NCBI GenBank assembly: GCA_024742495.1
Contig: JANSYJ010000009.1
Span: forward strand, 1 to 64,000
Length of the DNA: 64,000 nucleotides
Direction: 5' to 3'
Origin: Bacteroidota bacterium
Lineage (GTDB): Bacteria; Bacteroidota; Bacteroidia; Flavobacteriales; Schleiferiaceae
The notes beneath the pieces are model-generated. The model was not told the DNA's origin. It ran no database searches and was given only the letters and a program-made list of their open reading frames with translations. Below, in pieces: positions 1 through 64,000 of the stretch (position 1 is the stretch's first letter; every line of letters starts with the position of its first letter). A program made the translations under genes and the position numbers.

Positions 1-51
1 AGCGACACCATAACCACCTTGGCAAGCTAAGTCCTGTAGACTTCGAAAAAA

Positions 52-79
52 ATCTTTCTGGGATGCATCCCAGAAAGAT
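52..79. repeat. Perfect 28-bp palindrome ATCTTTCTGGGATGCATCCCAGAAAGAT
   Basis: Sequence equals its own reverse complement; preceded by an A-run, possible bidirectional terminator of an upstream gene. Confidence 0.8.
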
Positions 80-142
80 CATGACTATCTTTAACAATGA
101 AATACTAATCTAAAACGGTCAACCTTAATCAGGGATGCGCAT

Positions 143-693
143 GGATCTCGTTAAGTCCAAAGTTTGTAGTGCTGTCCCAAATCAAGTCTCTCAGCGAGCA
201 AAGCGAGCGATCTCAGGTCTCAGAGTGAGCAACGCGAACGGTCTCAGGTCTTTGAAAGATGTGAGATTTGAGACGCAAGACTGGATCTCGTTAAGTCCAA
301 AGTATGTAGTGCTGTCCCAAATCAAGTCTCTCAGCGAGCAAAGCGAGCGGTCTAGGTTCTAACAGCGACCGAAGGAAGCGATCTAGGTTCTTTTAGAGAT
401 GTGAGATTTGAGACGTGAGATTTGAGACTCGATCTCGTTAAGTCCAAAGTATGTAGTGCTGTCCCAAATCAAGTCTCTCAGCGAGCAAAGCGAGCGATCT
501 CAGGTCTCAGAGTAAGCAACGCGAACGGTCTCAGATCTTTGAAAGATGTGAGAATTGAGACGCAAGACTGGATCTCGTTAATTCCAAAGGACGTAGTGCT
601 GTCCCAAATCAAGTCTCTCAGCGAGCAAAGCGAGCGGTCTCAGGTCTCAAAGCGCAGCGGTCTCAAATCTAGGAGCGATCAAAGTGATCGCCC
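143..693. repeat. Four imperfect tandem ~140-bp repeats (starts about 143, 283, 430, 570)
   Basis: GATCTCGTTAAGTCCAAAG..GTAGTGCTGTCCCAAATCAAGTCTCTCAGCGAGCAAAGCGAGCG recurs four times with spacing 140/147/140 bp; last unit degenerates. Confidence 0.93.
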
Positions 694-725
694 CTAATCC
701 TTATCTTCGCTTTAAAGATCATAAT

Positions 726-1256
726 ATGCCCATAGCCAAAGCCTTCAACCTTCCTAAATGGATTGAAGAAAACCGAGATTTATTAAAACCCCCGGTAGGG
801 AATAAAAACCTTTATCCGGCGGGAGAAGATTATGTAGTAATGATAGTTGGTGGTCCGAATGCCCGCAAGGATTACCATTATAATGAAACGGAAGAGCTGT
901 TTTACCAGCTTGAAGGGAACATAACCGTTCGCATTCAAGATGAAGGGAAACCGGTGGACATTAATCTTGGACCAGGGGACATGTTTTTGCTACCTCCTAA
1001 GGTGCCCCACTCCCCCATGCGCAGCGAGGGTTCTGTTGGCTTAGTGGTAGAACGGGTGCGAGAAGCGGATCATAAAGATGGATTGATGTGGTTCTGCGAT
1101 AATTGCAATACCAAATTGCATGAAACCTACTTTAAATTGGATAATATCGAAAAGGATTTTTTACCGCGATTTAAGGAATACTATCACTCCCAAGACTTGC
1201 GTACCTGCAAGAGCTGCGGAACCGAAATGCCTACCGACGAACGCTTTACCGACTAA
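726..1256 (+). CDS. 3-hydroxyanthranilate 3,4-dioxygenase (cupin)
   Basis: MPIAKAFNLPKWIEENRDLLKPPVGNK..; cupin motif YHYNETEELFYQLEG; C-terminal CDNCN..CKSCG rubredoxin-like Cys pairs. Upstream part of the ORF is repeat-derived. Confidence 0.93.
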   Translation: MPIAKAFNLPKWIEENRDLLKPPVGNKNLYPAGEDYVVMIVGGPNARKDYHYNETEELFYQLEGNITVRIQDEGKPVDINLGPGDMFLLPPKVPHSPMRSEGSVGLVVERVREADHKDGLMWFCDNCNTKLHETYFKLDNIEKDFLPRFKEYYHSQDLRTCKSCGTEMPTDERFTD

Positions 1257-1257
1257 G

Positions 1258-1635
1258 ATGAACGAGACTAAAGACCTTATTGAAATACAGGACTTCCTGC
1301 ATACTATTCTGCGAGAAGCTTGTCCACCCTTACAAATTCGTAAAGAAGGGGAAGCGGGAATTGAGGCCGCCGGAACCAAGGAGGTAATGCAGGGCAAGCA
1401 AAAAGTAGATGGACATTATTTTGCCTCCACGGTAAAAAAGCCCAAAGACATTCGTTTTTACTTTTTCGCCATTTATACCGACCCCGAGCTCTTTAGCCTT
1501 AGCGAAGGTTTGAAAAAGATGTTGAAGGGCAAATCCTGCTTTCATATAAAAATGCTCAATGACGACATCAAAGAAGAGCTAAGAAACATGGTTTCTATAG
1601 CGGTAAAGCGTTTTAGGGAAAAAGACTTAATCTAA
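1258..1635 (+). CDS. DUF1801-like small protein
   Basis: MNETKDLIEIQDFLHTIL..; HYFASTVKKPKDIRFYFFAIY..LLKGKSCFHIKML resembles DUF1801 proteins; start 2 nt after previous stop. Confidence 0.6.
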   Translation: MNETKDLIEIQDFLHTILREACPPLQIRKEGEAGIEAAGTKEVMQGKQKVDGHYFASTVKKPKDIRFYFFAIYTDPELFSLSEGLKKMLKGKSCFHIKMLNDDIKEELRNMVSIAVKRFREKDLI

Positions 1636-1656
1636 GTTTAAAATCATATTTGTTTC

Positions 1657-1664
1657 TATATTTG
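1657..1664 (+). promoter_or_regulatory. Putative Bacteroidota -7 element TATATTTG upstream of tRNA-Leu
   Basis: Matches TAnnTTTG, 30 nt before tRNA 5' end; no convincing -33 element. Confidence 0.4.
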
Positions 1665-1693
1665 CCGCCCGTTAAAAGCAAATGCTTCTAGCA

Positions 1694-1778
1694 GCCCAGG
1701 TGGCGGAATTGGTAGACGCGCTGGTCTCAAACACCTGTGCCTTCGGGCGTACCGGTTCGACTCCGGTCCTGGGCACCA
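1694..1778 (+). tRNA. tRNA-Leu (anticodon CAA), CCA encoded
   Basis: GCCCAGG..CCTGGGC acceptor stem, type II variable arm TGCCTTCGGGCGT, GGTTCGACTCC T-arm, anticodon loop CTCAAAC. Confidence 0.95.
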
Positions 1779-1782
1779 CAGC

Positions 1783-1809
1783 TCTCTCCTTTTGGAGGGA
1801 GTTTTTTTT
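1783..1809 (+). terminator. Rho-independent terminator after tRNA-Leu
   Basis: CTCTCC-TTTT-GGAGGG stem followed by T8. Confidence 0.85.
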
Positions 1810-2059
1810 GCCTAATACTATCCTCTTGTACTTCCCGCAGCTATTTTGGGATTGGTTTCAATCAGGCTTGAAAGATCCCATCAGTATTCATGTTTACGCC
1901 ATGGACGGAAAGCAAGTGCTAGAATTTGAACATGAAGATTTCACAAGCAATGTGGCCCTTTTTAATACTTCATCGCTTTTGCCTGGGGTTTATCAGCTTA
2001 GTATTACTACAAAGTTTGGCGAAGCCTTGCATCAGCAAAAACTCAGTATCCTAAAATGA
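1803..2059 (+). pseudogene. Orphan T9SS type A C-terminal sorting domain (gene tail without cargo)
   Basis: DWFQSGLKDPISIHVYAMDGKQVLEFEHED..LLPGVYQLSITTKFGEALHQQKLSILK is CTD-like; no upstream cargo, preceded directly by tRNA-Leu. Confidence 0.7.
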
Positions 2060-2070
2060 TCTAATTTTAA

Positions 2071-2103
2071 AGGGCAAGTCTGACAAAGCTTGCCCTCGCT
2101 TTT
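2071..2103 (+). terminator. Terminator of orphan CTD
   Basis: AGGGCAAG..CTTGCCCT stem then CGCTTTT. Confidence 0.7.
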
Positions 2104-2166
2104 AAAGCTATGCTTAGAACAATTACGGTCTTAAAAACTGAGCTAAGCTCATAATTCAGCCAAATC

Positions 2167-3204
2167 ATGACGTTAACTCGAAAAAAAATTATCGCAATCA
2201 CCTTAATTAGCACCGGTATTATGTCAGGCTTTGTATTTATTCCTTGGCTATTAGTCAAATTGTTTTTCACACCCATCCCCGCTACCGTTCCAGAGCAAAT
2301 GGAACAAATTCTCGACTATGATATAGAAGGAGTAGTTGTTCATATCGATAAAAAGGGCGAGCCAGCTAAAAGCTATGCCGTCGGACTTGCTAACCGCGAC
2401 TTAGGCCTTGAAGCGCAGCCTGATGATCTCTTTAAAATTGCCAGCATTAGCAAACTTTATATCGCAGCTGCCGCGGCAAAACTAGTAGCCGCAGAGCGCC
2501 TTTCCTTGGAAGACACCTTGGCTCAGCTGCTGCCATTTACCCGCGGCAAGATTGCCAATGCCGATGAGATAAACCTAAGGATGTTGATTCAACACCGCAG
2601 TGGAATCTATAATTATGTGGTACATCCAGATTATCCCTGGGAAGATCTTTTCGATACCAATCTGGAGGCCATTGAATTGATTTATGGCCTAGAGGCCGAT
2701 TTTGAGCCCGATGCTGATTATGCTTATTCCAACACTAACTATCTTCTTTTAGGTGCCATAATGGACAGTGTTCTGGGCTATTCGCATCATCGCTATATCG
2801 ACAGTGCAATTTTACAGCCTCTAGGACTGCAGCACAGCTATCACCTACTTTCCGAGGTTGATAGTTCTCAACTTATGAGTGGCTACCATGAGGGCTACTC
2901 GGGCGATTTAAAAATGACCCATCACATTCACCCCGGTGGTTCTATGATTGCCAGCGCTCAAGATGTAGCAATCTTTCTGCGAGCCTTAAATGATGGCCGT
3001 CTCTTTAGCGAGGAAGAACAAAAGGCCTACGTTTACGAATATGAACATACTGGTTACCTACCGGGCTACATCAGCATGGCTAATTATGATAAAGATTTAG
3101 ATGCGGTAGTTATCATTTTCATGAATACCAGCGGAAAGCTTCACTGGAGCTACCTGCGCTCGACCCGACGTAGAATCATGAAAATCTTAAAACGCGATCA
3201 GTAA
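2167..3204 (+). CDS. Serine hydrolase, class C beta-lactamase/transpeptidase-like
   Basis: SISKLY (SxxK) and YSNTNY (YxN) motifs; N-terminal membrane segment. Confidence 0.88.
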   Translation: MTLTRKKIIAITLISTGIMSGFVFIPWLLVKLFFTPIPATVPEQMEQILDYDIEGVVVHIDKKGEPAKSYAVGLANRDLGLEAQPDDLFKIASISKLYIAAAAAKLVAAERLSLEDTLAQLLPFTRGKIANADEINLRMLIQHRSGIYNYVVHPDYPWEDLFDTNLEAIELIYGLEADFEPDADYAYSNTNYLLLGAIMDSVLGYSHHRYIDSAILQPLGLQHSYHLLSEVDSSQLMSGYHEGYSGDLKMTHHIHPGGSMIASAQDVAIFLRALNDGRLFSEEEQKAYVYEYEHTGYLPGYISMANYDKDLDAVVIIFMNTSGKLHWSYLRSTRRRIMKILKRDQ

Positions 3205-3553
3205 TTACAAGCATTCTGCTAAGGAAAAAATTGAAAAACCCGATTTTTAACTGAAATCCAAGAAAAGCTAAATTCGCTATCAACCCTGATTTATATATCT
3301 ATCACGACTCTCAGCATTTGTCTTGCTGTTTCTTCTAAATTACTAATCTACTAGCCTATCGGATAGCTAAATGGCTAAACCAGCATAGTCCGCTACCATA
3401 GCGATATGGATGCAGTGGCGATGCCGTTTGTAAATAGCAGTGGGCAAAAACTTTGGGCTTTAGCCCATTCGGCGGAATAAATTTCTGCGGGCAGAATAAG
3501 CTCTTGATATTAAAATCATGAACCGCTATTTTCGCCAAACCTGATCGACACCT

Positions 3554-5068
3554 ATGAAACGCATTTACTTAAGCTGCCTCTTTTTTTGCTTCTCCCTTAG
3601 TTTATTAGCTCAATTGCAGATCGTTGATCGTATAGAATTACCCTACGGCGAAAAGGAATACGATGAAATCTTTTTTGAGCCCATTGGTAAAGATGGCATT
3701 CTTCAGTTTGCCATGGCTTTTCATAAAAATGAAGATCTTCTAAAAGTTCGGGTCCAGCATTACGACACGAGCTTAAGTCTATTAGAGGAAAACCATTTCG
3801 CGGTGGACATCGAAAACTATAGGTACACAAGCCGGGAATTTATCAATGGTGAACTGCATTTAACCCTAATGGATGGCGACGAATATCTGCGTTACGTAGT
3901 TTATAATCCCCTTACCAAGGATACGATAACCTTTAATTACCAGGCTCCAAAAGAGAATGAGTTCCTAATAGGTCAATTCCATAATAACAAATTTTACATT
4001 GTCGAAAGAGTCGATGATCGAGTAGGCAGTATTAATATCAGCACTTACGATTTTACTACAAAGCAATGGTTTAGAAGACCCTTTAAGCCGCTAAATGTTG
4101 ACATCGATAAACTGGAGGTGGAAAGACTTTATTTTCCCGAAAGTAATTTTGGTCAGACCGAATCGCTCTTCATTAAAGTGTCCATAAAAATTAAACGAAA
4201 GTTCTACGTAAACCACCTCTATCAATTGCATGAAGATGGCATTTTAGATGAATACATCCTCAGCAATAAGGAGATGGAGCAAGTTCGGAACATCACCATA
4301 ATTGAAAGAGAAAACAGCCCCAATCTCGACATAATTGGCACTTATGGTGAAGAAGGCCTTCAATATGGAATTTTCTCTGGGGAAATTAACCGCAGGGGAT
4401 TCGAGCCAAAATCCCGCTATGGCTTTGGAGAGGGATTTGATAGCTTGGTAGTCGACACCACTGGGTTTTTCGGTTACTTTAACAAAAGGGCCAAACGCAA
4501 GGCTCGAAAAAAAGGGGAAGAGTTTAAACGCGCTATGTCAACCACTTCACATCCGGTGATACGCTTAAAAGATGGCGGTTTTCTCTGGGTCGCCGAAGTA
4601 TATCATGCAACCTATGTGCAAGTTCCCGTGTATTCGGCCAATGGGGTAAGCTACCGTAACCAATTTGATGGCTACCAAACTACTGCTGGCCTGGTGATGC
4701 GATTTAACGCCGAGGGACAGAAAATTTGGGATCGTAATTTCTTAGTCTACCCCTTAGTAAAACCCTTCCGAGTAAGGCGATTTTTAAACATCGATCTTCA
4801 GGAGGATCACATAAACTTCGTTTATCAATACGGTAGAGGCCTAAGTGAGCGAACCTATAGTTTTGAAGGCGAACTACTCCATGAATCAGACAAAATGCCC
4901 TTGGTTTTAAGCCCCGATGAAAAGGCACGCTATAGCAGCAGAGTAAACACTGAAAGTTGGTATGACCAATACCTCGTTACCTATGGGTATCAAAAAATAA
5001 AGAATAAGGAGAACCGAAAAAAATCTCGGAGAATTTACAGCATCAATAAGCTTATCATCGAAAAGTAA
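3554..5068 (+). CDS. Hypothetical secreted protein
   Basis: Signal peptide MKRIYLSCLFFCFSLSLLAQ; long ORF, no recognised family. Confidence 0.75.
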   Translation: MKRIYLSCLFFCFSLSLLAQLQIVDRIELPYGEKEYDEIFFEPIGKDGILQFAMAFHKNEDLLKVRVQHYDTSLSLLEENHFAVDIENYRYTSREFINGELHLTLMDGDEYLRYVVYNPLTKDTITFNYQAPKENEFLIGQFHNNKFYIVERVDDRVGSINISTYDFTTKQWFRRPFKPLNVDIDKLEVERLYFPESNFGQTESLFIKVSIKIKRKFYVNHLYQLHEDGILDEYILSNKEMEQVRNITIIERENSPNLDIIGTYGEEGLQYGIFSGEINRRGFEPKSRYGFGEGFDSLVVDTTGFFGYFNKRAKRKARKKGEEFKRAMSTTSHPVIRLKDGGFLWVAEVYHATYVQVPVYSANGVSYRNQFDGYQTTAGLVMRFNAEGQKIWDRNFLVYPLVKPFRVRRFLNIDLQEDHINFVYQYGRGLSERTYSFEGELLHESDKMPLVLSPDEKARYSSRVNTESWYDQYLVTYGYQKIKNKENRKKSRRIYSINKLIIEK

Positions 5069-5161
5069 GCGCAGCTTAATTCCCATAGCTAAAGCCTCGC
5101 TTGCGCGGATATCATTACCGGGAAATCCCTTTTTTTATTAGCCTTAAGCCAAATCGATTTA

Positions 5162-5262
5162 CGGGCGCCTCCAATTCACGGCCATGCCTTTTTTCACTTG
5201 CAGCATTTTACCTGAGGTAAACACTTCTAAGCGATAAGTGGTCCGCTAGCCTTTGGAAAATT
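5162..5262 (-). pseudogene. Degenerate remnant of the 3' part of the RluA-type pseudouridine synthase at 9032-10756
   Basis: Two collinear segments: GGCGCCTCCAA..CACGGCC..GCC matches 9045-9070; GCATTTTACCTGAGGT..TCTAAGCGAT..GTGGTCC..GCCTTTGGA matches about 9469-9530; intervening ~0.4 kb missing. Confidence 0.75.
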
Positions 5263-5362
5263 TACCCCTATTCACTTTAAACCGGAACCGCGCAGCAGTC
5301 AGGATTCCAAGCTCATTCGTCTAAAGCCTAAACTCTCTATGGGTTTTAAGGTTGATAGCTTT

Positions 5363-6268
5363 ATGAGAACTCGGATTTCAATTTGCCTGATCCTACTGGG
5401 CTTCGTTTTTTACGGTAATGCGCAAGGCTGCAGCGATGCCGGTTTTTGCACCCTAGAAGGCTTAATGCCACAATTGCATAAGCCCGGTAAAAATTTGAAA
5501 AACCAAATTAAATTAGGAGGCTTTTATGGCTCTGCCGATAACAACATAAGTGTTTATGGCAATTATGTAGAATATGGCCATCGTTTAAATTCTAAACTAA
5601 GCTTTAATGCCAAGCTGAACGCTTTAGGGCAAAGTGGAAATGACATTACAGTTTTTGGCTTAGCGGATATATTTCTTACTGCAAACTATCAAACTAGCGA
5701 TAATCTAAAGCTAATACTTGGCGCTAAATTTCCATTGATGGCAGCCAATCGCAGTTTTGATGAGCTTCCGCTACCAATGGACTATCAGTCGAGTTTAGGT
5801 ACTAGCGATTTGATTTTTGGCCTATCCTACCAAATCAAGAAATTGCAAATTACCGCGGCCATACAGCAAGCCCTGACCCAAAATAGCAATCAATTTCTTT
5901 CCAGCAATTATCCGGAATCCTCGGAATTGGCAAGCATTCAATCAAGTCGGGATTTTCAAAGAGCGGGGGATATTTTGAGCCGCCTCTCCTATCCCCTGCA
6001 GCTGAAACCAAAATTAAAATTCACGCCGGGCTTACTGGCTATTTATCACCTTGCCAATGATCGTTACACCAATGCGCTAGATCAGGTGCTTGAAATTGAA
6101 AACTCCCAAGGTTTAACCCTTAATGCCAATTTATACCTCGACTATAAATTAAGCGCAATATCATGGCTACAGCTTAATGCAGGTTTCCCGTTTTTAGTAC
6201 GAGAAGCAAGACCGGATGGCTTAACGCGAAGCATGATTGCCAACCTTGAGTATCGGATAAGTTTTTAA
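5363..6268 (+). CDS. Hypothetical outer-membrane beta-barrel protein
   Basis: Signal peptide MRTRISICLILLGFVFYGNAQ; alternating strand pattern ending NLEYRISF. Confidence 0.7.
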   Translation: MRTRISICLILLGFVFYGNAQGCSDAGFCTLEGLMPQLHKPGKNLKNQIKLGGFYGSADNNISVYGNYVEYGHRLNSKLSFNAKLNALGQSGNDITVFGLADIFLTANYQTSDNLKLILGAKFPLMAANRSFDELPLPMDYQSSLGTSDLIFGLSYQIKKLQITAAIQQALTQNSNQFLSSNYPESSELASIQSSRDFQRAGDILSRLSYPLQLKPKLKFTPGLLAIYHLANDRYTNALDQVLEIENSQGLTLNANLYLDYKLSAISWLQLNAGFPFLVREARPDGLTRSMIANLEYRISF

Positions 6269-6385
6269 GGCCCTTTAAACCTCTATAGGCTTTGTGCCCC
6301 TTTCACACTGGGAATTAACATGTACGCCTCTTCCAAAGGAATATCAATTGAAGGGCAGGGCCTCACTGCGGCATAGAAAAATTTA

Positions 6386-8521
6386 TTAGCCAATAATCTG
6401 GCTGATAAGGGTAACGCTGAAAATGGACATCATGAGCCAACCCAGAAGACCTTCGAGGATAAGAACGTAACGGGAGATTCCTTCGGTTGGAATATAGCCA
6501 AAACCCAGGGTGGTAAAGGCATTAACACTTAAGGCAAGGGCGTTTAAAAACTTGGCCGAAACGAACCACAGTAAATATAAGCTGAACCAGGTGCTGAGGG
6601 CAAAAGCCACCCAATATTGCCGGCCGGCCGGTAAGCTCAACCAGGTACCCGAAAGCATCTCGGTGCGCTCCAAAAAGGCCCGTCTTAGATTGGGTTTAAG
6701 ATTAAGGTATTTGAAATAAAGCTCGGTAAGCTTGAGGAAGAAGGGCGGTACCTTATTGGCACTGCGGTGATAAGCCTGCTCCAATTCTTTTTGGTCTTTA
6801 CTCTCCTTGTTGTACTTGCCAAATTCCTTTTCATAGTGAACACTCAAATCCTCTTTACTTCGGAAGTAGTTAAGAATGAGTCGCAAGCGACTGGCCAATT
6901 TTCCCTGCGTATTAATATCCCATTGGTTGTGAAAGAGCATGTAGAACAGGGCGAAAATGAAGATGATGCGCAGGGAATAGAGAATCGCCAGGATGGGATT
7001 GGTGCCATAAGCCGTAAACACCCGCATAAAGTTATTGACCTTCCAGTTGAAGTAGGTCTCTAATCTTGGGTTCGCCTTATAATCTAAACGATAACGACGC
7101 AAACGCAGGTCGCCTAAAAGGACTTCCAATTCATTGGCATCAGCTAGGTTTCCCTGAGTACGATACAAGTTACGGAGTTCGCTGTATACCTGTAAGAGTC
7201 GCTTATAGGCGTTTTCATCCAAAAGAGAAGACTTCCGATTTCCGCGATAGGCTAAGCTGTCAATCGGAGTACTTAACATCTTTTCCATAGAGCTACCTCC
7301 TACTATTACCCCTTTTAATTTCTCCCAATTAATAAATGATTGTATCCCATATGATATGGAATGAAAAAGAACAGGTTCCTCAAAAGTATTGTCCGCGATT
7401 GCCAAACGCGATCGGACATTTAATGCAGACAACTTAAGAGGAGCCTTAAATTCATTATCATCGATAATTAAGTAATCCGTATTCACAAACTGCACTCCTA
7501 CACCAAATTTCCGATTTAGATTCTCGAAGGTGTTATTATTGATGAAAAAGTCTCCTTTTAGATTAACTTCTTTGATTTGAAGTTGATCAGACACCAAGGA
7601 GCTTGAGGGCTTGAAATGGTTGGCACCGATCTCAATTTTAATGGTACTTATCTTGTTAACTGTGCATTGATTTTCGAAATGATTCAACTTTATCGCAAGC
7701 ATATCCGTTGGCCTTAAGCCACTGAAGTGAGCGTTTCCTTTGAAATTAGACTTAAGCACTTCAAAATTTCTGCTGATATTATTGGCAGGGTTAAAGTCCT
7801 CCAAAAAAGTTGAACTCCCTATTTTAATCGTCCCCTTGCTAAATCCGTAATCCAAGGCTTTGCTGAGATTACTTCTTGGAATAATTGAATTATTTTGAAT
7901 ATAAAATACCCATCCAAAGGAGCAGCTATCTATGAGCAAGGAAATGGCACTATTGTTATTGATAGAGGACCATTCGGCCTTGCCGAAATTGCCGTTCACA
8001 ACCCTTATTTGCGCCTCTACCCTATTATTATCTATACTTAACCATCCAGCCTTTACTCCACTCATGTGGATGGCATTAACTTGGCAGCGAGCTATAAGCA
8101 CCGACTCAGCTTCGACATTTACAATTTCTGGAATAGCTCCGCTACTCCCTTCAATCGCCAAGCCCTTTTGAAAATTGAATCCGCTGATATAGGTCTCAGG
8201 CATTTTCCAATGATTCAAATTCAACTCCGGACCAATAAATTGAATGTTTGATAAGCTAACCTTGATCGAAACAGGAATGAGAGTTGTATCCAAATTGGGT
8301 TTCAAAGCAAATTGATCGGTGGCCGGATTAAAGCGGACCGTCGCATTCTTAAGTACATATTCACCCTCCTTCGTATTTGCTATTTCTTGAAAAAGTTGCT
8401 TAAAACTCAAGTCCCTTTGGGCGGCCAAGGGCATGGAAAGGAGAAATGCGAGGCAAAGCAGCAAGTGGGGTTTTAGGGATTTAGGAGCAAATAGATTTTG
8501 GGGCTGGTACATAGAGCCCAA
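6386..8521 (-). CDS. Beta-helix-like N-terminal domain fused to two-TM ion-channel-like C-terminal domain
   Basis: Signal peptide; repetitive beta-helix-like NNN/VxxNxF region; TM segments; pore-like FTTLGFGYIPTEG. Confidence 0.65.
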   Translation of the reverse strand: MGSMYQPQNLFAPKSLKPHLLLCLAFLLSMPLAAQRDLSFKQLFQEIANTKEGEYVLKNATVRFNPATDQFALKPNLDTTLIPVSIKVSLSNIQFIGPELNLNHWKMPETYISGFNFQKGLAIEGSSGAIPEIVNVEAESVLIARCQVNAIHMSGVKAGWLSIDNNRVEAQIRVVNGNFGKAEWSSINNNSAISLLIDSCSFGWVFYIQNNSIIPRSNLSKALDYGFSKGTIKIGSSTFLEDFNPANNISRNFEVLKSNFKGNAHFSGLRPTDMLAIKLNHFENQCTVNKISTIKIEIGANHFKPSSSLVSDQLQIKEVNLKGDFFINNNTFENLNRKFGVGVQFVNTDYLIIDDNEFKAPLKLSALNVRSRLAIADNTFEEPVLFHSISYGIQSFINWEKLKGVIVGGSSMEKMLSTPIDSLAYRGNRKSSLLDENAYKRLLQVYSELRNLYRTQGNLADANELEVLLGDLRLRRYRLDYKANPRLETYFNWKVNNFMRVFTAYGTNPILAILYSLRIIFIFALFYMLFHNQWDINTQGKLASRLRLILNYFRSKEDLSVHYEKEFGKYNKESKDQKELEQAYHRSANKVPPFFLKLTELYFKYLNLKPNLRRAFLERTEMLSGTWLSLPAGRQYWVAFALSTWFSLYLLWFVSAKFLNALALSVNAFTTLGFGYIPTEGISRYVLILEGLLGWLMMSIFSVTLISQIIG

Positions 8522-8666
8522 TATAACTAATATTAAACGCCCTGAAAACGAGCAAGCTTAATCTTGTTAGCCTTAAAACTCTCCGCTCTAAGTTAGGAAA
8601 AGGCAGGCCTAGTGCTAGAAACACAAGCGCTAACCTTAAACCTTATGGCTGATCCAAAAACATGTA

Positions 8667-8990
8667 TTGCCATGGTTAAGCTTTACCTACGAGCACCCTA
8701 TTTCATCGCACCTAGGAACGGGAGCTGGCTTTGAACTTCTTGGAATATCCGCTGGTCCGAATTTTTACTTTCCGGCCACTAAACGCGGTCAAGTCAAATT
8801 TAAATCAGGTTTAATCCATTCTTTTACCCTCAACCCTTTTAATTCCGGAATCAAAACCTACATCCCATTAGGGATTCATTATCAATCCAAAAACAAGCTG
8901 GTCTCTAGTTTTGACGCTGGACCCCAATTTCTTTATGATTATAATGATGTATCTCCAATTTTCAACCAAAAAATCGGCAAAGCCTTTTAA
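8667..8990 (+). pseudogene. Truncated outer-membrane protein fragment (N-terminus missing)
   Basis: Beta-rich C-terminal-like sequence, only a TTG start, no signal peptide or RBS. Confidence 0.45.
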
Positions 8991-9031
8991 GCCGCTGAAC
9001 TGTGCTTGCTAAGCGCCAAAAAAAACTGCCA

Positions 9032-10756
9032 TCACCAATCCACCGGCGCCTCCAAGGTCATGGCCTCGCCGCTAATTGGATGCTTAAAACTGATGCGCTC
9101 CGCATGCAAGTACAATCGATCTGCCAGGCGCCCGTATAAATCGTCGCCAAGGATAGCCAATGCCAAGCCCTCGCCGTGGGCAGCATGCACTCTTAATTGA
9201 TGAGTGCGACCAGTAATCGGATAAAAGTAAACTTTGGTTTTACCCTCCTTTCTTTCCAATACTTCCCATTTAGTCACCGCGGCTTTACCATATTCGTAGC
9301 ATACCAATTGGCGAGGACGATCATTCAAATCTACCCTTAAGGGTAAGTTTATTAAGCCTTGATCCTCCTCCAGGATTCCATCTAATATGGCCACATAGCG
9401 CTTAGAAATGCTGCGCACCTTAAACTGATATTGCAAAGCTTTATGGGCCTTGCGTGTTTTCGCCAGGAGCATTATACCCGAGGTTGACATGTCTAAGCGA
9501 TGGACGATTAATGGTCCAGTGGCCTTTGGATACTTAGCTTGCATTCGCTTAAAAACCGAATCCTCCACCCGCTTTCCTGGTACCGATAAAAACTCATTGG
9601 GCTTGTTGATGGCCAGCATATCATCATCCTCATAGACCACCTCAATATCGAGGGGCGCTTCATGTTGTTCTAACATTGGATTAGGTGCCACCTTTAGGCC
9701 TTGGAGCATATGCCCTAATATGGGCTCACATTTTCCGCGACAGGCCGGATAATACTCCTTATGCTTGCGCACCTCCATTTTTGGAGGCACACCCCACCAA
9801 AATTCGGCCATGCAAATGGGCTCAAGCTTATGCTGATAGGCGTAGTGCAAAAGTTTCGGTGCGGCACAATCGCCAGCACCAGCGGGAGGGTTTTCGTTTA
9901 TGCTATGCTGAAAGATGGCGAATAAAGAACGTTTCTCATAATGGGCATTCAAAAACTGGAATTGCTTAAAAATCTGTTTTTGCAGGGCATTAGACTTGTT
10001 TTTACGCCCTTCTCTTAAGGCCTGTATTTCATCATCATAAAGCTTAAAGTCCCGCTGAACCTCAGCCAGCTCCTCGGCCAGAGCCAATTTCAACTTTTTT
10101 AAACCATAATTCCGATGGGTGCTTTCCTTAGACAATGCCAGCTCTAAATCCTGGAATTCCGAGGCCGAAAGCTGATTCACAGCGGCTTCTTTTTTTTGTC
10201 GCCTTTCCTTCCGCGCTTCGCGAATCGATGCTTTTTCGGCCGCCAAACGTTCCGCCGCCTGTTCCTCCTGTTGCTCCAGTTTCGCTTTCAAGCGCTTATA
10301 TTCTTCAGAAGCTTCTAAAAACTCCAAACGCTCATTCATCTGCGAAAGCTCCTTTTCGCCCTTTCTATAAAACTCGCCCTCCACCAAGGTGTCGAAAACC
10401 GGAGGCACAAAAGGAGGCAGTATGCTATTCCCAGCTAAGCGTCCCGAAAAAGCGGTGAGATAAGCCAGGCGACCTTGACTATCCTTTACCACCAAAACGC
10501 CAAACATTTTCCCTTGCGGAGATTCTTTGTTTTGGGGATCCAAGCCAAAGTTATGCTGCCAATCGTTTTGAATAAGTAAATAGTCCTGAAGCTCCTTAGC
10601 CGCCAATTCCGCCAAGCGATGCGGACGGTAATAGAAGGGGAAGTCAAAGGCCTTTGGCGCTTCAATTTCCGAAATATCGTGACGAAAAGGGATGAGGTGT
10701 TCTTTCAAGGGGGTAAAGATAGGATGGCGCGATTTGACAATTCTTAAAAAGCTCAA
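9032..10756 (-). CDS. RluA-family pseudouridine synthase, long form with coiled-coil insertion
   Basis: IVHRLDMSTSGIMLLAK (catalytic HRLDxxTSG), KRYVAILDG, PITGRTHQLRVHAAH. Confidence 0.95.
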   Translation of the reverse strand: MSFLRIVKSRHPIFTPLKEHLIPFRHDISEIEAPKAFDFPFYYRPHRLAELAAKELQDYLLIQNDWQHNFGLDPQNKESPQGKMFGVLVVKDSQGRLAYLTAFSGRLAGNSILPPFVPPVFDTLVEGEFYRKGEKELSQMNERLEFLEASEEYKRLKAKLEQQEEQAAERLAAEKASIREARKERRQKKEAAVNQLSASEFQDLELALSKESTHRNYGLKKLKLALAEELAEVQRDFKLYDDEIQALREGRKNKSNALQKQIFKQFQFLNAHYEKRSLFAIFQHSINENPPAGAGDCAAPKLLHYAYQHKLEPICMAEFWWGVPPKMEVRKHKEYYPACRGKCEPILGHMLQGLKVAPNPMLEQHEAPLDIEVVYEDDDMLAINKPNEFLSVPGKRVEDSVFKRMQAKYPKATGPLIVHRLDMSTSGIMLLAKTRKAHKALQYQFKVRSISKRYVAILDGILEEDQGLINLPLRVDLNDRPRQLVCYEYGKAAVTKWEVLERKEGKTKVYFYPITGRTHQLRVHAAHGEGLALAILGDDLYGRLADRLYLHAERISFKHPISGEAMTLEAPVDW

Positions 10757-10829
10757 ATTTGAACTTGAATAAAATATAGAGGCAAGGAATTATACGTATA
10801 ATTACCTGCCCTCATGAGCCCCTAAACCA

Positions 10830-11339
10830 ATGACTAATAAGCCTGTTAATCTAGAAATGAGAAAAATGAACCGCATACTTCCGCAATTCACATTCCTACT
10901 TTTATTAAGCTCCTGCGTGCTTGATTCGGAAAAAGAGCCTTCCCTTTGGACCCAAGAGCAAATCACTATTCAAAATACCCTCAAGACCGCTTATGCTGAG
11001 GGTTTGCAAAATGAAGGGGACAGCCTTAAAATTGATGCTCATTTTCATCCCCAATTTACCATGATTGCTCGCAAGCCATCCGACAGCTTGCGCTTTGTAA
11101 AACTCAAAGGCTGGCGTGCGGCGAAAATTAAGGCCCGAGCGGAAGGTAAACTTCCTTTAGAGGGAGGGCATAAAGTCTCCATAAAATTTCAGTCGATAGA
11201 CATTGCCCAAGACGTGGCAGTAGCCAAAGTAGATTACTATGAAGGGGAGCGATTGAGCTATATCGACTTTATCTCCCTCTATAAAATAAAGGGGGAGTGG
11301 AAAATAGTCTCCAAGGTTTTTACTAAGATTGAAGAATAG
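10830..11339 (+). CDS. Lumazine-binding/NTF2-like lipoprotein
   Basis: Lipobox LLLSSC; VAVAKVDYYEG..FISLYKIKGEWKIVSKVF typical of NTF2-like fold. Confidence 0.7.
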   Translation: MTNKPVNLEMRKMNRILPQFTFLLLLSSCVLDSEKEPSLWTQEQITIQNTLKTAYAEGLQNEGDSLKIDAHFHPQFTMIARKPSDSLRFVKLKGWRAAKIKARAEGKLPLEGGHKVSIKFQSIDIAQDVAVAKVDYYEGERLSYIDFISLYKIKGEWKIVSKVFTKIEE

Positions 11340-11379
11340 TCTCTGTTAAGAGCTAGCCAAAGGCAAATTTGAAATAAGC

Positions 11380-13245
11380 TTGAGAAAAACAGTCCCAACT
11401 TCAGCACTAAGCATTAAATACCCGCAACTAAAGCCTATATCCATTTTGCTGCTTTTCTGCCTAGCAGCAGCAATTTGCTCCGCGCAAGATTCCATCGCTT
11501 GGGCCATACAAGGTGAAACGGCCAATTTATCGACCATTCGAGAAATTGCAATTATGGATAATGGCGACGCGATATTTTTTGGTACCAGTCGTACATCCAT
11601 CAGTTATGGCCCTCGACATTTAAAAAGACTGAAAGCCAATCCGGCCGATCCTAATTCCCTCAAGAGCGCCTATATCGGGAGGATTAGTCCGGATAAGAAA
11701 ATACGCTGGTTAAAATCGATAGCGGAAGCTTCCTATGGCATTTATGCCCATGACTTGGAGCGGGATATTTTTGGAAATATCTACATCTCCGGTAGCTGCC
11801 AAGGCCTCATTCATTTTGCCAATGGCCAAGAGCAAAATCAAGACGAAATGGGCATCTTTATGGTAAAGCTCAATCAGGATGGTGACATCATTTGGGCCAA
11901 CACCTTTAGCGGTTTAAAATCTAAGGTACATGCTTACTATTTGCTACCGAGAGATGATGGTAAATGCTATATACTAGGCAATCACGGCCAAGGTAATTTT
12001 GGCAATTCTAAGCTTCCCCTGGGTGGCGATGGTCAATACTCCCAGTACTTGGGCTTAGTTAGCGATAGAGGCCAGCCCCTTTGGGCAACTTCTCTTGGGG
12101 GTGAAGGCGGCAAAATTAGCGCATCGGATATGTGCTATGATTCCCAGGGCCATGTGCTCATTTGTGGTAATTACCGCATCATGAACAGGCCCAATATCAT
12201 AATTCATGGAGCCGCTAATTCCGGGCAAAAAACCAAGGCCGATTCGGTGACAATCAGCCGCACCAATGGCTCGGTTCAAAGCTTTATTGGTCGCTATCAT
12301 AAAGATACCGGTGAACCTTTAGCTATTCATACTTATGGCGGCAGTCGAATGCATAATGCTACCGCCATTTCCAGCGACGAAGAAGGGAATGTTTATGTGG
12401 GTTTAAACTTATACGGAGAAGACCTAGCCTTTGGCTCTAAAGTTATTCCCGCTTATAAGGGCACCACCATGGCTTTGGCGAAATTGGATAAAAACTGGAA
12501 TTGCCAATGGTATAAATCCTTTGATACGCCGGGTTCCGATCATCTCCATGATATATCCTTAGATGGCAACAAGCTTTATGCGGCGGCTATGATTGCCAAA
12601 GGTAATTTGACGATGGACGAAGTGCAATTGCAAACCCGAGGTTTATGGAGTGGGGCCATTTTTCGTTTCGACCCAAACACAGGAAATTGTGAAAATGTAG
12701 AAAGCTGGGAGGTAGGGAATGCTGACTGTGTGGCCATGAAAGATGGAAAAGGTTATGCCGGTGGTTGGTTTCACTATACCATGAATTTGGCCGGTGAGGA
12801 ATTCACTACCACCACCGATGGTCAGTTTAATGCGATTTTAGTTCGCTTGGGACCACCAGAACAAGATCCAGCCCCCGATAGCCTAGTGGTCCTAGACAGT
12901 ATTCCAGAAATAGCAAGCGAAACCCAGCATGTTATTGAAGTTGAAAACAGCAGCATTACGGTTACCTTTTGGGATGATGAGGAAGTAGATGGCGATATCA
13001 TTTCGCTTAAACTTAATGGCCAATGGATTATCCGAAGCTACAGTTTAAGGGGCAGCCCCAAAACCCTTAGTCTAGAACTTGAAGCCAATCGAAGCAACTA
13101 CCTTGAAATGTTTGCCCTGGATGAAGGCAGCATCCCTCCGGTTACTTCTGCCATAATTATTCGCGATGGCAACCGCAATCATCAAGTTTCCTTGCGATCC
13201 AGTCCTTCTAGCAATGGACAAATTGAAATTCGATGGATACCTTAA
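11380..13245 (+). CDS. Secreted protein with beta-propeller-like (SBBP-like) repeats
   Basis: Signal-peptide-like N-terminus; repeated GNIYISG/GDIIWANT blocks. Confidence 0.6.
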   Translation: MRKTVPTSALSIKYPQLKPISILLLFCLAAAICSAQDSIAWAIQGETANLSTIREIAIMDNGDAIFFGTSRTSISYGPRHLKRLKANPADPNSLKSAYIGRISPDKKIRWLKSIAEASYGIYAHDLERDIFGNIYISGSCQGLIHFANGQEQNQDEMGIFMVKLNQDGDIIWANTFSGLKSKVHAYYLLPRDDGKCYILGNHGQGNFGNSKLPLGGDGQYSQYLGLVSDRGQPLWATSLGGEGGKISASDMCYDSQGHVLICGNYRIMNRPNIIIHGAANSGQKTKADSVTISRTNGSVQSFIGRYHKDTGEPLAIHTYGGSRMHNATAISSDEEGNVYVGLNLYGEDLAFGSKVIPAYKGTTMALAKLDKNWNCQWYKSFDTPGSDHLHDISLDGNKLYAAAMIAKGNLTMDEVQLQTRGLWSGAIFRFDPNTGNCENVESWEVGNADCVAMKDGKGYAGGWFHYTMNLAGEEFTTTTDGQFNAILVRLGPPEQDPAPDSLVVLDSIPEIASETQHVIEVENSSITVTFWDDEEVDGDIISLKLNGQWIIRSYSLRGSPKTLSLELEANRSNYLEMFALDEGSIPPVTSAIIIRDGNRNHQVSLRSSPSSNGQIEIRWIP

Positions 13246-13255
13246 ATACCAAAGT

Positions 13256-14668
13256 CTAGTTTAATCGCTTCCCCTTAAGGTCGATTTGAAAGCGCTCGCC
13301 ATCGGCAAAAACCCAAGCCTTGGCATCCTGAAAAGATTCTACCGCCGCATACTGGCAGGCTATTATCAGTTCGCCATCCGCGCCAGCGAAACCCCATAAA
13401 CCACCTTTACGTACCGGCCGAATCCCATCTGCATTAGCATCCCGAAACTCCTCATATTGGCAGGGTAAAACTATTCTCCCATTGGTATCTATCAATCCCC
13501 TTAGCTTTTTACCATCCTCCTTTTTTACCACTGGAGCTACGCCGGCTTTAAAATGACCAATGCCGTGGTAGGCGCAAGGAATAATAATTTTTCCCTTCAA
13601 ATTAACTTTGCCATAAAGCGCTCCCATTTGGATGCCACCATAACCATTACCAAAGGGTGCCGTTTTATCGTATTTAAAAGGAGTAATCACTTGATTTAAA
13701 GTGTCGATATGGCCCCATTTGCCATTCTTTTTTGCAATTGCTCGGCCTTGCGAAAAATCGCCCGCCCATTCGTATTCCGGTTCAATTATTACTTGGCCCT
13801 CACTGTTTATATAACCATGTAAGTCTCCTAAAATCATTTTCATTCGACCTTCTTTTAAGCGGCCCAGGCTGCCATAAATTGCCGGAATAAGGATTTCCCC
13901 TTCCATGGAAACATGACCATAAAGACCATTGGACTTTACCAGCAAACGATTTAAGCCCGATAAATTTGCTATTGACTCATATTGAAAATCTAAAAGACTT
14001 TGGCCCTCGAGGTCAATCATACCCCAAAGCCCCGCTTTCTTCACTAGGGCCCTTCCCATTTGAAATTCTTTGGCTTCCTCATATTCTGCCGGAATTATTT
14101 CCTCCCAATTTTTGTTGATGAAGCCATAATGCCCGTCTCGAAAAACCAAGGAACGACCATCCCTAAAGGAACTCACCATGGTATAACGTTCTGGAAGCAA
14201 GATCTCTCCCTGGTAATTATAAGCCGTATATAAATTCTTTTTACGCACCAATAATACCCCCGGAATCCGAGTGGAACGTTCGAAAAGACGATCCGCGTAA
14301 TCATAGCTTGCGGGCACTACTTCCCGACCCTCCTTATTAATGAAGCCATAAGTTCGATAGCTGCCATCGAATTTAGTGACCAGGGAAACGCCACCACTAA
14401 AGCCCTCTATTTCTTCATATTGAGGCCTACAAATTATTTGGCCAGTGGTATCAATTAGACCATAATCACCGGAATGGCGATAGGGCGCTAATCCCTCTCT
14501 AAAACTTTTAACCTGAAAGCTTTTAGAGGCGGGAACAAAGATTTTTCTTTCTGAATCATATTTACCAGAAATGAATTCTTGAGCCAAGCTCCTTTGGCCT
14601 AGTAGAAAAAGCAGTAGAAAGCTTGCGCTGAAAAGCAGCTTGGAGCCGTAAAATTTGTGGTAAATCAT
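13256..14668 (-). CDS. WG-repeat-containing secreted protein
   Basis: Many repeats of the form KxGLWGxIDxxGxxxxPxxYExxxxF; signal peptide. Confidence 0.93.
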   Translation of the reverse strand: MIYHKFYGSKLLFSASFLLLFLLGQRSLAQEFISGKYDSERKIFVPASKSFQVKSFREGLAPYRHSGDYGLIDTTGQIICRPQYEEIEGFSGGVSLVTKFDGSYRTYGFINKEGREVVPASYDYADRLFERSTRIPGVLLVRKKNLYTAYNYQGEILLPERYTMVSSFRDGRSLVFRDGHYGFINKNWEEIIPAEYEEAKEFQMGRALVKKAGLWGMIDLEGQSLLDFQYESIANLSGLNRLLVKSNGLYGHVSMEGEILIPAIYGSLGRLKEGRMKMILGDLHGYINSEGQVIIEPEYEWAGDFSQGRAIAKKNGKWGHIDTLNQVITPFKYDKTAPFGNGYGGIQMGALYGKVNLKGKIIIPCAYHGIGHFKAGVAPVVKKEDGKKLRGLIDTNGRIVLPCQYEEFRDANADGIRPVRKGGLWGFAGADGELIIACQYAAVESFQDAKAWVFADGERFQIDLKGKRLN

Positions 14669-14769
14669 ATTTCAAATGTATTAATTGACTAGCTGATTTT
14701 AAGCTTCGTTTATCCCAAGCTTAGTACTCCTCCCTATAAAAAGTTAATTTAGAGCATTGATTCTCTGCC

Positions 14770-15726
14770 ATGAAAAAATTTAGCCTTCTCTTCTTAATCC
14801 TACCATTTTTAAGTTCTGCCCAAAGCGCCTTTGGCGAAAATGCGATCTGGCATTACTCCTATTCCGAGTTTGGCTACAGTGGCTATAAGAAAGTGCAGCA
14901 TATTGGAGATACCACCATGTACAATATGACCTGGTTAAAGTTTAGTTTAGAGGGTGTATCGGAAATTAGAACCGGGCCTGGACCAAATGATATCCTGCAA
15001 GACAGCAATACCACTTGGCCTCCCATCTTTTTAGCCACCCGCAATGATTCGGTTTTTAGGATGACTTCATCGGGGCCTTATCTGCTGTATGATTTTAATG
15101 CTGATGTAGGTGATAGTTGGCAATTTAATTCCTTGGACAGCAGCATGGGCTGCACGGACTTACCCATAGCTAGCGTAATTGGAAAAGGTGTAGAAACTAT
15201 TGATGGGCAGCAATTGGCTTATTTGGATTTGGCCATGCCCATGGATAGCCTTTTAATTAATGGCCAGAATGTTTACCAGATTAGTTCTGCCAACTACCTC
15301 AGCAGTCGGGTTTACCGCCAATTGGGAAGCCTTAGCTATAACGCTTTATTCGATAGTTCGCCCAATTTATGCAATGGTGCCTCCTTTAAAGGACAGCAAT
15401 TAGCCAATCACAATTTACGCTGCTTTAGTAATGCTCAAGTGCAAATAAATCGCAGTGGAAATAGCTGCGATTATTGGTCGAAAATTGGCTTAAGTGAAAC
15501 GCCCAATCCAAAACTGCAAGTTTATCCCAATCCCACTACTGGCCCTATCAAGATAGAAAGCGATGTAGCCATAGGAAGGCTAGCGCTCCTTGATTTTTCT
15601 GGTAAAAGGCTAAAGAGCTTAGCACCGCAAAAAGAACTCTTCCTCGATATAAAGCCCGGTTTGTATTTCTTGGAAATTGAGTTTAAATCTGGGCAAGTAG
15701 CCACCCTAAAAGTGCGCAAGCTCTAG
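14770..15726 (+). CDS. T9SS type A sorting domain-containing protein
   Basis: Signal peptide; C-terminal LQVYPNPTTGPIKIES..PGLYFLEIEFKSGQVATLKVRKL. Confidence 0.9.
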   Translation: MKKFSLLFLILPFLSSAQSAFGENAIWHYSYSEFGYSGYKKVQHIGDTTMYNMTWLKFSLEGVSEIRTGPGPNDILQDSNTTWPPIFLATRNDSVFRMTSSGPYLLYDFNADVGDSWQFNSLDSSMGCTDLPIASVIGKGVETIDGQQLAYLDLAMPMDSLLINGQNVYQISSANYLSSRVYRQLGSLSYNALFDSSPNLCNGASFKGQQLANHNLRCFSNAQVQINRSGNSCDYWSKIGLSETPNPKLQVYPNPTTGPIKIESDVAIGRLALLDFSGKRLKSLAPQKELFLDIKPGLYFLEIEFKSGQVATLKVRKL

Positions 15727-15774
15727 GGCTTGGCATAGCTTTTAATCTTGCGGGAGCATTAATATAAACCACAA

Positions 15775-16392
15775 ATGAAGACATTACTAAGAGCATTCTC
15801 GGCAATTACTATACTGATAGTCGTTAGTTGTAAAAAGGAGGAAACAAACACCGAAGCCCCTATTGTAAATGATCATATATCAATGGAATATTCTCCATTC
15901 CTTCAAATTGGCATTCCAAATGACTCCACATTAGATGAAGACACGGTAATTACACACGGTTTTGATTTCAATAATGATGGCGACCTAGATATTGTTTTTG
16001 TGATTGACGAAAGGACAGACTACATTATTACACCTTCTCAGGATACCCATTATTTGCCTTTCAAAGAAATTGCTGTAATATCAAATAATCTTAGCAATGT
16101 CCATATTGGCAATTATTTCCTAGACACAACAGATGTAATTGACAGCACAACATTTGTCCCTCATTATACCCACAGGTTGCTAGCAAGGCTTGTTCCTGCC
16201 TTTTACCTAGGCTTCTCGGACAATCGCTCAGTTTATTTACCATTTAGAATTAAACAGAGCTCAAAATGGCACTATGGATGGATTAAATTTCATACTACTG
16301 GAGCAGAAGATTGGTTAGATCCAAGAACAGTAATATTTTTTGAAGCGTGGAAATACAGCCTCATTCCTGAGCAGGAAATAATGATAAACTAA
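15775..16392 (+). CDS. Hypothetical lipoprotein
   Basis: Lipobox LIVVSCKK; DFNNDGDLDIVF FG-GAP-like segment. Confidence 0.7.
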   Translation: MKTLLRAFSAITILIVVSCKKEETNTEAPIVNDHISMEYSPFLQIGIPNDSTLDEDTVITHGFDFNNDGDLDIVFVIDERTDYIITPSQDTHYLPFKEIAVISNNLSNVHIGNYFLDTTDVIDSTTFVPHYTHRLLARLVPAFYLGFSDNRSVYLPFRIKQSSKWHYGWIKFHTTGAEDWLDPRTVIFFEAWKYSLIPEQEIMIN

Positions 16393-16452
16393 TGCCAACA
16401 AAAAATTAAAATCAAGCGGGGTTTGCGGCTTAATCATGTTTATCATTCTCAT

Positions 16453-16680
16453 TTAAATTTCGTCTCGGTTGACTGCGCTTCCCTTCGTCTGCCCGCTCGA
16501 AATTTTATTTAATTGGTAGCGGCAATACAGAATGTCATCTATTTTTTTGGGCTGACCTACTTTTTCTAATAGCCACTCTCGTTCTAGAATTTGATCGGGA
16601 AAACCGGAAAGCCAGCCATTAGCAATTAGAATGAAATGCTCATTTTGACTTGCATTTTCTATTAGGTCCATATTCCGCAA
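16453..16680 (-). pseudogene. Probable out-of-frame C-terminal continuation of the upstream membrane protein
   Basis: Begins within the upstream gene's last codons (GEICGI|RNMDLIENASQNEHFILIANGWLSGFP..). Confidence 0.5.
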
Positions 16681-17939
16681 ATCTCCCCTTTAAATGGAAT
16701 GGCACTTACTTTATCGGAAAGAGCATCTAGCAAATGGGTATTCCAATAGGAACCAATTATGGTAAAAGATTCAACTTGAGGATTTTCCACGAAAACATTG
16801 CTAATTAGGGCCTCAGCTTCCTCTACGCGAATGCGATTTACCGCGCCTGTTTCAAACTTGCTATTAAAACTTATAGATGCGAAAATGATAAGCACTGCTA
16901 GGCCTGTTCCTAGGCTGTATTTTACTATTGCTCCTTCCCACAAATCTTTTGTCCAAAAAATTAGGCCCAAAACCCCAAGGAAATAGGGCATGGTAAAATA
17001 ACGATGAGGCATCCCCATTAGGTGACTCCATGCCGAGGCATGAATTATAAGAATACTAAATATTGTGCTTAGTAAGAGAGTTTGAACCAAGGGGCTAGGT
17101 CTTCTCTTAAATTTAATAGCTCCAACTATGTTAAAGAGCAATAAGAGTATAATGAGCGCGGCAATGGCCGAATTCAACACTTTACTTCCATTAAAGTCTA
17201 ATACGAATTTCAGCTGTCCAAACTGATTGAATAGCGATTCCCCAAAGTCGCTAAAACTGGCTAGAAGTTCCTCGTATTTTTCGTCTTTTACCGACCTTCT
17301 TTTAAACTCCAAAAACAATTTAATCCCAAGCCCAAGGGAAAGGATCATTAAGTACCAATGCGACCTAAAGGCTTTGCTAATTGTTTTAACATTAATAATG
17401 CACAAGGCCAAGGCGGCAGCGACTGTGAGCTCCGAAGACCAAATCCCAAACATCAACAATAGAGGACTAAAGCCATACCTAATTGAATCCCTGATATTAT
17501 CGGAGAAGAACAACCAAAAAGCAAATAGAATAAAGAAAAACTGAGCCAAATAGGGATGACCCAGTGACAGCTGCATCCAAAAAGGATAAATGGGAAAAAG
17601 CAAAAGACTTAAAGCCACTAAAAACCAAAAGCCATCTTTTATTAATCGCCTAAGAAAGAACGCGATGGCGGCGATAATTATGAGCTGTACTATTCCTGCG
17701 GCATTAAATGCACTAAAACCCAATAAATAAATAAGGTGACCCACCAAGGGCAAAAAACTTCCCAATCTATTCTGACCCCAGTAATACCAGTCTTTACTGA
17801 AATTAAAGCTTTCGGTCATTAGAATATGAATGGCATGATCTGAGTTTAATTCTGGCCAAAACCACAAACTAAAGTTTACTATAAACAGATAGACCAGGCA
17901 TCCAGCCAGTACCGAATAAATTAGGGGTTTAAAGTTCAA
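16662..17939 (-). CDS. Polytopic membrane protein, glycosyltransferase-like
   Basis: Multiple TM helices, luminal-type C-terminal region IIGSYWNTHLLDALSDKVSAIPF. Confidence 0.6.
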   Translation of the reverse strand: MNFKPLIYSVLAGCLVYLFIVNFSLWFWPELNSDHAIHILMTESFNFSKDWYYWGQNRLGSFLPLVGHLIYLLGFSAFNAAGIVQLIIIAAIAFFLRRLIKDGFWFLVALSLLLFPIYPFWMQLSLGHPYLAQFFFILFAFWLFFSDNIRDSIRYGFSPLLLMFGIWSSELTVAAALALCIINVKTISKAFRSHWYLMILSLGLGIKLFLEFKRRSVKDEKYEELLASFSDFGESLFNQFGQLKFVLDFNGSKVLNSAIAALIILLLLFNIVGAIKFKRRPSPLVQTLLLSTIFSILIIHASAWSHLMGMPHRYFTMPYFLGVLGLIFWTKDLWEGAIVKYSLGTGLAVLIIFASISFNSKFETGAVNRIRVEEAEALISNVFVENPQVESFTIIGSYWNTHLLDALSDKVSAIPFKGEICGIWT

Positions 17940-18042
17940 AATTCAGGCTTGCTAGTTTGGGCAAATATGAAAAATCCCGACAAATATCTCCCCGGAACTT
18001 TAAAGCATCATTTAAAAAAGTAGGCTTATCGACTAAAGAGAA

Positions 18043-19566
18043 TTAGGCCTTTAAATTCCGGATAATAGCTTCCACAAACTGATCGCTAGTAAATGGTTTT
18101 GGAATGACATCGCTAAAACCAATCGCATGAAAGCCACGAATGTCTTCTTTGGAACTATTGCCAGTTAAGGCCAAGATTGGCGTATGCGCGTTTGATTGCT
18201 CATAGGCCTCCTTCTGTTTTATCAGCGCATCGCCACTAAGATTGGGCATATTGATATCTAGTAAAACCAAATCGAAGGTCTCCTCTTGCATGGCTGTCAA
18301 GGCCTCAATTCCATCTTTTACCAAAGTAAAATTGGCCTTTTCTCGTTTTAAGATATGAGCTACAATTTCCCGATTCATGAAATTATCGTCGGCCGCTAAA
18401 ATGCGCTTGCCTTCAATCGATTCAATTTCCGCTGGCTCTTCAATTTGTTTTTCTGGCTGGCTTTGCGGTGCAATAGTGAAAGGAATCTCCAAGCTAAAAA
18501 CCGTTCCACGGCCTACTTCACTTTCTACTTTTATTTCGCCTTCCATCGCCGTAACCAAGCGCTTCACAATAGCCAGGCCCAAACCGGCACCTTTATGAAT
18601 GCGATTATCATCAAGGCTGTTTTGCTTGTATTCCTCAAAAACGTCCGCCGCCTGCTGCTTGGTCATTCCACGCCCGGTATCGCGCACTTCGAATTTTAAA
18701 ATAATCTGATTCGAATTTTGGGAAAGCACATCAATAGTGGTGCTTACCGATCCGCTAGGGGTAAATTTTATCGAATTATTGACCAGATTGGTTAGCACCT
18801 GGTACAGTCGCACATCATCCCCCAGGATAAAAGGAGGAATGGCATTGGAACAAGAAAAATCTAATTTGATATCGATATCACGGTGGCTGCTGCGGTAATT
18901 GTTCGCCATCTGATCCATAATGGTAGCCAGACTTATAGGCTCATTACTAAGCTCTAACTTCCCCGCTTCTACCCGTGATAGATCGAGAATATCCTCAACT
19001 ATTACTTTTAAATTTCGACCCGATACCGCGAGGTATTTAAGAAACTCCGCCACGCGATCGGATATCTCCTCTTTGGCAATAAGCTCGGTATAAGCCAAAA
19101 TTACGTTCAATGGGTTTCGCGCCTCATGGCTCATCATTGCTAGAAAGCGTGATTTTTGCTCATTGGCAATTTCCGCTTCCTTGCGCAGGCGCTCCAGCTC
19201 CTCGTTTTGCTTTTTTAGCTCCCGCTTTAGGAAAACCTGCTCATTGCGACTTTGGTTTACCTGTTCTAAGTACTTATAACCTTTAGTGCGGTTGTGGATT
19301 AAAACCAACAGGGAGTCCTTAGCTTGAAAAAGCTCCACATCAACATAGTAGTCCTCCTCATTAAGGAAAATTTGCATGCCCTCTAAAAGAATCGCTTCTC
19401 CCTCACTTAAAGAATCTAAGCTTCCCTCTAAAAAGGGGCAGAGTTTAAAAATCGTATCGCCTTTTTGAAAAGCATCCGCCAGAAAATTACCTGAAATGGT
19501 TTCTTGGATCTCGCCCGCTGGGCTTAGGTAAAATTCAATATAATATTGCTCAATTCTGCTGGCCAT
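18043..19566 (-). CDS. Hybrid sensor histidine kinase/response regulator with PAS-like N-terminus
   Basis: H-box MMSHEARNPLN, N-box NLVNNSIKFTPSG, G-box DTGRGM and GAGLGLAIVK, receiver LVLLDINMP..ALTGNSS..PKPF. Confidence 0.95.
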   Translation of the reverse strand: MASRIEQYYIEFYLSPAGEIQETISGNFLADAFQKGDTIFKLCPFLEGSLDSLSEGEAILLEGMQIFLNEEDYYVDVELFQAKDSLLVLIHNRTKGYKYLEQVNQSRNEQVFLKRELKKQNEELERLRKEAEIANEQKSRFLAMMSHEARNPLNVILAYTELIAKEEISDRVAEFLKYLAVSGRNLKVIVEDILDLSRVEAGKLELSNEPISLATIMDQMANNYRSSHRDIDIKLDFSCSNAIPPFILGDDVRLYQVLTNLVNNSIKFTPSGSVSTTIDVLSQNSNQIILKFEVRDTGRGMTKQQAADVFEEYKQNSLDDNRIHKGAGLGLAIVKRLVTAMEGEIKVESEVGRGTVFSLEIPFTIAPQSQPEKQIEEPAEIESIEGKRILAADDNFMNREIVAHILKREKANFTLVKDGIEALTAMQEETFDLVLLDINMPNLSGDALIKQKEAYEQSNAHTPILALTGNSSKEDIRGFHAIGFSDVIPKPFTSDQFVEAIIRNLKA

Positions 19567-19569
19567 TCC

Positions 19570-20058
19570 CTACTTATTTAAGGATTGCATGGCCAAACTC
19601 ATAAAGGCGTCCTCCACATTATCGTCTTCCTTAGCACTGGTCACTAAATCGATATTTAGGGGAATGGCCTTAAGCACAGACTCGACCTCTTCGCTAGTTA
19701 GTAAATCCTTTTTATTACCCACTACCACAAAATGTTCTAAGCCCGAAAGCGCCTTTACATTCTCCAACTGCGCTTCTAAATTTCTATAGGTTTCTTCCTC
19801 ACTGAGGTCAAAGACATACATGGCCGCATGGGCCCCTAAAAAATAAGCCTTGGGAACCTTCTCATCATCCTTGGTACCGGCTACATCCCAAATCAAAAGC
19901 TTAATCTCCTGCTCCTGAACTTGAATTAATTTGGTGCTCACCCGCACCCCAATGGTGCTGATATAGTCTTCGGAAAACTCATTCGAAACAAATCTTCGAA
20001 TTAGGGAGGTTTTACCTACCCCAAAGTTTCCAACTAGTAATACTTTCTTAGCAATCAT
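19570..20058 (-). CDS. Ras/Rab-like small GTPase
   Basis: G1 GNFGVGKTSL, G2 DYISTIGVRV, G3 WDVAGT, G4 GNKKDL, G5 TSAKE. Confidence 0.95.
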   Translation of the reverse strand: MIAKKVLLVGNFGVGKTSLIRRFVSNEFSEDYISTIGVRVSTKLIQVQEQEIKLLIWDVAGTKDDEKVPKAYFLGAHAAMYVFDLSEEETYRNLEAQLENVKALSGLEHFVVVGNKKDLLTSEEVESVLKAIPLNIDLVTSAKEDDNVEDAFMSLAMQSLNK

Positions 20059-20069
20059 CCCCCTCTAGA

Positions 20070-20885
20070 TCAATTGGCTTCTTCGATTAATAGCTCTTCA
20101 ATAAGCGCATTTAAACGCATTGGATCTTTCAAATACGTTCTATCCCTCAAAATCTTAGTGGCCAAAGTTCCAATATTTTCCGCTAATTCATCCTTAAACT
20201 CAGGAGAGATCACCCCCGAAGTTGCGGTGGCAACATATATGGTTTTAAAGTTCATGAGGGAAAGCTGGAAGGTTTCGAATTTTATATCCTCCAAATCCTG
20301 ACCTTCTTTAGCAAAGGCATCTTCAGCGAAAGCTTTAATGGCGGTTAACATCCCCGACACCATGTCTTTATCGGCAATATTACCTCTACTGAAATTTCCA
20401 ATTAATAAACCGGAATCCTTCTCAATTACAAATACCTCCTCAATTATCGGTTCAAAAACCTCCTTGAGTACATCTTCGGCATCGGTTCTTTTTCCTTTAA
20501 AGAAACGCTTAAGAATTTGCTTAGGCGAGAATTTATTGGTGATGGTGTCATTTATACTTTCGGTGAGCTTGGTAATCTCCGCGATTATAAATTTCTTCAC
20601 CAACTTACCCATGATTGGATAAAGGGCCTCAACCACTTCATCCTGGGATTCTTTAATTTGAGTTTTGATGGTTTTGGTAATCGTATCACCAAAATAAACC
20701 GGAAAGTTTGTACGTAAATCCTCAATTTTCGCATCAACAAGAGGGTCTACTTTCTGGCGAAATTTCTCCTGCTCGAGCACCTCATCTTGCAGCTGCTTCA
20801 GGTCTTCCCATTCTTCAGCTAAGAGCAGTTCTCGGAGCAGTTCAAATCGATCCTCCTTTTTCTTATCTCCGGTTGCTTCGGCCAT
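20070..20885 (-). CDS. Roadblock/longin-like regulatory protein, related to the N-terminal part of cyanobacterial OmpA-family proteins
   Basis: EEVFVIEKDSGLLIGNF..DKDMVSGMLTAIKAFAEDAF resembles roadblock-like modules; no OmpA C-terminal domain or signal peptide. Confidence 0.6.
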   Translation of the reverse strand: MAEATGDKKKEDRFELLRELLLAEEWEDLKQLQDEVLEQEKFRQKVDPLVDAKIEDLRTNFPVYFGDTITKTIKTQIKESQDEVVEALYPIMGKLVKKFIIAEITKLTESINDTITNKFSPKQILKRFFKGKRTDAEDVLKEVFEPIIEEVFVIEKDSGLLIGNFSRGNIADKDMVSGMLTAIKAFAEDAFAKEGQDLEDIKFETFQLSLMNFKTIYVATATSGVISPEFKDELAENIGTLATKILRDRTYLKDPMRLNALIEELLIEEAN

Positions 20886-21239
20886 CTACGCTTGCAACTT
20901 CAGGGCTATTTGCTCTAATGCTTCACCAAGTTTTCTACGGTCGGCCTTTTCGTCGAAAAGCTCTTCAATACTTTTATTAAGCTCGGTGCTTAGATCTTGT
21001 ATCCTTTGATCCATAGCCCGCTCTAAATCAGCCATATTGCTTTCTAAAGTAGCTACCGCCTCTTCAAGCTTTCGCTGATTGTCTTCGTTTGATTCCTTAA
21101 TCTTGGCGTTTACCTCAGCAAATTCGCTGTTGTATTGAATGATATTCTCACCAAATATGAGATCTCTTACCGCCGCAATTCTGCTTTCAGGGTTTGGGCT
21201 TTCTGCAGATGCCTTTTTCTCTTCGTTCTTTTTCGACAT
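20886..21239 (-). CDS. Small coiled-coil protein
   Basis: Heptad-like charged sequence; abuts the next gene with no spacer. Confidence 0.75.
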   Translation of the reverse strand: MSKKNEEKKASAESPNPESRIAAVRDLIFGENIIQYNSEFAEVNAKIKESNEDNQRKLEEAVATLESNMADLERAMDQRIQDLSTELNKSIEELFDEKADRRKLGEALEQIALKLQA

Positions 21240-21645
21240 GTGAATTAAACTGATATTAGATAGCTCCTCTATTAAAAGGAAGTATTTTTCAATTGGAATC
21301 CTTAATAAAAACTAGGCTCCATTCAGGCGGCTAAATTAGTCTATCCCCGCTAATTTTTAACATTAAGATTCAATTTACACTCTAATTTAAACGGTTTATT
21401 GAATTGTGAATCAAGGGAATTCCGAAAAATTCTTGAGAAATTTCGCAAATACCTTCGACTGATTTAGACCAGCATTCCTGACAACACTTAGGCGATAATT
21501 AAAATTCACAAATGCTGGCATCTTCATGCTTCGCTTTAAAATTAGCGGCCTAGCCTCACTGCTATTTGCTTAAAAAACTGATGCTGCAAAATTCACGTAT
21601 GTAAGGATGTAGAAGGGCTTTCGTCCTTAATACTGATTTCACAAT

Positions 21646-22362
21646 TTGGCACAGCAACTTCAAAATACCGGAATATTAATCAGCCTCGCTTGGACAGAGG
21701 CCTGGTCTCGCAACGCGGGATCTTGGTATGATCCGATACTGGAGCAGATCGGTTTTTCCCATAATGGAAGTTCGCCCGTGGGCCATGCCGCCCTATTATT
21801 GGTGGATAAAAAAAGCCTTAGAGTGGAGTACTTCGATTGCGGGCGCTATGGCCCCGAAAAGGACTTGGCCTACATTCGAAATGGGGAGGAATTCCCAGAA
21901 GTCAAAATTCAAAATCGGGCGCAGCTTGATGCTTCAAAACGGCTTGTCAACCTTGCTCTTCTTTTGGAAGAGTTGCAAAGCTTCCCTCATCTAAAGGCTC
22001 TTGGACCCCTGCGCTACGCCTCAAATAATATAAATTATCCAGCTTGTCGTGCCCAAATTCAAAAGGAAATTGAAGCCGGTCCAAAAGTTTATGGCCCCTT
22101 TTTGCCTCAAGCTACTAATTGCGCTCGCTTTGTAATGAATGCTCTTTTAGCCGGGCAGCAAAAAAGTGCTTGGGCCAAGTTGCAATACTTCCCCAGCCCT
22201 TCGCCGGGCAATTTGGTGCAACTAAACAGCACTGGAGCTTTATGTGAGCTGCTGGTCCTTAAAAGCCTGGAGTATCTAATGGTACCCGCTAGCCTAAAAG
22301 AAGGAATACCGCGAATAAAACTAAGACCCATGCTTAAATATATTGGCTTGGCAAATGAATAG
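21646..22362 (+). CDS. DUF6695-like, possible papain-fold (permuted NlpC/P60-type) protein
   Basis: Conserved-looking VGHAALLLVD and ATNCARFVMN (His and Cys in reverse order). Confidence 0.5.
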   Translation: MAQQLQNTGILISLAWTEAWSRNAGSWYDPILEQIGFSHNGSSPVGHAALLLVDKKSLRVEYFDCGRYGPEKDLAYIRNGEEFPEVKIQNRAQLDASKRLVNLALLLEELQSFPHLKALGPLRYASNNINYPACRAQIQKEIEAGPKVYGPFLPQATNCARFVMNALLAGQQKSAWAKLQYFPSPSPGNLVQLNSTGALCELLVLKSLEYLMVPASLKEGIPRIKLRPMLKYIGLANE

Positions 22363-22431
22363 GCCTTTGTAGAAATTAATGCAATTTGCAGCTCCTGCCT
22401 TTAAATCCGCAGCATTAAAAATTCCTAGCCT

Positions 22432-23421
22432 TTGTTAAAAAGCAGCAGCAAGAATATAAAGTGGGCCATTTTGGGCTTGGGCAAAATTGCCAGCAAAATG
22501 GCTCAAGATTTACAGTTAAGTCATCGCTCGCAACTTTGGGCGGTGGCTTCAAGGAGCTCGGATAAAGCGCAAAACTTTGCCCAGCAATTCGGTGCGGCTA
22601 AATATTATTCCTCCTACAGCGAGCTCTGCACCGATCCCGATGTTGACATTGTTTACATTGCTACGCCGCATGCTTTTCATTACGAGCATAGCTTGCTTGC
22701 CTTGCGCAATGGAAAAGCAGTACTCTGCGAAAAGCCCATCGGTATGAATCGCAAGGAAGTTGAGGCGCTAATTGCAGAGGCAAAATCCCAAAATTGCTTT
22801 TTAATGGAAGGCCTTTGGACGCGCTTTATCCCTGGTTTTCAGGCAGCAGCAAACCTTATTGAAGAAGGATCAATAGGACGCATTCAAATAATTGAAGCCA
22901 ATTTTAGCTTTAAAGCTACTTACGATCCTAGCAGCCGGCTCTTTGATCCAAAATTAGGAGGGGGCGCTTTGCGCGATATCGGTATTTACCCCCTTTACCT
23001 TAGTCTGCATTTACTAGGTATAGCGCCAAAAATGAACTTAGAGGCAAAACTTGATGCTAATGGCATTGATCGTGCTTGCCGCCTGATATTAGACTATTCT
23101 TCCAATCAGTTGGCCGATCTAAATTGTTCTTTTTTAGAGACTCGTCCCGTAGAAGCTACAATTTATGGAAGCGAGGGAAAGTTACACTTAAAGCATCGTT
23201 TCCATCACTGTGAGCAATTTGTCCTTCACCAGAATGGACTAGCCAAAGAATACCAGCTCCCAATGCGCGGCTTCGGCTATTATCATGAAATTGAAGAAGT
23301 AGAAAATTGCCTGATGGCCGGACTTCTCCAAAGCGATAAACACAGTTGGAACGACAGTTTGCGCTTATCCAATGAAATTGATCGTGCTTTGCAGATCATG
23401 GACCAAATTGCTAAGCCCTAA
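22432..23421 (+). CDS. Gfo/Idh/MocA family oxidoreductase
   Basis: WAILGLGKIASKMAQD; AVLCEKPIGMN; DIGIYPL. Confidence 0.93.
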   Translation: MLKSSSKNIKWAILGLGKIASKMAQDLQLSHRSQLWAVASRSSDKAQNFAQQFGAAKYYSSYSELCTDPDVDIVYIATPHAFHYEHSLLALRNGKAVLCEKPIGMNRKEVEALIAEAKSQNCFLMEGLWTRFIPGFQAAANLIEEGSIGRIQIIEANFSFKATYDPSSRLFDPKLGGGALRDIGIYPLYLSLHLLGIAPKMNLEAKLDANGIDRACRLILDYSSNQLADLNCSFLETRPVEATIYGSEGKLHLKHRFHHCEQFVLHQNGLAKEYQLPMRGFGYYHEIEEVENCLMAGLLQSDKHSWNDSLRLSNEIDRALQIMDQIAKP

Positions 23422-23456
23422 TTTGCTAATTTCCTCCCCTAATTGCTATTCCCTTA

Positions 23457-24613
23457 TGAGCGAAGCATCTGGCACAGAACCCAACAAAGCATCTAGCACA
23501 GAACCCAGCAATGCAGCGAGCAAAGCATCTGGCAAAGCAGCCAAAAACAAACAAAAAATTGTAGGTCTAAATGTAGCCCGCGCCTTTGCAATAATTGGGA
23601 TGATCATTGTGAATTTTAAAATTGTAATTGGCAGTGAAGGTCCTGGCTGGTTGCAAGCTGTTGCTGATGTTTTCTCAGGAAAAGCCGCCGCTACCTTTGT
23701 AGTTTTAGCGGGACTTGGTTTATCCTTAATGGCTAAGTCGGCCCAAGGTGATCCCCTTAAAAAACGCAAGGTGCAATGGAAGGTGTTTAAAAGAGCGCTT
23801 TTTCTTTTTGTGATTGGCCTTTCCTACTACTTCATTTGGCCGGCCGATATTTTGCACTACTATGGCCTTTACATGCTTTTAGGGCTAGCGCTTCTATTTC
23901 GCCCGCCTAGTTATAGCTTTAGAATCGCCTTGGTACTCATCATCCTTTTTCCAATTCTACTTTTCAATTTCAACTATGAAACGGGTTGGAATTTTGAGAG
24001 CCTCGAATACTTGGATTTTTGGACAGTAGAAGGTTTTTTCCGCAATCTCTTTTACAATGGATTTCATCCTTTCATTCCTTGGGCGGCCTTTTTGCTAATT
24101 GGCATTTGGCTGGGGCATAAAGATCTTTATGATGAAACTTTTATTATCGCCTTATTGCAAAGAGGTTTAGCCCTTTTTGTGACCATGCAGGTTTTATCAC
24201 CCTTTGCCATAAAACAGGCGATATTGGTTCTCGGCTTTAGCCCCGAAAGTGCCGAAATGGTTTTTGGCACCGCCTCCATGCCACCCAACTTTATGTATAT
24301 GCTTAATGGTATTGGCATTGCCTTTACGGTTATTAGCTTAAGCATATTATGGGCCTGGCGGAAAAAGGATTCCGCACTTATAAAAGCTTTGGATCGCACC
24401 GGGAGAATGGCCCTCACCTTTTATGTGCTGCACGTTTTAGTGGGCATGAGCATCCCGAGTTTAATTAGTGATATTGCTCTGGGCGAATTTTCAATCTACT
24501 TCACCCTTCCTTATGCCCTGGGCTTTGCAATTTTATGCATCCTACTGGCCAACTGGTATTTAGGGAAATGGAAGCAAGGTCCCTTAGAGTGGCTTTTAAG
24601 GAAAATTGCCTAA
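23457..24613 (+). CDS. DUF418/HGSNAT-like membrane protein
   Basis: LNVARAFAIIGMIIVNFKIVIG plus multiple TMs; ALDRTGRMALTFYVLHVLVG C-terminal motif. Confidence 0.75.
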
Positions 24614-24617
24614 GCCT

Positions 24618-24980
24618 ATGAAGTCCATTAATTTAGGCCTTCGTTTTTTACTGGAGCTTTGTACCTGGGCGGCGCCTGCTTTTTGGGCTTGGTATAATTT
24701 AGAGGCTTGGCCAAAATACCTTCTCATTTTTCTTGGCCCACTCAGTTTTATGCTGGTCTGGGCTATTTTCAATGTACCCAATGATCCTAGTAGAGGTGGA
24801 AAAGCACCCATTATAGTAGCCGGGAAAATCCGTCTCGGCATAGAAATGCTACAGTTTTGTGCGGCCGCAGTGCTCTACTTTAATCTGGGCTATCATCATT
24901 TTACATTAGTGTTTGTATTGGCCCTTATCCTGCACCACATTTTGTTAAAAGATCGACTAATCTGGATTTGGAAGCAATAA
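24618..24980 (+). CDS. YrdB-like (DUF2568) membrane protein
   Basis: LRFLLELCTWAAPAFWAW..FNVPNDPSRGGKAPIIVAGKIRLGIE. Confidence 0.75.
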   Translation: MKSINLGLRFLLELCTWAAPAFWAWYNLEAWPKYLLIFLGPLSFMLVWAIFNVPNDPSRGGKAPIIVAGKIRLGIEMLQFCAAAVLYFNLGYHHFTLVFVLALILHHILLKDRLIWIWKQ

Positions 24981-25010
24981 TTTTAGAAATTCCCAAAAAA
25001 AGCTCATTCT

Positions 25011-25475
25011 ATGCGGCAATCCCTATTTCTCCTCTGCACCCTCCTTTTATTTGGCTCCTGTAAGCAGGATGGCCCCAAGCATTTTAATCCAGACCTACTG
25101 CTGCAAAATTGGCAATTGCAGCAAAGTTCGCTCATAAACGCAGAAGGGAAAGAACTAGAAAAGGTAGAGCACCTAATGAAACCCGAATGGAAGCAAGGAC
25201 TTCATTCCACCCTAAGTATCCAATTTAAAGAAGAAGGGAAGTTAGACTATAGCATTAGCAGTGAAGACTCCCTTCAAAACCAAGCTTATAAAGGATTTTG
25301 GCGCTGGGAACAAAATCAGCATGCCCTGCGCTATCATGCCCGAAAGGCGCTTTTCGATACTAATGCTAACAGTCTTCTCTGGCAGGTAAAAACCTTGGAT
25401 GAGGCCAAATTAATTCTTGCTCGGGGGCAGATGAATGGCGATAGTCTCTATCAAGAATTCAGGGCAATACCTTAA
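25011..25475 (+). CDS. Lipocalin-like lipoprotein
   Basis: Lipobox LLLFGSCK; lipocalin-like small beta domain. Confidence 0.55.
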   Translation: MRQSLFLLCTLLLFGSCKQDGPKHFNPDLLLQNWQLQQSSLINAEGKELEKVEHLMKPEWKQGLHSTLSIQFKEEGKLDYSISSEDSLQNQAYKGFWRWEQNQHALRYHARKALFDTNANSLLWQVKTLDEAKLILARGQMNGDSLYQEFRAIP

Positions 25476-25488
25476 TTAAAATCATGGC

Positions 25489-26112
25489 ATGAAAAAAGAA
25501 TGGCGTAAAAGCGAAAAGCACTATTACTTACCCAAAGCAAAGCCGCAAATAGTTGAAGTACCGGCCTTTAATTTTTTTGTGATTGATGGTGAAGGAAATC
25601 CCAATTCAGAAGCTTTCGCTGAAGCGATTGGGGTATTGTATAGCCTTTCCTATGCCATTCGGATGAGTCCCAAAAAAGATCGGGCACCGGAAGGCTATTT
25701 CGAGTACACCGTTTATCCTTTGGAAGGAATTTGGGATTTAAACGAGAAAGGTCGAGCAGCATACGATGGTAGTTTTGATAAGGCTAATTTGGTCTATCGC
25801 ATTATGATTCGTCAGCCCGATTTTGTTGATGCTTCCTATGCTGCCGAAGTATTGGAATGGACTAAAAAGGAAAAGCCACATCCTCTTTTGGCAAAGGCTA
25901 AATTTGAAAAAATTGAGGATGGCCCCTCCTTACAAATGCTCCATAATGGTCCCTTCGATAATGAACCCGAAACCTTTAAAATAATGCAAGCTTACGCTGA
26001 TGCAGAAGGTCTAAAGCGCAAGAGCATGGTACACCGCGAAATTTATTTAAGTGATGCGCGCAAAACAGCTCAGGAAAAGTTAAAGACGGTACTCAGGTTT
26101 GGTTTAGACTAA
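25489..26112 (+). CDS. GyrI-like small-molecule-binding domain protein
   Basis: KPQIVEVPAFNFFVIDGEGNPNSEAFAEAIGVLYSLSYAIRM; MLHNGPFDNEPETF; HREIYLSDARKT. Confidence 0.85.
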   Translation: MKKEWRKSEKHYYLPKAKPQIVEVPAFNFFVIDGEGNPNSEAFAEAIGVLYSLSYAIRMSPKKDRAPEGYFEYTVYPLEGIWDLNEKGRAAYDGSFDKANLVYRIMIRQPDFVDASYAAEVLEWTKKEKPHPLLAKAKFEKIEDGPSLQMLHNGPFDNEPETFKIMQAYADAEGLKRKSMVHREIYLSDARKTAQEKLKTVLRFGLD

Positions 26113-26152
26113 GCCAGGCTCTTTAAAAAAATTAAAATCTAAATCCATCATT

Positions 26153-27163
26153 TTGAAGAATTTACTCTACCTCCTACTCAGTGTGGGAATGCTTATTTCC
26201 TGCCAAGGGCAAACTAAAAATAAGTTCATCAATACCGGTGCTATGTTTTGGCACCTCAATCGAGTTATGCAAATTCCCCCTGAGGGAGACACCAATGTTA
26301 CCGCGGATTTAGGCATTAAAAATGCTTTTGATCAAGCTCAATACGAACATACCTTCCTGGAGTTTAAAGAAAATGACAGCGTGTACACGCATATTCTAAG
26401 TTCTCATCCTGCTTCCTCCGAGGTCCAAAATGGGGTGTGGATTTTAAAGGAGGCCGAGCAAAGCATGGCCTATTATAGAATTGCCCGCTATTACGAGCCT
26501 GAGAAACCGGCTAAAGATTGGCAGTATAAGTTTAAAAATGAAAAGACCTTTTACCTCTATAGAACGGATGAAAAAGGCAAGACCTATTTAAACGAATATC
26601 AATTAAAGGAAAAAGAAATTCCAGGCACGGAGCTTCTAAGCACTATTGCGGAAAAAGCGAGCCCCGGAGCGGAGCAGCGCGGCCTAGAGGCAGCTAAAAT
26701 TAGCCCTGAGGTTTATCAAGCCAAACGTTTGGAGTTTTTGCAAAAACATCCCGACTCTATGGACCTTCCCTATCGTTCCGCTACCGCGGTGGTCGGAATT
26801 GTTGTTGAGTACAGCAGAGAAGGAGAAACAATTAGTTTATACGCGGATAAGAATGGTTATTCGGAAGTGTATTACAGCACCGGCATAAAACACAGCGGCG
26901 GTAAAAATGTAGGGGTACTAAAAGATCTTGCTAAAAAGCTGGCCTCTAATTCAGGAAGATTATGGGAAAACATGTCGCCCCTAAAATCCACTGACGCACC
27001 CGCTGATGGCGATATCAGGTTCTATGTAATCCACAGTCAAAATGCCGGTGAAGTGTATATCAGTCAAAGTCGGGCTCGCACGGGCCACAGCGATTATCAA
27101 TTAATGCTCCACTTAAGCGAATCGCTGGTTAACAAGTATAATACCGCCTTAAGCAGCCTTTAA
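26153..27163 (+). CDS. Hypothetical lipoprotein
   Basis: Lipobox GMLISCQ; TTG start likely. Confidence 0.65.
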   Translation: MKNLLYLLLSVGMLISCQGQTKNKFINTGAMFWHLNRVMQIPPEGDTNVTADLGIKNAFDQAQYEHTFLEFKENDSVYTHILSSHPASSEVQNGVWILKEAEQSMAYYRIARYYEPEKPAKDWQYKFKNEKTFYLYRTDEKGKTYLNEYQLKEKEIPGTELLSTIAEKASPGAEQRGLEAAKISPEVYQAKRLEFLQKHPDSMDLPYRSATAVVGIVVEYSREGETISLYADKNGYSEVYYSTGIKHSGGKNVGVLKDLAKKLASNSGRLWENMSPLKSTDAPADGDIRFYVIHSQNAGEVYISQSRARTGHSDYQLMLHLSESLVNKYNTALSSL

Positions 27164-27843
27164 TCGCCAGCCACCAGTCGGTACCTTATCCCGAGGTTAA
27201 GGGAGAAATTCTGATTAATGATCGGTGTTTCTCCAACGATAATTCCCGGGTTACCGGTATAGCTTAAAGTTCCTTCGCCAATAGGCAGCCCATATTGCAA
27301 GCGCAGGTATAAAGCGCCCGGTATATATGAGGCAAAGTTCGATTGGATGCGATAGCGAAAAGTGGTGGACAGCATTAGGCCTTCCTGTTCAAAAAACCAG
27401 CGGTCGATATTGCCTCCTAAACTAGGGCCGGGTGTAATTAATATGGGCACCTGTCTTTCATAAATTCCCAAAAGTGCTTGATAGCCAATTGAGGGAACAA
27501 TAGACCAGCTTTCGTTAATTGGAATGCGATAAGCGAAGGCCGCGGAATAATCTCCTATATACATATACTCTCCATCAGTTGGGATTTTAGCCGCTCTTTG
27601 AATGGAAATTATCGCCTCTAAATTGCCCTCATTTAAAATTACGCTAAAGCCACCCGAGGGACTCCATTCCCCTAAAGCCGATTGAAACTGAAGGCTTTCG
27701 CTGAGTTCTGATATTGGGCTGTATAATAGCCCTCCACCAATTTCAAGATTAATTTTAAAATCTAAATCAGAGGCATTTTGACCAAGAGCATTAAAGCCAA
27801 ACAAAAGGATTAGTAGTTTGAAAACGAGTTTTTTAACGTACAT
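27160..27843 (-). CDS. Hypothetical outer-membrane protein
   Basis: Signal peptide ending GFNALGQ; beta-barrel-like, C-terminal NLGIRYRLVAGD. Confidence 0.65.
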   Translation of the reverse strand: MYVKKLVFKLLILLFGFNALGQNASDLDFKINLEIGGGLLYSPISELSESLQFQSALGEWSPSGGFSVILNEGNLEAIISIQRAAKIPTDGEYMYIGDYSAAFAYRIPINESWSIVPSIGYQALLGIYERQVPILITPGPSLGGNIDRWFFEQEGLMLSTTFRYRIQSNFASYIPGALYLRLQYGLPIGEGTLSYTGNPGIIVGETPIINQNFSLNLGIRYRLVAGD

Positions 27844-27910
27844 AATTCATGTTTTTTAGTCCATTAAAAACTAAAGGTAAAGTTCAATATTGTCCGGAGT
27901 TAGCCTATAT

Positions 27911-28018
27911 CGCCACTTCATCTTCCACCGACTCCAAGGACTTCCCTTTGGTTTCGGGCATCATAAAATGCGTGAATAGTAATTGTAGGACTATAAAGCT
28001 GCTAAAAGAACAAAATGA
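27911..28018 (-). pseudogene. Displaced 3'-end remnant of a sugar porter gene (direct repeat of about 35946-36053)
   Basis: Decodes as SFIVLQLLFTHFMMPETKGKSLESVEDEVAI*, nearly identical to the intact porter C-terminus FMVLQLLFTHFMMPETKGKSLESVEDEVAL. Confidence 0.95.
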
Positions 28019-28203
28019 ATCGTGAATATAATTCCTTTTTCAAGGGCGAAGGCTTCACCGATATACACGAAATTGGGGAGTATTGAATTTCTGCCAGGCT
28101 TAAATTGGAAATTCTTTGTCTGTGACATTTTTCCGGTTCACCTACTTCATCAAAAGCCTAAGCCTCTACTAAGCTAACTTTCATTTCAACATGCTAAGCC
28201 TGC

Positions 28204-29088
28204 TCAGGGACTGCAATCCTCCTTTAGTTTCTGAGGGATTTCCGGTAAGGCTCCTCTTTGCGAGGCCACAAAAGCGCCTAATCTATTACCGGCTTCCAAG
28301 CATTCTTTAGGAGAGAGTCCTGCCAAAAAATTTATCGCAAACGCCGCGCTGAAAGCATCTCCTGCGCCAACTGTATCGCTTACTTTTATTGGAAGAGCGG
28401 GAACAAAGTAAGGAGTAGATTTATGGAAAACTGTGGCTCCTTCAGATCCAGCAGTTAAAATTAGCAGCTTTAAGTTATAGGTATCTGCAAGTGCACAACA
28501 GGCTTCTGCAACCCGCATATTGCGATGGTATAGAAGCTTGGTAATAATGGGTAATTCTTCATCATTGAGCTTTAGAATAGTCGCGCAGTTTAGGGAATCT
28601 TCAATAAGCTCACGATGATAAAATCCTTGGCGTAAATTACAATCGAAGAATAATTCTTTAAACCGTATTTCCTTGATAATTCTCTTCAGGCTATCACGAC
28701 TTACGCCATTTCTTTGTGCAAGGCTTCCGAAATAGAAGAGATCGAAATGATCATGCTGCATAGAAGCCAAGGCCTCTTTTTCGGAGATGTAATCATAGGC
28801 CATATCCGTTTCAATCGAGTATGCCGGTTGACCATTATGAAGACTTACGCTTACCTGACCGGTGGCTTTATCACTTCTCTCTTGAATTAGCTCAGTGCTC
28901 AACCCAAACTGTACAATTTGTTCGCGTGCCGAAGCAGCTAAATTATCTGCACCCAATGCAGACAGTATTTTAACATCCGCACCTAATCGCGAACAGTTTA
29001 CCGCAAAATTAAGGGGCGCTCCACCTAAATGAGCCTCTCCTTCGATAAGATCGAAAAGAACTTCGCCGTAACTGAGGATTTTAGTCAT
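28204..29088 (-). CDS. scrK: Fructokinase, PfkB family
   Basis: HLGGAPLNFAVNCSRLG and DTVGAGDAFSAAF; sucrose cluster context. Confidence 0.9.
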   Translation of the reverse strand: MTKILSYGEVLFDLIEGEAHLGGAPLNFAVNCSRLGADVKILSALGADNLAASAREQIVQFGLSTELIQERSDKATGQVSVSLHNGQPAYSIETDMAYDYISEKEALASMQHDHFDLFYFGSLAQRNGVSRDSLKRIIKEIRFKELFFDCNLRQGFYHRELIEDSLNCATILKLNDEELPIITKLLYHRNMRVAEACCALADTYNLKLLILTAGSEGATVFHKSTPYFVPALPIKVSDTVGAGDAFSAAFAINFLAGLSPKECLEAGNRLGAFVASQRGALPEIPQKLKEDCSP

Positions 29089-30463
29089 TATGACCTAGCT
29101 GTGGTTTTGGCAATTTAATAGCATAGCTAAATAAGCCGCCTATTATTAAAAACAAGCCTGCTAAACGTATAACATTAATTGGGTTCTCACCAAGTAGGCT
29201 GTACAAAAACGTCTGCATGGAGAAGATCTGAATCATCATTGGAATTACAATGAACATATTAAAGATACCCATGTAAATCCCCGTTTTATTGTCAGGCAAA
29301 CAGGAGGACAACATTTTATAAGGAAGGGCCATCATAGAAGCCCAAGCTAATCCCAATCCAAAGGATAATATATAGAGCTGACTAATAACCAACTCTGAAT
29401 CCATAAATGGAACAGGGAGAGTAAGTATTGCTTTGGAATCTGACAAATACGGCATTAGTAAAAGTCCAGCACCTCCGATGCTTAAACTTATGAAATGAGC
29501 GGTTCTAACCCCCAGTTTATTGGCAATTGGCACCAGTAGAAATGCCACCGAAAAGCAGACAATATTATATGCTCCATTAACACTTCCGGTTAGAACTTGA
29601 GCTTTTGCGAAGAAATCACTACTCGCATCTTGGGTGCCATAAAGGGATTCGGATAGGGCTAAAGTTATGTACTGCCAATAACAGAACATTGCAAACCAAG
29701 TAAACAGCTGTACCGGTGCCAGTTGCTTCATCGCAGTTGGCATTTCCTTAAATGCAAGCACAATTTCCTGCCAAGTTCTACTAATTATAGAGCCCTCCTT
29801 TTTTCGAAGTTCCATTTCTTTTAACTGCTCTGGACTTGGTGGCGATTCTTTAGTTGTAAAAACACTAATAAGTACCGAAACAATGGATGCCACTGCGCCT
29901 ATTCCAAAGGCCCAGTAGGTGAAAACAGGAATACCGTTGGCACTCTTATCACTTAGGCTTAAAAAGCCAAGGCCCACAAGGATAACCGGAGCAAAATTAG
30001 CTAAGGTGGTTCCTAAGCCGGTAAAAAAACTTTGCATTAAAAAACCCAATGAGTGCTGTTTTTTGGGCAAAATGTCAGTGATAAATGCTCGGTACGGCTC
30101 CATCGCGATATTGTTTGCCGCATCTAAAATCCAAAGCAAACCTGCCGCCATCCATACCGCACTGCTATAGGGCATTAACAAAAGGGCAAAACTTGCTATA
30201 ATCGCACCAGCTAAAAAATAGGGCTTTCGTCTTCCAAATCTTCTAGACCAGGTATTATCGCTTAAAGAACCGATAACGGGCTGCACCACCAGTCCGGTAA
30301 TTGGTCCCGCCAGCCAAAGCACAGCCAAATTTTCGGGATCTGCCCCTAAATAGCTGTAAATAGCACTCATATTGCTTTGCTGAAGACCGAAACTAAATTG
30401 GATTCCAAAGAAGCCAAAATTCATGTTCCATATCTGCCAAAAGCCAAATTTTCTGCCCTGCAT
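29081..30463 (-). CDS. scrT: MFS sucrose transporter, SLC45/GPH-like
   Basis: NMNFGFFGIQFSFGLQQSNMSAIYSYLGA..LAGPITGLVVQPVIGSLSDNTWSRRFGRRKPY. Confidence 0.88.
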   Translation of the reverse strand: MQGRKFGFWQIWNMNFGFFGIQFSFGLQQSNMSAIYSYLGADPENLAVLWLAGPITGLVVQPVIGSLSDNTWSRRFGRRKPYFLAGAIIASFALLLMPYSSAVWMAAGLLWILDAANNIAMEPYRAFITDILPKKQHSLGFLMQSFFTGLGTTLANFAPVILVGLGFLSLSDKSANGIPVFTYWAFGIGAVASIVSVLISVFTTKESPPSPEQLKEMELRKKEGSIISRTWQEIVLAFKEMPTAMKQLAPVQLFTWFAMFCYWQYITLALSESLYGTQDASSDFFAKAQVLTGSVNGAYNIVCFSVAFLLVPIANKLGVRTAHFISLSIGGAGLLLMPYLSDSKAILTLPVPFMDSELVISQLYILSFGLGLAWASMMALPYKMLSSCLPDNKTGIYMGIFNMFIVIPMMIQIFSMQTFLYSLLGENPINVIRLAGLFLIIGGLFSYAIKLPKPQLGHND

Positions 30464-30477
30464 AGTTTTTCCTGCTA

Positions 30478-31935
30478 TTAAAGACTTAGTCTTTTTTCTG
30501 AACCTTTATTCCTTGTTACTATAGCCCATTCACTTTTGGCTAAATCAAAACTTAAAATGGCTTCATCTTCGCCATTCACCCAGGTCATTTCCAATTGGTG
30601 AGCACCTGTATTCTTGAAACTAAAAACTCCATTAAAAGCTGGGTTTTCGTTCCTGAAACGGATTAATTTATTGAACTTCCTTACCATGGAACTTTGAGCG
30701 TATTGCTCTACTTCATCCCATGCTACATAAGATCTATTAATGTCTCTCCCTACTTTATTCTCACTTAGAAGGGCCATATCATTTTCGAGCCCCAGCCAGC
30801 CCACATAATATACTTGTGGGATTCCGGGACAAAAGAATTGAATCGCTCGCGCCAGCAGGTATTTGTTTTCATCACGCGCTAAAGCATCATAGTAAGTGGA
30901 GTTAACCTGGTAGATGTCCAAATTAGAAGCCTGTTCTCCCGTGGCCTTGCGGCTGTTCCCTTTGGTGTTTTTGTGTATGCTTTCGATTAAAAAATCTATT
31001 TCACTATCTGAAAGCAAGCCCGGCAAATGATCGCTGGAGGCCAAATCCATAACACCAATACCATCATGGGTATCGAGCACTGTTACGCAGTTTTCTGGCC
31101 TTATCTCCAACCACTTAACAAAGGGCATGAGATCTCCTTTTTCTATGGAGTATAGTAAAAGTGGTGGTAGAGCAAAGTCATAAACACGATCGGTATGTTT
31201 TGCAATATCGATTTGTGTTTGATAATGGCTATGAATTTCGGTTAACACCTCTATGCCTTTCTGATGAGCCATAGCCACCACCTTGTCGATAAACTCAAAA
31301 GTTTCGGCTAGCATAAAACAGGATGTTCCCGCAATTTTAATGGCATAACCAACAGCGTCTAGTCTAATAGACTTAATACCGTTATCGGCGAAAACATTTA
31401 AAATAGACTCTAAATAACTAATTCCGAGTTTACTTTGAACGTCTATATCGATTTGGTCTTGGCTAAAGGTGGTCCAGAACTCTTTAGACTCGCCGCTCTT
31501 AAAATCATAGGTCGTGAAAGGTGGGCTTGGACGTGGTCTGAAAATCTTGGCCAGATCCTCAGCCTTAGCATTTTCACCAAACACCTTATCCTTGGTCACA
31601 AATAAATCAAAGTATTCTGACGATTCACCTTTTTGCAAAACATCTTGAAATTCCAATGAAGCATTGGAGATGTGATTCACAATGATGTCTGCCATAAGTT
31701 CATACTCAGAGGCCATTGATTTGATAGCCTGCCAGTCGCCAATTCGCTTGTCGACTACCCTATTATCTATAGGATCATAACCTGCATCAGCGCCATCAAT
31801 TGGGTAATAAAATGGCAAAAGGTGAATACCCGCAAAAAGTCCTGGGAAAGACTTTCTTAAACGAGAATAAAGAGTTGATACATCCCCTTTTCCTAGTCGA
31901 TCTGCATAGGTGACTAAATGAACCTTATTAACCAT
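30478..31935 (-). CDS. scrP: Sucrose phosphorylase (GH13)
   Basis: GIHLLPFYYPIDGADAGYDPIDNRVVD; SIRLDAVGYAIKIAGTSCFM; VLDTHDGIGVMDL. Confidence 0.92.
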   Translation of the reverse strand: MVNKVHLVTYADRLGKGDVSTLYSRLRKSFPGLFAGIHLLPFYYPIDGADAGYDPIDNRVVDKRIGDWQAIKSMASEYELMADIIVNHISNASLEFQDVLQKGESSEYFDLFVTKDKVFGENAKAEDLAKIFRPRPSPPFTTYDFKSGESKEFWTTFSQDQIDIDVQSKLGISYLESILNVFADNGIKSIRLDAVGYAIKIAGTSCFMLAETFEFIDKVVAMAHQKGIEVLTEIHSHYQTQIDIAKHTDRVYDFALPPLLLYSIEKGDLMPFVKWLEIRPENCVTVLDTHDGIGVMDLASSDHLPGLLSDSEIDFLIESIHKNTKGNSRKATGEQASNLDIYQVNSTYYDALARDENKYLLARAIQFFCPGIPQVYYVGWLGLENDMALLSENKVGRDINRSYVAWDEVEQYAQSSMVRKFNKLIRFRNENPAFNGVFSFKNTGAHQLEMTWVNGEDEAILSFDLAKSEWAIVTRNKGSEKRLSL

Positions 31936-31995
31936 TAGAAGAATAATAAAAGCGGGCAGATCCTAGAACCTGCCCACTTCGGATTTAAACCAATA

Positions 31996-34671
31996 TTAAA
32001 ACTGATATCTCAAAGTACCTAGGATAGAGCTACCTGCAATAGACCTAGCACGAATGTAATTAGTTGCCCCTTCAACAATGCTTCCCTCTTCGGATTCAGT
32101 GATGCCGATAGCGTTAAAAAGGTTGTTGGCGTTTAGACCAATGCTCAAACCGTCGGAGATCTGAACCGATGCAAAAGCATTAGTAATAAGATATGCCGGC
32201 ATAACAAGTTGATTATCATCCTGAGCATAGCTCTGGCTTTGACCAATTAAACTTACACCAATAGCATGGCCTCCCTTGAAGGTATAGGAAGGGAGAAGAT
32301 TATAGCTTATTGCCGGCTGACGACGCGGTGCATTGCCAATATTAACCTGACCATCATTATCCACAATCTCGGCGTTCACGTACGTGGCAGCACCTCTCAG
32401 GCCAAAGCCTCCAAGCTGATAATTAAGCTCTAGCTCTAAACCCAATGATTGGTAGTCGTTGCTTAAAACTCGTTGAGTAGTTGCTTCTACACCCGCTTCC
32501 TCATTGGTACCTGCATAAAATGCGGTTAGGAAAAGACCACCATTTGTAAACTTCTGCTTGTAGCCAAGTTCGGCCTGAGCTAAAGCATTCTTAGGTGCAC
32601 CATTCTCCAAATAAGGACCTCCTTGATGCCAAGTTGCACGCTCACCATTACCCACATATCCTTGAGAATAACGAACAAAAACTGCTTTGTCATCAGCAAG
32701 TAAATAATTTAAACCGGCAGAATAGCTGGTGTAACCATAATTGTAATTAACCACTTTAGAATTGGCATTATCCACTCTAGAAACGCTTCGTTCTGTAGCT
32801 TCAATAGTACCGTTTCCGTTTACATCCATATCAGCAACTTGCTGGCTAGGCGTTACCAAACCCCAAACATTTGCTAGGTCGTAACGCACGCTTAAATCCA
32901 CATTCAATTTGCTGTTTACCTCGTATGCAACAGCAGCATAAGGCGCATTAACCTGGTAATTTGTATTGTACTTTCCAGTACAACAGTTTCCCCATAAAGG
33001 CACTCCATAAGCTAATAAACCATCATCTGTTATTTCAGCACCGTTAACACTTACATTCACTAAATCTGCATCTTGGCCAACTTCCATTAGGTATGAATTC
33101 CACAACCAAGACATTTCAATTTTCTGATAAGCGGTAAAATATCCTAGGTTAACGGTTAAGTTTCCAATTTCCTTGCTAAGAGATGTGTTACTCATAAAGT
33201 TATTGAAGTTTTCGAGTTCTACATCAAAAACATGGATGCGCTGCAATAAATCATTGGAATTATTGAAGGCATTTCCAGTAGAGTTATAATTTAGGTTATA
33301 AGGAAGAGCTGAACCGTTTGCCGCCGTATCGCCATTTGCGATAAGAATAGACTCTGCAATGGCAGATGAATTATTTACTTGAGCGGTGAAAGGGGCCACA
33401 AAGCGTCCTCCGTTAAAGGACATTCTGGAATTAGATTTAACCACCCAATCATTAGCTAAATCGAATTGCAACATTGCCCCAACAGAATTGCTGCGAGTAT
33501 GAATTCCATCTGTCATAGAAACATTTCTGAAATTCCCGTCTGGACCTAAACCAAAATTTTGTTGGAAAAATGGAGACTGTAATCCATTGTTTACAGCACT
33601 AAAACCGTCTACCGACTCCCAGGTTGGATCTGCATTTGTACCTGTAACTTTTATGGGCATAGGCATATATGCAGCGGTACGATCATTCAAAGATTTGAAA
33701 TAAACACGCGCGAAACCTTTGTCGAAATAACGGGTTAAATTGGCTTTAATCTGGCCACCATTATTCACTAAATGTCCAGCTCTGCGAGGACCTTCACCTT
33801 GTCTTACGAAACCACCAATGTGGAATGTTGTTTTATCATCGATGGGAGCTCCATATTCGAAGTCGGTTCTAAAAGAATTGTAATTAAGGCCAAATGATGT
33901 ACTCACGCTTCCACCTGCTACGGCGCCGGTTTTAGAAATAAAGTTGATAATACCTGCCGGGCCATTGCTGGTTAAGGTCGCGGCGCTACCACCTCTAATA
34001 GCCTCCACTCTTTGAATTGTTTGATCTGCACGGATGTATTGATCTTGAGTAGAAAAAGCTATATCTCCATAAAGCAACACCGGTAAACCGTCTTCTTGCA
34101 GCTGCAAATAGCGAGATCCTCCAGAAGAAATAGGCACACCACGAACAGAAATATTTGTGTTACCGTCCCCCGCTGAAGCTTCTGACTTAATACCGGGAAT
34201 GGTTCTGAAAATTTCCGCAGTGGTTCTTGGCGCACTTTGGTTAATTGTTTTGGGATCTAGTGTACTGATGGATACACTGGACTCCAATTTTGACTTTGGA
34301 TTTACCACACCAGTAACTACCACTTCATCAAGCCCCATGGCGTCTGGTGATAAAGAAAAGTTCAAGCTTAAGTTACCAGCACCAAGCTTAACCTCCTTAA
34401 CAATTGTTTTGTAACCGATAAATGAAACTTCCAGTTTCCGTGTACCTTCTAAACTCGTTTCTAAGCTGTACATGCCATCATAATCAGAACTTGTACCTTC
34501 TGCCGTACCTTGAATTAAAACAGCCACCCCTGGAAGAGCTTCGCCATTTTCATCAGTAATTTTACCCGAAATAAGAGATTGTGCACTTAAACCAGTGCCG
34601 CATAATGTAATGGCGAGTACAAAGAAAACCCATCGAAATAATGCCAAATTACCTTTTGAAAGTGTAACCAT
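31996..34671 (-). CDS. TonB-dependent receptor with N-terminal carboxypeptidase-like domain (sucrose uptake)
   Basis: SGKITDENGEALPGVAVLIQGT; plug region IRGGSAATLTSNGPAGIINFISK; C-terminal LGTLRYQF. Confidence 0.93.
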   Translation of the reverse strand: MVTLSKGNLALFRWVFFVLAITLCGTGLSAQSLISGKITDENGEALPGVAVLIQGTAEGTSSDYDGMYSLETSLEGTRKLEVSFIGYKTIVKEVKLGAGNLSLNFSLSPDAMGLDEVVVTGVVNPKSKLESSVSISTLDPKTINQSAPRTTAEIFRTIPGIKSEASAGDGNTNISVRGVPISSGGSRYLQLQEDGLPVLLYGDIAFSTQDQYIRADQTIQRVEAIRGGSAATLTSNGPAGIINFISKTGAVAGGSVSTSFGLNYNSFRTDFEYGAPIDDKTTFHIGGFVRQGEGPRRAGHLVNNGGQIKANLTRYFDKGFARVYFKSLNDRTAAYMPMPIKVTGTNADPTWESVDGFSAVNNGLQSPFFQQNFGLGPDGNFRNVSMTDGIHTRSNSVGAMLQFDLANDWVVKSNSRMSFNGGRFVAPFTAQVNNSSAIAESILIANGDTAANGSALPYNLNYNSTGNAFNNSNDLLQRIHVFDVELENFNNFMSNTSLSKEIGNLTVNLGYFTAYQKIEMSWLWNSYLMEVGQDADLVNVSVNGAEITDDGLLAYGVPLWGNCCTGKYNTNYQVNAPYAAVAYEVNSKLNVDLSVRYDLANVWGLVTPSQQVADMDVNGNGTIEATERSVSRVDNANSKVVNYNYGYTSYSAGLNYLLADDKAVFVRYSQGYVGNGERATWHQGGPYLENGAPKNALAQAELGYKQKFTNGGLFLTAFYAGTNEEAGVEATTQRVLSNDYQSLGLELELNYQLGGFGLRGAATYVNAEIVDNDGQVNIGNAPRRQPAISYNLLPSYTFKGGHAIGVSLIGQSQSYAQDDNQLVMPAYLITNAFASVQISDGLSIGLNANNLFNAIGITESEEGSIVEGATNYIRARSIAGSSILGTLRYQF

Positions 34672-34832
34672 AACGTATCGTTTAAATTGATTGAAATATT
34701 AAGCTCCTTATCGCACCCCAAAACCATTAACCTAAAATTCAATAGGTTACTGATGATATTATCGATCTAGAGCATTGAAAAACCAAATGTATCTTTTTCA
34801 GCAATTGTTCAATACACACTTTATTTCAGTAC

Positions 34833-34866
34833 TTTCCGAAAACGTTAACGTTACCGTTTTCGGAAA
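34833..34866. promoter_or_regulatory. LacI-family operator-like inverted repeat TTTCCGAAAACGttaacgttacCGTTTTCGGAAA
   Basis: 12-bp perfect arms, AACGTTAACGTT core, in the divergent scrR/TonB-receptor promoter region. Confidence 0.75.
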
Positions 34867-34913
34867 AAAAATAGGTTGTATTTATAGTCGTTCTAAATAG
34901 TAATCATTGGAAA

Positions 34914-35945
34914 ATGAGTAAAAAAAAGAGGATTACGCAAAAGATGATAGCCCAGGAGCTAGGCCTAACGGTAACCACCGTATCGAAGGCCTTAAAGGAT
35001 TATCCTGACCTTAATGCTAACACTAAAAAAAAGATTCAAGACCTTGCACGTAAATGGCACTATATACCTGATTCTCATTCACTAGCCTTAAGAAATCAAC
35101 AAACCCAAACCATTGGGCTTATTGTACCGGAAATAGTTCACTTCTTCTTCTCGAATGTTATAAAAGGGATCCTTCATAGCGCAGAAGAAAAAGGCTATCA
35201 ACTTATCATTACCGTATCCAGAAATGATCGCAAGTTAGAGGAGCGGCAGCTGGAATTACTATATACCCAGCAAGTGGACGGGGTATTGATTTCGATATCC
35301 AACGAAACCATGGACTCCAATCACTTTCAATTACTTAAAAATCAAGGAGTACCTATTGTAATGTTCGATAAAGTACTTCAGGATTTTGAATGTAAAAAGG
35401 TATTAATTGATGACTTTAAAGGCGGAGAAATGGCCACCCAACACCTAATTGATCGCGGCTGCCAAAGGATTGCGCATATCCGCGGTCCTTTGGCCCCGAG
35501 TAATGCGATTGGTCGATATCAAGGTTATTTGCAGGCCTTAGCTAAAAACAACTTACCCATTAAGGAGGAGTTTGTTAAAGTGTGTTCGCAAGTAAATTAC
35601 GACGAAGGCTATTCTTTCGCGCAGGAGCTTCTGCAAATGCCCAATCCGCCCGATGGAATATTCGCCATTACCGACCAAGTTGGTGTAGGCGCCTTACGCG
35701 CCGCTCAAGATTTAGGGGTAAAAGTCCCCGAGGATCTAAAAATCATTGGTTTCAGTAATTCTCAAATTGGACAAGTTTCCAATCCACCGCTCAGCACCAT
35801 TCATCAACCGGGCTATGAAATTGGTAAAACTGCGGCGCGGCTTCTGATAGATGAAATTAGTTTGGCTGAAAATTCTCCACAAATGGACAACCTAACCGAG
35901 AACTATATCTTGTCCACAAAATTAATTTCCCGGGCTAGCACCTAG
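34914..35945 (+). CDS. scrR: LacI-family transcriptional regulator
   Basis: ITQKMIAQELGLTVTTVSKALKDYPDLNANTKKKI HTH; periplasmic-binding-like effector domain. Confidence 0.93.
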   Translation: MSKKKRITQKMIAQELGLTVTTVSKALKDYPDLNANTKKKIQDLARKWHYIPDSHSLALRNQQTQTIGLIVPEIVHFFFSNVIKGILHSAEEKGYQLIITVSRNDRKLEERQLELLYTQQVDGVLISISNETMDSNHFQLLKNQGVPIVMFDKVLQDFECKKVLIDDFKGGEMATQHLIDRGCQRIAHIRGPLAPSNAIGRYQGYLQALAKNNLPIKEEFVKVCSQVNYDEGYSFAQELLQMPNPPDGIFAITDQVGVGALRAAQDLGVKVPEDLKIIGFSNSQIGQVSNPPLSTIHQPGYEIGKTAARLLIDEISLAENSPQMDNLTENYILSTKLISRAST

Positions 35946-37289
35946 CGCCACCTCATCTTCCACCGACTCCAAGGACTTCCCCTTGGTTTCGGGCATCATA
36001 AAATGCGTGAATAGTAATTGTAGGACCATAAAGCCGGCAAAAAAGGCAAAAATGATCCAGGCAGCGATGCTTTCAATGAGCACCTCCCCTACTAAAGTGA
36101 TTAGTGCGGCCAGCACCCAATGCACACTTACTCCAAAAGACTGCCCTTTGGCCCGCACCGCATTGGGGAATATTTCGGCGATAAATACCCAAATTACCGC
36201 CCCTTGCCCAATGGCATGACCAGCAATAAAAACCAAAATAAATACCAAGCTAAATGTTGGGGAGGCATCGCTGTAAAAGCCATAGGCAATCATACTTAAG
36301 CCGATGACATAGGCAAAGGAACCAATATACATAAGGGTTCTTCGGCCACTGCGATCAATTAGACTTAAACCAATCATGGTAAAAATGAGATTTACCGCGC
36401 CAATGGAAACGGAACTCAAAAGCGAGTCGCTGCTGGCAAAGCCCGATTTCTCTAAAATAACTGGGGCATAGTAAAGCACGAAATTAATACCCGAAAGCTG
36501 ATTAAAGAAAGCGATGAAAAAGGCCAAGGCTAAGGGCCTATAATACTTCTTTTGCCAAAGCACTTCCTTGGCGAGGCTGCTCGAATCGGAATGGCTGCGA
36601 ATATCAGCCAAAGTTGACTCCACCTGCGCTGTATCGCCCAACATCAGTTTTAGGATAGCTTTGGCTTCATCAATTCGTCCTTTTAAAACTAGCCAGCGCG
36701 GTGAATGGGGTACACCCAAAACTAAGAGTAGATATATAAATGCCGGAATGGCTTCTACTCCCAGCATATAGCGCCAATCGTTTGCACCGCCAAAACCCTG
36801 TAAAAGGTAATTGGAGATAAAGGCGAGTAAAATACCCAAGACTAAGTTAAACTGATAAAGGGCAACCAGTTTACCACGGTTTCGAGCCGATGAAATTTCT
36901 GAGAGGTAGGCCGGTGCAGCCACCGATGAGGCGCCAACTCCCAAGCCACCTATAAACCTGAAAAAGCTAAAGCTATAAGGATCTGGCGCTAAAGCCGAGC
37001 CTAAGGCCGAAGCAAAATAAAGCACCCCGATCCAAATTAAAGTTTTCTTTCGGCCCCATTTGTCGGTGGGAATGCCTCCAAATATTGCGCCTAAAACTGT
37101 TCCCCATAAGGCCATGCTCATGATAAAGAAACCGTGAAACCATGAGCTCGTTTCCCATATTTCCTTTATCGGCTCATTTGCTCCTGAAATAACAACGGTG
37201 TCAAAGCCAAATAAAAATCCGGCTAGCGCTACGCTTAGGGCCGCAAGTAGGGTGTATCGTTTATCCACACTAAAAGTATTAATCTGCAA
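35922..37289 (-). CDS. Sugar porter MFS (XylE/GLUT-like)
   Basis: GFLFGFDTVVISGA; DKWGRKKT; RFIGGLGVGASSVAAPAYLSEIS; PETKGKSLE. Confidence 0.95.
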   Translation of the reverse strand: MQINTFSVDKRYTLLAALSVALAGFLFGFDTVVISGANEPIKEIWETSSWFHGFFIMSMALWGTVLGAIFGGIPTDKWGRKKTLIWIGVLYFASALGSALAPDPYSFSFFRFIGGLGVGASSVAAPAYLSEISSARNRGKLVALYQFNLVLGILLAFISNYLLQGFGGANDWRYMLGVEAIPAFIYLLLVLGVPHSPRWLVLKGRIDEAKAILKLMLGDTAQVESTLADIRSHSDSSSLAKEVLWQKKYYRPLALAFFIAFFNQLSGINFVLYYAPVILEKSGFASSDSLLSSVSIGAVNLIFTMIGLSLIDRSGRRTLMYIGSFAYVIGLSMIAYGFYSDASPTFSLVFILVFIAGHAIGQGAVIWVFIAEIFPNAVRAKGQSFGVSVHWVLAALITLVGEVLIESIAAWIIFAFFAGFMVLQLLFTHFMMPETKGKSLESVEDEVALGASPGN

Positions 37290-37303
37290 AATGCTGCCCG
37301 AAG

Positions 37304-37930
37304 CTATTGAATTTTTCGCCAGTCTCCCCTGCGCAGCAAATAGCCTTTATCGGCCCACCTCAGCATTGGAAGGTCGCCCCGACTGTCGCCATAAGCGTGA
37401 ATTTCGGAATAAAGTGAACGGTCAAAAACGCGAATGTTTAAGCGACGTACCTTTTCGTCGCCATAGCAGTTTGGGCTTGCAAAACGACCGCTTAGCTTAC
37501 CGTCCACTTCCTCTAATTCAGTGGCCAGAAAATCAAATCCAAAATTACGTCCCGCGAAAGCGGAAATAATGGGCGCGAAATTGGCAGACACAATTAAAAA
37601 GTCGGCCTTTTCCTTCTGATAATTGCTAAATACATCAACTATGGCGGGATTGATTTCTGTGCCATGGTGATACCAAAAATCTTCCACCCGACTTCGGAAA
37701 TGGCTGCTCGACTCGCCTTTGAATAATGCCCTGAAAATCTTCTCCTTGGCCTTATCATTACTCATCAGCTTTAGCTTATGCCCTAAAAAATAGGGAATGG
37801 CGAATAACAAGCGAATTAAAAATTGATACTCCAGCAATCTAAAGATGATGAAGTCTCTAAAAATATCACCCTCGACCAAGGTGCCATCAAAATCGAGCAA
37901 TACCAATTTTGCTTTTTTACTCTCCGGCAT
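37304..37930 (-). CDS. HAD-superfamily phosphatase (HAD-IB-like)
   Basis: LVLLDFDGTLVEGD; YGDSRGDLPML. Confidence 0.9.
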   Translation of the reverse strand: MPESKKAKLVLLDFDGTLVEGDIFRDFIIFRLLEYQFLIRLLFAIPYFLGHKLKLMSNDKAKEKIFRALFKGESSSHFRSRVEDFWYHHGTEINPAIVDVFSNYQKEKADFLIVSANFAPIISAFAGRNFGFDFLATELEEVDGKLSGRFASPNCYGDEKVRRLNIRVFDRSLYSEIHAYGDSRGDLPMLRWADKGYLLRRGDWRKIQ

Positions 37931-39083
37931 ATTTAGGCAATTGGAAATTGATGATCTGCTTAAGTTCTTGCCATAATGCCGGTTCGATTAGGGTATCGCC
38001 CAACCAATAGCCGAAAGGAGCCAAGGCGAAAATTAGCAAAGCCATGAAATACCAAGTATAACTGAAATTAAAAGCCAAAGCCCGAGCTATAAATTTTGGT
38101 AATAAAAACTTAAAACTGCTCAAGGCTTTATCGGCTCTATTCAAAAGGCCGCTCTGCGAAAGCAGGAGGTAAAAGAAAAATAGCAAGTAAAAATAACGCC
38201 CGTAGTCGATGGTGAGCAGGAAGAGCAAAATGTTGATTGCCACAAAATAGTAAATGCTTATTCCGGCCGCGCCAAAGCGTTTGAGAGTGAGGGTCACTAA
38301 AACGAAAAAGGCCAATAAGCCCGGAATGGCGTAGAGGCTTTGGACCTTGCCAAGAATTACAGAGGCATGCAACTTTAGGGTTGCCCCTAAACCTTTACCG
38401 GCAAAAGTGTAGAGGAAATGATCTTCTAATCCGCTAATGCCATATTGGGGCCAAAAGCTTTTCTCGGGTATTAAGTTAAGCTCGCTCTTTAAGAGTACAA
38501 CTGCACCAAAACTGGCTGTTATTAGCAGCAGATAGCTCATTGGCAAAGGGCGCTTCTCCTTCCAAACGCGCAAGGCTAAATCCCAAATAAATGGAAAGTA
38601 TAAAAGCAAGGAGAGCTCATGCACAAAAGCGGTGATGGCCAAGAATACATAAAAGAGGAAGTCAAATTTTCTTCGGAGAAAAAAGTAGATGGCAGGCAGC
38701 AGCAAAAACATTTCGCGATCCAAGCCTGGCATTAAAAAAAAGCCGCTTAGGAGAATTAAAATGACTTCCGAAATTTTGAAGGATTGCAGCAGCTTAGGGA
38801 AGATATAAGCGTACAGAAAAACGAAGAAAGCGAGTAGAAAAATGCTGTAGAGCAAAACCGCATCTAGTCCCCAAGATTGGATGAGAATAAGTTTCTCCCC
38901 GATTAAACCACGGCGTATCTGTCCGCCGCTAAAGCTGAAGAAGTTATCGGAGCGAAAGGCAAAGGGCAAATCATATCCCATCCATGGAGCCAATAAGGTG
39001 CGCGCTTGACGCCAGAGCACCAGACAAAAGACCAAGAAGTAAGTCCATTTTAAGGCTGGTGGATGTTCCGAAAATTTAAACAT
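37917..39083 (-). CDS. Polytopic membrane protein of unknown function
   Basis: Multiple TM helices; overlaps both neighbours in an operon. Confidence 0.7.
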   Translation of the reverse strand: MFKFSEHPPALKWTYFLVFCLVLWRQARTLLAPWMGYDLPFAFRSDNFFSFSGGQIRRGLIGEKLILIQSWGLDAVLLYSIFLLAFFVFLYAYIFPKLLQSFKISEVILILLSGFFLMPGLDREMFLLLPAIYFFLRRKFDFLFYVFLAITAFVHELSLLLYFPFIWDLALRVWKEKRPLPMSYLLLITASFGAVVLLKSELNLIPEKSFWPQYGISGLEDHFLYTFAGKGLGATLKLHASVILGKVQSLYAIPGLLAFFVLVTLTLKRFGAAGISIYYFVAINILLFLLTIDYGRYFYLLFFFYLLLSQSGLLNRADKALSSFKFLLPKFIARALAFNFSYTWYFMALLIFALAPFGYWLGDTLIEPALWQELKQIINFQLPKYAGE

Positions 39084-39936
39084 AGAGCAAGAAGGCAAAA
39101 GATCCGACCCAAGCTAAAACCACCAATTGTAAAAAGTGGTCTTTTAAAATAATCTTCACCGGATTGTAGTTGCGCTTGTGTACATAAAGCAATTGCAAGT
39201 AGCGCAATACCCCTAGTAAAACTGGGAAAACGGTAAAATAGGAATTGGCACCTAAGCGCTCCACACTTATCGGTTGGGTGATGTAAATGATATAGCAAAC
39301 TACTAGAACAGCGCTAAAGATGGATAGGGCAATTTTTAAGAAATCGGCATTATAACCATCAATGCTTTTTCGTGAAATAACGCCCTGCTCTGCGGCAACG
39401 GAAATATCATCCAATCGTTTGGCCATGGCCTGAAACATGGAAAGAAGAAAAACCATCATCATTAGCCACTTGGAAATGAGGATTCCGGTAACCGCATGGC
39501 CGGCTTCAATCCGCAGTATAAAACCCAAGCTTACTATGCTGATATCCAAGATGGCAATATGCTTTAATCGATAAGAATAGGCCAAGTTTAAAAGCAGGTA
39601 AGCCAAGAGTACATAAAACAAATCTACCCGGAAAAACCAGGCGGTGGCTAAGGAGAATAGGGCTAAAACCACCGCAATAGAGAGCGCTAGTTTAGCAGAA
39701 ATAGCGCCTGAAGCAATCGGTCGGTTTCTCTTGGTAGGATGCTTGCGATCTTCGGCTATATCTTGTAAATCATTGATGATGTAAATAGCGCTGGCCATAA
39801 GTGAAAATAGCAAGAATGCCATCGCACTGTTGGGGGCTACATCGTCGGTTAGAAGCATACCGGAAAAAAAGGCCGGCATAAAAATGTAAAAGTTCTTGAT
39901 GTAATTATTTACACGCAAGAGCTTGATATACTTCAT
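39076..39936 (-). CDS. UbiA-family prenyltransferase (decaprenyl-phosphate phosphoribosyltransferase-like)
   Basis: LLRVNNYIKNFYIFMPAFFSG; YIINDLQDIAEDRKHPTKRNRPIASG. Confidence 0.88.
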   Translation of the reverse strand: MKYIKLLRVNNYIKNFYIFMPAFFSGMLLTDDVAPNSAMAFLLFSLMASAIYIINDLQDIAEDRKHPTKRNRPIASGAISAKLALSIAVVLALFSLATAWFFRVDLFYVLLAYLLLNLAYSYRLKHIAILDISIVSLGFILRIEAGHAVTGILISKWLMMMVFLLSMFQAMAKRLDDISVAAEQGVISRKSIDGYNADFLKIALSIFSAVLVVCYIIYITQPISVERLGANSYFTVFPVLLGVLRYLQLLYVHKRNYNPVKIILKDHFLQLVVLAWVGSFAFLLYV

Positions 39937-40043
39937 TTTGTTTGGCTTTCAAGCGGAAAGATACAACGATTTACAGATAGATCTTCTCCCGGCTTTCAGC
40001 AGGATATCAACATTTAGCAAAGCCCGAATGGCATCGCCTAAAA

Positions 40044-40074
40044 CCCAAAAAAAACCGCCTATTTCTAAGCGGTT
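40044..40074 (-). terminator. Terminator downstream of GldL-like gene
   Basis: Minus strand AACCGCTT-AGAAAT-AGGCGGTT then T-run. Confidence 0.85.
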
Positions 40075-40095
40075 CAAAATGTGTTTTAAAAGCCT

Positions 40096-40713
40096 TTAAG
40101 CCTTGGCCTTTATGGAGTTTCGGTAGGAGCTCAGAAAAAAGAGGGGAAGAAAACCCAAGGTGAAAACAAATGCCCCCGTAATGAAAACAATGTCTGCACC
40201 CATTAGGTGTAAGGCTTTCATGGTGGTGCCAAGGCCCATCAAAATACCAGCACTCATACCTATAATAAGCTTCCAACGATCGATGGATTTGTGTACCATG
40301 CGGTACTTAAAACGGTCCATAGTCCAAAGTGGAATATATATTAAGAGGGTACTAAGAGTGCCCGTACCTAAGAGTACATTAGCTCCTGGCCAATGAAAAA
40401 GTTTAAAAATCACCCCACAGCAAAAGGCCATGGTACTTAGTAATCCAATCACAAAAATTAATCGCTTCATAAGAATCATACGCTTAAAGTTTAACAAATA
40501 AAAAGTTTCATCTTCTATGGAATTGAGTCCATCTGGTGCCAATAAATGCACCGCTCGCTCCAGTTGACTTTCAAAATCTTCATCCTCCTTACCATGCTCA
40601 AAGAGGTAGCAGTAAATATGGTCTATCAAATCTTCCGCTAGGCTTTCTATTTTAAAATCATGGGCTAAGACCCGAGCTTTAATAAGCTCTTCCTGTTGAT
40701 CGGTTAATTTCAT
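40096..40713 (-). CDS. GldL-related membrane protein
   Basis: CGVIFKLFHWPGANVLLGTG followed by a second degenerate copy TTMKALHLMGADIVFITGA. Confidence 0.6.
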   Translation of the reverse strand: MKLTDQQEELIKARVLAHDFKIESLAEDLIDHIYCYLFEHGKEDEDFESQLERAVHLLAPDGLNSIEDETFYLLNFKRMILMKRLIFVIGLLSTMAFCCGVIFKLFHWPGANVLLGTGTLSTLLIYIPLWTMDRFKYRMVHKSIDRWKLIIGMSAGILMGLGTTMKALHLMGADIVFITGAFVFTLGFLPLFFLSSYRNSIKAKA

Positions 40714-41063
40714 ACGGCTACTAGTTTTAAAGAAAGAATATCATTTAAGGTGCCTATAAAGTCACGGATTTCCTGCAAGGAATCTTTTTGTCGAGTGCTG
40801 CCAGTAGCGGTTAGCCGATAATACTTACGCACTCTTTTCCCTACCGCTTCCTCCTTGAAATCCACTAATCCATCCTGCAACATTTTTTGCAAAGCTGGAT
40901 ATAGCGATCCGTCCTTGAGCACAATTTTCTCGGCAGAAAGCTCTTTCACCTTCTGCGAAATTTCATAACCATACATGGTTTCGTGCTCTGCCAAGAGCTT
41001 TAGAATAATCGCCTGTAAGGTTCCTTTTAAGAGTTCTTTTGAATACATAGTGCAATAATACAT
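40710..41063 (-). CDS. PadR-family transcriptional regulator
   Basis: ELLKGTLQAIILKLLAEHETMYGYEISQKVKELS..KDGSLYPALQKM. Confidence 0.93.
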   Translation of the reverse strand: MYYCTMYSKELLKGTLQAIILKLLAEHETMYGYEISQKVKELSAEKIVLKDGSLYPALQKMLQDGLVDFKEEAVGKRVRKYYRLTATGSTRQKDSLQEIRDFIGTLNDILSLKLVAV

Positions 41064-41106
41064 AAATTATCTATACATCATATATCTATGTATAAATTTA
41101 AAAAGA

Positions 41107-41137
41107 AAGGCGAAGTGATACTGGACCACTTCGCCTT
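41107..41137 (-). terminator. Terminator downstream of fasciclin gene
   Basis: Perfect 11-bp stem AAGGCGAAGTG/CACTTCGCCTT, U-rich tail on minus strand. Confidence 0.85.
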
Positions 41138-41160
41138 GCTACCAACCAAACAACAAAGTT

Positions 41161-41700
41161 TTAAGGCAGGAGTACGCGATCAATTACTTGGATCACTCCA
41201 TTCTTCTGATAAACATCGTAGGTGCTAATATTGGCAATGTCGCCACTAGCGTCGGCCACCACTATATTATGAGGACCGTTCATCATAAATGTTAGTTCCG
41301 CCCCTTGTACTGTTTTTAGAGTGGCCTTACCACCACCTTTTTTAATCGCCTTGGCTAAAGCCTTAAAATCGTAGTTACCGGCAATAACATGGTAAGTAAG
41401 AACTGCTTGCAGCTTGGCCTTAGCTTCGGGCTTCAACAAAGCCGGTACGGTTCCTTCGGGTAGGTTTTCAAAAGCATCATTTACAGGTGCAAAAACGGTG
41501 AATGGGCCTTCGCCCTGTAAGGTTTCCACTAAGCCTGCTGCTTTTACCGCCGCCACTAAGGTGGTATGATCGGGTGAGTTTACGGCATTGCTTACAATGT
41601 CTTTTTTCGGGAACATTGCTTCGCCACCTACCAATACGGTTTGTGCAGATAATCCTAAACTAAAGGTGAGTAATAAAGTGAGTAGAGTTAAATTTTTCAT
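41161..41700 (-). CDS. Secreted fasciclin-domain protein
   Basis: DHTTLVAAVKAAGLVETLQGEGPFTVFAPVNDAFENLP; VLTYHVIAG; NGVIQVIDRVLLP. Confidence 0.95.
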   Translation of the reverse strand: MKNLTLLTLLLTFSLGLSAQTVLVGGEAMFPKKDIVSNAVNSPDHTTLVAAVKAAGLVETLQGEGPFTVFAPVNDAFENLPEGTVPALLKPEAKAKLQAVLTYHVIAGNYDFKALAKAIKKGGGKATLKTVQGAELTFMMNGPHNIVVADASGDIANISTYDVYQKNGVIQVIDRVLLP

Positions 41701-41815
41701 GATATTTATATTGATTTCTATTAGATACGCGCTTCTCCCTAGTTTGGATTTATTTTTTTCAGGATTCTTGTAATTTTAAGAGTCCAACTTCCACTAATAA
41801 GACAAAAGCTAGAGT

Positions 41816-42013
41816 ATGAAAAAGAGCGAAAGAAGCAGCTACGGCATTCTAATGACCCTAGGTATTCTGGGCAGTATTGCCTCAGTTTATAATGTGATCT
41901 TTAATGTGGAAACAGAATGGTACATGGCCTTGATGACTTTAATTTGCAGCTTATCTTTGATTTATGGAGCGCAGCAAGTTAAGAGCAAGTCCCCCAGTGA
42001 AAGCGATCATTAG
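41816..42013 (+). CDS. Small hypothetical membrane protein
   Basis: Two predicted hydrophobic segments, ATG start. Confidence 0.5.
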   Translation: MKKSERSSYGILMTLGILGSIASVYNVIFNVETEWYMALMTLICSLSLIYGAQQVKSKSPSESDH

Positions 42014-43139
42014 CTGGCTTGGCATTGCGCTACTTTTTGGTCCTTCACTATTCTCCCAAAACATAGTGGTTTTAAAAGCTGGACCGGGACGTGAATTGCC
42101 CAAGGAGCTTTTTCTCGCGGGTGACTTTAATCAATGGAATCCTCGCGACAGCAATTATCTATTTAAAGATGGCCTCTTATCCATCAACTTAGCTGAAGTT
42201 TCTATAGAAGCCAAATTATACGGCGGCGATTGGTCCTTGGCGGAAGGCGATGCCTCTGGAAATCACCGACCCAATCGAAATATAGTTTTAAAAGATAGGG
42301 ACAGCATATTTTTATACTGGTATGCCTGGGAAAGGCAGGTAGATAATCCTCCCAGGGGCGTGCAGCTTTTAAGGGATAGCGCGGCCCTTAATTTTAATGG
42401 CAGCCAACGAAAAGTATGGATCTACCTTCCTCTAGGCTACGAAGAACAGTCTCAATCCTATCCGGTAATTTACTTCCACGATGGGCAAAATTTATTTGAC
42501 GGCCTTCAGGGCTCCGCGGTAAAATGGCGCTTGGCCAAAACCTTAGATAGTTTAAAGCTACCGCTAATTGCGGTTGGTATTGCCCATGGAAAGGAAGAAC
42601 GAATTAATGAACTTTCACCCTTTCCCAATCCGGAATATGGCGGAGGTGGAGGCCATGAATATATGCGCTTTATCGATAAGCAGCTTATTCCTTATATCGA
42701 CTCCAATTTCCGAACGATTCCCGGTCCGCGCCACCGTTATATTGGCGGAAGCTCCTTGGGTGGACTAATCTCTTCCTGGGCGCTACTAAACTATCACCAT
42801 CGTTTTGGAGGGGCCATTGTTTTCTCGCCCGCTTATTGGTTTAATGCCTCTATTTGTGATGCTATTCTAAGTGCCCATTCTACCTTACCGCCGCGCTATC
42901 TTTATCAAATGGCAGGAGATCAAGAAGGAAAATCCCCTGATACCGTGATTAAAAACATGCAAGACTGCGCCATTAAAATAAAAGCGCGCTATGGGCATTG
43001 GACCATCAGCACAAAAGTGCTTGCCGGAGGGGAACATAATGAAGAACTTTGGCAAAGCGAATTGGCAGAAGCACTAAATTGGCTGTTCCAACAGGAGCCT
43101 TTGAAATTATACCTTGATGAAGTCGGAAGAACAGAGTAA
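41997..43139 (+). CDS. Esterase D/enterochelin-esterase-like alpha/beta hydrolase with N-terminal CBM48-like domain
   Basis: GTG start gives signal peptide MKAIISWLGIALLFGPSLFSQ; ELFLAGDFNQWNP; RYIGGSSLGGLISSWA. Confidence 0.88.
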   Translation: MKAIISWLGIALLFGPSLFSQNIVVLKAGPGRELPKELFLAGDFNQWNPRDSNYLFKDGLLSINLAEVSIEAKLYGGDWSLAEGDASGNHRPNRNIVLKDRDSIFLYWYAWERQVDNPPRGVQLLRDSAALNFNGSQRKVWIYLPLGYEEQSQSYPVIYFHDGQNLFDGLQGSAVKWRLAKTLDSLKLPLIAVGIAHGKEERINELSPFPNPEYGGGGGHEYMRFIDKQLIPYIDSNFRTIPGPRHRYIGGSSLGGLISSWALLNYHHRFGGAIVFSPAYWFNASICDAILSAHSTLPPRYLYQMAGDQEGKSPDTVIKNMQDCAIKIKARYGHWTISTKVLAGGEHNEELWQSELAEALNWLFQQEPLKLYLDEVGRTE

Positions 43140-43560
43140 ACAACGGAAATACGATATCGCCTATCTGAGGATGGCTAGCGAATGGGCTAAGCTTTCCTTT
43201 TGCGAACGCCGGCAAGTTGGTGCCTTAATTATTAAGGACCGCATGATTGTTTCCGATGGTTATAATGGCACTCCCAGCGGCTTTGAGAATTTCTGTGAAG
43301 ATGAAAATGGCTATACGAAATGGTATGTACTTCACGCCGAGGCCAATGCCATCCTTAAAATGGCCAGCTCCACAAATTCCAGTCAGGGAGCTACTTTATA
43401 CCTCACCCTATCTCCTTGCAAAGAATGCAGTAAATTAGTGCACCAATCTGGTATTAAACGATTAGTATACATTCAGCGTTACAAGGACGACAGTGGATTA
43501 AAATTTTTAGAAAAAGCCGGCATTGAGCTGGTACAGATTAGCAAGAACGAACTTGAATAA
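43117..43560 (+). CDS. dCMP deaminase
   Basis: HAEANAI and PCKECSK zinc motifs; VGALIIKDRMIVSDGYNGTPSGFEN. Confidence 0.95.
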   Translation: MKSEEQSKQRKYDIAYLRMASEWAKLSFCERRQVGALIIKDRMIVSDGYNGTPSGFENFCEDENGYTKWYVLHAEANAILKMASSTNSSQGATLYLTLSPCKECSKLVHQSGIKRLVYIQRYKDDSGLKFLEKAGIELVQISKNELE

Positions 43561-45112
43561 GGGTAAGCAACTTTTTCCGATCCTCCTGGGACTAGCCGTA
43601 ATATTTGGGATATTCCTAGGTTTATTTTTTGATTTTCCCCACCAAACGGTGGCCCTCACCGAAAAAAGTGAGCGGGAGCAAAAGCTAAGGCAGATTATCG
43701 ATTATATCGACTACGAATACGTGGATCGGGTAAATACCGATAGCCTTTTAGATCAAACCATTTCTGAACTTTTACATCATTTAGATCCGCATTCAACCTA
43801 CATCCCCGAAGATCAGGTTAGTGCTAATGAAGAGGCCATTCGCGGCAGCTTTGTAGGCATCGGTATCGAGTTTAAACTTTATAAGGACAGTTTAGCGGTA
43901 GTTCAGGTGATGCCTGATGGACCTTCTGAAAGGGCAGGGATTAAGGCAGGAGATCGCATCCTTTTGGCCGACACCATCCAACTCTTTGGAGAAAAGCTAA
44001 ATAGCGACTTGGTGGTTAAAACCCTTAAAGGTCCGGATGGCAGCAGCGTGAATTTGAAGGTGTATCGACCATCCGAAAACTTAGAGCTGCAAGTACCTAT
44101 TCGCCGCGCAGAGGTAGACCTCAACTCGGTTAGCTCGGCCTTTTTAGTTAATGATAGCGTAGGCTTAATTAAGCTGAACAAATTTACCGCTCGCAGTAGT
44201 GAAGAGGTAGAACAAGCCTTGCGAAGCTTGCAAAATAATGGCGCTAAAAGCATCATCCTCGATCTGCGTGACAATCCCGGCGGATTACTTTCGGCAGCCG
44301 AGGAAATTAGTGATGAATTTCTTCCCAAGGGAAAGATGATTGTTTTTACGAAAAATCGTGATGGTCAAGTGGAAGAGATTTTTGCCAATCGCAGAGGCCT
44401 CTTCGAAAATGGAAAATTGGTGGTACTTATAAACCGCGGTTCTGCCTCGGCCAGTGAAATTGTTGCGGGAGCGCTTCAGGATCAGAAACGCGGAATTATA
44501 GTTGGCAAGCGCTCATTTGGCAAAGGATTGGTGCAAGAAGAAATTACCCTCAAGGACGGCTCTCGAATGCGGCTTACCACCCAAAGATATTACACCCCCA
44601 GCGGGCGTTCCATCCAACGCGATTACGACACCTATAATGAAAGCTTTTACTTTCATGGCAATACCGGTTCCTTAAATGATGACTCTACCGTTTTAATTCC
44701 AGATTCGGCAGAATTTAGTGGTAAGCGAAACCAAGGAGGAATTCTTCCAGATCGTGAGGTGGGCTATGATACTAGTGGTGCTACCCGCTTACTTTACCAC
44801 TTAGCCATGACGGTAAACCTCGACCAAAGCGCCTTCCGCTATGTGGATGAGAATAGAGCCGCGCTTAGTAATTGGAGCCTCGATAGCTTCGTGCAGTATT
44901 GGCGCGTCGATTCTGCGGTTTATACGCAGTTCTTTGGTGAGCCCATCGCCCAGCGTATCTCCGAGGCCGACTCGATTCAAGAAGAGGCTTTGGCCAATCG
45001 ACTAAAGGCCTTTATAGCCTATAACCTTTTTGGCAATGCCGCCTATCAAAGGGTTTATGCCCGAGATGATGCTTATGTATTGGAAGCCTTAAAGGCCATA
45101 AAAGAAGAATAA
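43553..45112 (+). CDS. S41-family C-terminal processing peptidase
   Basis: N-terminal TM, PDZ domain GIKAGDRIL, catalytic RGSASASEIVAGALQD..SFGKGLVQ; start codon uncertain. Confidence 0.93.
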   Translation: MNKGKQLFPILLGLAVIFGIFLGLFFDFPHQTVALTEKSEREQKLRQIIDYIDYEYVDRVNTDSLLDQTISELLHHLDPHSTYIPEDQVSANEEAIRGSFVGIGIEFKLYKDSLAVVQVMPDGPSERAGIKAGDRILLADTIQLFGEKLNSDLVVKTLKGPDGSSVNLKVYRPSENLELQVPIRRAEVDLNSVSSAFLVNDSVGLIKLNKFTARSSEEVEQALRSLQNNGAKSIILDLRDNPGGLLSAAEEISDEFLPKGKMIVFTKNRDGQVEEIFANRRGLFENGKLVVLINRGSASASEIVAGALQDQKRGIIVGKRSFGKGLVQEEITLKDGSRMRLTTQRYYTPSGRSIQRDYDTYNESFYFHGNTGSLNDDSTVLIPDSAEFSGKRNQGGILPDREVGYDTSGATRLLYHLAMTVNLDQSAFRYVDENRAALSNWSLDSFVQYWRVDSAVYTQFFGEPIAQRISEADSIQEEALANRLKAFIAYNLFGNAAYQRVYARDDAYVLEALKAIKEE

Positions 45113-46104
45113 TGGAATATAGAAGATTAGGGAAATCGGGACTCATGGTCTCGGAAATGAGTTTTGGATCCTGGATTACCTTCGGCACCCCGATTGGAAA
45201 AGATCTCGCTAAAGAGCTGATGGTGTATGCCTATGACCAAGGAGTGAATTTCTTCGATAATGCAGAAGTTTATGCCGATGGTAAAAGCGAGGTCCTGATG
45301 GGGGAAATCCTCCGTGATTTAAATTGGAGTCGCGACTCCTACTTGGTATCCAGTAAAGCCTATTTCGGAATTAGAGGATTAAAAGACTCCAAACCCACCC
45401 AAAAAGGCAATACCCGAAAACACCTCACCGAAGCTTGTCACCAAGCACTAAAACGCCTACAAGTAGATTACCTGGACCTATATTATTCGCATAGGCCCGA
45501 TAAAAACACCCCTATTTCGGAAACGGTTTGGACCATGCATAATCTGATCCAACAAGGGAAAATCTTGTACTGGGGCACCAGCGAATGGAGCGCCCAGGAG
45601 ATTATGGAAGCTCATATGGTGGCCCAGCAATACAATCTCATTCCCCCAACTATGGAACAACCGCAATACAATATGCTGGTGCGCGACAAGGTGGAAGTGG
45701 AATACAATCAGATTTATAAAACGGTTGGTTTAGGTACTACTATTTGGAGTCCTTTGGCCAGCGGAATTCTCACCGGTAAATACAATAATGGCGTACCCAA
45801 TGATGCTCGCCTAAATTTGGATGAGCTATCATGGCTCGCGGAGAAAAACCTGCAGGAAATTTATTTCGCCAAAGTGCGGGAATTAAGCAAATTGGCAGAA
45901 GAGCTCGGAATAAGCACTCCCGTTTTGGCCATCGCATGGGTATTGAAAAACGAAAATGTGAGCACCGCCATTTTAGGGGCATCTAAGGTTTATCAGTTGG
46001 AAGAAAACATGAAAGCCGGCGCGGCGAAAGCCTTGCTCAGCCCCGAAGTAATGGAGCGCATTGAAGGCATTTTGGGCAACCGTCCGGTACAGCCACCCTT
46101 TTAA
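45112..46104 (+). CDS. Aldo/keto reductase, potassium-channel beta-subunit-like
   Basis: MEYRRLGKSGLMVSEMSFGSW; FDNAEVYADGKSE; YYSHRPDKNTPISETV. Confidence 0.93.
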   Translation: MEYRRLGKSGLMVSEMSFGSWITFGTPIGKDLAKELMVYAYDQGVNFFDNAEVYADGKSEVLMGEILRDLNWSRDSYLVSSKAYFGIRGLKDSKPTQKGNTRKHLTEACHQALKRLQVDYLDLYYSHRPDKNTPISETVWTMHNLIQQGKILYWGTSEWSAQEIMEAHMVAQQYNLIPPTMEQPQYNMLVRDKVEVEYNQIYKTVGLGTTIWSPLASGILTGKYNNGVPNDARLNLDELSWLAEKNLQEIYFAKVRELSKLAEELGISTPVLAIAWVLKNENVSTAILGASKVYQLEENMKAGAAKALLSPEVMERIEGILGNRPVQPPF

Positions 46105-46107
46105 AAT

Positions 46108-48528
46108 ATGGCCGAGCTCTATCCACAAGCCCACGCGTGGTTTGAACAAAGTGGATGGGAAGCGGCGGCCTTTCAAGAAGCGGCTTGGCGCGCTTATGCA
46201 GAAGGCAAATGCGGTATTGTAAATGCACCCACGGGCAGCGGTAAAACCTATTCCCTATTAATTCCAAGTCTCTTGCGGTCCAATTCTAAAAAGGGATTGC
46301 AGTGCATTTGGATTACCCCCATTCGGGCTTTGGCCAAGGAAATTCGCCAATCTGCAGAAAGAGCTGCAGAAGGAATGGGATTAGATATTAGTGTGGGCGC
46401 CCGCACTGGCGACACCTCCTCCGCCGAACGTGCCAAGCAAAAGCGGCAAATGCCAAACTTGCTCATTACAACGCCCGAAAGCCTGCACCTGCTTTTGGCC
46501 AGTAAGCAAAATGACCGCCTTTTTAAAAATTTGCACAGCCTAATTGTTGACGAGTGGCATGAGCTCATGGGCTCCAAGCGCGCGGTTCAAATAGAATTGG
46601 CGCTTTCTAGGCTGCGCGGCATGAATCCTCAGCTGCAAACCTGGGGCATATCGGCCACCATTGGCAATATGGAAGAAGCGATGGATGTATTGCTAGGTCC
46701 CCAATTTCCAGAGGCTCAAAAAACTTTGATACGATCGGCCAGTCGAAAAAAAATTGAAGTGGAATCCATCCTCCCCGATTCGGTTGAAGTATTGCCCTGG
46801 GCCGGACATTTGGGGATAAAAATGCTGGAAAAGGTTATTCCAATTATTGAGCAATCGGAGTCCACCTTAATATTCACCAATACCCGCTCCCAATCCGAAA
46901 TTTGGTATCAGCGGATTTTAGATCAAGCGCCGCAGATGGCCGGTATTATGGCTATGCATCATGGGAGCATTAGCAAAGAATTACGCAATTGGGTAGAAGA
47001 TGCCCTTTATACCGGTCAGCTTAAGGCGGTAGTTTGCACCAGCAGCTTAGATTTGGGCGTTGATTTTCGCCCGGTAGATACCATTATTCAGGTTGGCTCA
47101 CCCAAGGGAGTTGCGCGATTTATGCAGCGCGCAGGCAGAAGCGGCCATCAGCCGGGAGCAACCAGTAAAATCTTTTTTGTTCCCACCCACACCCTAGAAT
47201 TAGTGGAAGCCGCCGCTTTACGCGAAGCCATTAAACAGGAAATGGTAGAAAACCGCATGCCCTATCTCCGCTCATTTGACGTGCTTGTTCAGTATTTGGT
47301 GAGTTTGGCCGTTGGCGATGGTTTTCACCCTGATGAAATCCTGGCTGAAGTGAGAGCTACTTTTTCCTATCAAGATCTACGAGATGATGAATGGCAGTGG
47401 TGCTTGGCTTTCATCCGCAATGGCGGGCAATCTTTAGAATCCTATGATGAATACCACAAGGTGGAAGTGGAGGAAGATGGATTATATAAAGTGAATCGCA
47501 GACGAACCGCAATGCGCCATCGAATGAGCATTGGGACCATTGTTGGCGATGGGGTCGTAATAATAAAGTTTGAGAGTGGCGGCTATTTGGGCACCATTGA
47601 GGAATACTTTGTTTCGCGTTTAAAACCGGGAGATGTTTTTTGGTTTGCCGGTAAAAACCTAGAGCTGGTTCGCTTTAAGGGGATGGATGCCCAAGTGAAG
47701 TTAAGTCGAAGGAAAAATGGACAAGTGCCCAGTTGGCAAGGCGGAAGAATGCCACTTTCTGCCCAAATGGGTCAAGTCCTTCGTCAAAAATTAGAGGAAG
47801 GACAGCAACAAACAACGCAGGATCCTGAGCTAAAGCTGATTAAACCCTTATGGGATTTTCAAGAAGAACGTTCCATTATTCCCAATCGGGCGCAGTTACT
47901 CATCGAACGTATTAAGAGCAAAGAAGGACATCATTTATTTGTGTATCCCTTCGAAGGCCGTGCCGTGCATGAAGGTCTTTCGGCATTGCTCGCCTACCGC
48001 CTGTCTTTAATGGAACCCATCAGCGCAAGCATTGCCATGAACGACTATGGTTTTGAATTGCTGAGTGATAAACCTTTGGCGATTGAAGAAGCTATAGACT
48101 CCGATATCTTTAGCACGGTTGATCTCCGCGAAGACATCATGCATTCTATAAATGCAATTGAGCTCGCAGGCAGGCGTTTTCGAGACATTGCCGTAATCTC
48201 GGGTTTGGTTTATCGGGGTTACCCTGGCGAACAGGTTAAAGAAAAACACCTTCAAAGTCATAGTTCCCTCATTTTTAAAGTGCTTAACGATTACGAGCCC
48301 GACAATTTATTGCTGCAGCAGGCCTATGAGGAAGCTTTGGAGTTTCAGTTGGAAGAAGGGCGAATGCGAATGGCTTTGGAGCGCATAGCGGAACAAGAAA
48401 TAGTGATTTGTGATTTGGATAAGCCATCACCCTTCTGCTTTCCGATTATGGTGGATCGCTTGCGGGAGCAAATGACCAATGAAAGTTTAGAAGACCGCGT
48501 GAAGAAAATGCAAGTGGATTGGGGCTAG
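46108..48528 (+). CDS. Lhr-like, ligase-associated DNA damage response DEXH-box helicase
   Basis: NAPTGSGKTY; VDEWHEL; ISATIGN; QRAGRSGHQPG. Confidence 0.9.
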   Translation: MAELYPQAHAWFEQSGWEAAAFQEAAWRAYAEGKCGIVNAPTGSGKTYSLLIPSLLRSNSKKGLQCIWITPIRALAKEIRQSAERAAEGMGLDISVGARTGDTSSAERAKQKRQMPNLLITTPESLHLLLASKQNDRLFKNLHSLIVDEWHELMGSKRAVQIELALSRLRGMNPQLQTWGISATIGNMEEAMDVLLGPQFPEAQKTLIRSASRKKIEVESILPDSVEVLPWAGHLGIKMLEKVIPIIEQSESTLIFTNTRSQSEIWYQRILDQAPQMAGIMAMHHGSISKELRNWVEDALYTGQLKAVVCTSSLDLGVDFRPVDTIIQVGSPKGVARFMQRAGRSGHQPGATSKIFFVPTHTLELVEAAALREAIKQEMVENRMPYLRSFDVLVQYLVSLAVGDGFHPDEILAEVRATFSYQDLRDDEWQWCLAFIRNGGQSLESYDEYHKVEVEEDGLYKVNRRRTAMRHRMSIGTIVGDGVVIIKFESGGYLGTIEEYFVSRLKPGDVFWFAGKNLELVRFKGMDAQVKLSRRKNGQVPSWQGGRMPLSAQMGQVLRQKLEEGQQQTTQDPELKLIKPLWDFQEERSIIPNRAQLLIERIKSKEGHHLFVYPFEGRAVHEGLSALLAYRLSLMEPISASIAMNDYGFELLSDKPLAIEEAIDSDIFSTVDLREDIMHSINAIELAGRRFRDIAVISGLVYRGYPGEQVKEKHLQSHSSLIFKVLNDYEPDNLLLQQAYEEALEFQLEEGRMRMALERIAEQEIVICDLDKPSPFCFPIMVDRLREQMTNESLEDRVKKMQVDWG

Positions 48529-48599
48529 ACTTAAAATGAGGGAATCACGGATGGGAATCCAATAAAGAAGGCTTATGGGAAGAGCAAATTTCCATTAGA

Positions 48600-48764
48600 G
48601 TTATAAACGTGGCTGGGGCCATCGTATATGACCAGGTTATTCCTGATGCCTCGATAAATGCAGCCAAAATAAATGTTGAATCGTGGTTGCCCGGTACTTA
48701 CATTGTGGAGGTTATTAGTAAACAGACCACTATATTTAAACAGAAATTAAACGTGCAACCTTAA
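48600..48764 (+). pseudogene. Orphan T9SS C-terminal sorting domain fragment
   Basis: ISIRVINVAGAIVYDQVIPDASINAAKINVESWLPGTYIVEVISKQTTIFKQKLNVQP*; no cargo or start upstream. Confidence 0.75.
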
Positions 48765-48774
48765 AAATTTATCA

Positions 48775-48801
48775 GGGGGCGTTTAAACGCCCCCTCGTTT
48801 T
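48775..48801 (+). terminator. Terminator retained by the orphan CTD tail
   Basis: Perfect palindrome GGGGGCGTTTAAACGCCCCC followed by TCGTTTT. Confidence 0.85.
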
Positions 48802-48808
48802 AAAACTC

Positions 48809-50323
48809 GTGATGCGGTATTTAGTATTACTATTTTTGTTCTCCCTTTCTTTAAGTGCACAAAGGTTCAGCCTAACTGATTCAACTTTTGGAGGAGTGAA
48901 TAGACCGGCATTTTCATTTGTGGAAAATGGTTTTGTGGTTGCCGACGAGGATAGGGACTCCTTAGGACTTCTGCAGGTCGGGTTATTTGATACTTTGGGG
49001 AGTAAAATCTTTCATAAGTCCTTTGACTACTACGAGTCATCAGATTCTGTTTTACGAATAGCTTCTTGCTTTAAATGTCTTAAGTCAATTGGAAACGGCT
49101 TTTTATATGCCCAGGATGACTACATAAGGGCTGATTCTGGTTTTGTTCGATTCACACGTTTCAATGGCAACTTAGATACTGTGTACACGCGGAAACATTT
49201 AGAGTATCAAGGAGCTTTTCCACAAGTCAGGGACCTTAAGTTTGATACGGATTCAACTTTTGTGGTATCTGGGTTTCTTTTTAGGTTGACCAACTATAAT
49301 AAATATGATTTATGGGTTGCTAAATTTGATACGGCCTTTAATCCCATTTGGGAGCTTAGAATCCCGGATACAATTCCAAGCATGAATGGCGGTTATTATG
49401 GTGATGATCTAGTTATTGACCAGTACGGATCCTGCTTGGTTACTGGTAGAGCCAACCATTATGTTCCAACCCAATCTAATACCGATCATTCCTTTGCTGC
49501 GCGTATCGATCTCCAAACTGGAGCCTTAAAATGGTTTTACCCCTTCAACCAGGATTTAGGCAGTCAAAATATTGCGGCTTTAGATAATGGGAATGGTACT
49601 TATAGTTTTGCTCGCATGGAAGTCTTGTCTTTTATACCTGCCACCTATTACCCAGATCATACTCGTCTGCATTTCGGACAACTTGATACTTCTGGCCAAG
49701 TTATCGCTGATACAACAACAGGCCCTAAATTCCCGTATTTTAGATTCCAAAACCTAATAGCAACAAGTGATGGCAATTATTATGTAGCCGGTGATGTGCA
49801 AGTACGACCAGGTAAGTTTCCAATCACAGCTTACAAATTTACCCCACAAGGGGATAGTATTTGGATGCGCTCCTATTACCATTTGAATGACTCGGCTGAT
49901 CGTAATCACATTTGGGCTTTTAAGGAAGCGCCAGATTCTGGTTTTCTGCATATGGGTCAGTTAATTGATTTTGATAATGATATTGCTCCGGTTCGTGTAC
50001 AGCACTTTTACATTTTAAAAACCGATTCCTATGGCTGTTTGCAGGAGGGATGTCAAAACATAGGCTTACAGGAGTATTATAACTATTCTGGAGGGATTAG
50101 CGCATACCCGAATCCGAGTAAAGGTCTTGTTTCTATTAAGTCTCATCTCAAGGGCGAAATCCATTTCAAGCTTTGCAATGCCCAAGGGCGCATTGTTAGT
50201 AGCGGTAGGTTTCGAGATCAAACCAGCCTCGATTTTACAGCATTAAGTCCTGGCCTATACTACCTAAACACTTCCCGAGAAGGGGAAGGAATTGGGACAA
50301 AGAAAATAGTAATACAAGATTAA
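48809..50323 (+). CDS. T9SS type A sorting domain-containing secreted protein
   Basis: Signal peptide MRYLVLLFLFSLSLSAQ; C-terminal AYPNPSKGLVSIKSHLKGE..LSPGLYYLNTSREGEGIGTKKIVIQD. Confidence 0.9.
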   Translation: MMRYLVLLFLFSLSLSAQRFSLTDSTFGGVNRPAFSFVENGFVVADEDRDSLGLLQVGLFDTLGSKIFHKSFDYYESSDSVLRIASCFKCLKSIGNGFLYAQDDYIRADSGFVRFTRFNGNLDTVYTRKHLEYQGAFPQVRDLKFDTDSTFVVSGFLFRLTNYNKYDLWVAKFDTAFNPIWELRIPDTIPSMNGGYYGDDLVIDQYGSCLVTGRANHYVPTQSNTDHSFAARIDLQTGALKWFYPFNQDLGSQNIAALDNGNGTYSFARMEVLSFIPATYYPDHTRLHFGQLDTSGQVIADTTTGPKFPYFRFQNLIATSDGNYYVAGDVQVRPGKFPITAYKFTPQGDSIWMRSYYHLNDSADRNHIWAFKEAPDSGFLHMGQLIDFDNDIAPVRVQHFYILKTDSYGCLQEGCQNIGLQEYYNYSGGISAYPNPSKGLVSIKSHLKGEIHFKLCNAQGRIVSSGRFRDQTSLDFTALSPGLYYLNTSREGEGIGTKKIVIQD

Positions 50324-50506
50324 GTCTTCTGGCTATTTTTGTCTAGAAAGGAGGCACAACTACGAAGCTTGAAAGCTTGGCTTGTACATTAAGGCATAAT
50401 CGCTTTTTTATGCGGCCTTAATTCAATGTAGTTCTCTACAATTAAAGTCCATCGAATGCTCCAAATCCCCTCTTTTCAGATAATTAAGTATGAATGAAGG
50501 CTTGGG

Positions 50507-50563
50507 ATGACAAATGAAAGTTTAGAAGATCGCGTGAAGAAAATGCAAGTGGATTGGGGCTAG
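50507..50563 (+). pseudogene. Displaced copy of helicase 3' end (direct repeat of 48472-48528)
   Basis: 57-bp match, 55/57 identical by eye, including the stop codon: ATGACaAATGAAAGTTTAGAAGAtCGCGTGAAGAAAATGCAAGTGGATTGGGGCTAG. Confidence 0.97.
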
Positions 50564-50660
50564 CGTTAAGTGGAAATCGACTCCTAGGCCCATTCATCTC
50601 GATCATCAAATTTTTGAAGTTCCCGACAATTGACGCTACCTTTACGCAAATTGGCGCAAA

Positions 50661-51119
50661 ATGCTATTAGAGACTTCAGACTTCAAGAAGGAACATGAAA
50701 CGGTAGTTAAATGGCTGGGGATTAGCAAGGTGACACTTAGGCGCGCCAATCCTGCATTTAGCTATATCAGCATTATAAAAAATGGAATAAGAAGTAAATC
50801 TGTTAACTCCTTTATAAAGCATTCTGGCTTAAGCAAGAAACAAGTTTCGCGAATAATTCACATTTCAGAGAGAAGCTTACAGCGCTACCCACCGGATAAA
50901 ATAATTGACAGCCCCTCTTCGGAAAGGTTGATTGATCTCAGCCGACTTTTTTATCAAGGAATAAAGGTCTTTAATGAAAAAGAGAAGTTCATCACTTGGC
51001 TAAACCGTCCCAACAGAGCGCTTGACAATCAGTTGCCTTTAGAACTAGTAGAAACCAATATGGGGATCAATTTAGTTTTTGATGAATTATTGAAGATAGA
51101 ACACGGCGTCTTTTCATGA
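50661..51119 (+). CDS. Xre/MbcA/ParS-type antitoxin
   Basis: LSKKQVSRIIHISERSLQRYP; C-terminal FITWLNRPNRALDNQLPLELVETNMGINLVFDELLKIEHGVFS. Confidence 0.92.
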   Translation: MLLETSDFKKEHETVVKWLGISKVTLRRANPAFSYISIIKNGIRSKSVNSFIKHSGLSKKQVSRIIHISERSLQRYPPDKIIDSPSSERLIDLSRLFYQGIKVFNEKEKFITWLNRPNRALDNQLPLELVETNMGINLVFDELLKIEHGVFS

Positions 51120-51571
51120 TTGTTTACCGGATAGCTAAGGAAAAATGGCTTGGGGATTTGTCTGGCAAAGGAGCTAAATTGCCGGTAGGTAGATGGAATC
51201 CCAAAGGATACCCCTTACTTTATTGCGCATCAACATCTTCCCTAGCTATCTTGGAAAAATTGGTGAACATTGACTTTGATCTGTTACCAAGTGATTTGCA
51301 TATCGCCGAAATTGAAGTACCTCAGTCCAGCCTAAAATCCTTATCGCCCAGCGAGCTTCCTAAAAACTGGAATCGATATCCCAGTCCGGATACTTTTAAA
51401 AGAATCGGGCAAAAATGGATTGATGCAAATGTTAATCTACTTTTAGAAGTACCAAGTGCCGTGAATCCAAGGGAGTCGAATTACCTCATTAATACCCAAC
51501 ATGAGCTTATGAATCGCGTGAAAATAGTAGAGAGCTACCCGATATTTATAGATGAACGATTAAGAAGCTAG
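51116..51571 (+). CDS. RES-domain toxin (NAD+ phosphorylase/hydrolase family)
   Basis: GRWNPKGYPLLYCASTSSLAILEKLV; overlaps antitoxin by 4 nt. Confidence 0.93.
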   Translation: MIVYRIAKEKWLGDLSGKGAKLPVGRWNPKGYPLLYCASTSSLAILEKLVNIDFDLLPSDLHIAEIEVPQSSLKSLSPSELPKNWNRYPSPDTFKRIGQKWIDANVNLLLEVPSAVNPRESNYLINTQHELMNRVKIVESYPIFIDERLRS

Positions 51572-51684
51572 AAAGGCCTTAGTCGGTATAGTTTTGGCGC
51601 ATAGAAAAAGCCAATTTCCATTCAAATAATAAATACTTGCAATGGCCTTCACCGGATTTCAATAAAATTCGAGAACTTTAATAC

Positions 51685-52932
51685 ATGAATACTACGCTTC
51701 CGCAGATCTGTGCAAACAGTAAGCAACAATTTGACCTTACCTCGGCCGCCGACCAAGAATATCTCTACCGCTTGGTGGAAAGTCTACAGGGCTTTGCCTT
51801 AAATGATATTGTGAAATTGGGCAACGATTCCCAATCTCCGCTTTCCTTTCGGATGGCCGCCAAAATTTTTGAATCGAAAAGCTATGTCCAATCTACTACT
51901 AAAAGTTTAAAGATTGGGGTGGTTTTCGCGATGTGGGGCGAGCAAAATCGGCTCTTAGCCCACAGTGAAGAAAATCCAAATGGGGAAGATCTTTTAAATG
52001 TAAAACTCAATCAATTGAACTGGCTTTTAGCCGATTCCAATATCAGTTGGAAACTTTATGCAGTGGATGATGGCTGCCCCCATGCTAGTGGCACTATTGC
52101 AGAAAGTATTCGCGAAAAATCGAAATTGGCCAAGCATGCTGAAATTCTCTTTTTAGAACAGCACCTACCATCGAAAAAAGCGCCCCTTAAAAATCTTGCT
52201 TCGGCTGATGATTCCCGCAAGGGAGGCGCTATACTGCTGGGTTGTGAAAAGGCTTTAGCGGATGGCGTGGATCTCGTAATCTACACCGATGCCGATAACT
52301 CTGTGCATCTTTCCCAAATTGGGCTATTGTTAGCGCCTCATTTGGAAGAAAATTACAATGTAGTCCTGGGAAATCGCAAAGATCCCAAGTCGGTTTTGGT
52401 GAAACAGGAAAATCGCTGGGGAATTGGAATTAAAGCCCTGCGACACATGCAAAGAATGATTGGGGTAAGCATTTTCTCTCGGGATATCCGCGATTCGCAA
52501 GCGGCCTTTAAACTTTATCATAAAAATATTCTCGCTGAGATTTTAGAAAATCCCTCCGTCTTCGACTTTTCATTTGACTCCGATTGGATTGCCTGTGTGA
52601 TTGCCAAGGAGGAAAAGTTTGCTAAGGTGCCTTTTGCCTTTATTGATTCTTTTGCCGAATCTGCCTCTATAGTGCAGGGGCCGATGACTACTTGGGAGAC
52701 TTTATTAAAAGGCTTGATTAGGGCCGTTCGCGCCCGTGAAATTCCCCATAATGAAGAAATGGCGGAAATAGTTATGCAGGAAATTAATAGTCACCATGAT
52801 TTAGATTTACTAATTAATGATTTACCGGAAGAACTGCTCGACGCTTCCGATAAAGATCTTGGTGACCCGGCGATCATGTCGCCACAGGCGATGGGGGCTT
52901 GGATTCGAAAAAAGAAAAGTGAAGGGGATTAA
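51685..52932 (+). CDS. Family 2-like glycosyltransferase
   Basis: KLYAVDDGCPHASG..VIYTDADNSVHLSQIGLLLAPHLEENYNVVLGNRK. Confidence 0.85.
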   Translation: MNTTLPQICANSKQQFDLTSAADQEYLYRLVESLQGFALNDIVKLGNDSQSPLSFRMAAKIFESKSYVQSTTKSLKIGVVFAMWGEQNRLLAHSEENPNGEDLLNVKLNQLNWLLADSNISWKLYAVDDGCPHASGTIAESIREKSKLAKHAEILFLEQHLPSKKAPLKNLASADDSRKGGAILLGCEKALADGVDLVIYTDADNSVHLSQIGLLLAPHLEENYNVVLGNRKDPKSVLVKQENRWGIGIKALRHMQRMIGVSIFSRDIRDSQAAFKLYHKNILAEILENPSVFDFSFDSDWIACVIAKEEKFAKVPFAFIDSFAESASIVQGPMTTWETLLKGLIRAVRAREIPHNEEMAEIVMQEINSHHDLDLLINDLPEELLDASDKDLGDPAIMSPQAMGAWIRKKKSEGD

Positions 52933-53122
52933 GCTTGCTGGGAAATATTTCATTCTATTTAATGGATTAATGAATAAACCTAAGCGGCTATTCGGAATAA
53001 GCTAAATCCATATTTCCTCTCTTTATGATTCGGCCAACTCAATTTCAATTTGACCCATTCACTTTGGATAGCAATTCCAAAACCGCAAATAATCCTGTGA
53101 AAATTTTTAATCATTTAGGCCT

Positions 53123-53806
53123 ATGAAAGTCGCATTTATCATTGGTGGTATTATTTGGCTATTAACGTTATACCTTGGCTTAGTCCTGGCGGAAAAGAAA
53201 GGAGTATCACGCCAATGGATGTGGTTTGGTTTGCATCCTTTTTCTGCTTGGATAGGTTATTTAATCATTAGTAAAAAAGACCCTACTGTAGCTTGCTCAA
53301 AATGCTATGGTAGGGTAGATCCAAAGGCGGAAGTTTGTAAGTATTGTCGCTCCGATCTAAAAGTTCCAGCTGACTTTCAAGCTCCTAATAGCAGCCTCCA
53401 CTTTAAGCTTTCTGTGCTTTTAGGCCCGGGCATTTTAGTTGCGGGTTTAATCGTCTCCTCATTTTTTGAAAAGGAGCCTGTCATGCGTAATTATGTTATT
53501 GCTTATTGGCTTTATGAAAGCCCTTTGGAAATGCTGAATTCAGATTCTTTAATCACGACTCATCTCGGAGAAAGCATAAAATCTCAATATCAATTTAATT
53601 CTTCTCAAAGTGGAGAGGAGCTGATTCTAACTTTTAAAGTGATCGGAGACGAGGGGAATGGCTGGGTAAAAGCCTTCATGCATAATGAAGAAAACATTTG
53701 GATAAGCGATTCTCTGCGATTTATCAAAGCAAACTCCACCGATACCATTTGGCTAAGGGAAGTTTTGGAAATCGAGAACTTTTTAAATGATTCCACTCGA
53801 TATTAG
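53123..53806 (+). CDS. Zinc-ribbon membrane protein with Coa1-like C-terminal domain
   Basis: CSKCYGRVDPKAEVCKYC ribbon; SPLEMLNSDSLITTHLGESI..FKVIGDEGNGWVKAFMH. Confidence 0.55.
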   Translation: MKVAFIIGGIIWLLTLYLGLVLAEKKGVSRQWMWFGLHPFSAWIGYLIISKKDPTVACSKCYGRVDPKAEVCKYCRSDLKVPADFQAPNSSLHFKLSVLLGPGILVAGLIVSSFFEKEPVMRNYVIAYWLYESPLEMLNSDSLITTHLGESIKSQYQFNSSQSGEELILTFKVIGDEGNGWVKAFMHNEENIWISDSLRFIKANSTDTIWLREVLEIENFLNDSTRY

Positions 53807-53882
53807 CGGCCATACCTTCACCCTGATTTTGGATGGACACCATGGCTAGCTTTATATTAGCCCTAACAATAATCTGTTTCCA

Positions 53883-54527
53883 ATGACTTGGTCCCTAATC
53901 AGCATTCTTACATTTCTCATTGCATGGTTTGCTCCATTAATTTTGGGTTTAAACTTGGCCAAGCGGAAAAGAGTTAATCGCAATTGGATGTGGTTTTCTG
54001 TGCACCCCATGCTCTCATGGGTAGGGTATTTAATTGTGGCCCGTAAGCAACTTAAAGTAAATTGTCCTGAGTGCTATTCCGAAATTCACCCTCAAGCTAG
54101 GCTCTGCCCCTATTGTAGTTCGAAGCTTCCCGAGAACAGCTACCCTTCCGACTCGCCCAAAGACGGCTTACACACTACTTTGGCCTTGTTAACCGGACCA
54201 TTGGCATTAACGCTATTTATCACTTCTTTCTTTATCAATATTGCCGACTCAATAAAAGATACTTGGGCCTACGGCGAGGCCTGGAACCGAATTGAAAATT
54301 CGCAAGAGGCTCAAGGTTTTTTAGGAGGTGAAATGGAGGCAAGTAGTTTTGTTAATGGCTCATTTCAGAGTAATCGTACTAGTATAAACTTTGAAGTGGA
54401 AGGAGCTAAAGGCTCGGGCAAAGTCATTATTGGCGCACATAGAGAACTGAAAACCTGGTCTATGGACACGCTATGGATCTTAGACAATACCTCGGGTGAC
54501 ACGCTCGATCTTAGCGATAAAAAGTAA
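53883..54527 (+). CDS. Paralogue of the preceding gene: zinc-ribbon membrane protein with Coa1-like domain
   Basis: CPECYSEIHPQARLCPYC; NRNWMWFSVHPMLSWVGYLIVARK parallels SRQWMWFGLHPFSAWIGYLIISKK. Confidence 0.55.
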   Translation: MTWSLISILTFLIAWFAPLILGLNLAKRKRVNRNWMWFSVHPMLSWVGYLIVARKQLKVNCPECYSEIHPQARLCPYCSSKLPENSYPSDSPKDGLHTTLALLTGPLALTLFITSFFINIADSIKDTWAYGEAWNRIENSQEAQGFLGGEMEASSFVNGSFQSNRTSINFEVEGAKGSGKVIIGAHRELKTWSMDTLWILDNTSGDTLDLSDKK

Positions 54528-54532
54528 GAATA

Positions 54533-55216
54533 CTATTTAGGCTCGTACTCCGCCTTTAAAATTTGATAGTCACTAATTAAGCGGTCCACATCGGCTTCGC
54601 TGGTTCCGTCGTAATAGCCTCGAATTCGCTTTAGCTTATCCACTAAAACAAAATTCTCGGTATGGATAAAATCCGCTTCATCACCATTTCCGCCCTGATC
54701 GAAAATTGCAAAATAAGAGCGACGTGCTAAATTGTAAATCTGTGGTTTATCGCCCGTTAAGATATGCCACTTGCCAGGGATGGCCTCATGCAAATCAGCG
54801 TAAGCTTTAAGCACCGGAACCGAATCCATTTCTGGTGTTACCGAATGCGATAAGATTAAAAAATCTTCCTCATCCTTCATTACTTCTTGAAGGCGCCTTT
54901 TTTGGACTGCCATATCTTTACAGATATCCGGGCAAACGGTAAAAAAGAAATCGGCCACGTAAATTTTCGACTGTACCGTTTCGGTATTTACGCTATCGCC
55001 AAATTGATTTATTAGGCCAAACGGCAATACCTTATGGTCTATTCCAACCTCTCTAAGGTCCTCTTCCACTAAGCGACGATCGAGTTCGGAAGGATTGTAA
55101 ATAGGCAGGCGCTCTTTTGGCTTTAAAATGTAATAGCTCCCAGTTATTCCCACCACAAAAACCAAAACCAAAATTCCAATCCGCATGTAATCGGTGGAGG
55201 TCAAATTTATTTTCAT
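54533..55216 (-). CDS. SCO1/SenC-family copper chaperone
   Basis: YVADFFFTVCPDICKDM (CxxxC) and distal FIHTENFVLVDK His. Confidence 0.92.
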   Translation of the reverse strand: MKINLTSTDYMRIGILVLVFVVGITGSYYILKPKERLPIYNPSELDRRLVEEDLREVGIDHKVLPFGLINQFGDSVNTETVQSKIYVADFFFTVCPDICKDMAVQKRRLQEVMKDEEDFLILSHSVTPEMDSVPVLKAYADLHEAIPGKWHILTGDKPQIYNLARRSYFAIFDQGGNGDEADFIHTENFVLVDKLKRIRGYYDGTSEADVDRLISDYQILKAEYEPK

Positions 55217-55291
55217 AGTGCAAAAATAAAAGGGGATTCGGTGCGAGCGGTGACTAATGTCCTAACTTCGCGAGAAATTGTACAAAAGGAA

Positions 55292-55765
55292 ATGAAAAAG
55301 TTTGCTTGGGCCTTAATGGCTCTTACTCTAATTTGGGCTTGCTCCAATTCAACCGCCGAAAACACGGAAGATTCAGAAGCCACCAGTAGCACTAGCACCG
55401 CCGATTTAAGAGCAGAAGTAATGGCGCTGCACGATAAGGTTATGCCTGAAATGACGCCAATGAGCAAGCTTCAGGGACAGTTAATGACCGCATCAGTAGG
55501 ACGAGAAGATAGCATAGAAATTATGACTACTGCCACCGATTTAAAATATGCCAAGGAAGCCATGATGGTATGGATGCGTGACTTTAGCAATAACTTCAAT
55601 GAAGAATGGAGTGAGGAGGAAAAGGCCGTTTTCTTTAAAGAAGAAAAAGTGAAGATGGAACGCATTGACGCTAAAACCCAGGAGGCTTTGGCCGCCGGCA
55701 GAACCTTAATGGAATCTTTAAGCGCCGAAATGACCACCACCACAGACTCTGTAAGCGCGGAGTAA
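55292..55765 (+). CDS. Hypothetical lipoprotein
   Basis: MKKFAWALMALTLIWACSN lipobox; divergent from SCO1. Confidence 0.75.
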   Translation: MKKFAWALMALTLIWACSNSTAENTEDSEATSSTSTADLRAEVMALHDKVMPEMTPMSKLQGQLMTASVGREDSIEIMTTATDLKYAKEAMMVWMRDFSNNFNEEWSEEEKAVFFKEEKVKMERIDAKTQEALAAGRTLMESLSAEMTTTTDSVSAE

Positions 55766-55791
55766 TTAGCTCAAAAATACTTTATTAGGGA

Positions 55792-55822
55792 AAGGTGTTT
55801 CAAGATTTGGAACACCTTTTTT
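55792..55822. terminator. Bidirectional terminator
   Basis: AAAGGTGTT(T)C..G(G)AACACCTTTTTTT hairpin between convergent genes. Confidence 0.85.
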
Positions 55823-55849
55823 TATGAGTAGGATCTAGTACACAATGAA

Positions 55850-56359
55850 CTAGACGCCCTTATTCTTATAAATGGGAACCGTGGAACAGGCTTCGCCAAA
55901 TAGCAAGGATTTCACCCTTGGCTTTAAGTGCATGGCGATACTTAAATAGCTTTGAGGCGGAATTGGTAAATCGCCACAACCTTTTATTATCACCCTTTTG
56001 GCTTTATACTGATCCCAATCTATCGCCGCCAGGGATTCTTCCATTAGCAGCATTTCGAGTTGCTCCGGCGATCCATAAAGCACCCGTTTGGCTAAATCTT
56101 CTACATAGGTTCCTATTAACATATAGGCCCATTGGGGAATAATGGCATCTTCGGAGCAATAAACCGCAAGGCAGGCTTCTTTGTATTGCAACCAATCATG
56201 CTCTTTTAAATGCGCACGAAATTCCTTTTCACGCAAGATAATTCCTTCATATAGCCAAGGGGCAATATCAAGGCTCATACGCTTAGCCCGAGGATAATAG
56301 TCTTCAAGGCTCAGGGTAATTAAGCCGCTTTCAGCAACTTTGTTACGAATTTCATCCAT
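55850..56359 (-). CDS. DUF2480 family protein
   Basis: SLEDYYPRAKRMSLDIAPWLYEGIILREKEFR; suf operon context. Confidence 0.85.
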   Translation of the reverse strand: MDEIRNKVAESGLITLSLEDYYPRAKRMSLDIAPWLYEGIILREKEFRAHLKEHDWLQYKEACLAVYCSEDAIIPQWAYMLIGTYVEDLAKRVLYGSPEQLEMLLMEESLAAIDWDQYKAKRVIIKGCGDLPIPPQSYLSIAMHLKPRVKSLLFGEACSTVPIYKNKGV

Positions 56360-56685
56360 TAGAGAAAACCTAATTCCAACATTGCCTCCTCACTCATCAT
56401 GTCTTTGGTCCAAGTGGGCTCAAAAGTAATTTCAACCTCAACTTCATTTACTTCGTCGAGGGTCCCTACTTTCTGCTTCACTTCCTCCGGCATACTTTCC
56501 GCCACCGGGCAATTGGGTGAAGTTAAGGTCATGAGTATTTTAACATCACCCTCTGAGCTTACCTGAACATCATAAATAAGTCCAAGCTCGTATATATTAA
56601 CCGGTATCTCAGGGTCGAAAATAGAGCGAAGCATATCCACAATGTCATCGCCTACCTTTTGCATTTCCGCATCGTTCATTGCCAT
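56359..56685 (-). CDS. SUF-associated DUF59/MIP18-family protein (SufT-like)
   Basis: MLRSIFDPEIPVNIYELGLIYDV..MTLTSPNCPVAESMPEEV. Confidence 0.93.
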   Translation of the reverse strand: MAMNDAEMQKVGDDIVDMLRSIFDPEIPVNIYELGLIYDVQVSSEGDVKILMTLTSPNCPVAESMPEEVKQKVGTLDEVNEVEVEITFEPTWTKDMMSEEAMLELGFL

Positions 56686-56697
56686 AGTGTATAGGGT

Positions 56698-57117
56698 TTA
56701 ATTCGCCTGTAAAGCCAAGGCATAAAATTTCATCTGCTTTACCATACTTAAAAGGCCATTGGCTCTGGTTGGACTCAAGTGCTCTTTTAATCCGATCTCA
56801 TCGAGGAAATACAAATTGGCACCAGAAATAGCTTCCGCGGGCTGCCCATCAAAAACGCGTATCAAGAGGGCTATAAGCCCTTTGGTTAAGATGGCATCTG
56901 AATCGGCCCTAAAGTGCACGGCCGCCTTTTCACCTTCGGCATGCAACCACACCCTACTCTGACAACCCTTAATGATATTCTCGTCTAGCTTATGCTCTTC
57001 CGCAATCAGGGGTAGTGATTTCCCTAAATCAATAAGGTATTCATAGCGTTGCATCCAATCGTCGAACATCTGGAATTCCGCAATAATTTCCTCTTGTATT
57101 TCCTTTAAATCAGGCAT
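56698..57117 (-). CDS. sufE: SufE-like sulfur acceptor
   Basis: WMQRYEYLIDLGKSLP..KGCQSRVWLHAE. Confidence 0.93.
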   Translation of the reverse strand: MPDLKEIQEEIIAEFQMFDDWMQRYEYLIDLGKSLPLIAEEHKLDENIIKGCQSRVWLHAEGEKAAVHFRADSDAILTKGLIALLIRVFDGQPAEAISGANLYFLDEIGLKEHLSPTRANGLLSMVKQMKFYALALQAN

Positions 57118-58036
57118 TCTTAAGCTTATTTACAAGGTGAACATGGCTTATAGCAAGTTCTTTAGGCTCGCGGCTGGCAAAGGGTTCCGCGAGCTTCATT
57201 GATTTCAGAAGTTCCGGCTCCCCAGGTCGGGCCTCCGATTTGATTATCTCTAAACCACATTGCTGATAGAGCTCTTGGTAATCCGCTAATCGCAATCGAT
57301 TTTGGGGCTGAACGCTATTATCTATGCGCTGCCAAGCACTATCGCTATAGATTAAAAAATTGTAGATGTTTATGCTGGAATCAAGATGGGCAAAGTGATC
57401 CGACATGTCTATAAAGTGACTCATCAGGCCCTCTGGTTTCAATAAACGCTTAAACTCAATTAAGATCTCAGAAAGGATATTGGGATAGATGTGCTCGAAA
57501 ACATTATTGGAGTGGATAAGATCAAAGCTTGCTGAGGCCTCCTTTAAACTTCGGGCATCCCCTACTTGATAGTCGATATTTGTAGCGACCATTAGCGATT
57601 CTAAATTCAGTTTTTGCGGCTCCAATTTTAAAAATTGAGCCTTTCTACTTTCAACAAAATAAGGATCGAATTCTGCTAGTTTACCCTCCTTTAACCAAGA
57701 TTGAAATTTGGATACCGTTTCGCGGAAAGCCGCTTCATTTAAAAGCGGACTAAGATCTACGGTAAGAATGCGCTGCGCTCCAGCGAGGTACATGCAAAGG
57801 GGTACAACAGGATACCAACCGGTACCAATTTCCAGGCTATTAAACTCGCCTTTGGGATTTTCCGTTTTATAGAAACGAAGGTGGTCTTTGGCATGTTGAA
57901 GCTTATCCGAGAGGTAGTCGTCACTTAGTCGCACCCCTTTGGTGATGTACTTCTGAAACCAAAAGTTAATTTTATGACTGCCAGGCAGAAAAGAAATCAG
58001 CTTTTGGATTAAAGCCTTAAGAATCCACTTTTTCAT
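57110..58036 (-). CDS. Class I SAM-dependent methyltransferase
   Basis: SLEIGTGWYPVVPLCMYLAGA..DARSLKEASASFDLIHSNNVFEHI. Confidence 0.85.
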   Translation of the reverse strand: MKKWILKALIQKLISFLPGSHKINFWFQKYITKGVRLSDDYLSDKLQHAKDHLRFYKTENPKGEFNSLEIGTGWYPVVPLCMYLAGAQRILTVDLSPLLNEAAFRETVSKFQSWLKEGKLAEFDPYFVESRKAQFLKLEPQKLNLESLMVATNIDYQVGDARSLKEASASFDLIHSNNVFEHIYPNILSEILIEFKRLLKPEGLMSHFIDMSDHFAHLDSSINIYNFLIYSDSAWQRIDNSVQPQNRLRLADYQELYQQCGLEIIKSEARPGEPELLKSMKLAEPFASREPKELAISHVHLVNKLKNA

Positions 58037-58037
58037 T

Positions 58038-59279
58038 TTAGGCCAGCATATTATGTGCCCTATCTAAAGCATCAATCATTTGATCAATTTCAGATTTGGT
58101 ATTGTAAAATGCAAAGCTAGCGCGAATAGTTCCATTAATACCATAATGCTGCATAATAGGCTGAGCACAATGATGTCCGGTGCGTACAGCAACTCCCAGT
58201 TTGTCCAAGATAACACCCACATCATAGGGATGGATATCGCCTAAAAGGAAGGAAATAACCGAGGCCTTATTTTCGGCCTCGCCAATTATGCGCAGATCTG
58301 GAAATTGGCTTTTTAAACGCTGAGTTCCGTAGTGAAGCAGCTCATTTTCATAAGCGCCAATGGCATCCAAACCAATTTGGTTTACATAGTCTATGGCCTT
58401 TGCCAAAACAATTCCACCGGCAATATTTGGGGTACCCGCTTCAAATTTATGAGGCAATCCGGCATAAGTAGTTTTCTCGAAGCTTACCTCGGCAATCATC
58501 TCACCTCCACCTTGATAAGGAGGCATCATTTCCAAAAGCTTTTCCTTTCCGTATAAAACGCCAACACCAGTTGGACCAAATAATTTATGACCGCTAAAGG
58601 TGTAAAAGTCAGCATCTAAATCCTGAACATCCACGGCCATGTGAGGGACGCTCTGTGCCCCATCAATTAAAACCCAGGCACCATATTCATGTGCTTTCTG
58701 AATCATCTCCTTTATCGGGTTTATGGTACCCATGGCATTGGAAATGTGGTTTACCGCTAGCAATTTAGTTTTGGCGCTTAGGAGCTTTTCAAATTCTGCT
58801 TGAATTAATTCTCCGCGCTCATTAATTGGAATCACCTTTAGTACCGCGCCACTTCGCTCGCAAAGCATTTGCCAAGGAACAATATTGCTGTGATGCTCCA
58901 ATTGAGAAACTAGAATCTCATCGCCACTTTTAATTAAGCCTTGCCCTAGAGAAGAAGCCACCAGGTTAATACCATCGGTTGTCCCTTTGGTATAAATTAT
59001 CTCATGGCTTTTTTCGGCATTCAGGTGCTTGCGAATTGTTTCCCGGGCCGCCTCGTAGGCATCGGTCGCCTGCTGGCTGAGGAAATGCACCCCTCGGTGA
59101 ATATTACTGTTTATTTGATTGTAATAATCCGAAATCGCGTCGATTACAACTTTAGGCTTCTGGGAGCTCGCCGCATTATCAAAATAAACAAGGGGCTTGC
59201 CGTACACTTCTTGGTGAAGTATGGGAAAGTCTTGTCTTACTTTTGATATAGGAAATGCTTGCACGCTCTCTTTAATCAT
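58038..59279 (-). CDS. sufS: Cysteine desulfurase SufS
   Basis: YFDNAASSQKPKVV; DGAQSVPHM..FSGHKLFGPTG; RTGHHCAQP. Confidence 0.96.
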   Translation of the reverse strand: MIKESVQAFPISKVRQDFPILHQEVYGKPLVYFDNAASSQKPKVVIDAISDYYNQINSNIHRGVHFLSQQATDAYEAARETIRKHLNAEKSHEIIYTKGTTDGINLVASSLGQGLIKSGDEILVSQLEHHSNIVPWQMLCERSGAVLKVIPINERGELIQAEFEKLLSAKTKLLAVNHISNAMGTINPIKEMIQKAHEYGAWVLIDGAQSVPHMAVDVQDLDADFYTFSGHKLFGPTGVGVLYGKEKLLEMMPPYQGGGEMIAEVSFEKTTYAGLPHKFEAGTPNIAGGIVLAKAIDYVNQIGLDAIGAYENELLHYGTQRLKSQFPDLRIIGEAENKASVISFLLGDIHPYDVGVILDKLGVAVRTGHHCAQPIMQHYGINGTIRASFAFYNTKSEIDQMIDALDRAHNMLA

Positions 59280-59288
59280 GTTAATCGC

Positions 59289-60608
59289 TTAAAGTTCAAA
59301 ATCTAGATTAACGTTCAATTTCTTAGCAATAAGGCGATTCAGCTTCTTTCTTAAAACTGGAATTTTCACATTGCGCAAACCATCATTGGCAAAAGCATAA
59401 AGCAAAAGGGCCTTAGCTTCCTTCTCTGGGATTCCTCTTGTTTTTAAATAAAAAAGAGCGTCCTCGTCTAATTGTCCAATGGTACAGCCATGTGAACATT
59501 GCACATCATCGGCATAGATTTCAAGCTGAGGCTTGGTATCAATAGAAGACTTATCGGTAAGAAGGATATTATTGTTTTGCTGAAAGGCATTGGTTTTTTG
59601 GGCATGTGGATGCACCATCACTTTGCCATTAAAAACCCCGTGTGAATTTTCATCGTAAATGCCCTTATACATTTCGTCAGAATAGCAATTCGGTACTTTG
59701 TGATCCACTAAGGTGTGATGATCTACCGTTTGCTTTCCGTCAATAACGGTGATGCCATCAAGGTGACTTTCCGTATGCTCTCCTTCTAAAAAGAAATTGA
59801 GGTTATTGCGGGTAAACTTACCACCGAAGGAGTAAGTCCCCAGGGTAACATTACTCTTGCTGTATTGTCGTACCGAAGTGCTGTCAATTAAAGATGCATT
59901 AGGGGCATCATTCTGAATTTTATAATAATTGACGCGGGAATCTTTTAGGGCAAAAATTTCCGTTGCGGTATTGGTTAAAACCTCTTGGCTACTTAAGCTC
60001 TGATGGCGTTCTAATATCGTAACCTCAGCATTTTCTTCTACCACCACCAAATTGCGTGGTTGAGTCATGGTTTCTACCCCATGGTCGGTAGTAATAAAAA
60101 TTACCTCCACAGGTTTGTCTACCGTTTTACCGCGCTTAACGCGGATAAAGGCGCCCTCTTTAGCAAAGGCGGTATTTACCGATGCCAGTGCTTCATCTTC
60201 TGGTAGGGCTTTATTGAAATACTTTTCGCCTACATCCTTGTACTTCGTTAGCATATTGCTAAAAGTGCAGATGTCAAAGTCGCTATGCGTAGTTTCACTT
60301 AACCAAGAGCTGTAATAGCCATCAATAAAAACCAGTTTATAGGTATCTACATCATTTAAGAAGTAGCGTTTTATAGCGCTAAAGTCTACCGTTTGCTCAT
60401 CGTTTACAAACACGCGGTAATCGTGCTTTAAAATGGGCTTTAGGTTGGTGTACTTCCACTCCTCATGTCTTTTTGTGGGAAAGCCCATTTTAATGAAGCG
60501 TTGAAAAGCCTCCCTACGCCTCGCGTGCATGGGGCTGTCCGCGGCACCATTGATCTCATTTTCAAAAACTAGAAATGAGGATTCAAGTTTGTCTTTTAAT
60601 GCTTCCAT
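59289..60608 (-). CDS. sufD: Fe-S cluster assembly protein SufD
   Basis: NGKVMVHPHAQKTNAFQQNNNILLTDKSSIDTKPQLEIYADDVQCSHGCTIGQLDE. Confidence 0.96.
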   Translation of the reverse strand: MEALKDKLESSFLVFENEINGAADSPMHARRREAFQRFIKMGFPTKRHEEWKYTNLKPILKHDYRVFVNDEQTVDFSAIKRYFLNDVDTYKLVFIDGYYSSWLSETTHSDFDICTFSNMLTKYKDVGEKYFNKALPEDEALASVNTAFAKEGAFIRVKRGKTVDKPVEVIFITTDHGVETMTQPRNLVVVEENAEVTILERHQSLSSQEVLTNTATEIFALKDSRVNYYKIQNDAPNASLIDSTSVRQYSKSNVTLGTYSFGGKFTRNNLNFFLEGEHTESHLDGITVIDGKQTVDHHTLVDHKVPNCYSDEMYKGIYDENSHGVFNGKVMVHPHAQKTNAFQQNNNILLTDKSSIDTKPQLEIYADDVQCSHGCTIGQLDEDALFYLKTRGIPEKEAKALLLYAFANDGLRNVKIPVLRKKLNRLIAKKLNVNLDFEL

Positions 60609-60619
60609 CCGATAATGAA

Positions 60620-61372
60620 TTAAGCCTCAACACCTTCTTTCAACCAATCGTAACCCCGGCTTTCCAATTCATGGGCTAGATTCTTGTCGCCGCTTTTTAC
60701 AATTTTACCTTGATGTAAAACATGTACAAAATCGGGTACGATATAGTCCAGTAATCGTTGGTAGTGGGTAATTACGATAATGGCATTATCCTTACTCTTT
60801 AGCTTATTTACGCCATTGGCTACAATGCGCAGGGCATCGATATCCAAACCAGAATCGGTTTCATCCAGGATGGCCAATTTTGGCTCCAACATGGCCATTT
60901 GGAAAATCTCGTTGCGTTTTTTCTCCCCCCCCGAGAAACCTTGATTAAGGCTACGGCTTAAAAAGGCACTATCAATTTCCAATAGGCCCATTTTCTCCCG
61001 CATCTTCTTAAGCATAATATTGGCGGGCATCGCTTCTTCTCCCCGGGCCTTTCTACTTTCGTTGATGGCAGTTTTGATGAAATTCGTTACCGTTACCCCT
61101 GGAATTTCCACTGGGTATTGGAAGGATAAGAAAATGCCTTTATGTGCTCTTTCATCAGCATCCAGATCTAAAAGATCCTCGCCTTGAAAATCAATATTTC
61201 CAGCCGTAACTTCATAGTCTTCACGGCCCGCAATAACTGAGGATAAGGTACTCTTACCGGAACCATTTGGGCCCATTATCGCGTGAACTTCACCGGGTTT
61301 CACCTCGAGGTCAATACCCTTTAGTATTTCTTTGCCTTCAATTGCTGCTTGAAGGTTGTTGATCTTTAACAT
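60620..61372 (-). CDS. sufC: Fe-S cluster assembly ATPase SufC
   Basis: GPNGSGKSTLSSVIAGREDYEVT; FSGGEKKRNEI; LDETDSGLDIDAL. Confidence 0.97.
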   Translation of the reverse strand: MLKINNLQAAIEGKEILKGIDLEVKPGEVHAIMGPNGSGKSTLSSVIAGREDYEVTAGNIDFQGEDLLDLDADERAHKGIFLSFQYPVEIPGVTVTNFIKTAINESRKARGEEAMPANIMLKKMREKMGLLEIDSAFLSRSLNQGFSGGEKKRNEIFQMAMLEPKLAILDETDSGLDIDALRIVANGVNKLKSKDNAIIVITHYQRLLDYIVPDFVHVLHQGKIVKSGDKNLAHELESRGYDWLKEGVEA

Positions 61373-61390
61373 GATGTTGATTATTGAGAT

Positions 61391-62833
61391 TTATCCTACT
61401 GAACCTTCCAAACTAATAGCTAAGAGCTTTTGCGCTTCCACGGCAAATTCCATGGGTAGTTGGTTTAGTACGTCTTTACAGTATCCATTTACAATTAAGG
61501 CGATGGCCTCTTCCTCTCCGATTCCCCGCTGATTACAGTAAAAAATCTGATCTTCTCCAATTTTAGAGGTGGTCGCTTCATGCTCCACTTTGGCCGATTT
61601 ATTTTGGGTCTCGATGTAAGGGAAAGTATGCGAACCACAGCTGCTTCCCATTAGGAGGGAATCGCACTGCGAGAAATTTCGGGCATCTTGGGCACGAGGA
61701 CCAATTTTCACCAATCCACGGTAACTGCCATTCGACTTCCCAGCGCAAATACCTTTGGAAATAATGGTGCTCTTGGTGTTTTTTCCAAGGTGAATCATTT
61801 TGGTACCCGTATCTGCTTGCTGGTAATTATTAGTTACCGCCACACTGTAAAACTCACCAATGGAGTTTTCCCCTTTGAGGATGCATGATGGGTATTTCCA
61901 GGTTACCGCTGAACCGGTTTCCACTTGGGTCCAAGAAATTTTAGCATTACGCTCGCAAATCCCTCTTTTGGTAACGAAGTTGTAAACGCCTCCCTTTCCT
62001 TCCTTATTTCCAGGATACCAATTCTGAACGGTGGAATATTTAATTTCCGCATCATCCAAAGCCACTAACTCCACCACTGCCGCATGCAGTTGGTTTTCGT
62101 CACGCGTGGGAGCGGTACATCCTTCCAAGTAACTTACATAACTCCCTTCATCGGCAATTACTAAAGTGCGCTCGAACTGGCCAGTACCGGCCTCATTAAT
62201 TCGGAAATAAGTACTGAGTTCCATAGGACAGCGCACCCCTTTTGGGATATAGCAAAAAGACCCATCTGTGAAAACAGCAGAGTTTAAAGCGGCGTAGAAA
62301 TTATCTGATTTAGGCACCACCGTACCGAGGTATTTCTTTACCAATTCGGGATGCTCTTGAATAGCGTCCGACATGGAACAGAAAATTATTCCGAGTTCGC
62401 CGAGTTTGTCTTTAAAGGTTGTTGCCACTGAAACGGAATCAACAACCACATCCATGGCCACGCCACTTAATCGCTTTTGCTCATCTAAGGAAATCCCTAA
62501 TTTCTCGAAGGTTTTCAATAGTTCGGGATCCACCTCATCCAAGCTTTCGAGCTCTTTCTTTTTCTTGGGAGCCGAATAATAGGAAATGGCTTGCAAATCG
62601 GGTTCGGGATAGCTGACATTAGGCCATTTGGGCTCAGTCATCTTTAAAAACTTACGATAGGCATCCAAGCGCCATTCGGTCATCCATTCCGGCTCATTCT
62701 TTTTGGCAGAAATCAATCGAATAACATCCTCGTTTAAACCTGGAGGAACTTTATCTGCTTCGATATCGGTATAAAAGCCGTATTTGTATTCCGAGGCCGT
62801 AACCTCTTCTAAGTAGCTTTCTTCGGTTTTCAT
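61391..62833 (-). CDS. sufB: Fe-S cluster assembly protein SufB
   Basis: [35 protein letters not shown]-like region; [23 protein letters not shown]; start [11 protein letters not shown]. Confidence 0.96.
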
Positions 62834-62844
62834 TTTTTTATCGC

Positions 62845-63174
62845 TTAAACTGCAAAGCTTTCGCCACAACCACAGGTGCGCGAAGCGTTGGGATTATTAA
62901 AAGAGAAGCCTTTGCCATTTAAACCACCGCTAAAATCTAAGGTGGTACCAATGAGGTATAAAAAGCTCTTCTTATCCACTACAATCTTTACACCTTGATC
63001 CTCGAAAAGTTTATCGGTTTCCTTCATTTCGCCATCGAAATCGAGCATATAGGAAAGGCCACTACAACCTCCACTGCTTACCCCCACGCGAACGTAGGTC
63101 TCCTCCAGCTTGCTCCCACTTTCCGCCATCAGGTTGCTCAAGCGCTGCTTTGCTGCGTCTGATACTTTAATCAT
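62845..63174 (-). CDS. A-type Fe-S carrier (SufA/IscA/ErpA-like)
   Basis: [28 protein letters not shown] (C-x-CGC). Confidence 0.95.
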
Positions 63175-63271
63175 GAGCTATTTAGATTTAGTATAAATTA
63201 ATTGCAAAGGTACATATAAGAGTTTGCTTAAAGAATATGTTCATGCCCCTGATACAAAATATTGATGATGC

Positions 63272-63300
63272 TTGATAGGCCGGAACTATGTGTAATTTTG
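63272..63300 (+). promoter_or_regulatory. Putative Bacteroidota promoter TTG-N18-TAATTTTG upstream of thiL
   Basis: Matches TTTG/TAnnTTTG-type layout; ends 4 nt before the ATG at 63305. Confidence 0.45.
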
Positions 63301-63304
63301 CCGC

Positions 63305-64000
63305 ATGGCAATGGAAGAAAAAATTTCAAATCTGGGAGAGCTTGGTGAATTTGGGTTGATTAAACATTTAACCCGTGATTTTCCGCTTAGTCAAGCTTCA
63401 AGCATAAAGGGGATTGGCGACGATGCAGCTGTCTTAGAATTTCTGAGTGGACGCACCGTTGTAAGCAGCGATATGCTGGTAGAAGGTATTCACTTCGACT
63501 TAAGCTATGCCCCACCACAGCATTTAGGCTATAAGGCGGTAGCGGTAAATCTGTCGGATATCTACGCGATGAATGCGCGTCCCACTCAAATCACGGTAAA
63601 TATTGCGGTAAGTAATCGCTTTGGTATAGAATATCTCGATAAGATTTATGAAGGTATTCGTCATGCCTGCGAAGTTTACGAAGTGGATTTAGTTGGTGGC
63701 GACACCACATCATCTTATTCCGGTTTAATCCTTAGCATTACGGCCATTGGAGAAGTGGATGAAACTAAAATTACCGAACGCTCTGGCGCCAAGGATAATG
63801 ATCTGCTGGTAGTTAGTGGCGACCTAGGTGGCGCCTATATTGGCTTGCAGGTTTTAGAGCGGGAAAAGTCTGTTTTCCAAGCCAATCCCGATGAGCAACC
63901 CGATTTAAGCGCTTACCAATATCCCATTCAGCGACAGCTAAAACCAGAAGCGCGGAAGGATATTCCCGAGCTTTTAGAAAAGTTAGGTGTGCTCCCCAGC
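63305..64000 (+). CDS. thiL: Thiamine-phosphate kinase, 3'-truncated by window end
   Basis: FGLIKHLTRDFP..GIGDDAAVL; SSDMLVEGIHFDL; VDLVGGDTTSS. Not in ORF track because it runs off the edge. Confidence 0.95.
   Translation, partial: MAMEEKISNLGELGEFGLIKHLTRDFPLSQASSIKGIGDDAAVLEFLSGRTVVSSDMLVEGIHFDLSYAPPQHLGYKAVAVNLSDIYAMNARPTQITVNIAVSNRFGIEYLDKIYEGIRHACEVYEVDLVGGDTTSSYSGLILSITAIGEVDETKITERSGAKDNDLLVVSGDLGGAYIGLQVLEREKSVFQANPDEQPDLSAYQYPIQRQLKPEARKDIPELLEKLGVLPS

What the first reader, a model, noticed from the sequence alone, without database searches (positions are those of the whole stretch)
18043..21239. Four-gene Ras-like GTPase signalling operon (coiled coil, roadblock-like, small GTPase, hybrid histidine kinase)
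Seen directly: four same-strand genes with spacers of 0, 11 and 3 nt. The GTPase has all five G-motifs in Rab-like form. The gene before it encodes a protein with a roadblock/longin-like region (EVFVIEKDSGLLIGNF..MVSGMLTAIKAF), similar to the cytoplasmic N-terminal part of cyanobacterial OmpA-family proteins but without the OmpA domain. Known precedent: small GTPase plus roadblock protein plus response regulator (MglA/MglB/RomR) sets polarity in Myxococcus. Inference: this is a compact Bacteroidota GTPase switch coupled to phosphorelay, a good candidate for an uncharacterised signalling or polarity system.
Basis: partly seen in the sequence, partly recalled or inferred. Interest (0 to 1): 0.82.

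Follow-up and report, generated by a model that had tools for sequence, protein, structure and literature searches.

The report
Rab-like GTPase–longin–kinase signalling operon
Four neighbouring genes in a Bacteroidota genome form a conserved signalling cassette (a Rab-like molecular switch, its probable longin-fold partner, a coiled-coil protein and a sensor kinase) of a kind catalogued in 2014 but, as far as found, never tested, and the likely identity of its two unknown domains now makes it testable.

Summary
They form a real unit. The same four genes, and none of the window's flanking genes, recur in Polaribacter, Flavicella and Roseivirga.

The kind is not new. It is the "Group 1 Rup" system of Wuichet & Søgaard-Andersen 2014: Rup GTPase, coiled-coil protein, unknown domain often followed by a membrane helix and OmpA, and a kinase or c-di-GMP output. 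No experiment on it was found.

What is added here:
(a) The unknown domain of the 271-aa protein has a predicted longin/roadblock fold (all top-50 PDB matches, but a low-confidence model).
(b) The kinase's N-terminal region is a PAS domain (pLDDT 90). Its exit helix carries a Q-x-R-N motif, while the GTPase lacks the catalytic G3 glutamine (Thr62).
(c) The soluble, OmpA-less form is confined, in my samples, to the window's class.
(d) One family encodes the PAS domain alone as fourth gene.

The MglA/MglB polarity reading is not supported: the GTPase is not MglA-like and the genome has no Roadblock Pfam match. Proposed mechanism: the longin/coiled-coil scaffold sets the GTPase state; the GTPase engages PAS to gate the kinase.

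The parts
20886..21239 (-). 117-aa soluble coiled-coil protein (P0004), first gene of the operon
   Evidence: homologue adjacent in 28 of 29 related loci; no real Pfam/NCBIfam family
21129..21182 (-). N-terminal signature of P0004, residues 20-37 (RIAAVRDLIFGEN..QY), shared with the Nostoc and Mesorhizobium homologues
20892..20945 (-). C-terminal signature of P0004, residues 99-116 (ADRRKLGEALEQIALKLQ)
20070..20885 (-). 271-aa protein (P0003): N-terminal helical region plus C-terminal longin/roadblock-fold domain, soluble (no TM, no OmpA)
   Evidence: hydropathy
20451..20885 (-). Helical N-terminal region of P0003 (residues 1-145), with LRELLL motif and LYPIMGKLVKKFI motif
20076..20447 (-). 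Predicted longin/roadblock-fold domain of P0003 (residues 147-270; beta-beta-alpha-beta-beta-beta-alpha-alpha), most conserved helix DMVSGMLTAIKAF
   Evidence: AF2 (mean pLDDT 56.8), Foldseek, weak Pfam longin matches in homologues
19570..20058 (-). 162-aa Rab-like small GTPase (P0002), Group 1 Rup type
20008..20031 (-). G1/P-loop GNFGVGKT (residues 10-17)
   Evidence: Sequence
19873..19887 (-). G3 motif D58-V-A-G-T62: Thr in place of the catalytic Gln
   Evidence: Sequence; comparison (Gln in only 2 of 43)
18043..19566 (-). 507-aa soluble hybrid histidine kinase (P0001): PAS - helix - HisKA - HATPase_c - receiver
19288..19566 (-). N-terminal PAS domain of P0001 (residues 1-93)
   Evidence: AF2 pLDDT 90.1; 49 of the top 50 PDB matches are PAS or PAS-bearing sensor proteins
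19186..19287 (-). C-terminal helix of the PAS module (residues 94-127) with Q105-x-R107-N108
   Evidence: Invariant in alignment A2; wide set
18961..19158 (-). HisKA with phospho-acceptor His147 (residues 137-202)
18475..18822 (-). HATPase_c (residues 249-364)
18064..18402 (-). Receiver domain (residues 389-501)

Best explanation
A soluble member of the Group 1 Rup kind of bacterial GTPase signalling cassettes. Shown: four conserved co-linear genes; a Rab-like GTPase lacking the G3 Gln; a kinase with HisKA, HATPase and receiver, whose N-terminal module has an invariant Q-x-R-N motif. Predicted with high confidence: that module is a PAS domain. Predicted with lower confidence: the 271-aa partner carries a longin/roadblock-fold domain. 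Inferred mechanism: the coiled-coil protein and the longin protein form the scaffold that binds the GTPase and sets its nucleotide state. The GTP-bound GTPase docks on the kinase's PAS module and gates autophosphorylation. The PAS-helix glutamine may complete the GTPase's missing catalytic residue in trans, so that the effector also ends its own signal. In OmpA-fused relatives the same scaffold would read cell-wall state; here, without membrane part or OmpA, it reads a cytoplasmic cue. Membership in the kind about 0.95; longin/roadblock fold about 0.85; direction GTPase to kinase about 0.55; in-trans Gln about 0.3.
For: Operon conservation in 29 loci, with only these four genes shared. Match to the published Rup Group 1 gene set, G3 change and output-domain Gln. 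Longin/roadblock fold with weak but in-register Fuz/Intu-longin Pfam matches in homologues. PAS fold. The PAS module occurs alone as the fourth gene in four genomes (L050, L053, L054; L055), which argues that PAS, not the kinase, is what the GTPase module needs. Outputs vary behind the same PAS-type N-terminus: hybrid kinase, kinase, adenylate cyclase. TM+OmpA fusions in L056, L057, L061, L062.
Against: No interaction or activity was tested. The longin model is low-confidence (mean pLDDT 56.8, pTM 0.42, central helix below 50). Single-sequence longin Pfam matches are below cut-off and at genome-wide noise level. Q105 is shifted by one position in four homologues, and two homologous GTPases have kept the G3 Gln. 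In other Bacteroidota classes the coiled-coil/longin pair often has no GTPase within about 5 kb, so the pair may have a GTPase-independent role.
Confidence: 0.55

Rival explanations
1. An MglA/MglB/RomR-type polarity module: P0003 is an MglB-like GAP and the module sets front-rear polarity for gliding.
For: P0003's model also matches M. xanthus MglB structures (6hjm, E 1.5e-3). The genome encodes GldL.
Against: P0002 is Rab-like with an intact G3 Asp and its best PDB matches are Rabs. No Robl_LC7 Pfam match in the genome. Patchy distribution: 12 of 388 genomes of the class have a copy. No invariant Arg, hence no obvious Arg-finger candidate, in P0003. No RomR in the operon.
Confidence: 0.07
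2. Reversed direction, as proposed for conservons: the PAS-kinase is the input, and phosphorylation or a PAS ligand controls the GTPase through the longin scaffold; the GTPase is the output.
For: The conservon precedent (PMC4316618; PMC13343842 abstract). No dedicated response regulator in the operon; PAS domains are commonly sensors.
Against: The kinase has its own receiver, as an outgoing phosphorelay would. The kinase part is replaceable by a cyclase or absent altogether, which fits an interchangeable output better than an input.
Confidence: 0.23
3. The coiled-coil/longin pair is a structural or spatial scaffold with its own role (envelope anchoring, assembly), and GTPase and kinase are optional recruits.
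For: Orphan pairs without a nearby GTPase: own genome G000:C30 (L048), L059, and about half of the loci in other classes. Variable coiled-coil length (102-385 aa) between conserved end motifs.
Against: In the window's own subfamily GTPase and kinase are always there.
Confidence: 0.15

Closest known systems
Group 1 Rup systems (Wuichet & Søgaard-Andersen 2014, PMC4316618)
   Same: GTPase with Ras-like G motifs but no G3 Gln; adjacent coiled-coil gene; adjacent unknown-domain gene; output kinase or second-messenger enzyme with a conserved Gln in its N-terminal region
   Different: Here the unknown-domain protein is soluble, without TM and OmpA; the unknown domain is assigned longin/roadblock fold and the output N-terminus PAS, neither stated in the parts of that paper read here
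Actinobacterial conservons (CvnA-D)
   Same: Four-gene operon of kinase, longin/roadblock-fold protein, unknown protein and small GTPase
   Different: CvnB is a true MglB/Roadblock homologue, CvnD belongs to the MglA family, CvnA is a membrane kinase; here the GTPase is Rab-like, the fold is longin-leaning, the kinase is soluble and hybrid
MglA/MglB/RomR of Myxococcus
   Same: Small GTPase plus longin/roadblock-fold partner plus receiver-containing protein
   Different: Different GTPase family; no MglB sequence family; no RomR; no polarity evidence
Eukaryotic tri-longin RabGEFs (Mon1-Ccz1, Fuzzy-Inturned) with Rab7/Rab23
   Same: A longin-fold partner for a Rab-type GTPase; weak Pfam matches of homologues to Fuz_longin_1 and Intu_longin_1
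   Different: One predicted longin domain instead of three; bacterial; GEF activity untested; sequence matches below cut-off

Membership tests
Group 1 Rup system | Small GTPase with eukaryote-like G1-G5 but no G3 Gln | tested here: met
   Thr62 in WDVAGTKD; other motifs Ras-like; published definition
Group 1 Rup system | Adjacent coiled-coil cytoplasmic protein gene | tested here: met
   P0004, same order in 28 of 29 loci; coiled coil judged from its sequence, no dedicated predictor run
Group 1 Rup system | Adjacent conserved domain of unknown function, often (not always) followed by TM and OmpA | tested here: met
   P0003 lacks TM/OmpA itself; homologues L056/L057/L061/L062 carry them
Group 1 Rup system | Fourth gene is a signalling output with an invariant Gln in its N-terminal region | tested here: met
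   Hybrid kinase; Q105 invariant in 29 aligned outputs, 37 of 41 in the wide set
Group 1 Rup system | Position of the GTPase in the published Rup tree | not tested
   No Rup reference sequences were at hand under that name
MglA family | Thr in place of the G3 Asp; encoded with an MglB homologue | tested here: not met
   D58 intact; no Robl_LC7 Pfam hit in the genome
Roadblock/LC7 (PF03259) | Pfam match above cut-off | tested here: not met
   P0003 no match; own genome none
Longin/roadblock superfamily (fold) | beta2-alpha-beta3-alpha core, with an extra C-terminal helix for longin | tested here: met
   Model topology and all top-50 PDB matches, longins first; model confidence low
Longin Pfam families (Fuz_longin_1, Intu_longin_1) | Match above gathering cut-off | tested here: not met
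   Best 19.5 bits against 26.1 in homologue L049; none in P0003 itself
PAS domain (N-terminus of P0001) | PAS fold | tested here: met
   pLDDT 90.1; PDB matches PAS or PAS-bearing sensors; no Pfam match by sequence
Conservon | CvnB of the MglB family and CvnD of the MglA family | tested here: not met
   works like one at most
Tri-longin RabGEF | Heterodimer of three-longin proteins with GEF activity | tested here: not met
   One predicted longin domain in P0003; activity not testable here

The most novel reading that the evidence does not exclude
The Rup1 cassette is a bacterial counterpart of the eukaryotic pair 'Rab plus longin-domain exchange factor', and its signalling output is at the same time the GTPase-activating protein: the Gln (and Arg) on the PAS exit helix complete the GTPase active site in trans, so that switching the output on also sets the timer for switching it off.
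Probability: 0.2. Interest if true: 0.88.

Novelty: new member of a known kind. Interest (0 to 1): 0.58.

Why it matters
Group 1 Rup GTPases have been proposed as the prokaryotic group nearest to Rab/Ran/Ras/Rho (PMC4316618), but none has been studied experimentally as far as I found, and the partners were of unknown fold. If the partner is a longin-fold protein, the pairing of a Rab-like switch with a longin platform exists in bacteria as one operon, including in cultivated Polaribacter. This makes two open questions directly testable: who supplies the missing catalytic glutamine, and how old the Rab-longin partnership is. The soluble form should be easier to purify and crystallise than the OmpA-fused relatives.

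Tried and rejected
Pfam/NCBIfam of P0003 and P0004: no usable family. Profile of 23 P0003 homologues against PDB sequences: nothing significant; AP-4 sigma, a longin, third at E 0.22. Unbiased genome-wide scan with Fuz_longin_1 over 388 genomes: about 100 noise-level matches, of which two fall on P0003-family genes (G179, G329); by my rough estimate about 0.001 would be expected by chance (about 14 family genes among about 1.4 million), but the two are homologous and count as about one observation. MglB/Roadblock and GGDEF in the own genome: none. Recent horizontal transfer from Polaribacter: P0003 identity is as high as between Flavicella and Polaribacter although rpoB is 10 points lower, but in the P0003+P0002 tree the window branches outside the Polaribacter group with weak support (56), so transfer is not shown. 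Co-folding of partners: not attempted; the tool returns neither coordinates nor inter-chain confidence, so a read-through pseudo-fusion could not have been judged.
Full report
WHAT IS THERE. From 5' to 3' they encode a 117-aa charged helical protein (P0004), a 271-aa protein (P0003), a 162-aa small GTPase (P0002) and a 507-aa hybrid histidine kinase (P0001: HisKA, HATPase_c, receiver). None has a transmembrane-like stretch by hydropathy. P0002 matches Pfam Ras at E 1.7e-34 and Rab-1/Rab-23/Sec4 structures at about 1e-28 to 1e-26. It is the only strong Ras-family match in the genome; three other matches are weak.

IT IS A REAL UNIT. A scan of genome contigs with P0003 gave 29 loci at 40-74% identity, mostly Polaribacter, also Flavicella, Roseivirga, Fulvivirga and others. 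All 29 have the GTPase directly after P0003, 28 the kinase (the 29th contig ends before it), and 28 the coiled-coil gene before it, missing only in L030. Clustering of the surrounding ORFs shows that only these four genes are shared from the Polaribacter group to Roseivirga, and no window flanking gene is shared with any locus. The unit is therefore four genes long. Distribution is patchy: 12 of 388 genomes of the class (10 of 194 genera) and 16 of 396 of a phylum sample, two of them marginal.

WHAT IS ALREADY KNOWN. Wuichet and Søgaard-Andersen 2014 (PMC4316618) described the Group 1 Rup GTPases: Ras-like G motifs without the G3 glutamine, in a neighbourhood of three further genes. These are a coiled-coil protein, a protein with a domain of unknown function often followed by a membrane helix and OmpA, and a signalling output (histidine kinase or c-di-GMP enzyme) whose N-terminal region has an invariant glutamine. 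They compared it with the actinobacterial conservon and stated that no Rup protein had been characterised experimentally. I found no later experimental work in the held library, which lacks most subscription journals. The finding meets each of these features (see membership test), so it is a member of this kind. It is not MglA/MglB: P0002 keeps the G3 Asp that MglA replaces, and the genome has no Robl_LC7 match.

THE UNKNOWN DOMAIN OF P0003. AlphaFold2 with 24 sequences gives a model of low overall confidence (mean pLDDT 56.8, pTM 0.42), but the C-terminal half has the element order beta-beta-alpha-beta-beta-beta-alpha-alpha. Foldseek against the PDB returned, in all top 50 places, proteins of one superfamily or chains that contain it: CopZ1, AP-2/AP-1/AP-3 sigma, Sec22b, Ragulator subunits, Rag GTPases with their C-terminal roadblock domains, Mon1-Ccz1, Fuzzy-Inturned, Ykt6, MglB, axonemal and dynein roadblock chains (E 2e-4 to 3e-3). 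Single longin domains (AP sigma, Sec22b) fit best by target-normalised TM (about 0.6), MglB about 0.47. The extra C-terminal helix is the longin hallmark relative to roadblock (PMC10933270), although a short helix also precedes the first strand. Independently, three homologues match Pfam Fuz_longin_1 and two Intu_longin_1 over the same part of the domain in the same register, below the curated cut-offs (best E 0.0012, 19.5 against 26.1 bits). A genome-wide scan shows that such scores are noise level taken singly, though two of about 100 matches fall on this family. As a check on the method, the same pipeline on the kinase's N-terminus returned PAS, not longin. I take longin/roadblock fold as likely (about 0.85) and longin rather than roadblock as more likely than not.

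THE KINASE N-TERMINUS. Residues 1-128 of P0001 match no Pfam family but are predicted at pLDDT 90.1, and 49 of the top 50 PDB matches are PAS domains or PAS-bearing sensor proteins (best E 5.7e-4). The helix leaving the PAS core (94-127) carries Q105-x-R107-N108, invariant in 29 outputs. In a wider set that includes Nostoc and Mesorhizobium, Gln is at that position in 37 of 41 and one place earlier in the other four; Asn is in 39 of 41. Among 43 GTPases the G3 Gln is replaced by Thr, Glu, Ser, Val, Lys or Arg in 41. In one family of the same class (L050, L053, L054, L055) the fourth gene encodes this PAS-type domain alone, with no kinase. In Mesorhizobium the same kind of N-terminus precedes an adenylate/guanylate cyclase domain, in Nostoc a multi-domain hybrid kinase. 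What the GTPase module needs is therefore probably the PAS module; the catalytic output is exchangeable.

SOLUBLE AGAINST OmpA-FUSED. In the window's class the P0003 homologue is a soluble protein in most loci, with OmpA-bearing exceptions L056 and L057 (in L056 the OmpA match is below cut-off). In the other Bacteroidota classes sampled, all confident homologues sit in frames of 598-738 aa, and in Nostoc and Mesorhizobium TM and OmpA (with BON in Nostoc) follow the longin part. The soluble form is thus a local variant that has lost, or never gained, the cell-wall-facing half.

THE COILED-COIL PROTEIN. P0004 homologues range from 102 to 385 aa but share an N-terminal signature ([IV]-R-D-[LI]-[LI]-[FL]-G...Y...F) across phyla and, less strictly, a C-terminal one (D-R-x-x-L-x-x-x-L). 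The N-terminus of P0003 has a similar LRELLL motif, and one P0004 homologue is weakly hit by the P0003 profile, so the two may share an assembly element. The pair also occurs without a nearby GTPase: in the window's own genome (G000:C30:230638-232642; L048), in L059, and in about half the loci of other classes.

HOW IT PROBABLY WORKS (inference). P0003 and P0004 form the scaffold; the longin domain offers the GTPase-binding platform, as longin and roadblock dimers do for small GTPases from bacteria to eukaryotes (PMC10933270). The scaffold sets the nucleotide state of P0002 in response to a cytoplasmic cue. P0002-GTP engages the PAS module and gates the kinase, whose own receiver passes the phosphate on. 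The PAS-helix Gln is a candidate for the missing catalytic residue, an idea the 2014 authors raised for the output's conserved Gln; the PAS assignment now gives it a structural frame. The direction kinase-to-GTPase, as in conservons, is the main rival.

VERDICT. The system is a known but untested kind. The fold assignments and the soluble form are the contribution.

Noticed in passing
G000:C30:230638-232642 (L048:8638-10642): The same genome has a second, diverged P0003-like gene (27% identity) directly after a 385-aa P0004-like coiled-coil gene, with no GTPase or kinase nearby: an orphan scaffold pair.
   Followed up: partly
L050:8180-8584, L053:8535-8954, L054:10292-10801, L055 about 10660-11065: In one family of the class the fourth gene is the bare PAS-type domain with its Q-R-N helix motif, without any output enzyme; the coiled-coil gene is not adjacent there.
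   Followed up: partly
L005-L033 and window:18043-21239: Within Polaribacter the operon diverges far faster than rpoB (P0003 73% against rpoB 95% for L005/L010), and Flavicella groups inside Polaribacter in the operon tree: fast evolution or exchange.
   Followed up: partly
window:21646-22362 (+): The divergent neighbour encodes a protein matching Pfam TseH-like (PF25218, E 2e-27); not shared with other loci of the cassette.
   Followed up: no
window:13256-14668 (-): A 470-aa protein made of WG repeats (PF14903, nine matched stretches).
   Followed up: no
L061:4488-10506, L062:4942-10259 and L063: The same cassette with BON/OmpA-fused longin protein on a Nostoc megaplasmid and with a cyclase output on a Mesorhizobium plasmid; the Mesorhizobium and Rhizobium versions have about four near-identical internal repeats between membrane helix and OmpA.
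   Followed up: partly
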